Shown here: positions 1 to 36,712 of the stretch, one piece after another
Layout: each line of letters opens with the position of its first letter
How positions within the stretch are numbered: the stretch's first letter is position 1
Assembly: GCA_029264635.1 (NCBI GenBank)
Contig: JARIAA010000148.1
Coordinates: 1-36,712 of the forward strand
From: Psychrobacter sp.
Lineage (GTDB): Bacteria; Pseudomonadota; Gammaproteobacteria; Pseudomonadales; Moraxellaceae
Direction: 5' to 3'
DNA: 36,712 nt
Program-made: the position numbers and the translations under genes
Notes under the pieces: model-generated
The model's database searches: none
What the model was told of the DNA's origin: nothing
What the model saw: the letters and a program-made list of their open reading frames with translations, nothing else

Positions 1-1
1 C

Positions 2-361
2 ATGGCGCTCGTGGCGTCCGATGACCAGTAGATCCACGTCATGTTTATGACAATAATTAACGATGCCTTCACTATTGGAGATCGCCGTCGTCACCTCAGA
101 ATTTACGACATTTAAATCGTTACGATCTAAAAACTGCGCCAATTTTGCGCGGGCTTCTTGGCAACGCTCGTCATCGATCTCATCATAAAGGCTCGAGGCA
201 GGCACCAACTCATAGCCAAAACCAACCATGGTGTCCTTGACAATATGTAGTACGGATAGCTTGGAGTCAGGACGATTATCGACGATACGTTTAGCTTTTT
301 GAGCAACGATATCGGCATCTGACAATAAGTCGGTGACCAGTAAAATGTGTTGGTAACTCAT
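2..361 (-). CDS. Universal stress protein (UspA family), partial at window edge
   Basis: Manual reverse-strand translation from ATG at 361: MSYQHILLVTDLLSDADIVAQKAKRIVDNRPDSKLSVLHIVKD...VVNSEVTTAISNSEGIVNYCHKHDVDLLVIGRHERH; typical UspA N-terminus and VIGRH motif; runs off the window. Absent from the supplied ORF track, probably because it is truncated. Confidence 0.85.
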   Translation of the reverse strand, partial: MSYQHILLVTDLLSDADIVAQKAKRIVDNRPDSKLSVLHIVKDTMVGFGYELVPASSLYDEIDDERCQEARAKLAQFLDRNDLNVVNSEVTTAISNSEGIVNYCHKHDVDLLVIGRHERH

Positions 362-819
362 GAGGGTCTCCTCGTAGCAAGTAGTCTTAACTATAACACT
401 ACTCATAGTCGCTGTTAAGTGGCAGATTACACCCTTCAATAACGTGTTGTGAAAATATGCGCAGCTTTATTATTCTTTGTCATCACATCATAGTAGCAGC
501 ACTTACTACCTTTGTTAAGGTTTAAATCCATATTTTGAATGTGGTCATAAATAAGTTTCCTTTTAAGGGTATTGTTTTAAATTTAGACTTAGCATTAAGA
601 CCTCAAGAGTCCCATAGATTATCGCCCGTTGTCTTGACTTCTTAGAGGGCTAGCCCCATCTATTAACGCTAGGGCAATGTTTTTACTAAATACTTAAAAC
701 GTTCATAGACAACCATTAAAATCAAAGAAAACTTAAAATAATGATGAGGTTTTCTTTTATAAAAACGATTTTTACCATTTTATTGACCCTCATATGCAGG
801 GCAATCTGTAAGGACTACC

Positions 820-3800
820 ATGACTGACACGCTATTTACTGCTGACTTAACTTTGCATCCAGCCTTTGAGCTGATTGAGCATCGCCATATTGAGGCACTA
901 TCGATGGATGTGCTGATCAGTCAGCATGTCAAAACGGGCGCGATGCATTATCATCTGGCGCATCCTAGTGACGAAAACGCTTTTTTAGTAGGTTTTCGTA
1001 CCCAGCCGATGGATTCCAAGGGAGAGGCGCATATTTTAGAGCATGTGGCACTATGTGGCTCTGAGAAATTCCCCGTACGCGATCCGTTCTTTTCGATGAT
1101 TAAGCGCTCGCTTAATACCTTTATGAATGCGATGACCGCTGCTGATTGGACGGCTTATCCGTATGCTACGCAAAATAAGAACGATTATTTCAACTTGCTT
1201 GCAGTCTATCTTGATGCGTCATTTTTCCCCAATATTCATCCGCTCGACTTTGCGCAAGAAGGCATTCGCGTAGAATTAGACGAAAATGACAAGCCACAGT
1301 TTAAAGGGATTGTTTTTAATGAGATGAAAGGGGCGATGAGCGGCGAGATTGATCAGCTCTATCATACGGTCGCGCATCATTTATTCCCAACGACAACTTA
1401 TCATTATAATTCAGGCGGTGATCCTGCCGATATTCCTGATTTGACCCATCATGAGCTGGTTGAATTTCATCAGAGCCATTATCACCCCTCAAACAGTGTG
1501 ATCATGAGCTTTGGTAATATTCCTGTGGCTGAAACTCAAGCAAAAATCCATGAAGATGCTTTGGTTCAGTTTGAGGCGGGTAAAAAGCACGTCTCACGCC
1601 CAGAAAAGCGTCTGTCTGCGCCGATTAGCGCCGTTGATACTTATACTGCTGATGAAGCAGGTCCTGACCAGACCCACCATGTGGTGGCATGGTTATTACC
1701 ATCGATTATCGATCCAAAGCAGCGCTTGGCCTTGCGTCTATTAGAAGGCGTGTTGGTTGAGCACGCTGGCTCGCCGCTGCGAGCGTATTTAGATAGCCAT
1801 CCACTAGGCAAAGCGCCAAGTCCCCTATTGGGACTTGATGATAGCCACTATGAAATGGTCTTTTATACGGGTCTGCGCGGCTCAAACCCTGAGCATGCTG
1901 AGGCGGTGGAGCAGGGCATTATGGATCTGCTGACCGAAGTTGCGAGCAAACCGATCGATGATGAAACCATCGAGACGATTTTGCATCAAATCGAGATTGA
2001 TCAGCGTCATATCGGCGGCGATAGCATGCCGTATGGTCTAAATTTAATGTTAGAGGGATTTAGTACCGCGATTCATGATGGTAACCCCATTGATGTGTGG
2101 GAGGTTGACGAGCATCTACAATGGCTACGTGAGCAAGTCAAAGATGAACAGTGGCTGCCAAATTTAATTAAAACTCATCTATTAGAGAATAGTCACCGTG
2201 TACGCGTGACGCTCACGCCAGACAGTGAAAAATCAGCGCGCCTAGCAGCCGCTGAGCAGACTCGCCTTGATATGATTGCGATGGATCTAACGGCGAATGA
2301 TAAAGATATCTTGCACAAACAAGCCTTGGACTTAGCTGCGCGTCAAAGTACACCTGATGATTTGAGTTTGTTGCCAAAAGTTGGATTGGATGACATACCG
2401 ACGGATATCAGCTTTAAACAGGGTTTGCAAAAGCCAGTGAAGCTAAGCGGACAAGAGAGCATCTTGTTTGAATACGAAGCGGGCACCAATGGCTTATATT
2501 ATTATCAAGTGATTGTGCCGTTGACCAATGCGATTGGTCATGAGGATACAAGCGAGCTGCCAGTAAACGAGGTCATTAATCATCCGCTATTGTCTATTTA
2601 TCTGAGTTTATTATCTGAGCTGGGTACCGATTCGCTCAGCGCCCATGAGATGCAAGCCAAGCAAGCCGCGCATTCGTCTGGGGTGACGGCGCGTATCAGT
2701 CAGCGTACTGATATTGACGACAGTCAATCTATCAGTAGCTATTTTGTGGTAGCGACGCGCGCGCTGAACCGCAAGCCAGAAGCGATTGATCTGCTCAAAG
2801 AAGTCATGGAGCATAGCGTCTTTACTGAGCATGATCGCATCAAAGAGATCTTGCAGCAGCGCGCTGCCAGCTGGCAGTCGAACCTTGCAGGCTCAGGACA
2901 TGCGTATGCCATGCAAACAGCGAGCCGTGGTATGAGTCGTCAAGCACAGCTTGAATATGTGCGCAGTGGTTTACCCGCATTAAACGCCCTAAAAGACTTC
3001 TTAGCACATGCCAGTCAAGATGACGCGCAGTGGGACAAATTGGCAACCAGCTTGATGGATTTGCATCAGCGCCTAATCAGCTTACCTAAGCATGCGGTGA
3101 TTATCTGTGAGTCTGAGCAAACCGAGCGCTTAAGCCAATTAATCGTCGATAGCTGGAAAGACAGCCAAGCGCCGAAAATGGCTAAAAAATTAACAAACTC
3201 TGACACAGGTATGGAAGATAATACCCCAAGCGAGTTTGCCGATTTAAAACTGGATCCAGCGCTAAATGGTGAAAAAGATGCTGTCAGAGCGATTGAAAGC
3301 GGCGTCACGATTGATGTGGAGGATTTAGCTTGGCTGGTCCCAACCAACGTTTATCACAACGCTAGTGCTTATACCGTTCCAGCCGCTGATCATCCAGATA
3401 CGGCAGCGCTCATGGTATTGGCGCCTTATTTGCGTAATGGTTATTTGCACAGTGCTATTCGTGAACGCGGCGGTGCTTATGGCGGCGGTGCTGGTTACGA
3501 TGCCAATGCTTGCGCGTTTAAGTTCTTTAGTTACCGCGACCCGCATTGCCATGAGACTTTTGCGCACTTCGATGCTAGTATCGAGTGGCTATTGAATGAG
3601 CCGCAAACAGACGAGCAGTTAGAAGAGGCTATCTTAGGGATTATCTCAGGTATGGATAAACCAGGCTCACCGGCAGGCGAGGCGATCAAAGCATGTTTTG
3701 CAAACTTGCATCAACGCGGCGAAGATTGGCAACGTAAAATGCGCGCTGCTATACTGGCCGTGACGGTTGATGATTTGCAGCGTGTGGCTAAGCAATATCT

Positions 3801-3897
3801 GCAAGGGCAAAAGCACGTCCGTGCGGTCTTAGCACCCTACGATAAAGAAGAGGCGATGAAAGACTTGGGCTTTAAAGTTTGTAAAATTAAAAGCTAA
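820..3897 (+). CDS. Insulinase-like M16C metallopeptidase (presequence protease/PreP-like)
   Basis: 1025 aa; inverted zinc motif HILEH in EAHILEHVALCGSEKFPVRDPFFSMIKRSLNTFMNAMTAADWTAYP, and GGAYGGGAGYD near the C-terminus, typical of M16C. Confidence 0.92.
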   Translation: MTDTLFTADLTLHPAFELIEHRHIEALSMDVLISQHVKTGAMHYHLAHPSDENAFLVGFRTQPMDSKGEAHILEHVALCGSEKFPVRDPFFSMIKRSLNTFMNAMTAADWTAYPYATQNKNDYFNLLAVYLDASFFPNIHPLDFAQEGIRVELDENDKPQFKGIVFNEMKGAMSGEIDQLYHTVAHHLFPTTTYHYNSGGDPADIPDLTHHELVEFHQSHYHPSNSVIMSFGNIPVAETQAKIHEDALVQFEAGKKHVSRPEKRLSAPISAVDTYTADEAGPDQTHHVVAWLLPSIIDPKQRLALRLLEGVLVEHAGSPLRAYLDSHPLGKAPSPLLGLDDSHYEMVFYTGLRGSNPEHAEAVEQGIMDLLTEVASKPIDDETIETILHQIEIDQRHIGGDSMPYGLNLMLEGFSTAIHDGNPIDVWEVDEHLQWLREQVKDEQWLPNLIKTHLLENSHRVRVTLTPDSEKSARLAAAEQTRLDMIAMDLTANDKDILHKQALDLAARQSTPDDLSLLPKVGLDDIPTDISFKQGLQKPVKLSGQESILFEYEAGTNGLYYYQVIVPLTNAIGHEDTSELPVNEVINHPLLSIYLSLLSELGTDSLSAHEMQAKQAAHSSGVTARISQRTDIDDSQSISSYFVVATRALNRKPEAIDLLKEVMEHSVFTEHDRIKEILQQRAASWQSNLAGSGHAYAMQTASRGMSRQAQLEYVRSGLPALNALKDFLAHASQDDAQWDKLATSLMDLHQRLISLPKHAVIICESEQTERLSQLIVDSWKDSQAPKMAKKLTNSDTGMEDNTPSEFADLKLDPALNGEKDAVRAIESGVTIDVEDLAWLVPTNVYHNASAYTVPAADHPDTAALMVLAPYLRNGYLHSAIRERGGAYGGGAGYDANACAFKFFSYRDPHCHETFAHFDASIEWLLNEPQTDEQLEEAILGIISGMDKPGSPAGEAIKACFANLHQRGEDWQRKMRAAILAVTVDDLQRVAKQYLQGQKHVRAVLAPYDKEEAMKDLGFKVCKIKS

Positions 3898-3931
3898 GCC
3901 AGCTCAGCAAAAGCTTTATGATAGACGATGG

Positions 3932-4077
3932 TATAGTCAGTCCAATATAAAAAAGATACAGCGAGACTGGGATGAATTTTTTGCAGCCTCTGTCTGCGTA
4001 GGCACAGCAAGCCAGAAAAATTTATACCAGTCTCTCGATATTAAATAATGTATCTATTTTATTTAGTATCGACTATA
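3932..4077. repeat. Near-palindromic intergenic element, copy A (146 bp)
   Basis: Ends TATAGTC...GACTATA; subterminal inverted arms (AAAAAAGATACA / TGTATCTATTTTA, CGAGACTGGGATGAATTTTT / AAAAATTTATACCAGTCTCTCG); core GCAGCCTCTGTCTGCGTAGGCACAGCAAGC is the reverse complement of the copy B core with few mismatches. Confidence 0.8.
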
Positions 4078-4092
4078 TCTAAAGAATAGTAT

Positions 4093-4125
4093 ACAAAAGG
4101 CCAAGCATGATGCTTGGCCTTTTGT
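4093..4125. terminator. Bidirectional rho-independent terminator
   Basis: Perfect 15-bp arms acaaaaggccaagca-tga-tgcttggccttttgt between convergent genes. Confidence 0.85.
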
Positions 4126-4162
4126 CATTAACTTAACCTGCTATTATCTAGTATTGTTTTAT

Positions 4163-4726
4163 TTAATAACGTTTAATACTTTGGTCTTTACCAATAAGAT
4201 CTTGATGAATCGGAAAGTCAGCAAGGCTAGCAAACTGTTTACGATCAGCAAAGTAGCTACGCAGTGTCCGTCGTACAGCTTCAAACGCAATCGTATCCCA
4301 TGGGATATCCTCTTCACTAAATAATGCACAGTCTAAACTTTCAGAGCCGATACCATAAGCACCATCTTTTAGGTCGGTTAGATAGATACTATAAATTTGG
4401 CCGATATCTGGGATATCATAAATGCAGTATAAATGAGGGTTGAGCACGACCGCATCAGCTTCTTCAAAGCTCTCGCGCGCCGCTCCCTCAGCCATAGTTT
4501 CGCCATTTTCCATAAAGCCTGCTGGTATGGTCCACAAGCCATATTGAGGCTCGATAGCTCGGCGGCATAGCAGTACTCGGTCTTTATGCACTACCAAGGA
4601 GCCACAAATCACTTTTGGGTTTTCGTAATGAATATAACCGCAATTTGGGCATACCAAGCGCGGTACATTATCAGTAGCTGGTATTTTGTACTCCGCTTCA
4701 TGACCGCATTGTAGACAATAGCGCAT
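4163..4726 (-). CDS. Nudix hydrolase with N-terminal zinc ribbon
   Basis: CLQCGHE...CPNCGYIHYENPKVI zinc ribbon followed by Nudix box GFMENGETMAEGAARESFEEADA. Confidence 0.9.
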   Translation of the reverse strand: MRYCLQCGHEAEYKIPATDNVPRLVCPNCGYIHYENPKVICGSLVVHKDRVLLCRRAIEPQYGLWTIPAGFMENGETMAEGAARESFEEADAVVLNPHLYCIYDIPDIGQIYSIYLTDLKDGAYGIGSESLDCALFSEEDIPWDTIAFEAVRRTLRSYFADRKQFASLADFPIHQDLIGKDQSIKRY

Positions 4727-5103
4727 ATCAACTGCCTTGTTTTAGTGAAATAAAAAGAGAGGAAAAATGTGAGCTTGGCTTGCCCATTATAATTTTATAA
4801 GAATAAAGATGAAATGTAATTTCAGCGTTAAATTTTACCCTAAGATACCACAAAATAGCGTGCTGCTAAATGGCAGTAACATGAACACGTCATTTATCTG
4901 CACTTGACGACAGCTTATTTAAGTTAAAAGCAGTTAATTCGTCATCCATAAAGAATCATACTATGATTCAGGTTAATAGCCAGTCACTTAAAGTTTATGC
5001 AGCGAAGAGTAGAGTACGATAGGCTATTACCATAATACTATTACCGTCATGACACTGAACGATGCTAAAGTTTGAGCATCAAATAAAATATAGGACCATT
5101 ATA

Positions 5104-5865
5104 ATGGCAACCCCGCAAGATCTTGTACGTTTCGATAAATTGGTCGTCGCATCACCCAATTATATTCGCCAGCCGACGCTTCGGCAGCTGGCTGAACGGG
5201 TGCAACATGAGATGTTGCGTGCGATAACAACCCCTGTCATGTCTAATTCTCATCATGTTTGTCAAAGTACCTATATTTTAAACCGTCTTTATGAGACACC
5301 GATTGCAGATGCCTCTATATTGGTCGCGATTACCAATGAGACGCGACCTAAATTACTATTGACGCGCCGTGCTTCTCATATGAATAGCCATGCAGGTGAA
5401 GTATCGTGCGCAGGCGGCAGATACGAGGTAGGTGACGGTAATAATGTGGTGACGGCTTTACGTGAAGCTTGTGAGGAAACCGCATTGCCACCTGATAAGG
5501 TTCAGTTACTAGGGCAGCTGCCTATGCAAACCTCCAAAAGTGGCATGAGTGTACGTCCAATTGTGGCATTGATCGAACCTGATTTAACACTGATACCTGA
5601 GCTTGGTGAGATATCGCGTATTTTTTGGGCAGATTTTGAGACCTTGATATCCCAGCCAACCGTAGAGTATCAAGTAGAGTATCGTCTGCAAGACCATTTA
5701 GAACATACGGCAACGTTATTGACGCCTAGCTGGCAGGTCGATGGTGAGACTGTATGGGGATTAACGGGCCGCGTGATTGCCAACTTATTGGAGACAGGCT
5801 TTGATCGCCAGTTTGAATGGTACTATCGCACGCAAGATTCAAATATAAAAATAAATCGTGAGTAG
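5104..5865 (+). CDS. Nudix hydrolase, CoA-pyrophosphatase (NudL)-like
   Basis: LLLTRRASHMNSHAGEVSCAGGRYEVGDGNNVVTALREACEETAL, a NudL/YeaB-type Nudix region. ORF track starts at 5062; the in-frame ATG at 5104 is an alternative start. Confidence 0.8.
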   Translation: MATPQDLVRFDKLVVASPNYIRQPTLRQLAERVQHEMLRAITTPVMSNSHHVCQSTYILNRLYETPIADASILVAITNETRPKLLLTRRASHMNSHAGEVSCAGGRYEVGDGNNVVTALREACEETALPPDKVQLLGQLPMQTSKSGMSVRPIVALIEPDLTLIPELGEISRIFWADFETLISQPTVEYQVEYRLQDHLEHTATLLTPSWQVDGETVWGLTGRVIANLLETGFDRQFEWYYRTQDSNIKINRE

Positions 5866-5893
5866 TATTTAGTATTAACTTGAGCGCTACTTG

Positions 5894-7255
5894 CTACTTA
5901 TAATAGTCATCATTTTTCTTTAACCACCAGTTCATATTGTCTTGGCGCTTGGCGCGAAACTGCTCAAGCTTATCTGCAATGCCACTATTATGCTGACGCG
6001 CGGTATCAAGCGCAAACAAGATTGGCACTGATGATAGCACGCCATAACGTATTTTCGATTTGGGCAATTGGAGTCCATCACCAATATCATCCCCGACCAA
6101 GGTGCGTGTTACGCTCGCATTAACCATCTCAACGAAGCGCCCGCGCCGATTGTCCTCACCCATAAGCTGACGCGGCAAGTCATGCAAAGCTTTAGCAAGC
6201 GGTCTGCCCATCTTAAAATCAAGCTGCTGAATAGATAAGTAGGTATATAGCCACTCCCAGCAAGCGGCTTCATCTTTTGGCAAGCGCTGTAAATCCACGC
6301 CCATCCAATAGCTGGCAAGATTCCAAAGATGCAAGATACCTTCTGCCTCCTCATTACTAATACGCGCGCCCAAGAGTTGTAAGCCGCGCATAATTAGTAA
6401 TGAGAACTGCAAATGGGTGGCAATCATATCCGTCTGATTAATAGGTATCCCCCAATAATCTGTATTCCAGCTACCATCAGCATTGTGATGTTGATCCGCT
6501 TTTGGTATTACACCTGCCGCCGCATTACCTTTGCCTTTAAGAAGGTTTTGACGCACCAGCGTATGGATTTGACGCACCTTTATAGACTGTCGCCAACCCT
6601 CAGAGCCAATCGCTAATACCTGCTCAATAGGCTTGCGATTATGACGGGCGCTAGGTTCCAGCTCTGGGTGCTCAGATACTGCTAGGATATAGGCATAGGT
6701 ACGCATCAATCGTGGCAGCGCATCATGCATCAGCGCACCTGTTTGAATGAGCGGCAGCGAGAGCGCAGGAATGCTATAGCCTGCCATGAGGGCAACGTTA
6801 CGCAGTAGCCAAATGAGCATCAGTGGATAACGTCGATAAGCAAGCGCCCCGATTTGCGCAAGTTTGGGGTCAAACCAATCAGGATGACGGCTAAACTGCG
6901 CTGTTAATGTACTAAATGCTGGGTTAGTGGTGAGGTCAACGTACAGAGCATCATGGTCATTAGAAATGATTTGCTGCAAAGGTTTGGCAAAACGAATGCC
7001 ATCAGCCGCTAGCGCATCGGCTAGTGGATCGCCGATATCATAACCTGCTACCATCTCCTCTAGTAACGCTTGGGACATAACAAAGTCTTTGGGCAACAAG
7101 TAACGTCTAATACGGCGTAGTACTTGTAAATCACTATGATCTGTAAACGCTGTGGTGCGCCCATGACGCTGGTAGCTTGCGATAGCTTCTTTGTCTTGTA
7201 TCAGCTCGTCAGAAGGCGCTTTAGTCTCTTTCTTAGAAAATTTTTTAGATATCAT
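5894..7255 (-). CDS. Oxygenase MpaB / DUF2236 (Lcp-like) family protein
   Basis: 453 aa with RQIHTLVRQNLL...DYWGIPINQTDMIATHLQFSLLIMRGLQLLGARISNEEAEGILHLWNLASYWMGVD, resembling the DUF2236 pattern. Confidence 0.7.
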   Translation of the reverse strand: MISKKFSKKETKAPSDELIQDKEAIASYQRHGRTTAFTDHSDLQVLRRIRRYLLPKDFVMSQALLEEMVAGYDIGDPLADALAADGIRFAKPLQQIISNDHDALYVDLTTNPAFSTLTAQFSRHPDWFDPKLAQIGALAYRRYPLMLIWLLRNVALMAGYSIPALSLPLIQTGALMHDALPRLMRTYAYILAVSEHPELEPSARHNRKPIEQVLAIGSEGWRQSIKVRQIHTLVRQNLLKGKGNAAAGVIPKADQHHNADGSWNTDYWGIPINQTDMIATHLQFSLLIMRGLQLLGARISNEEAEGILHLWNLASYWMGVDLQRLPKDEAACWEWLYTYLSIQQLDFKMGRPLAKALHDLPRQLMGEDNRRGRFVEMVNASVTRTLVGDDIGDGLQLPKSKIRYGVLSSVPILFALDTARQHNSGIADKLEQFRAKRQDNMNWWLKKNDDYYK

Positions 7256-7376
7256 ATCTCTTGTATACCAACATAATTAGGGCTAACAGCAGTTAGCCAT
7301 TATAAGCAAGTAGCGACTTTTAAGCTTCCATTCATATGATGAGACTCATAAATCCTCTTCAATTTATATGCGCATA

Positions 7377-8576
7377 TCAATGACGGGTTAAATCAACTGA
7401 TGTACCATGGATACTTTCTTTCAAAGTCAATTTGAGCATAATATAACCTGCAATACCAGATACAATTGAACCCATAATAATACCCAAGCGCTCGTCAAAT
7501 AATGGGGTTGCGCCGCCAAATGCAAGGCCACCGATAAATAAGCTCATGGTAAAGCCAACCCCACATAATAAGGCTGCGCCATAAATTTGCTTAAAGTTCA
7601 TACCTCTTGGCATGGTTGAGATACCAAGTTTAAAGATTAACCAACACATCATCATAACACCCAATTGCTTACCGATGAATAGACCGGCAGCCACACCAAG
7701 GGGTACCGAATGAAATAATTCAGTAAAACCTGCACCCTTTAATGAGATACCTGCATTTGCGAAGGCAAATAGAGGCAAAATGCCATAAGAGACGGTGTTT
7801 TGCAGATCATGCTCAAGCTCTTCCAGCGGTGAATGCTCAGGATCAGTACGGTCAAATAAGGGGATAAATAGAGCCAGTACGACGCCTGCTAAAGTGGCAT
7901 GAATACCAGATTTGAGCACGGCAATCCACATAATAATACCGATAAACAAATAGGGTGTGATACTGGTCACATTACGGCGATTCAGCAAATATAAGAATGG
8001 CAAACATAACCCTGCGACCGCAAGAGAGCTTAAGGACAAATCACTGGTATAAAACAGAGCGATAATTAAAATAGCGCCGATATCATCAAAGATGGCAATA
8101 GAGACTAAGAATACCTTTAGTGAATTGGGTACGCGGTTGCCAAGTAAGCTTAAAATACCAAGCGCAAAGGCTATATCGGTCGCCGCAGGAATCGCCCAGC
8201 CCTTCCAAAATTCAGGCTCTTGATAGTTAAAGATCAGATAAACAATAGCTGGCATGATCATACCGCCCAGCGCCGCACCAGCTGGCAAAATAATCTGTTT
8301 AACGTCAGATAGCTCTCCAATTAAGACTTCGCGCTTGAGCTCAAGACCGACCAGAAAAAAGAAAATTGCCATAAGGCCATCGTTAATCCAGTGATGGGCA
8401 TCTTTAGCAATCCCAAAGCTACCTATCTGAATGGCAACAGGCGCATGAATAAAAGATTCGTACCAAACATTAAGAGGCGTATTGGCGATAATCATGGCTG
8501 CGATAGCTGCCAGCGCTAGCACAATACCGCCTGACGCCTCCAGGTCAAAAAAAGCTTTAATTCTCTGTATTGCCAT
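7377..8576 (-). CDS. nhaA: Na+/H+ antiporter NhaA
   Basis: [70 protein letters not shown] opens at 8609 but [10 protein letters not shown] at 8576 is the likely start. Confidence 0.95.
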
Positions 8577-8863
8577 ATTATCCTCATTTACTAAATACAA
8601 TGTGCTCAATCATTCAAAAAATTCAAATCTCTATGATGCTATCGGCTGTCATTATTACTGTTTTAGCGGACAGGTAGCCCTAGTTTCTCACAATCTTAGT
8701 AATATAGACAATTAAATGCGTTACATAGCTTTATAAATATGCCTTTTCTTCCTTGAAAATGCAGTCACTGTACGACAAATCTAGCAGACTTTATGCAAGT
8801 TTTGGTTTTTTTACTGTTTTATCTTTATAATAAATGCTTTTTAACCCATCTTTGCGAAAATTT

Positions 8864-9008
8864 TATAGTTAACACCCTTTAAAATAGGTACAGTGCTGCT
8901 GATATTAATTTCTCTTGCGTGCTGTACCTACGCGGACAGAGGCTGCGCGACATTAATATTAGCAGCACGTGGAATAGAATGTGCCAATTTTATTTAAGAT
9001 TGACTATA
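8864..9008. repeat. Near-palindromic intergenic element, copy B (145 bp)
   Basis: Ends TATAGTT...GACTATA; arms GTGCTGCTGATATTAAT / ATTAATATTAGCAGCAC; core TTGCGTGCTGTACCTACGCGGACAGAGGCTGCGCGAC is shared with copies A and C. Confidence 0.8.
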
Positions 9009-9141
9009 GCAGTGATGGGAGGGTCTGGTTGTTATAAATAGCACTGTAGTCAGTTTTATCTTTTGAGACTGGCTATTGATGACATTTGCTGTTTTTAAGA
9101 CTTACTATTTTTTATCAAAATCTTAATACAAGGCCAGATCC

Positions 9142-9897
9142 ATGGACTTATCGCTATCTGTAGAAGTGATTTTAATGCTAACGGCAGTGGCAGCGCTGGC
9201 AGGTTTTATTGACGCTATCGCTGGTGGGGGTGGATTGTTGACCATTCCTGCTATGCTGCTTGCCAACATACCGCCGATCTTGACCTTGGGCACCAATAAA
9301 TTACAAGCCGCTTCAGGCGCGCTTGCGGCCTCCATTACAATGATCAGAAAAGGCGTCGTCAAGCCTCAGCGTATCAAAGTGGCTATTGTCGCAGCGTTCA
9401 TCGGTTCCGTCATTGGTACGATAGCAGTACAGCTATCACCGCCGGATCTTTTGGAAAAGCTGATTCCTTTTTTGATTGCGGCTATCGGCATCTATACCTT
9501 GTTTGCACCCAGACTTGGCGACGTAGAAGCGGCGCCTCGTATTAGTGAAGGTGCTTGGCAAAAGGTTGCAGCACCGCTTATTGGGTTTTATGATGGCTAT
9601 ATAGGACCGGGTACAGGTATGTTTTTTGCTCTTGGTAATGTCGCCTTACGTGGCCGCAAAATCATTGAAGCGACTGGCGCAGCTAAGGTACTAAATTTAT
9701 CTACCAATATAGGCTCACTGATATTTTTTATTTTGGGCGGTAATGTGCTGTGGAAAGTAGGGCTTGCGATGATGGTTGGGCAGATAATAGGCGCGTATTT
9801 TGGCTCGCACATGGTGGTCAGGGGTGGCAGTAAGCTGATTCGCCCAGTAATAGTGTTGGTATGCTTAGCTATGATAACCAAGTACGTGTTTGGTTAA
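9142..9897 (+). CDS. TSUP (TauE/SafE) family permease
   Basis: AALAGFIDAIAGGGGLLTIPAMLLANIPPILTLGTNKLQAASGALAAS and GFYDGYIGPGTGMFF, typical YfcA/TSUP motifs. Confidence 0.92.
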   Translation: MDLSLSVEVILMLTAVAALAGFIDAIAGGGGLLTIPAMLLANIPPILTLGTNKLQAASGALAASITMIRKGVVKPQRIKVAIVAAFIGSVIGTIAVQLSPPDLLEKLIPFLIAAIGIYTLFAPRLGDVEAAPRISEGAWQKVAAPLIGFYDGYIGPGTGMFFALGNVALRGRKIIEATGAAKVLNLSTNIGSLIFFILGGNVLWKVGLAMMVGQIIGAYFGSHMVVRGGSKLIRPVIVLVCLAMITKYVFG

Positions 9898-9910
9898 TAT
9901 TAAAACGCCT

Positions 9911-10010
9911 AAAAAATCCCAGCTATCTATATCGTCAGTTCGAAATAAAATCGATAGTTCAGTCGCCCTAACTCGGTTTTAAAGTGAACCTACTATAGCT
10001 GAGATTTTTT
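9911..10010. terminator. Terminator-like hairpin whose loop carries repeat copy D
   Basis: aaaaaatcccagctat (9911-9926) pairs with atagctgagatttttt (9995-10010), 16-bp arms with one mismatch, between convergent genes. Confidence 0.6.
9930..9997. repeat. Internally deleted copy D of the intergenic element (about 68 bp)
   Basis: Left end TATCGTCAGT matches the copy C left end; right part ACTCGGTTTTAAAGT..ACTATA matches the copy C right part (GACTCGGTTTTAAAGTAGGTTAACTATG); core missing. Confidence 0.7.
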
Positions 10011-10028
10011 TATTCGTTTGGCGGTTAG

Positions 10029-11414
10029 TTAATTTTTATAGTGGTCACGTTTGATATTATCGTAATCACTACCCATCAAGCCATAGCTAAACACCTCAGA
10101 GAACTCACGTTCGCTCGCCTCATCGATATGACCATCAAACACATCTTTTGCACCTGCATCGGGATCATTATAGATGGCAACATCCATTTTATCTTCTGAT
10201 TTTGCGACAATGACGGTAACCGCTGCATCACCGCCGACGTTTACTGCGGTGCGTAACATATCAAGAATACGATCCACACCTAAAATAAGGCCGATACCCT
10301 CGATAGGTAAGCCCACTTGAGCAAAGACCATTGATAGCATTATCAGTCCAACACCGGGTACGCCTGCCGTGCCGATGGAGGCCAATACCGACATCAAAAT
10401 AACGGTTAGGTATTCAGCCACGCCCAAATCGATGCCGTAGACATTAGCGATAAAAATCGTCGCAGTACCTTGCATGATAGCCGTCCCATCCATATTGATG
10501 GTTGCGCCAAAAGGGACCGTGAACGAAGCAACTGAGTTGTTCATCCCCATACGCTTGGTGACCGTACGTAAGGTGATCGGAATGGTCGCATTCGAGCTTG
10601 AGGTACTAAACGCAAAGATTTGTACTTCGCGCATTTTTGCCAAAAATGTTTTAATCGATAAACCAGAGAACAGTTTGAGCACGATCATCATGGTAATAAA
10701 GAAGTGAAAAGCCAGCGAACCTACCAATACAGCAACATAACCAAGCAATGACCAAATCAGATCCAAACCCAGCTCTGCCATCGCTTTTGTTAAAAGGGCA
10801 AAGACACCATAAGGCGCAAGGTTCATAATGATAGTAACCATTTTTAAGATGACTTCATTGATAAGCTCTAAGCTTTGTACCAAGCCTTTAGCGGGCTTCC
10901 CAACCATCAAGATACTAACACCGATCAAGATAGCAAAGAAAATAATGGACAACATGTCGCCGTTCGCCATCGCACTGATGGGATTGGAGGGAATAATGTT
11001 AGAAAATACATCTAATAGAGGCGGCGCTGATTGCGCCTCAAAAGCAGCTTCGGTTTCGACATCCATCCCTTTACCGATACCAAATAAAACACCCAGCCCA
11101 ATAGCGGTTGCGATAGCAAGTGCCGTTGTCATCATATAGATAAGAAAAGTTCTTGTGCCAATACGGCCAAGTAAACGAATATCGCCTATGCCACAAACCC
11201 CGCAAATAAGAGAGATCAGCACTAGGGGTACGACCAGCATTTTAAGAGAGTTCACAAATAGCTTACCGATAATGGCAAAAAAACCATCGGTTACATAGGT
11301 ATTTATAAAGCTGCCTTCGCTATTTAATCCAGAGTAGTTTATGACTAAACCGAGTATGATACCAAGTACCATGGCGACGATAATCTTACCCGTCAGACCC
11401 ATATTTTTCCACAT
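10029..11414 (-). CDS. Dicarboxylate/amino acid:cation symporter (DAACS/SLC1 family)
   Basis: FAFSTSSSNATIPITLRTV, FTVPFGATINMDGTAIMQGTATIFIANVYG and GTAGVPGVGLIMLSMVF are family hallmarks. Confidence 0.92.
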   Translation of the reverse strand: MWKNMGLTGKIIVAMVLGIILGLVINYSGLNSEGSFINTYVTDGFFAIIGKLFVNSLKMLVVPLVLISLICGVCGIGDIRLLGRIGTRTFLIYMMTTALAIATAIGLGVLFGIGKGMDVETEAAFEAQSAPPLLDVFSNIIPSNPISAMANGDMLSIIFFAILIGVSILMVGKPAKGLVQSLELINEVILKMVTIIMNLAPYGVFALLTKAMAELGLDLIWSLLGYVAVLVGSLAFHFFITMMIVLKLFSGLSIKTFLAKMREVQIFAFSTSSSNATIPITLRTVTKRMGMNNSVASFTVPFGATINMDGTAIMQGTATIFIANVYGIDLGVAEYLTVILMSVLASIGTAGVPGVGLIMLSMVFAQVGLPIEGIGLILGVDRILDMLRTAVNVGGDAAVTVIVAKSEDKMDVAIYNDPDAGAKDVFDGHIDEASEREFSEVFSYGLMGSDYDNIKRDHYKN

Positions 11415-11666
11415 AACTTATATCCTTTATATACGTAACTCTGCATGGTTAGAGGGAAGATTCAATCAAAATGATAATGACTTGGCTCTCGTTATGAGGG
11501 TTGTTACGCTTATGAATTGCTGTTAATTGTCACATTTTCACATGGTCACATGGTCATGTAGGCGTGTATTTTGGCAGACAATATAAAAGAATTGTTAGGG
11601 ATACTGCAACATTTTTTTATTATTTAAAGCACATCTGCTCAATGAGATCAGTCTTTATAAAGACAT

Positions 11667-11709
11667 AAAAAAAGCCAGATTGTCATGATGAGACAATCTG
11701 GCTTTTTTT
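11667..11709. terminator. Rho-independent terminator downstream of fadE
   Basis: Perfect arms aaaaaaagccagattgtc / gacaatctggcttttttt with 7-nt loop. Confidence 0.88.
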
Positions 11710-11777
11710 AGAGTTAGCGGTTTATACACTGATTAATAATAAGCTATCACAGTTATGCAAGTATTTTGAGCATCCTG

Positions 11778-14654
11778 TTATGCTTTATCATATTCCTCCC
11801 GACGCAGTCCATCCTCCCATTTAGCGCCTTCTGTAGAGATGTTTTCTCCCTTTTTATGCTCTACAGGCTCTATAGGTTTGTCAGCGTTACTATGATTATA
11901 TCCCATGCGTTCGCTCAGCGTTGATTCTGCATCTCGGCTTCGACGATCAAGTGCCTCTACTTCAGGATTCGCGTCATCAAAGTCAGTTTGCGCATGCACC
12001 TCTTTAGCTGTGTTTTGCTCATCCACCATTTTTACATCACCATCAGACTCATAACCATGGTCTGGATTTTCATCACCAGTTGGTTCATTATGCTTATCTG
12101 CAGCGTTGTCAGTGGCTATGCCATTTTTTGCTTGAGCATCATTTTTTAGTTGTGCATAGTCGGTAAGCTGGTGCACCGCATTTTCTAAACTGTGCGGATT
12201 GAAACGCTCTTGTGCGTGTAATAAATGCTCATCGAACACGTCCGTAAGCAGTGAATCAAAGCGTAGGGCGTTGTATTTAATGAGCTGCTCAGCCTCAGCT
12301 TCAGTAATATCACCATTTTGACTGGCATATACCACATGATCTTCAAAGGTTAAGCCCTCAAAGCTATCACTATGCTCTGCTTTTTTGAACTTCTGCCATA
12401 AAGGTTCAACGTCAAGCAGCGTCTGATAGGCATGTTCCATACGTCCTGTAACATCGTCAGGATCCGTATTGTAATACACCATGGTTTTGAGATAATCACG
12501 AAATGGGTTGGCTTCATGATCATCCATGAAAATATCACCGAGTTTCGTCTTAAGCTCATCACTAGCTGGCGTAAAGATACGCCCACTAGGGAACGTCACA
12601 AAGCCGACAATATTAGCCGCTATTCGATTAGGGAAGTTCGCTAAGAAAGATACAAAAGCTTCTTGAATGGTGCACAGACTGTCTTGTAGAGCGACCTGTG
12701 CATGTAAGCGTTCTGCTTCTGACTTACTGCCATGCTCATAGAACTGCAAAATGGCAGTCGCAATAAATAAATGCCCGTGAATATCAGCCAAGCGTCCAGA
12801 GAGCATCTCTTTACGTTTCAAATCGCCAGCAAGTAGTCCCAATGCCATATCAGCGGTAAGCGCAAAGCTTGCGCTCAAACGGTTGATATGCTTGTAATAG
12901 GGGCGAGTGAAGCTATCAGCAAAGCTTGGTGCATGGCCACTACCGCCAACGTAACCTGCGACAAAAGCTTTAGCGCCGCGATTAAAGGTGTAGCCTAAAT
13001 GTTTGAAGAATAAATTATCGAACTGCTTAAGCGCCCCTTTCTTGTCCTCACTTTGCAACAGTTGTAATTCATCAAATAAATAAGGATGACAACGCATCGC
13101 GCCTTGACCAAAAATCATCAGTGAGCGCGTGAGAATATTTGCGCCCTCAACGGTGATAGAGACGGGAATCGCCTGATAAGGGGTTGCCAAAAAGTTGCGT
13201 GGACCCATCTGGATTGCGCGACCACCAACGACATCCATACCATCATTGACCACGCCGCGCATGGTTTCAGTCGCATAGTATTTTGCCATAGCAGTCATGA
13301 CCGACGGCGTGCCTCCCTGGTTTAGGCCGCACGTTACTAAATGACGAAACGCCTCCAACATATAAGTCTGACTTGCGATACGACTGGTCGCATCTTGTAC
13401 GCCCTCAAACTTGCCAACGGAGATTTTAAATTGTTCACGAACTTTTGCAAATGCGCTCACCGATAAATAGCTCATCTCACTGGCTGAGGTTGAAAGCGCC
13501 GGCAGTGAGATACCGCGTCCTACGCCAAGACACTCCATCAGCATCCGCCACCCGCGGCCCGCATTTTCGACACCGCCAATGATGTAATCTAGCGGAATGA
13601 AAACATCCGTGCCAACGACAGTGCCATTCATAAATGGTGAACCACTTGGATAATGACGCGGCCCAATGATAACCCCTTCATGATCGGCTGGGACTAATGC
13701 GCAAGTGATACCATAATCAGTCTTCTCAGGATCCCCTAGTAGGCCCTCTGGATCATGCATTTTAAAAGCCAGTCCTACGACCGTGGCAATAGGCGCAAGG
13801 GTGATCCAGCGTTTATAGAAATTCATAAGTAGACCGAGCGTATACTCGCCGTCATGAATACCATGACACACCACCCCTGTATCAGGGATAGCGCCTGCGT
13901 CAGAACCCGCTTCAGGACCTGTCAAACCAAAGCAGGGAATCTCAACACCTTTGGCAAGTCCTGGTAACCAGCGCTGCTTTTGCTCATCGGTACCGTAATG
14001 CATCAACAGCTCACCAGGACCGAGCGAGTTTGGTACCATGCAGCTGACGGCAGCGGTAGGTGAGCGCGAGGCAATCTTACTCATCACGCGGCTTTGAGCA
14101 TAAGAGGTGAATGCTAAACCGCCATATTCTTTAGGTATAATTAAACCTAAAAAACCATTATCTTTAATAAATTGCCAAGCCTCTGGAGATAAGTCTTTAT
14201 GGTCTTGGGTAATCTCCCACTCATCAAGCATCGAGCATAGCATCTCAACTTCATTATCAATGAAGCTTTGTTCGCGTTCAGACAGCTCAGGATAAGGATA
14301 GTTGGCAAAGGTATCCCAGTTTGGCGCGCCCATAAACAGCTCTTTTTCCCACCAGCTCGTACCAGCATCGAGCGCTTCACGCTCCGTATCACTCATACTT
14401 GGCATGGCACCGCCCAGTGCCTTGTACACAGGCTTGGTGATAAGTGCTTGGCGCATGGGTGCAATCAGGAGCACAAAGCATAACAGCGCTATCGGAATAC
14501 CTAAAATCAACGACCATGGACTAATAAAAGCAGTAACCAGCACTGTGATGATGGCAACGATACTACCAGTGACACGCGATAAGGACAGTAAAAATATGGC
14601 CAAGACGACGGCTAACTGAATAATTACTGCTAAGATAAATAAGCCAATCGCCAT
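11778..14654 (-). CDS. fadE: Acyl-CoA dehydrogenase, FadE type
   Basis: 958 aa with N-terminal TM segment; FGLTGPEAGSDAGAIPDTGVV, GRGISLPALS, VVGGRAIQMGPRNFLATPYQAIPVSITVEGANILTRSLMIFGQGAMRCHPY typical of FadE. Confidence 0.93.
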   Translation of the reverse strand: MAIGLFILAVIIQLAVVLAIFLLSLSRVTGSIVAIITVLVTAFISPWSLILGIPIALLCFVLLIAPMRQALITKPVYKALGGAMPSMSDTEREALDAGTSWWEKELFMGAPNWDTFANYPYPELSEREQSFIDNEVEMLCSMLDEWEITQDHKDLSPEAWQFIKDNGFLGLIIPKEYGGLAFTSYAQSRVMSKIASRSPTAAVSCMVPNSLGPGELLMHYGTDEQKQRWLPGLAKGVEIPCFGLTGPEAGSDAGAIPDTGVVCHGIHDGEYTLGLLMNFYKRWITLAPIATVVGLAFKMHDPEGLLGDPEKTDYGITCALVPADHEGVIIGPRHYPSGSPFMNGTVVGTDVFIPLDYIIGGVENAGRGWRMLMECLGVGRGISLPALSTSASEMSYLSVSAFAKVREQFKISVGKFEGVQDATSRIASQTYMLEAFRHLVTCGLNQGGTPSVMTAMAKYYATETMRGVVNDGMDVVGGRAIQMGPRNFLATPYQAIPVSITVEGANILTRSLMIFGQGAMRCHPYLFDELQLLQSEDKKGALKQFDNLFFKHLGYTFNRGAKAFVAGYVGGSGHAPSFADSFTRPYYKHINRLSASFALTADMALGLLAGDLKRKEMLSGRLADIHGHLFIATAILQFYEHGSKSEAERLHAQVALQDSLCTIQEAFVSFLANFPNRIAANIVGFVTFPSGRIFTPASDELKTKLGDIFMDDHEANPFRDYLKTMVYYNTDPDDVTGRMEHAYQTLLDVEPLWQKFKKAEHSDSFEGLTFEDHVVYASQNGDITEAEAEQLIKYNALRFDSLLTDVFDEHLLHAQERFNPHSLENAVHQLTDYAQLKNDAQAKNGIATDNAADKHNEPTGDENPDHGYESDGDVKMVDEQNTAKEVHAQTDFDDANPEVEALDRRSRDAESTLSERMGYNHSNADKPIEPVEHKKGENISTEGAKWEDGLRREEYDKA

Positions 14655-14923
14655 GACTGTCTCCTTGGCAAAACGTAAATGGGAAATGCGGAACTATAAG
14701 ACATTCAGATAATTCCAATAAAACTGACTATAAACCAATCATTTTAAGAGCGATTGTTGATATGACTTGTTTAAATATCAGTGAGTTACTATACAGATTA
14801 TAAAGACAAGGTTAATGAATAATATGAGATAGTTATGCCAAACTATCAATAGAGAAAATGCTACGCTATGTCAATATTCTGTATCAGCTTACCCAGTATA
14901 AGCCATGTAGAGAGCAGTATAAA

Positions 14924-15604
14924 CTAAAAAGGTAACAAGCCGTTTTCGGCATAGGACAATGTATTATTGCGCCCAACGATAATATGGTCAATAAAGGTAA
15001 TATCGAGTAGATCACAAGCTTTTTTGAGCTCATGGGTCAATAAGTTATCAGCTGTTGAAGGCTGAGCGTCAGTATGGGGATGGTTATGAGCGACGATGAG
15101 CTGGCTTGCAGCATGACTTAAAGCATGATGAAGGACGTGCTTGATACATACTGAACAAGATGAGATACCGCCAGTGAAGAGTATCTCAAAATTTAATAGA
15201 TTCAAGGCGTTATCCAAACAAAGAACAGCAAACACCTCACGATGCTCACCGCGTAATTGTGTACTGATATAATCTTTGACCACTTGTGAGCGTCCAAGCG
15301 CTTGGCCAGTTTTAAGCTGACTGTCTAGATAGCGCGTGCCCATCTCAAGCGAGGCCAATATCTGTGCATATTTGGCAGGGCCGATACCATGGCAGGCAAG
15401 CACCGTCTCTTGCGGCGCCGCTAACAGCTCTGCAAGACTACCGAACTGATCGATTAAATGACGAGCAAGCTCGATAGCTGACTGTGATTGAGTGCCCGTG
15501 CGCAAAAATATCGCTAATATCTCTGCATCAGTAAGATGCGCTGCGCCAAACTTTAACAGCTTTTCGCGTGGTCTGTCGTCCTCGTGCCAGTCTTTAATAG
15601 CCAC
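14924..15604 (-). CDS. radC: RadC family JAB/MPN-domain protein
   Basis: DRPREKLLKFGAAHLTDAEILAIFLRTGT; JAMM-like LIVAHNHPHTDAQPSTAD; divergent from coaBC, as is common. Confidence 0.93.
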   Translation of the reverse strand: MAIKDWHEDDRPREKLLKFGAAHLTDAEILAIFLRTGTQSQSAIELARHLIDQFGSLAELLAAPQETVLACHGIGPAKYAQILASLEMGTRYLDSQLKTGQALGRSQVVKDYISTQLRGEHREVFAVLCLDNALNLLNFEILFTGGISSCSVCIKHVLHHALSHAASQLIVAHNHPHTDAQPSTADNLLTHELKKACDLLDITFIDHIIVGRNNTLSYAENGLLPF

Positions 15605-15718
15605 TATCTTTCCTTACAATGGGTTAATGCGAGATAATTGACATAACGATGGAAAATTTTCCCTAATTTATCGCATAATTGTTACTATAAACGCAATTTT
15701 TATCTTTTAGCTGATGCC

Positions 15719-17119
15719 ATGCCTATGTCAAATGTTGTACTTGCTATCACAGGCGGTATTGCCGCTTATAAATCTGCCGTTTTTGCCCGTTTATTGATGA
15801 AGGCGGGGTTTGAGGTGCGCGTCATTATGACCACAGGCGCGCAAGCTTTTATTACGCCCTTGACTCTACAAGCATTGACTGGTAACGAGGTACATACCTC
15901 TTTACTAGACGAGCGTGCTGAGGCAGGAATGGGTCATATAGAGCTTGCTAAGTGGGCGGACTTAATCGTCATTGCCCCAGCTTCTGCCAATACGCTTGCA
16001 CGACTTGCCATGGGTATGGCAGACGACTTGCTAACGACAGTCTGTCTTGCAACTACTGCGCCAGTTATGATAGCGCCGGCGATGAACCAGCAAATGTGGG
16101 CGCATCCAGCGGTCAGTCTGAATATACAGACGTTAGCTGATATGAATTATCATATGATTAAACCTGCCAGTGGTGAGCAGGCATGCGGCGATGTAGGGGC
16201 AGGGCGCTTGCCTGAACCTGAACAGTTATTAGCAGAGGTGCGGTTGTTTAGTGCGCAGCAAACGATTCCGCAGCATCTACTGGGTAAAACGGTCGTCATT
16301 ACCGCAGGACCTACGGTCGAAGCGATCGATCCGGTGCGCTATTTATCCAATCATTCTTCAGGAAAAATGGGCTTTGCCTTGGCAAAGGCCTGCGCAGAGG
16401 CAGGAGCGAAGGTCACGCTCATCGCTGGCGGTAAGGTGGTACTACCAACGCCGCTTGGGGTCACTAGTATCGATGTATTGTCTGCCGCAGAGATGCTAAC
16501 GACTGCTCAGCAATGTGTGGCTGGTACGCACCCTGCTTTACTGGCTTTGGCTGAAAATGAACAAAATGATAGTCACGAACACTACCATACACATGAACAT
16601 GGAGAATGTGATTGCCATGAGCTTGACGATCAGGTAGAGCGGCAAAGTATGGCGTTGGGAAGTATAACGTTAAAAAGTGACTTAAATAACTTGCGCCATG
16701 CTGATATCTTTATTGCCACGGCTGCGGTCGCTGATTATCGTACAGAAGAAGCTGCCCCGCAAAAAATTAAAAAAACTCAAGATGCCATGGTGCTTAAACT
16801 GGTCAAAAATCCTGACATTTTAGCGAGTATCTCACATGACTATCCTGATATGTTTGTCGTCGGTTTTGCAGCAGAGACACAAGATGTAGAGCGCTATGCA
16901 CGTGGCAAGTTGGCTTCTAAAGATTTAGACTTGATAGCCTGTAATGACGTTTCGCGCGCAGACATTGGCTTTGCAAGCGATGACAATGCGATGCAAGTGT
17001 TTTTTTCAGAGCGCTATACCCATGATACGGTGACCTTAGAAAAAGCAAGCAAGGATAAGATTGCTGCACAGCTGACTACCATTATTGGGGAGACCTTGAT
17101 GCAGCGTATTAATGGCTAA
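15719..17119 (+). CDS. coaBC: Bifunctional phosphopantothenoylcysteine decarboxylase / phosphopantothenate-cysteine ligase CoaBC
   Basis: ITGGIAAYKSAVFARLL, GHIELAKWADLIVIAPASANTLARLAMGMADDLL, PAMNQQMW, VVITAGPTVEAIDPVRYLSNHSSGKMGFALA. Confidence 0.95.
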   Translation: MPMSNVVLAITGGIAAYKSAVFARLLMKAGFEVRVIMTTGAQAFITPLTLQALTGNEVHTSLLDERAEAGMGHIELAKWADLIVIAPASANTLARLAMGMADDLLTTVCLATTAPVMIAPAMNQQMWAHPAVSLNIQTLADMNYHMIKPASGEQACGDVGAGRLPEPEQLLAEVRLFSAQQTIPQHLLGKTVVITAGPTVEAIDPVRYLSNHSSGKMGFALAKACAEAGAKVTLIAGGKVVLPTPLGVTSIDVLSAAEMLTTAQQCVAGTHPALLALAENEQNDSHEHYHTHEHGECDCHELDDQVERQSMALGSITLKSDLNNLRHADIFIATAAVADYRTEEAAPQKIKKTQDAMVLKLVKNPDILASISHDYPDMFVVGFAAETQDVERYARGKLASKDLDLIACNDVSRADIGFASDDNAMQVFFSERYTHDTVTLEKASKDKIAAQLTTIIGETLMQRING

Positions 17120-17173
17120 TTATTTAGTTATGAGCAGTGAGCTGAAAATGTTAGGTTCGTTAAGGCTATCACT

Positions 17174-17956
17174 ATGATGGATATGGCTGATAGCGATAGC
17201 ACCCAGACGTTGTTGCTGATCGCAATTTTTGCGCTGGCATCATTGCTACATGGTATCAGCGGGCTGGGTGTCACGTTGGTGACGACGACCGCGCTTGCCA
17301 GTATGTATCCGCTGCCACATGCCATTGTCTTGGTGATATTCCCATCATTATTGCTCAATGCAATGACTTGGTTGGCTGGTGGCGAGCGCAGCATTTGGCA
17401 AAACTTTATCTATTATGGTAGACGCTATTGGCTGCTCGCGTTAACCAGTCTGCTCGGTAGTATCTTGGGCGCCAAGCTACTGCTATGGGTAGATAGCGCT
17501 TACATTTTATTAATATTAGCAACTGTCATTGGCTTTTATGTGCTAAGTGCCTTACTCGGTCAGCAGATACGTCTGCCTGATAGCAAGCCTGTGCTGATTG
17601 TCGTTGGCTTTAGTGCAGGCGTGATCGGCGGTGCAACCAACGCGATGTCAACCATCCTGATGATGTATTTATTATCGGCAAGCAATGATAAACATACCAT
17701 CGCTAAAGTCGGCAACATGTGCTATTTTTTGGGTAAAATTGCTCAAATCATCGTCTTACGTGAGCCTATCATGGCGCTGAGCAGTGGCGAGTGGCAGCTC
17801 ATTACTTTGCTTAGTGTCTTATCTATTGCTACGCTTTTAATCTGCATCCGTCTGCGGCGTTATTTACCGCAAGCACGCTTTCGTCAACTTATTTTATTGA
17901 TTCTCACCGTACTTGGTATACGTGTCGGGTGGCAAGGAATCACAGCATTTTTGTAG
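17174..17956 (+). CDS. TSUP (TauE/SafE) family permease, second paralogue
   Basis: LASLLHGISGLGVTLVTTTALASMYPLPHAIVLVIFPSLLLNAMTW and GFSAGVIGGATNAMSTILMMYLL. Confidence 0.82.
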   Translation: MMDMADSDSTQTLLLIAIFALASLLHGISGLGVTLVTTTALASMYPLPHAIVLVIFPSLLLNAMTWLAGGERSIWQNFIYYGRRYWLLALTSLLGSILGAKLLLWVDSAYILLILATVIGFYVLSALLGQQIRLPDSKPVLIVVGFSAGVIGGATNAMSTILMMYLLSASNDKHTIAKVGNMCYFLGKIAQIIVLREPIMALSSGEWQLITLLSVLSIATLLICIRLRRYLPQARFRQLILLILTVLGIRVGWQGITAFL

Positions 17957-18096
17957 TATCGTCAGTACCACATAGCATCGAACTACCAATCATTACGTGT
18001 TACTACTATAAATTTTCCTTGTATGCTGCTGATACAGAGGCTGCGCAAAATTCATCCCAGTAGCACTGACTCGGTTTTAAAGTAGGTTAACTATGG
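17957..18096. repeat. Near-palindromic intergenic element, copy C (about 140 bp)
   Basis: GTATGCTGCTGATACAGAGGCTGCGCAAAATTCATCCCAGTAGCACTGACTCGGTTTTAAAG...AACTATG; core shared with copies A and B, right end with D; begins right after the TAG stop at 17954-17956. Confidence 0.72.
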
Positions 18097-18111
18097 GGAG
18101 TGCTTTTCAGG

Positions 18112-18318
18112 TTAGCGATTAAATAAATTTAGCAAGATAGTAGCGATGACACTGATGACTATCATAGTAACCACTGGAAAATAAATCTGTGTATTACCTG
18201 ATGTGTGTTTGATATCACCTGGTAGATTACCCATCCACGAAAACGCGCTTGGCAATATCAGCCAGATAATTCCTATCACGATCAACACCGCGCCTATAAT
18301 AATCAATATCTTTGCCAT
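18112..18318 (-). CDS. Small membrane protein, DUF2905 family
   Basis: 68 aa, two TM segments, NLPGDIKHTSGNTQIYFPVVTMI. Confidence 0.85.
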   Translation of the reverse strand: MAKILIIIGAVLIVIGIIWLILPSAFSWMGNLPGDIKHTSGNTQIYFPVVTMIVISVIATILLNLFNR

Positions 18319-18367
18319 ATAACATCTCGCTCATCTTGTTGCGTTATTTCTTCTTATCTTTTATAAG

Positions 18368-19288
18368 CTATTCGCGCGTCATCTCACTAAAATACATCTG
18401 CTGAGCCACCCGAAAGGTATTACAGTGCGCTTCGACCACATCGTCAATATCTTCTGAATAACCACCGCCCATCACGATAGCGACTGGAATATTAGCCGCT
18501 TTTGCTTGCTGCAATACATACTCGTCACGTGCCTTACAACCCGCTTGCGTTAAGCCAAGTTTACCCAGTTTATCGGTCGCGAGCACATCGACAGCAGACT
18601 GATAAAAAATCATATCGGGTGCAACATCGCTAATTAAGCGCGGTAGCGTATTCATCAAAATCTGTAAATATTCTGCATCACCCGTATCGTTATCCAGCTC
18701 AATATCTAAGTCGGATCTCTCTTTACGAAACGGATAGTTTTTGGCGCCATGCATACTAAACACAAAAACGCGCGGTTCATCCGCCATAATGCTGGCGTTG
18801 CCATTGCCTTGATGGACATCCAAATCAACGATTAAAACCTTCTGCACCTGCCCACGATTTAATAGTAAGTTGCTCGCGATACAAACATCATTAAAGACGC
18901 AAAAGCCCTCGCCGTGATCGGCAAACGCATGATGCGTACCGCCCGCGACATTCATCGCTACACCATATTGCTGAGCATACAACGCACATTCATAAGTAGC
19001 ATGGGCGATATAGCGGCCACGATCTACCAACGCTTCAGTCATCTCAAAACCAATAGGGCGCGCTTCTTTACGCGGCAAGGTTTGGGTTTTGAGCTTATGC
19101 CAATAGTCCTCAGTATGGGTGGTTAATATCTCGTTTTCTGTTAATCGCTTCGGTGCAAAAAAATTGTCAGTCGTGATGGTCCCTTCGCTAAGCAAGCGCT
19201 CAGGAATCATCGTATATTTTTGCATGGGAAAACGATGTTTGTCGGGTACGGAATAACGAAAAACGTCAGAGTAAGCAATTTTTAGCAT
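18368..19288 (-). CDS. Histone deacetylase superfamily protein
   Basis: GGTHHAFADHGEGFCVFNDVCIASNLLL, VLIVDLDVHQGNGNASIMAD, GGGYSED motifs. Confidence 0.93.
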   Translation of the reverse strand: MLKIAYSDVFRYSVPDKHRFPMQKYTMIPERLLSEGTITTDNFFAPKRLTENEILTTHTEDYWHKLKTQTLPRKEARPIGFEMTEALVDRGRYIAHATYECALYAQQYGVAMNVAGGTHHAFADHGEGFCVFNDVCIASNLLLNRGQVQKVLIVDLDVHQGNGNASIMADEPRVFVFSMHGAKNYPFRKERSDLDIELDNDTGDAEYLQILMNTLPRLISDVAPDMIFYQSAVDVLATDKLGKLGLTQAGCKARDEYVLQQAKAANIPVAIVMGGGYSEDIDDVVEAHCNTFRVAQQMYFSEMTRE

Positions 19289-19367
19289 AATGTTTAATTG
19301 TGTCGGTATCTAAAAAGGTGATAAGGAGTTTGTGAAAGCATTTTTTATTATTCTTGATGAAGAGTAT

Positions 19368-20204
19368 TTACTGAACAAACTGAGTGGGAAGAAAAAAGGT
19401 TCTTGCATCGGCTTGCTGACGCAGCTCTAAAAGTAACGTTTGCATATCTTCAGCAGGATCTTGAGTGTTAATTAAATCATCAAATATCTCGTAAGCGACC
19501 GTCGTCATGGCAATCACGCTTTGTAGCAAGTGCTCGAGAATATGATCATCAATACCAACCGCCTCGATATCGATGGCGTTTTTGTAGCGTATCTCGCCAT
19601 CATTGACGTCCATCTCTAAATTACCGATGAGCATGTCGTAATTAATTTGGGTGATAAGTAGCATGGCGGCACTTTGATGACTCTCTGGTATTAAAAATGG
19701 CAAAATGCCATAGACCGCGAGTAGATTATTTTTCTCCTGCACGCGAAACAGATAGCCGCATTCAAGTTGTTTATTACGCATTCTTAAGGATAGATGGTGC
19801 GATTGCTGGCTATCACTGGCTCTTGGCTGATAATAAGTATAGTGCCATTGTCTATCATTAAAATACTGCTTAAGGTAATCGACGATAGGGATGTCATCGC
19901 TATTGCCTTGCTCTACCTCTTGGTTTAAAGCGTCAGTTGCTAAACGCTCGCTATTATTTGTATTGTCATTGAAGTCGCCAGCTATGTCTTTAGAGCTTAT
20001 GTTCGTAGCACCTACGTTCTTAACGTCTTTATTAGCAGTCTTTTTGCTATCAGCTCTATTTTGATTATGATCGTTATCAGCTTTATTTTCAGCTGATAAT
20101 ACATGCTGCGGCATTTTTGCAGCATCGATAATAGACTGCGGTGCTGAGGCAGTCAGTAACCGTTTGAGCTTTTGCCATAAGTTGAGTTTATTACGTTGAC
20201 TCAT
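19368..20204 (-). CDS. YbjN-domain-like protein
   Basis: C-terminal half (VYGILPFLIPESHQSAAMLLITQINYDMLIGNLEMDVNDGEIRYKNAIDIEA) resembles YbjN domains; N-terminal half low complexity. Confidence 0.6.
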   Translation of the reverse strand: MSQRNKLNLWQKLKRLLTASAPQSIIDAAKMPQHVLSAENKADNDHNQNRADSKKTANKDVKNVGATNISSKDIAGDFNDNTNNSERLATDALNQEVEQGNSDDIPIVDYLKQYFNDRQWHYTYYQPRASDSQQSHHLSLRMRNKQLECGYLFRVQEKNNLLAVYGILPFLIPESHQSAAMLLITQINYDMLIGNLEMDVNDGEIRYKNAIDIEAVGIDDHILEHLLQSVIAMTTVAYEIFDDLINTQDPAEDMQTLLLELRQQADARTFFLPTQFVQ

Positions 20205-20262
20205 AGATGTTGTATTAATTATTAAATAGTATTAAAACGGATAAATAAACCAAAACCACAAG

Positions 20263-21432
20263 TTAATCTTGGCTTAATACGAAACTCTCTTTGATATTAG
20301 GCTGTGCATAAAAATCTTTTAACATGTCATGGATATGCGTCGTAAACCAAGTACTTTCAAGAGCGTCGTGCATAACAGGCAGTAGGGCAGTACTTAATTG
20401 CGTCATAGCTTCCTCATCAATATATAAGCTTGCTGCGACGCTTGCAATCGTATCCGACTGATGGCTTATGTACCAAGTGTCAACACTCGCTGCGACAAGG
20501 CTGCGCAGGTAAGGCGACAAGCGCAAGCGGTTATAACTTTGTTGGATGCTGGCTTCGATATGAGCAATACTGCTATGGTCAGGCTCATCGTTTAAGTAGG
20601 TTTGCAATTGGCTAATCGGTTGATCTTTAATGCGTCCCCAACCTGTTATTAGTAGGCGCGCGACTTCAGCATTTGATAAATGCGCTTGTGCGTTCGCCTC
20701 CGCTCGGCGAGTTAAGTCTTTAATATTGCGATGCAAGTAGGTTTGCAACTTCTCATCGAGATTTCTGTTAGTTGCCTTTTCAAATGAGCTGCGCCCAAGC
20801 TTCATGAGTTTACCAACACCGCCTGCTTTATCCAGGGTAGTTTCCATAAAGTCATTGATAGCATGATATAGCGTTTGTGTCAGCAAGTCGGCAAAGGTTT
20901 CATTACCGACTAGCGTATGGATTAAGGCATTACGCTGCTCGTCATGACTACCGACATAGTTGGCAAGGGTCTCAACCTGAGTATCATCTACCAGCTCAGA
21001 CAAAGGCACGTTATCGTTGATGGGGTGATAGATGATGGTATGCAATATATCGCGGATGTCTTTACGCATGACATTGCTCATCGGTTGGCTAAGTAGCCAG
21101 TCGTTGATTAGGTGCTGCAAATCATCGGCGCTGACGTATTTATGTAGGGGCTGCGCGCCTAACCACTGCCAAGCCTCTAGAGCCATTGGCTCTGCTTGCT
21201 GCTGTAACCACTGCTGCATAAAAGCAACTTGAGCATCGATCAGGCTGTCTATAGTTAGACTTGCAGCTGCCAAGCTTGTGCTAGGATGAGCAGTTGCAGC
21301 ACCTATATGAGGCACTGACGTTTGCGTATTTAAAGCTTGAGTATTTGGCGTTTGGTTATCTTTTGAAGTCTGCATAGGATTTGAGGTCATAGTAATCGAC
21401 AATTTGTTATACTGTATGGTTGTAGTGAGCAT
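20263..21432 (-). CDS. Hypothetical protein, mostly helical, no recognised domain
   Basis: Long uninterrupted 389-aa ORF in a plausible gene arrangement; alternative start MTSNPMQTS about 14 codons in. Confidence 0.7.
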   Translation of the reverse strand: MLTTTIQYNKLSITMTSNPMQTSKDNQTPNTQALNTQTSVPHIGAATAHPSTSLAAASLTIDSLIDAQVAFMQQWLQQQAEPMALEAWQWLGAQPLHKYVSADDLQHLINDWLLSQPMSNVMRKDIRDILHTIIYHPINDNVPLSELVDDTQVETLANYVGSHDEQRNALIHTLVGNETFADLLTQTLYHAINDFMETTLDKAGGVGKLMKLGRSSFEKATNRNLDEKLQTYLHRNIKDLTRRAEANAQAHLSNAEVARLLITGWGRIKDQPISQLQTYLNDEPDHSSIAHIEASIQQSYNRLRLSPYLRSLVAASVDTWYISHQSDTIASVAASLYIDEEAMTQLSTALLPVMHDALESTWFTTHIHDMLKDFYAQPNIKESFVLSQD

Positions 21433-21507
21433 AAAGTATTATGCCATGAACCACGTATTCGTTTGTGATGAATATTGCTTAGCGTTTGATAAATAATGAG
21501 AGATTTG

Positions 21508-22137
21508 ATGACGGCTCTGGATGCACCCTTACTTACGCTTGATAATCTGACAGTTCAGCGTGGAGAAATCCCTCTGTGTGAAGGGGTCATGCTTACTCTA
21601 TCTGCTGGTAGCCTCTGTCATTTGGTAGGTGCAAATGGTACGGGTAAGACGACACTACTGATGCAGCTGGCAGGCTTGTTACCCGTGCTTACGGGTGAGA
21701 TTCATTATCAAGGGGCCACAGGTTTACCTCTGCAGCCTTTGTACGTTTCGCATCAGTTAGGCATTCACCCAAATCTAACGGTTGCACAAAACCTGACCTT
21801 TTTGCTGAATTTATATGGCATTAGCCCAAGCATCACTGATATTGATGATGCCCTTGCATGGGTAGGATTGCAAGGCTTTGAGACGGTCAGCTCAAGCCAT
21901 CTGTCTGCTGGGCAAACGCGACGCATCACCCTTGCAAGGTTATATTTATTGACGCCTGATGTGACTCCATTATGGTTACTGGATGAGCCTTTTACCGCAC
22001 TTGATGTCGATATGGTGGCACGAATGGAAGATAGGTTACGCGCTTTTGCTACTGCTGGCGGCTCGATATTAATGACCAGTCATCAGGCGGTCGGCGTGGC
22101 TAATCAGGTGCTCGATTTATCAGATCACATGGTATAA
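21508..22137 (+). CDS. ccmA: Cytochrome c biogenesis heme-exporter ATPase CcmA
   Basis: Walker A GANGTGKTTLL, signature LSAGQTRRITLARLYLL, Walker B LWLLDEPFTALD; followed by ccmB-E. ORF track start 21496; ATG at 21508 also possible. Confidence 0.92.
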   Translation: MTALDAPLLTLDNLTVQRGEIPLCEGVMLTLSAGSLCHLVGANGTGKTTLLMQLAGLLPVLTGEIHYQGATGLPLQPLYVSHQLGIHPNLTVAQNLTFLLNLYGISPSITDIDDALAWVGLQGFETVSSSHLSAGQTRRITLARLYLLTPDVTPLWLLDEPFTALDVDMVARMEDRLRAFATAGGSILMTSHQAVGVANQVLDLSDHMV

Positions 22138-22167
22138 GTTCGCCAAATATAAGTGAAAGGACGGATA

Positions 22168-22956
22168 ATGACAGACAGTCCATTACAAGATAGTTTATTA
22201 AAAGACAGCCCCGTGCAAGAGAGCCAAATGCAATACCGTTCCGTACCAGTAGCGCATAAAAGCTTGAGTAATGTATCGGCTGCGCGCGGTATCAGCTTTA
22301 TGCAGTTATGGCGGCGCGAATGGCACGTAAAGCAGCAAGGGGCGGTACAGTGGTTGTATCCGTTAGTACTGTTTTTAGTGATTATTACCTTGTTTCCATT
22401 AGCTGTTGGGAGTGAGCCTGCGCTATTACAGCGCCTTGGGGTGTCAGCTGTGTGGATTGCTGCTTTGTTGTCACTGGTAATGGGTGTTGATGGCTTATTT
22501 AAGCCTGCTCTAGATAATGGTACACTGGCGCAATTGGTCGTCGCCAAAGCCTCGCTACCGTTATGGGTGCTTATCCGTCTGGTTATCCATTGGATTTTTA
22601 GTAGTGGTATTGTAGCCGTGCTCAGTTTACTCGCTGTGCCGTTATTTCAGCTCAGCTGGTTTGAGGCGTGGATATTGATGGCCTCTATTGTAACGGGAAG
22701 TCCAATGCTACTTATGCTGTCAGCGGTGGCGAGTAGTTTGACGTTGTCATTGAAAAACGGTGCGGTGCTGGTGCCTTTAATTGCGCTGCCAATGCAACTG
22801 CCTGTATTGATTTTTGCAACGGGCGCCGTTGATTTATTTGCGACAGGTCTAAATGGTTTGCCGATATTGGCTTTATTATTGGCAGGTAGTATTATCTCCG
22901 TTTTGGTGATGCCATGGGTAATTGCGATGACTTTAAAGATGGCATGGCTGAATTAA
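22168..22956 (+). CDS. ccmB: Heme exporter membrane protein CcmB
   Basis: FMQLWRREWHVKQQG...PLVLFLVIITLFPLAVGSEPALLQRLGVSAVWIAALLSLVMGVDGLF...DNGTLAQLVVA; position after ccmA. ORF track start 22153. Confidence 0.92.
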   Translation: MTDSPLQDSLLKDSPVQESQMQYRSVPVAHKSLSNVSAARGISFMQLWRREWHVKQQGAVQWLYPLVLFLVIITLFPLAVGSEPALLQRLGVSAVWIAALLSLVMGVDGLFKPALDNGTLAQLVVAKASLPLWVLIRLVIHWIFSSGIVAVLSLLAVPLFQLSWFEAWILMASIVTGSPMLLMLSAVASSLTLSLKNGAVLVPLIALPMQLPVLIFATGAVDLFATGLNGLPILALLLAGSIISVLVMPWVIAMTLKMAWLN

Positions 22957-23067
22957 AAATATATGACAGCGTGTTATCGAATGACTTCTATATTAACGGC
23001 ATGGTGAAAATCGGTAACTTTGCTATAATAGTGAATTAGTTACTCAGTCACTTATCGCATCTATCCT

Positions 23068-23943
23068 GTGTTTAATGTCAGCTGGTTAGCGATTGATGAC
23101 GTCAATAATACGTCATATCGTATCACCGACAAGCTGCGCAATAGGTTTATATCCATGCCCAACCTGAACAACGTCTCCTCTCCTAGCTTATGGCAACGCA
23201 TTTGGCAGGGCTTTTTGACCACTGTAGGCACCAAGCAGTTTTTTCGTATCTTTTCGCCTTGGGTCAAATGGCTTGCTATATTAGCCAGTATCTGTCTATT
23301 GATAGGTAGCGTCTGGGGCCTTGCTTTTGCGCCGCCTGACTATTTACAAGGCAATAGCTACCGTATTATTTTTATCCACGTACCAGCCGCCAGTATTGCC
23401 ATCTCTATCTATTTTGCGCTTGCAGTATTGGGAGTAATTTATCTCGTCTGGAAGATTAAAACAGCAAGCCTTGTGGCACAGGCCCTTGCGCCTATCGGCT
23501 TCTTATTGTGTGTTATCAGCTTAATTACAGGCTCCATTTGGGCAAAACCAACTTGGGGGACGTATTGGGTTTGGGACGCACGTTTAACCTCCATGTTGAT
23601 TTTAGCGTTCTTATATGCAGGCGTCATGGCTTTGTTTGCCGCGTTTGAACATACTGCCAACCGCGGCAAAGCGGCCGCTATTTTGTCCATCGTTGGTGCC
23701 GTAAACTTGCCTATTATTAAATATTCGGTACAGTGGTGGAATACCTTACATCAAGGGTCAACTTTTACCTTAACTGAAGCACCAAAAATGTCAGCGGATA
23801 TGTGGATGCCATTATTGCTAATGATCATTGGTAGTTATTTATTGGTCGCGACATTAGCTATTTATCGTACCAATACGCTCATTTTATATCGTGACCAAGG
23901 TAAAGCATGGGTCAAAGAATACATTCGCAGGCAAGCCAAGTAA
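23068..23943 (+). CDS. ccmC: Heme exporter protein CcmC
   Basis: WWD-type motif WAKPTWGTYWVWDARLTSMLILAFLY; HVPAA; IKYSVQWWNTLHQGST. True start may be the in-frame ATG at 23155. Confidence 0.93.
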   Translation: MFNVSWLAIDDVNNTSYRITDKLRNRFISMPNLNNVSSPSLWQRIWQGFLTTVGTKQFFRIFSPWVKWLAILASICLLIGSVWGLAFAPPDYLQGNSYRIIFIHVPAASIAISIYFALAVLGVIYLVWKIKTASLVAQALAPIGFLLCVISLITGSIWAKPTWGTYWVWDARLTSMLILAFLYAGVMALFAAFEHTANRGKAAAILSIVGAVNLPIIKYSVQWWNTLHQGSTFTLTEAPKMSADMWMPLLLMIIGSYLLVATLAIYRTNTLILYRDQGKAWVKEYIRRQAK

Positions 23944-23978
23944 CCGTTAATCAAACCAATAATAGCTAGGAAAATATC

Positions 23979-24200
23979 ATGCAGCCCTATTTTTATAGCG
24001 TCTCTGAGTTTATTGCCATGGGCAAGCACGGTGTTTTTGTGTGGTCATGCTGGGCGATTACGGTAGGTGCGATGCTCATTTTTATTATGTATAGCCGCAG
24101 GCAACGCCAAGCGCTTATTAAGCAGCTGACGATCCAACAAGCAAGGCAAGCTCAGCGTACCACCAAACCCTCTAAATTTGTGCCCAAGCAACCATCATAA
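23979..24200 (+). CDS. ccmD: Heme exporter protein CcmD
   Basis: 73 aa, one TM, FIAMGKHGVFVWSCWAITVGAML, immediately after ccmC. Confidence 0.9.
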   Translation: MQPYFYSVSEFIAMGKHGVFVWSCWAITVGAMLIFIMYSRRQRQALIKQLTIQQARQAQRTTKPSKFVPKQPS

Positions 24201-24451
24201 AAATATCTTCATATCATAGAGTTAACTTATAAAGTTCTGTACCATCAACTAGAAATATATGACTGTATCAGTACTTATAGGGCTTATTGATTTGTCCGAA
24301 AAATGCTACCATATAGCTATTAGAAGAGTACGATTGGAAAGATATTTTTAATTTTTTTTCCAATACTAGTTTCTTTCATATTTTCTGTTTTATAGATCTG
24401 TATGGCTCGACTATAGTCTATAAACCAGCGACTCATCAATGAGGTAGTGGT

Positions 24452-24952
24452 ATGAACGCAGTTCGTCGCAAAAAACTGATGTGGGTTATGTTTACGCTAG
24501 CAGGAGCAGCGATCGCCGTTGTGTTAGTTATCTATGCTATTGGACAACAAACTGATTATTATTTCGACGCCACAGCGATTGCTCAAGGCGAAGCGCCACA
24601 AGATAAGCGTATTCGTGCAGGGGGTATGGTCGTCGCTGGTAGTGTACAGCGGGCAACAGATAATCCATTGAATGTTGAGTTTGCTATCACAGATTTTGAA
24701 TCGACAGTCCCAGTGACTTATCAAGGTATCTTGCCAGACTTATTCGCTGAAAACTCGGGCGTCGTCGCGACGGGTAAAATGCAGGGTGGAACTTTTGTCG
24801 CAGGAGAAGTGCTAGCCAAGCATGATGAAAACTACATGCCGCCAGAAGTCGCTAAATCCATGAAAGAGAATAATCGCAGTGGTTTGACGCCGACCTCTGA
24901 GCAATACAATCCTGCCGAACCGCTTCATGAGACTCAAACCTTACAGCAATAA
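24452..24952 (+). CDS. ccmE: Cytochrome c heme chaperone CcmE
   Basis: Heme-binding motif [45 protein letters not shown]. Confidence 0.95.
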
Positions 24953-24974
24953 TTGTCTTTACTGTTTATAACGC

Positions 24975-25010
24975 AAAAAAAGCCACCGATGTTATCAGTG
25001 GCTCTTTTTT
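24975..25010. terminator. Rho-independent terminator between convergent ccmE and aldo/keto reductase
   Basis: aaaaaaagccaccgatgttatcagtggctctttttt hairpin. Confidence 0.8.
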
Positions 25011-25056
25011 GTGCCTAATATTCAAGCACATAAAGCTTTTAAATGTCTACAAGCGA

Positions 25057-25905
25057 TCAGTCATCCCATTCAGGCGAATAATCAGGATGCTTAATTTTTC
25101 GACCGTCGCTACGCGCAAGCTTACCAATTCTTTCTAATTCATCAGCGCTTAACTCTACATTGACAGCATCTAAATTTCCCTGTAAATGGTCAGGGTTAGA
25201 AGTCTTTGGAATAGCCACGCGATTCTTATCCGACAAAATCCAAGCCAATGAGATCTGAGCGGGCGTAACATTATGCTTCTGAGCGATCTCTTTGATCGTC
25301 TCATCATCAAACACATCACCACGTGCAAGAGGCGAGTAAGCTTCTAGTAGAATATGATGATTATTCAAAAAAGTCTGCAAGGAGTTTTGTTTAATAAACG
25401 GATGGAACTCGACCTGATTCACCACAATCGGTACATCAGCGTATCTCTTTACTTCCATTAAGTTTGCAATATTAAAGTTAGAAACCCCGATATGGCGCGT
25501 TAGACCCTGCTTTTGAAGCTCACATAAAGCAGGAATGGTCTCAGATAATGGCACACGATCATCAGGCCAATGTAATAGCAACAGATCTACATAATCTGTA
25601 TCCAAGTTCTCTAGCGAGCGCTTAGCCGCTGCATGGAGCTTTTCAGGCTCAAACTTCATATCATCAGGAAATATTTTGGTGGTTAAAAAGAACTTATCGC
25701 GTGCAATCCCTGATTGCTTAATACCTTTTCCCACCTCGACTTCATTATCATACGCTTGGGCAGTATCAATATGCTCATAGCCCATCTGTAGACCTTGACT
25801 CACGACATCAATACAATCTTGTCCAGTTGACTGCCAAGTACCCAGTCCCAATACTGGAATACGCGCTTGCCCAGCCGTACGAATATTATAGTTTTTGCTA
25901 GTCAT
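25057..25905 (-). CDS. Aldo/keto reductase
   Basis: PVLGLGTWQSTGQ, YEHIDTAQAYDNEVEVGKGI, LTTKIF, VDLLLLHWP, IGVSNFNIANL, AYSPLARG. Confidence 0.93.
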   Translation of the reverse strand: MTSKNYNIRTAGQARIPVLGLGTWQSTGQDCIDVVSQGLQMGYEHIDTAQAYDNEVEVGKGIKQSGIARDKFFLTTKIFPDDMKFEPEKLHAAAKRSLENLDTDYVDLLLLHWPDDRVPLSETIPALCELQKQGLTRHIGVSNFNIANLMEVKRYADVPIVVNQVEFHPFIKQNSLQTFLNNHHILLEAYSPLARGDVFDDETIKEIAQKHNVTPAQISLAWILSDKNRVAIPKTSNPDHLQGNLDAVNVELSADELERIGKLARSDGRKIKHPDYSPEWDD

Positions 25906-26190
25906 ATTTTATCCTTGTTATAAATGTGGTTTTAAGCTATGGTTTAGTTAAGTAATTGTTTTTAAGATGTTTTATGATCTATAGCCTGTAACGGCTATAA
26001 AATTTACTTGTTAGCAATAAAAACCGATTTGCTTATTTACGATGGAACATGACCACTATAAAAAAAATATAGGTAAAGTGAAAGCATGGTTGACGCTTCC
26101 CTACAAAGCATGAACAGGCTGTAACATCGTTTTTTTATGTGCAGCTGCTAAAACGTATTACATATTCCTTACTTGTAAAATAAATACTTT

Positions 26191-26214
26191 AATGATTGTG
26201 ATTACACAATCGTT
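26191..26214. promoter_or_regulatory. Operator-like inverted repeat upstream of the MFS gene
   Basis: AATGATTGTG-atta-CACAATCGTT, 10-bp arms with one mismatch, in the AT-rich divergent intergenic region. Confidence 0.35.
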
Positions 26215-26364
26215 ATGCCTAGTAGATATTGTGGTAAATAAAGATTAAATAGAATTTTAAGTAATTTTTTATAAAAATATAAGTTTTTGTAAGATTGTTA
26301 ATGCATACATAATTATAGAAAAAATAAAATTTACTCTAAAAAATTTAGGTAATGAGGAGCAGAT

Positions 26365-27588
26365 GTGTCTAGTCTTTCAAAAGCCAATCTTTCAGAAGAC
26401 AGTCTGGAAAACAATAACAATGGGCAGAACCCTATTTCTTGGTTTATATTTGGCCTCATGGCGAGTGTCACTTTTATCGGTATTCTCTCGGAGCTGATGC
26501 CCTCAGGTATCCTGCCGCAAATGACTGCAGGTCTTGGTATTGAGCAGACACAAGTAGGATTTTTGGTGGGTATCTATGCGTTAGCTTCCGCCATTTTTGC
26601 TATTCCACTTATCAGTATGACGTTATGGGTCAATCGAAAAATACTATTACTGGCTTTATTGGCAGGTTTTGCGGTTTCTAATATTGTCGTCGGGCTAACA
26701 TCTTCTTATTACCTTATCGTTGCTATGCGTATTCTGGGTGGTATATGCGCCGGTATTATGTGGCCGATGATTGCAGCCTATGGTACAGCGCTGGTACCAG
26801 AAAATATGCATGGTAAGGCGATTACCATTATCATGGCAGGCAATACGTTTGGGGTGAGCCTTGGGCTACCGATCATGACTTATATTGGTACCCATGTGGG
26901 CTGGCGTATGTCCTTTTTGGTTCTTGGAGGGTTAGGGGCACTTATTGCGCTACTAGCAATAAAATTCTTACCTGCGGTAAAAGGCGAAAAGCTGACGCAA
27001 AGTAACTCTCCTATTGCTGTCCTAAAAATACCTGGTGTCTGGATCGTCTTAGCTTTGACTTTTTTGGCGGTCGTTGCGCACTATAGTACTTATACGTACA
27101 TCACTTTGTTGGTTGAAACCTTGGAGTTCGTTGGTGGTATTAGTTTAGCGCTGCTTATCTTCGGTATCGGTTCGGTCATCTCGGTGATACTATCTGCCAA
27201 AATTATCGACACTCATCTGCGCGGTTTGATCGTTGGAATGCTCGCTTGTGGAGCGATCGCCATGCTGTCATTCGTCTTTTTTAGAGGGGCAAATGGTTTT
27301 GCACATATTGCCTTTTTCTTATGGGGACTGGCATTTGGACCTTTAGTCACGATGTTTCAAACCGCTGTCAGCCATCAGGTTACTGAGGCAAAAGCGATTG
27401 CGACCTCAGTACAATCCAGTGTGTTCAACTTCTCAATTATGATTGCAACGTGGCTTGCGGGCTTAATTTTGGTGCACATGCCAGAGACAGGTGTCTTGGG
27501 TATTGTGTATCTGTCTATTCTTTGCTTTATCCCTGCCATCATCATCACCTTAATATCCAAAAAGACTTTAGATGCACCTACTGTCTAG
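26365..27588 (+). CDS. MFS transporter (DHA1 / sugar-efflux-like)
   Basis: 12-TM pattern; GILSELMPSGILPQMTAGLGIEQTQVGFLVGIYALASAIFAIPL and RILGGICAGIMWPMIAAYG; GTG start preceded by gaggagc. Confidence 0.9.
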   Translation: MSSLSKANLSEDSLENNNNGQNPISWFIFGLMASVTFIGILSELMPSGILPQMTAGLGIEQTQVGFLVGIYALASAIFAIPLISMTLWVNRKILLLALLAGFAVSNIVVGLTSSYYLIVAMRILGGICAGIMWPMIAAYGTALVPENMHGKAITIIMAGNTFGVSLGLPIMTYIGTHVGWRMSFLVLGGLGALIALLAIKFLPAVKGEKLTQSNSPIAVLKIPGVWIVLALTFLAVVAHYSTYTYITLLVETLEFVGGISLALLIFGIGSVISVILSAKIIDTHLRGLIVGMLACGAIAMLSFVFFRGANGFAHIAFFLWGLAFGPLVTMFQTAVSHQVTEAKAIATSVQSSVFNFSIMIATWLAGLILVHMPETGVLGIVYLSILCFIPAIIITLISKKTLDAPTV

Positions 27589-27653
27589 TAGCGCTCACTA
27601 AGTCATGCTTAATGAGCAGTTTTTAATAAGTTTTATAATAACAGGAGTTTGTA

Positions 27654-28910
27654 ATGAAAAAATTTACCAATGCCACTATCTATCGTAATAGTGACGCTAA
27701 TGAAATCCTTGTCAAAGATGGTGTCATTCATCAAATCGGTAAGAACTTACCTGGCGCTGAAGAAGAGATTGACCTAAAAGGTCGTCTAGTTGTACCGCCT
27801 TATGTGGACTCGCATCTGCATCTGGACTATGTTTATACGGGCGGTGGCGATGATGCCAAGAATGCTTCGGGTACACTATTTGAAGGTATTGCGCGCTGGC
27901 ATGATGTCAAAAAAACACAATCTTTTGACGATGCCAAATCGCGGATGTTAAAAGGCATTCAAGAGGAGGTGTCGAAAGGGGTGCAATATATTCGAACCCA
28001 TATCGACGTCTGTGATCCTGATCTAACGGGACTAAAAGCAATGCTTGAGCTGCGAGAAGAGCTCAAAGACAACGTCACTATTCAGATTGTCGCTTTCCCT
28101 CAAGAGGGTATGTATGCCTACAAAGGGGCTGTCGAATTGATAGAGGAGGCACTAAAGATGGGGGCGGACTGTGTCGGCGGCATTCCGCACTTTGAATGGG
28201 CGTATGAATTTGGTCAAGATTCTGTGCGTAAAACGGTTGAGCTTGCACTTAAATACGACAAACTTATTGACGTCCACTGTGACGAAACTGACGATCCAAT
28301 GAGTCGTCATGTACAGCTATTAAATGCTTTAGTAATGATTGAAGATATCGGTGCGCGCTCGACGGCGAGCCATACCTGCTCATTTGGGTCAGCGGATGAT
28401 GCTTATGCGTTTCGTATGATGGGACTCTTTGAGCAATCTGGCATGAACTTTATCGCACTGCCGACCGAAAACGCTTACTTGCAAGGTCGCCAAGACACTT
28501 ATCCTAAGCGCCGCGGTTTAACGCGCGTCAAAGAGTTTTGGGAAAATGGTATCAATATCTCGTTTGGGCAAGACTCTATCAATGATCCTTGGTACCCTGC
28601 GGGCAATGGTAACATGATGAATATCCTAGATAATGGTATTCATTTGGCGCAAACCATGTCACTGCCGCAGCTCGATGTCTGCCTCGACTTTATCACGTTA
28701 AATGGTGCTAAGACCCTAAATATTGAAGACCAGTACGGTTTAGATGTCGGTAAGCCAGCCAACTTCTTGGTATTAGATGCGACCAGTCCATTTGAGGCGG
28801 TCCGTCAGCGCGCCGATGTGATGGCCTCTATTCGTAACGGTAAATACTTATTTAAGAAGCCTGAACCTAGCTATGATATTGAGCTGGATTTATATAGAAG
28901 CACAATCTAG
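27654..28910 (+). CDS. Cytosine deaminase-like amidohydrolase (CodA family)
   Basis: PPYVDSHLHLDYVYTGG, RTHIDVCDPDLTGLKAMLELRE, IVAFPQEGMYAYKGAVELIEEALKMGADCVGGIPHFE, IDVHCDETDDPMSRHV, TASHTCSFG, TYPKRRGLTRVKEFWENGINISFGQDSINDPWYPAG closely parallel E. coli CodA. Confidence 0.85.
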   Translation: MKKFTNATIYRNSDANEILVKDGVIHQIGKNLPGAEEEIDLKGRLVVPPYVDSHLHLDYVYTGGGDDAKNASGTLFEGIARWHDVKKTQSFDDAKSRMLKGIQEEVSKGVQYIRTHIDVCDPDLTGLKAMLELREELKDNVTIQIVAFPQEGMYAYKGAVELIEEALKMGADCVGGIPHFEWAYEFGQDSVRKTVELALKYDKLIDVHCDETDDPMSRHVQLLNALVMIEDIGARSTASHTCSFGSADDAYAFRMMGLFEQSGMNFIALPTENAYLQGRQDTYPKRRGLTRVKEFWENGINISFGQDSINDPWYPAGNGNMMNILDNGIHLAQTMSLPQLDVCLDFITLNGAKTLNIEDQYGLDVGKPANFLVLDATSPFEAVRQRADVMASIRNGKYLFKKPEPSYDIELDLYRSTI

Positions 28911-28947
28911 TTTTATACTAAAAAGCTAATGATCAAATTGAGCCTAT

Positions 28948-28984
28948 AAAAAATGCCCATTACTCATAAGTATTGGGCATTTTT
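28948..28984. terminator. Bidirectional terminator between the amidohydrolase gene and metQ
   Basis: aaaaaatgcccat...attgggcattttt hairpin between convergent genes. Confidence 0.82.
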
Positions 28985-29002
28985 GTATTTATACGCTTGT
29001 CA

Positions 29003-29968
29003 TTACTGCGCTGTTGCTTCTGCGGCAGGGGCAGTACTTGCTGTTGTTTCGCTAGCCAATCCAGCTACCTCACCCCAAATTTTTGGATATTTATAACCTG
29101 GGAAAGTATCATGAGCATACTTTTTAAAGGCTTCTGAGTTATAAGCGTTGGTCACGTCCTCAACCCATTTTTTACCAGCGTCGGCAGACTTAACGGCTGA
29201 CCAGTTAACATAAGCAAAGCTTGGTTCTTGAAATAGCGCTTCTGTCAGCTTGATACCAGAGTCGGTGGCATAATTACCATTAATCACAGCGAAGTCAACT
29301 TCGTCACGCGCGCGTGGTAGCTGAGCGGCTTCTAGTTCAACGATTTTGATATCGTATTTGCTATTATCAGCGATGTCCGCTTTTGAAGCAGTCAGCGGAT
29401 CGACATTATCTTTTAGGGTAATCCAACCAAGATCATTCATCATGACCAAAGCACGAGCAAAGTTACTTGGATCGTTCGGTGCTGAGACACTCATACCTTT
29501 ATAAACCTCGTCAAGAGAGGTCTTTTTACCTGAGTAAATACCAAGTGGCGCCGTTGGAACTTGGAAGACTTCAACGAGATCAAGATTATTTTCTTTTTTG
29601 AAAGTATCGAGGTAAGGTTTGTGCTGAAAGATGTTGATGTCCAAATCACCTTCAGCCAGTGCAAGATTAGGGCGGACATAGTCAGTAAAAGGCACAAGCT
29701 CAACGTCATAACCTTGTGCTTCAAGCGAGGCTTTGACTTGGTTACGTACCATATCTGCAAAGTCACCTTCGGTTGTACCGATGATAATTTTACTCTTTTC
29801 AGGATCGATGTCGCTAGCGGCGGTCTCAGACGTTGAGGTTTCAGTAGCTGGTGCTTCTTTCGTCGTCTCTGGGGCTGATGAATTACTACAGCCAACCAGT
29901 ACGAGGCTTGATACGCCAACAGCAGCAAATGCAGTGGCCAACTGACGACTGATATCTGTCAATTTCAT
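29003..29968 (-). CDS. metQ: Methionine ABC transporter substrate-binding lipoprotein MetQ
   Basis: Lipobox LVLVGCSN; NlpA-type sequence VPFTDYVRPNLALAEGDLDINIFQHKPYLDTF; adjacent to metI and metN. Confidence 0.93.
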   Translation of the reverse strand: MKLTDISRQLATAFAAVGVSSLVLVGCSNSSAPETTKEAPATETSTSETAASDIDPEKSKIIIGTTEGDFADMVRNQVKASLEAQGYDVELVPFTDYVRPNLALAEGDLDINIFQHKPYLDTFKKENNLDLVEVFQVPTAPLGIYSGKKTSLDEVYKGMSVSAPNDPSNFARALVMMNDLGWITLKDNVDPLTASKADIADNSKYDIKIVELEAAQLPRARDEVDFAVINGNYATDSGIKLTEALFQEPSFAYVNWSAVKSADAGKKWVEDVTNAYNSEAFKKYAHDTFPGYKYPKIWGEVAGLASETTASTAPAAEATAQ

Positions 29969-30015
29969 GGAATTTCCTCAATTAAATAAACGATTATCGG
30001 TTAAATGTAACCATT

Positions 30016-30050
30016 AAAAAAGCAACATTAAGGATAATAATGCTGCTTTT
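30016..30050 (-). terminator. Terminator- or attenuator-like hairpin between metI and metQ
   Basis: Minus strand reads GCAGCATTA-TTATCCT-TAATGTTGC-TTTTTT (9-bp stem with one G:U, then T tract). Confidence 0.5.
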
Positions 30051-30110
30051 GCAAAAACAAGTCAAAACTAAACCTAGTCGCTTGTAATGTCAAGTATTCT
30101 ATAAAACGGC

Positions 30111-30797
30111 TTACCGTTTATCTAAGCGCGTTGCAAGCCAATTACCAAAGGCTTGAATCGAGATGACCATGACTGAGAGCATAATAACGATAAAAATCAT
30201 AACTTCAGTCTGATAACGATAATAACCGTAACGAATCGCCAAATCACCCAGACCACCGCCGCCAATCATACCAGCTGCCGCTGAGTAGGATAGTAAGCTA
30301 ATAGTAAGAATCGTCACCGATAATACGAGCCATGAGCGTGCCTCATTAAGGAGTACTTTGATAATGGTAAACGGACGTGCGCCCATTGACTCGGTCGCCT
30401 CTATAATACCGCGCGGTACTTCACGCAGATTTTGCTCAACCAAACGGGCAAAATAAAATGATCCAGCTATCGCAAGGACTAAAGAGGCTGCAATAGGGCC
30501 AATACCAGTACCAATGATAGCTTTAGTAAAGGGGCTCATGGCAATCATCAAAATCACAAAGGGAAACGCACGCATAAAGTTGGTGATGCCGCCCAATACA
30601 GCATACAACGCTTTATTCTGCAAAAACTGCCGATCACTGGACAAAAATAAGAATATTCCAAACAGTCCACCAATAGTAACGGCAGCAGCCGTAGAGATAC
30701 CAAGCATGATAAACGTATCAAATGAGGCTTGCCAAATCTCATTTTTTAGCGCAAGCAGCTTGTCTATTGAGGCGGATAATTCAGTACCAGTCAACAT
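30111..30797 (-). CDS. metI: Methionine ABC transporter permease MetI
   Basis: MetI-like: FMRAFPFVILMIAMSPFTKAIIGTGIGPIAASLVLAIAGSFYFARLVEQNLREVPRGIIEATESMGARP; GLGDLAIRYGYYRYQTEVM. Confidence 0.94.
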   Translation of the reverse strand: MLTGTELSASIDKLLALKNEIWQASFDTFIMLGISTAAAVTIGGLFGIFLFLSSDRQFLQNKALYAVLGGITNFMRAFPFVILMIAMSPFTKAIIGTGIGPIAASLVLAIAGSFYFARLVEQNLREVPRGIIEATESMGARPFTIIKVLLNEARSWLVLSVTILTISLLSYSAAAGMIGGGGLGDLAIRYGYYRYQTEVMIFIVIMLSVMVISIQAFGNWLATRLDKR

Positions 30798-30815
30798 ATT
30801 ATTTCTCCTGCCGTA

Positions 30816-31586
30816 TTAGTCCTCGACGACTAAGCCTTGGCCAATCGGGGTGGTTGCCTGAATCTGACCGTCTCTTACCTCTGCCACTTCAAGTAATTGT
30901 CCTTGATGTAATAAGGCTGCGCGGTCACAAAGCCTACGAATCACGCTCATCTCATGAGTTACGATAACAATGGTCACGCCAAGCTGCTCATTAATATCAC
31001 GTAGACAAGTCAGTAAGCTACGAGTGGTCGCAGGATCAAGCGCACTGGTCGGCTCATCGGCAAGCAACACTTTTGGACTTGGCGCAATAGCGCGCGCGAT
31101 ACCGACACGCTGCTTTTGACCACCTGATAACTGTGCAGGATAATGACTGGCACGATCAGTCAAGTCGACGATTGCTAAACAATCCATCACGCGCTTATAG
31201 ATATCGCGGTTTGGGTACCCTGAAACGGTCAAGTTAAAGGCGACGTTATCATAGACAGTGCGATTGGACATCAGATTAAACTGCTGAAAAATCATGCCTA
31301 TGTTATGGCGTGCGATACGCAAGTCACTGGCAGATAAGGTCGTCAAATCTACACCATCGATAACCACCTGACCACTATCAGGACGCTCAAGCATATTGAT
31401 CAGTCGTAATAAGGTAGATTTACCTGCCCCTGAGTAGCCCATTAAGCCAAAGATCTCACCTTGCTTAACCGATAGCGACGTTGGTTCAACCGCCGTAAAC
31501 CAGTGCGGCTTACCATCTTTATCTTTTATGGATCGGTCGCTTAAAAAGCGTTTGGTCACGTCATTTAGAACGATCATGTCATTCAT
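30816..31586 (-). CDS. metN: Methionine ABC transporter ATPase MetN, short form
   Basis: Walker A GYSGAGKSTLLRLIN, LSGGQKQRVGIARA, LLADEPTSALDPATT; upstream of metI/metQ; only 256 aa. Confidence 0.9.
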   Translation of the reverse strand: MNDMIVLNDVTKRFLSDRSIKDKDGKPHWFTAVEPTSLSVKQGEIFGLMGYSGAGKSTLLRLINMLERPDSGQVVIDGVDLTTLSASDLRIARHNIGMIFQQFNLMSNRTVYDNVAFNLTVSGYPNRDIYKRVMDCLAIVDLTDRASHYPAQLSGGQKQRVGIARAIAPSPKVLLADEPTSALDPATTRSLLTCLRDINEQLGVTIVIVTHEMSVIRRLCDRAALLHQGQLLEVAEVRDGQIQATTPIGQGLVVED

Positions 31587-31634
31587 GGAATGCTCAAAAT
31601 TAGTAAATGGGATAGCAATTGTGATATCAACATC

Positions 31635-31684
31635 TTATCCTAAGATCGCAGCATCACAGCTTTATACCAGTAACCTTAGGATAA
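31635..31684. promoter_or_regulatory. Perfect 10-bp inverted repeat upstream of metNIQ
   Basis: TTATCCTAAG (31635-31644) and CTTAGGATAA (31675-31684), 30-bp spacer, about 50 bp upstream of the metN start. Confidence 0.45.
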
Positions 31685-31861
31685 AGGGCGGTAATATAAC
31701 ATATTTTTGAGCATGTTATATATGCGCATTCTTGCATGTCTTATGACAATATAGCGCTTAGTAGCTGTACAGATGTTGGTAGGTAGACATTTGTCGTCGA
31801 GATTGACCGCTAGATCATTGATAGCGAGTCTATCCAAAAACGGCTTGATGAAGCACTATTT

Positions 31862-33898
31862 TTAGCTCTCTTTACTATTGTGATGAGGGTCTTGTTTGAC
31901 TGGAATCACGACCAAAAATCTTGTGTGTCCATTGATGGTATCGGTAATAATGTGGCCTTGATGAGCGGTAACGATTTGCGAGACAAGTGATAAACCCAGT
32001 CCCGATCCTTTATTTTTCTGCTGAAGACGTACAAATGGACTAAAGATCTCTTCACGCTTATCTTCTGGAATCCCTCTACCTTCATCAATCACTGCAAGCA
32101 CTGCATACTTTGGCAAAGGACGCTCATCCTCAGACTTAGATTTTTTTAGATGTTTTTTGAACAAGCTTTCTTTACGCGGTGCATTGTGAGCTTCGTTATA
32201 ATTTTCACTACCAATGTTAACGGTTTTGGCTTTTTTATTAGATTTATAATTAACAGATTTGGTAGTAGCGACAGACCGAATATCATTGGTTGATGATAGC
32301 TCAGCTGTCTCTGGCACGATATTCCAAATCACCCTTTTAATTTTATCAGTTAAATCAGAGGTCATCGTATTTTGGCTATTATGAAGTGTCTTATCAGTCA
32401 AATTAGGTGTGAGCGTATTAAATGTTCGGTGAGGACTATTGTCATTATCAGACAAATCTTGTGCGCCATCCTGTATATCGATACCTTTATTTTTTTCGTT
32501 ATGCTCTTTGTCATGATAATCGATCAGCGTTTCGCCATTTCGAAAAATAGCGGGGGCAGGTATCTCTTCTAGCGACTCTGCGAGTACGATACTATCGGAT
32601 TCCACCTCTTTTAAACGATCACCTTCATTAATTTTAAAAGGTTCTAGCATATCAAGATGCTTGTCATAATTTGAGCTATTGTAGTCAGCAAAGCTGCTAG
32701 ACACTAATGAATGTAGTAAATACTCAGGCACAGTATCAGCCTCTTCAAACGTTTGTACGCCATAGAGTAGTACGGTGATGGGTGGCACACCGTGTAGCAT
32801 AGCGTTGTTAAGTAGGTTACGAATGAGATGGGTCAGCATAGGCGGTTGACCATCAATCACAATATGTTCACCAATCAACGTCGCTTCTGGATAATGCTGG
32901 CGTTCTTGATTGACTAAGTCATAAAAATCTACGCGTTCCACTTGTTGCATAACATGACCTGCATCTAGACGACTGACCAGCAAGATACTCTCAACCAAGT
33001 CGTTAAGGCCTGACAAATCGCGATTAATTGCTTGCGCGCGTTTATCGAACTTTGCTTTGGTGTCAATCGGCATAGTGCCTGCCAGCATATCCATCATCTC
33101 AATTTGCAAGCGAATACGAGTAATGGGGGTGCGCAGTTCATGAGAGGCATGAGCTAATAATAGGTTATTGGCATCAATAAGATGCTCAATTTTTTGGGCA
33201 GCTTGGTTAAAACCTCGCGCGAGTAGAGCAATCTCATCGTTACCACGACTATTCACTCGGACAGTAAAATCGCCATCACCGAGCTGACTCATTTGCTGAC
33301 TCATATGATTAATGCGCCAAGTCATTGACCGGGCGATCCACCATAGTACACCTGCCATGATAAGGAGCAGGAGCATAGTGCCCGTAAATAAATTAAGCGC
33401 CGCCGAAAATGCAGGTTTTTTGGGTGTCAGACGCGATTCATACAGCAATGTGTAACCTGTACTACTATAGACTTGAGCTTGCTGAGTAGGGGGCATTTCT
33501 GAAAAAGAGGGGAAAACTAAATTCATCAAAGAGGGCGTTGCAGGTAGCTCTAATGGCAAGTCACTGTTATCGGTTTGCATGAGCAGACGCCCTTCATTGT
33601 CATATAAGCCCATTTTGGCTTTTAATGACTCATCAAAGATATCAAAGCTCTTTTTAACCACAGCCAACATAAAACGCGCTTGCAGGCGATTGTCCTTACT
33701 GATTGCCGTATTTAACTCGTGCAAAAAAGGATCAATCTGTCCTAAAATTTGAGTAGCAACCACCTCTGAGCGGATGCCAGCATCTTTATCATGGACAAGC
33801 TGTGTTAAAAGCACCATAGCTACTGCAAACAAAATAAGTGCCAGCATCACACTGGCAAATAACTTGGCAAATACGGAGCGAAAACCCAACTGCTGCAT
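31862..33898 (-). CDS. Sensor histidine kinase with HAMP, HisKA and interrupted HATPase_c domain
   Basis: H-box ASHELRTPITRIRLQIEMMD, N-box IRNLLNNAMLHG, G boxes VIDEGRGIP and KGSGLGLSLVSQIVTAHQGH; two TM segments. Confidence 0.93.
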   Translation of the reverse strand: MQQLGFRSVFAKLFASVMLALILFAVAMVLLTQLVHDKDAGIRSEVVATQILGQIDPFLHELNTAISKDNRLQARFMLAVVKKSFDIFDESLKAKMGLYDNEGRLLMQTDNSDLPLELPATPSLMNLVFPSFSEMPPTQQAQVYSSTGYTLLYESRLTPKKPAFSAALNLFTGTMLLLLIMAGVLWWIARSMTWRINHMSQQMSQLGDGDFTVRVNSRGNDEIALLARGFNQAAQKIEHLIDANNLLLAHASHELRTPITRIRLQIEMMDMLAGTMPIDTKAKFDKRAQAINRDLSGLNDLVESILLVSRLDAGHVMQQVERVDFYDLVNQERQHYPEATLIGEHIVIDGQPPMLTHLIRNLLNNAMLHGVPPITVLLYGVQTFEEADTVPEYLLHSLVSSSFADYNSSNYDKHLDMLEPFKINEGDRLKEVESDSIVLAESLEEIPAPAIFRNGETLIDYHDKEHNEKNKGIDIQDGAQDLSDNDNSPHRTFNTLTPNLTDKTLHNSQNTMTSDLTDKIKRVIWNIVPETAELSSTNDIRSVATTKSVNYKSNKKAKTVNIGSENYNEAHNAPRKESLFKKHLKKSKSEDERPLPKYAVLAVIDEGRGIPEDKREEIFSPFVRLQQKNKGSGLGLSLVSQIVTAHQGHIITDTINGHTRFLVVIPVKQDPHHNSKES

Positions 33899-34030
33899 TA
33901 CACATTCTCTATTATCAAATGCTTGTCTTTATCGCTAATCAACAATAGCCATCACGTTATGCGAGATGGCTATTATTTGTTTACTATTGTGTTCAATAAG
34001 CTCAGACTATTCAACGTCGATTATCAATTA

Positions 34031-34753
34031 TCAAACCTGATCGGTCGCAAATTGATAACCGACGCCGCGTACGGTAATAATACGTTTTGGCTGACGCGGG
34101 TTGTCTTCAATCAATGCCCGCAAACGTGAGATGTGGACGTCAATTGCGCGATCGATATTATCAGAGCTGTCATCATTTGGCATCGCCTGCCATAACTGCT
34201 CACGATTGAGTACTTTACCAGAATGTGTCGCAAAGTAGTGTAACAGCTGAAACTGATGGGTCGTTAAACGTACTGGCTGCTCATCGATTGTCACTTCGTG
34301 ACTGTCAGGAAACACACTCAAGCGCCCAAAAGTCAAACTGTCGGATTGACTGTCGGCTTGATTTGGCTGCTCATGACGGCGAATGACCGCGCGAATGCGG
34401 GCCAGCAATTCTCGAGGCTCAAAAGGTTTTGCGATATAGTCATCAGCACCCATCTCAAGACCCAGCACCCGATCGGTAGTATCACCTTTAGCCGTTAACA
34501 TGATAATAGGGACTTTATTGGTCATATTGTTTTTGTTGCCACGGATTTTTTGGCAAACCTGCATACCATCCATGTCAGGTAGCATCAAATCTAGGACAAC
34601 CAAATCGATATCGCGCTCTTTGGTATCTAAAATATCAAGACCTTCTTGCCCAAGACCAGCATGGTGCACATCATAGTAATTCATGGTCAAATAATCGCTG
34701 ATTAATTCAGCCAAATCTGGATCGTCTTCAATTAACAAAATCTGCTTACTCAT
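34031..34753 (-). CDS. OmpR-family response regulator
   Basis: Receiver ILLIEDDPDLAELISDYL, VLDLMLPDMDG, MLTAKGD, YIAKPFEPRELLARI; winged-helix DVHISRLRALIEDNPRQPKRIITVRGVGYQF; upstream of the kinase. Confidence 0.95.
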   Translation of the reverse strand: MSKQILLIEDDPDLAELISDYLTMNYYDVHHAGLGQEGLDILDTKERDIDLVVLDLMLPDMDGMQVCQKIRGNKNNMTNKVPIIMLTAKGDTTDRVLGLEMGADDYIAKPFEPRELLARIRAVIRRHEQPNQADSQSDSLTFGRLSVFPDSHEVTIDEQPVRLTTHQFQLLHYFATHSGKVLNREQLWQAMPNDDSSDNIDRAIDVHISRLRALIEDNPRQPKRIITVRGVGYQFATDQV

Positions 34754-35009
34754 GGGTTATCCTTTAGTAATAAATAATATTTAATAATTTTTTTAGTAGC
34801 TGCTGTTAAATGACTAATTTTTATAAGTACAAATGAGAATACTTTAAGATAATTATACACATTTGTTTTTAAAAATGACCATTACAAATGTTACTGTCTC
34901 TATTTTGCCTAACTTAAGCCTTACCACACAAGATGCGCTTTGTTAATGTTTCTACACAATGTAACTTACTATAATTTCAATAATCATACCTTTCTATATA
35001 GATCACAGT

Positions 35010-36107
35010 TTATGAGATGACTACTTTTTTGCCAGCCGATGTCTTAGGTAGATCTGCTAAACAAATGAGGCTATCGTTACTGATGCCAGCGATAAGATAT
35101 TGCTCGGTACTAGGTTCGTATTTGATAACCTCTACTGGTTGCTGGGTCAGGCGCTGATCTTGTTTGATGATCCAAACGGTGGCATTTAAGGGCGTTAACG
35201 ACTGGTAAGGGGGACGTTTTAATACAGCTAGATCGACATTATGTAGCGCTTGTTCAGGAACAATCGTTCCCACTTCTATCTGTCCGTAATCGACACGTCC
35301 AGTGACTACCATATCAGGTTTGAGCGTATCGCGATTGGCTTCATCTCTGATGACATGGACATAGACAGACAATTCATTAGGCTTTTCACTGGCCTCTAGT
35401 TTACTTACTTGCCCTGCAAACTGTTCTGATAAACCTTTCGCCGTAAAGTTAACCGCTTGTCCAATGGAGAGCTTGGGCTTGGTTTTGATGGGCAATGTGG
35501 CAATAAAATTGAGATCCTTGTCATCACTTAAATGCAGAAGCGATGTGCGCTTGTCAACTTGCTGCCCTGTTTCGACGTATAAATTCTCTACACGTCCTGA
35601 AAAGCTAGACCGTACAATAATCGGTGGCCCTAAAGCCATCAATGATGCTTTGTCTTGATTGCTCTCAATCTGTTTATTAACGGTATTCTCCTGCATAGGT
35701 TTTCTATCTGTGCCGTCATCTGTTGTAGTGCTACCTTGCTCAGTAGATAATCGACGATTTATGATCAGTAAAGGTGCACCTTCTTCTACCCATTGACCTT
35801 CTGTTACTAGTACTTCTTGCACAATTGCATCAGTTATAGTAACAAAGCGCGACTGCCGAACAGGTTCAATGACACCTTGCAATCCAAGACTTGGCTGATA
35901 GCGCGATGGCTTGATGCTTAAAATATAATCTGCCGCCATATTTACACTATCGGTATCTGCAAAAATGGGCGAGTCTACTTGCTTATTATCTCCGCTAAGT
36001 TGGGAATTATTAGATGTTGAGGGAGGTTCACAAGCCATCATAAGTAAGATAGTTAATAATAAGGCACCATTCTTGCAGTACTTAGAAAGTCTTATACTCA
36101 TTGTCAT
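35010..36107 (-). CDS. Periplasmic adaptor (HlyD/RND membrane-fusion-like) lipoprotein
   Basis: Lipobox LLMMACEPP; barrel-sandwich-like halves FVTITDAIVQEVLVTEGQWVEEGAPLLIIN and IIVRSSFSGRVENLYVETGQQVDKRTSLLHLSD; LKPDMVVTGRVDYG. Confidence 0.78.
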   Translation of the reverse strand: MTMSIRLSKYCKNGALLLTILLMMACEPPSTSNNSQLSGDNKQVDSPIFADTDSVNMAADYILSIKPSRYQPSLGLQGVIEPVRQSRFVTITDAIVQEVLVTEGQWVEEGAPLLIINRRLSTEQGSTTTDDGTDRKPMQENTVNKQIESNQDKASLMALGPPIIVRSSFSGRVENLYVETGQQVDKRTSLLHLSDDKDLNFIATLPIKTKPKLSIGQAVNFTAKGLSEQFAGQVSKLEASEKPNELSVYVHVIRDEANRDTLKPDMVVTGRVDYGQIEVGTIVPEQALHNVDLAVLKRPPYQSLTPLNATVWIIKQDQRLTQQPVEVIKYEPSTEQYLIAGISNDSLICLADLPKTSAGKKVVIS

Positions 36108-36374
36108 CAGTCATCATGGTAAACGTGACTTTATTATATAGATAAAAAGTTAAAGGTGCGATAGCTATTGTGCTTCAGAATGCTATATTTATCAAGCATA
36201 TGGGCGTGACAACGGCAACCAAAACTGTGTAAAAAGACGCAGATATAGGTAGATATTGGCTCGTAATTTTATCGATAAAATTATTGTAAATACCAAGTGT
36301 AATAAACAGATGCTGCTTATAAGAGCAAACAACAACCATATAAAGAATGAACAGTTATTTATAGGAAAGTGATA

Positions 36375-36712
36375 ATGGAAAATAATTTTGAAGGTTTAAA
36401 AATCATGGTCATCGATGATTCAAAAACCATTCGTCGTACCGCTGAGACCTTGCTGCAAAAAGCGGGGTGCGAAGTAATTACCGCCATTGATGGTTTTGAT
36501 GCACTCGCAAAGATTGTTGATAACAATCCTGACATCATCTTTGTCGACATTATGATGCCGCGTCTAGATGGCTATCAAACCTGTGCCTTAATCAAAAATA
36601 ACCCTCATTATGCCAGTACACCTGTCATCATGTTGTCATCAAAAGATGGACTATTTGATAAAGCGCGCGGCCGTATTGTAGGTTCAGATGAGTATTTGAC
36701 CAAGCCATTTAG
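36375..36712 (+). CDS. pilG: Twitching-motility response regulator PilG, partial at window edge
   Basis: Manual translation MENNFEGLKIMVIDDSKTIRRTAETLLQKAGCEVITAIDGFDALAKIVDNNPDIIFVDIMMPRLDGYQTCALIKNNPHYASTPVIMLSSKDGLFDKARGRIVGSDEYLTKPF, very close to Pseudomonas PilG; runs off the window. Confidence 0.93.
   Translation, partial: MENNFEGLKIMVIDDSKTIRRTAETLLQKAGCEVITAIDGFDALAKIVDNNPDIIFVDIMMPRLDGYQTCALIKNNPHYASTPVIMLSSKDGLFDKARGRIVGSDEYLTKPF

Follow-up and report, generated by a model that had tools for sequence, protein, structure and literature searches.

Kinase gene, neighboring genes, and position of the insertion

The window, i.e. the whole stretch of 36,712 nucleotides of Psychrobacter sp. 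DNA that was analyzed, contains a gene encoding a sensor histidine kinase of 678 residues (positions 31862 to 33898, minus strand, as for all features described below). The gene, assigned from its ORF, Pfam matches, and an AlphaFold2 model, is a single unbroken reading frame. Its product comprises a small periplasmic sensor between two transmembrane segments (an assignment made from the sequence), followed by HAMP, HisKA, and HATPase_c domains, the last containing a large insertion. The HAMP domain spans residues 186–237 (positions 33188 to 33343; PF00672, 3e-12) and the HisKA (DHp) domain residues 243–313 (positions 32960 to 33172; PF00512, 5.4e-12), with the phospho-accepting histidine H253 in the motif HASHELRTP. 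The N-box, NLLNNAMLHG (residues 361–370; positions 32789 to 32818), and the G1 box, DEGRG (residues 605–609; positions 32072 to 32086), are invariant at N361, N365, H369, and G370 and at D605, G607, and G609, respectively, in an alignment of 54 sequences. These boxes and Pfam scores above the gathering cut-offs identify a sensor histidine kinase of HAMP-HisKA-HATPase_c architecture. The top NCBIfam matches, RstB (121.7 bits for a cut-off of 478) and EnvZ (120.6 bits for a cut-off of 415), scored far below the values for membership in either equivalog. The kinase is of the EnvZ/RstB-like type and otherwise ordinary apart from the arm formed by its insertion.

The kinase gene adjoins, in nearly all loci, a gene for a presumed cognate response regulator of the OmpR/PhoB family (240 residues; positions 34031 to 34753), assigned by Pfam, NCBIfam, and synteny. 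The synteny comparison revealed 97–99% identity of this regulator across most Psychrobacter. The regulator is better conserved than the product of the neighboring metN gene (mostly about 89–94%), and identity of the kinase is about 70%. Upstream from the regulator gene, an RND/HlyD-type periplasmic adaptor lipoprotein (positions 35010 to 36107; Pfam, an NCBIfam match below cut-off, and synteny) is a neighbor kept in most loci. Identity of this lipoprotein is mostly just 43–56% between loci, and no RND pump gene lies beside it within the window.

The insertion was sized by the distance between N361 of the N-box and D605 of the G1 box, which is 244 residues. The same motif patterns were applied to 81 HisKA kinases, including this one, from the same genome, order, class, and phylum, a sample of high-scoring kinases rather than a census. 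The median distance was 36 residues (5–95% range of 30–49) and the maximum was that of the present kinase, the next value being 54. The original prediction of a roughly 200-residue insertion, at a place where kinases usually have a few tens of residues, was therefore borne out, with about 216 extra residues at positions 381–596 of the protein (32111 to 32758 in the window). Three further kinases of the same genome have long N-box-to-G1 hairpins of 73, 54, and 53 residues, the first being a hybrid kinase overlooked by the motif pattern of the baseline. Psychrobacter kinases in general may thus tend to grow at this hairpin.

In the AlphaFold2 model, which was built with 54 orthologs, the N-box helix (residues 352–369) is directly followed by a strand (374–381), and a second strand (598–605) leads into the G1 box. 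According to this model, the insertion is the tip of the β-hairpin connecting the N-box helix to the G1 box, and the protein is a kinase with a large insertion between the strand following the N-box and the strand preceding G1. The F-box (618–624) and the G2 box (631–635) flank an ATP lid of ordinary length, the whole region (residues 611–635; positions 31994 to 32068) being recognized from its sequence and the unbroken Pfam match. An insertion in the ATP lid was rejected on position since the additional residues precede G1 whereas the lid follows it; the proposed location in the ATP-lid-side half of the domain was therefore incorrect. The HATPase_c match covers residues 596–667 only (profile positions 36–110), its late start in the profile resulting from separation of the N-box half by the insertion. 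A Foldseek search against the PDB returned, among the matches listed, ordinary kinase folds, including CpxA, HK853, and ZraS. The alignments to these three span about 450 columns for targets of approximately 230 residues, an excess consistent with a normal kinase fold carrying a large excursion.

Conserved islands in an insertion predicted to be mostly disordered

Most of the insertion is predicted to be disordered, as originally proposed, with pLDDT values of 27–45 in the linkers and over most of its length. The short insertion of a Moraxella ortholog is likewise mostly of low confidence in a predicted structure (residues 399–423). The insertion had also been described as polar and of low complexity. 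It is indeed rich in N, D, S, T, K, and E, but its complexity is not uniformly low, four conserved islands, overlooked in the original prediction, being present. The GC content is about 36–37% at positions 32101 to 32550, versus 44–46% in the kinase core, and matches the N/K/D-rich linkers. An origin by tandem-repeat expansion was rejected, only two short repeats of 20–22 bp being present. Other candidates were also discarded: an overlapping or antisense gene (unsupported ORFs of at most 66 codons) and a known domain, the two sub-threshold Pfam matches (DUF3591 and PAZ_3) being treated as composition noise. No plasmid copy was matched at E ≤ 1e-30.

Island 1 (residues 381–412, EA..IPDYLL..SSF.DYN; positions 32663 to 32758) consists of short helices beside the hairpin, predicted with pLDDT values of about 80–92 for residues 381–400. 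Island 2 (residues 446–457, LPAPxIYKNGE; positions 32528 to 32563) is predicted to form short strands (pLDDT of 83 for residues 451–460). Island 3 (residues 503–530, DLTDxIKKVIWxAVP; positions 32309 to 32392) contains a predicted amphipathic helix (residues 511–525; pLDDT of about 56) with a hydrophobic moment of 0.69, a value reached by 1.5% of shuffled sequences. This helix carries Trp525, which is located near Lys and Arg residues and kept in 87% of 45 Psychrobacter rows. Island 4 (residues 574–597, PRKExLFxKHLKKxKxExxRPLPK; positions 32108 to 32179) corresponds to the basic patch that had been noticed at the end of the insertion. It is not significantly amphipathic, 10–37% of shuffles reaching its moment. 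The first part of island 1 is common to Moraxella, which also has a FLKRLTRPK-like counterpart of island 4. Islands 2 and 3 were only seen in the core Psychrobacter clade.

The dN/dS ratios, deduced from 123 close, non-independent pairs, were 0.052, 0.024, 0.089, and 0.013 for islands 1 to 4, respectively. The kinase core displayed ratios of 0.015 for the sensor, 0.007 for HAMP and DHp, and 0.021 and 0.008 for the two portions of the CA domain, and the linkers ratios of 0.365, 0.453, and 0.394. Thus, change in the islands is almost as slow as in the kinase core while the linkers drift, although the island ratios are partly circular, since conservation in an overlapping sequence set had been used to pick the islands. 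Five orthologs non-identical to the earlier sequences were used as a check set, three being 72–89% and two 98–99% identical to the nearest earlier sequence. Their mean identity to the kinase of the window was 59, 65, 43, and 74% for islands 1 to 4 and 15, 13, and 20% for the linkers. The length of the longer insertions varied (233 ± 36 residues) in comparison to that of the core (465 ± 5 residues). In all 88 insertions, the first half was acidic and the second half more positive, an agreement that may amount to one inherited property. These results indicate that the insertion is selectively maintained in parts.

Distribution and growth of the insertion

Orthologs of the kinase were detected in all 89 genomes of the same genus that were examined and in 80 named Psychrobacter and Moraxella contigs. 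None was seen elsewhere among 295 genomes of the order, in which only kinases about 24–33% identical were found, in agreement with the kinase belonging to these two genera. Among these best-matching kinases, those measured had 30–49 residues between the N-box and G1 boxes. Every intact, scorable Psychrobacter ortholog contained a homologous in-frame insertion, including in genomes assembled in one to three contigs. A frameshift or assembly artefact, which had been put forward as a refuting alternative, is accordingly extremely improbable, as are a chimeric assembly and an annotation error; nothing was found in favor of any of these, although the assembly of the window is fragmented and 84% complete. 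In a few genomes, the kinase gene is split, truncated, or interrupted by an internal stop, reflecting a pseudogene or an assembly error. We found no paper describing the insertion; a report on the cold shock response of M. catarrhalis names PhoR and NarX, and the kinase with the insertion is absent from it.

Alignment of the orthologs, the check suggested with the original prediction, revealed extensive variation in length, determined in two measurements with slightly different boundaries. The insertion comprised 46–104 residues in Moraxella, 110–205 in an early Psychrobacter clade, 156–198 in another early clade, that of P. pygoscelis and its relatives, and 147–300 in the core clade (62 rows, SH-aLRT of 98). 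The tree was obtained by a quick maximum-likelihood analysis of the kinase without its insertion, rooted on Moraxella, without bootstrap. From these sequence comparisons, growth of the arm seems to have proceeded in steps from Moraxella to early Psychrobacter and then to the core clade, the proximal helix and the distal basic element being older than islands 2 and 3. Within the core clade, the IYKNGE motif of island 2 is unmatched in one three-member clade and the Trp motif of island 3 is patchier, perhaps in part owing to the strict pattern used for detection.

Possible functions of the arm

Selected motifs on drifting disordered tethers give the insertion the appearance of a docking arm. Since four stretches are strongly preserved while the remainder drifts, the arm is probably a working element rather than junk. 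These four islands are the main argument for a function, and they lend weight to the possibility, raised at the outset, that the insertion binds a partner; the other suggested effect, a change in catalysis, gained no support. Our preferred explanation, which we hold tentatively, is a multivalent docking arm whose likeliest partner is the adjacent, nearly invariant OmpR-family regulator; both the binding and the identity of the partner are inferred. Island 1 would cap the hairpin and anchor the arm, islands 2 and 3 would fold upon binding, and the basic island 4 would bind an acidic surface. The arm could thereby raise the local concentration of the regulator and tune both phosphotransfer and phosphatase activity, leaving the ATP site untouched. 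The near invariance of the regulator is fitting for a conserved partner surface, although invariance alone does not imply an additional contact. Islands 2 and 3 are not essential for basic signaling, because they are lacking in early Psychrobacter and Moraxella and the Moraxella regulator is still 86–94% identical.

Islands 3 and 4 might instead lie on the inner membrane, on the acidic tethers of the arm itself, or on the DHp domain, the CA domain being held off or on by this form of cis autoregulation. The amphipathic character of island 3, the conservation from Moraxella to Psychrobacter of the basic island 4 with its two hydrophobic residues, and the acid-then-basic polarity of the insertions would all be accounted for. 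However, island 4 is short, its helical moment is no better than that of shuffled sequences, and AlphaFold2 confidence is low for both islands; we therefore regard such contacts as plausible but rather unlikely. The chances are smaller again that the loop grew mostly by neutral drift at an insertion-tolerant hairpin tip, the islands being leftovers that pack locally. The rapid evolution of the linkers, the free variation in length, and the modestly long hairpins of the three further kinases mentioned above are all expected from drift. Constraint on the islands nearly as strong as on the catalytic core is not, nor is the gain in one clade of two islands that were mostly kept. In addition, lengths climb through the clade instead of scattering around a small mean, and slippage-type tandem repeats are absent.

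Short conserved islands on disordered tethers are typical of binding sites for other proteins or nucleic acids, and the 12–32-residue islands of the arm, including the basic island 4, fit this general pattern. An adaptor, a chaperone, a protease, or DNA could accordingly be bound in place of the regulator. The only candidate offered by the conserved neighborhood is the adaptor lipoprotein, which is expected to be periplasmic, and we consider a third-party site of this kind improbable. Returning to the docking arm, a more specific proposal, about which we are doubtful, is that an internal disordered arm, grown motif by motif on the face of the CA domain away from ATP, gives the regulator or some other partner a second channel, for specificity or allostery, that does not depend on the DHp interface. 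The specificity of kinases for their regulators is usually ascribed to the DHp-receiver interface alone. The graded arm lengths across the whole genus would offer a natural series for the study of motifs outside this interface that may tune phosphotransfer and phosphatase activity.

EnvZ, RstB, and CpxA share the HAMP-HisKA-HATPase_c core of the kinase but have hairpins of ordinary length. The nearest functional parallel to the proposed docking arm is found in WalK. In the WalK kinases of Streptococcus mutans and S. aureus, which also act on a regulator of the OmpR/PhoB family, a disordered segment contains one conserved Trp required for binding of WalR via its DNA-binding domain, for phosphotransfer, and for phosphatase activity (PMC9087282). 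The WalK segment is an acidic C-terminal tail of 13–22 residues (W-acidic motif), in contrast to the Trp island of Psychrobacter, which is internal and in a basic setting, and the latter is thus not a tail of the WalK type. The CA domain of Caulobacter CckA, also bacterial, harbors an additional helix in the same linker, described as a short insert (cited in PMC10779265). Plant cytokinin receptors contain inserts of more than 50 residues with modeled helices; these inserts reportedly face away from the ATP pocket and are said to distinguish the receptors from bacterial kinases (PMC10779265). Judging from the order of the elements, this large extra segment appears to occupy the same hairpin. 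The plant receptors are hybrid kinases, unlike the bacterial protein described here, in which the insertion comprises 216 residues, is mostly disordered, and carries four islands. An origin of the Psychrobacter insertion independent of the plant one is likely, because the most similar kinases of the order are without it. The Psychrobacter family is a bacterial exception to the published split between plant and bacterial kinases at this hairpin site (PMC10779265).
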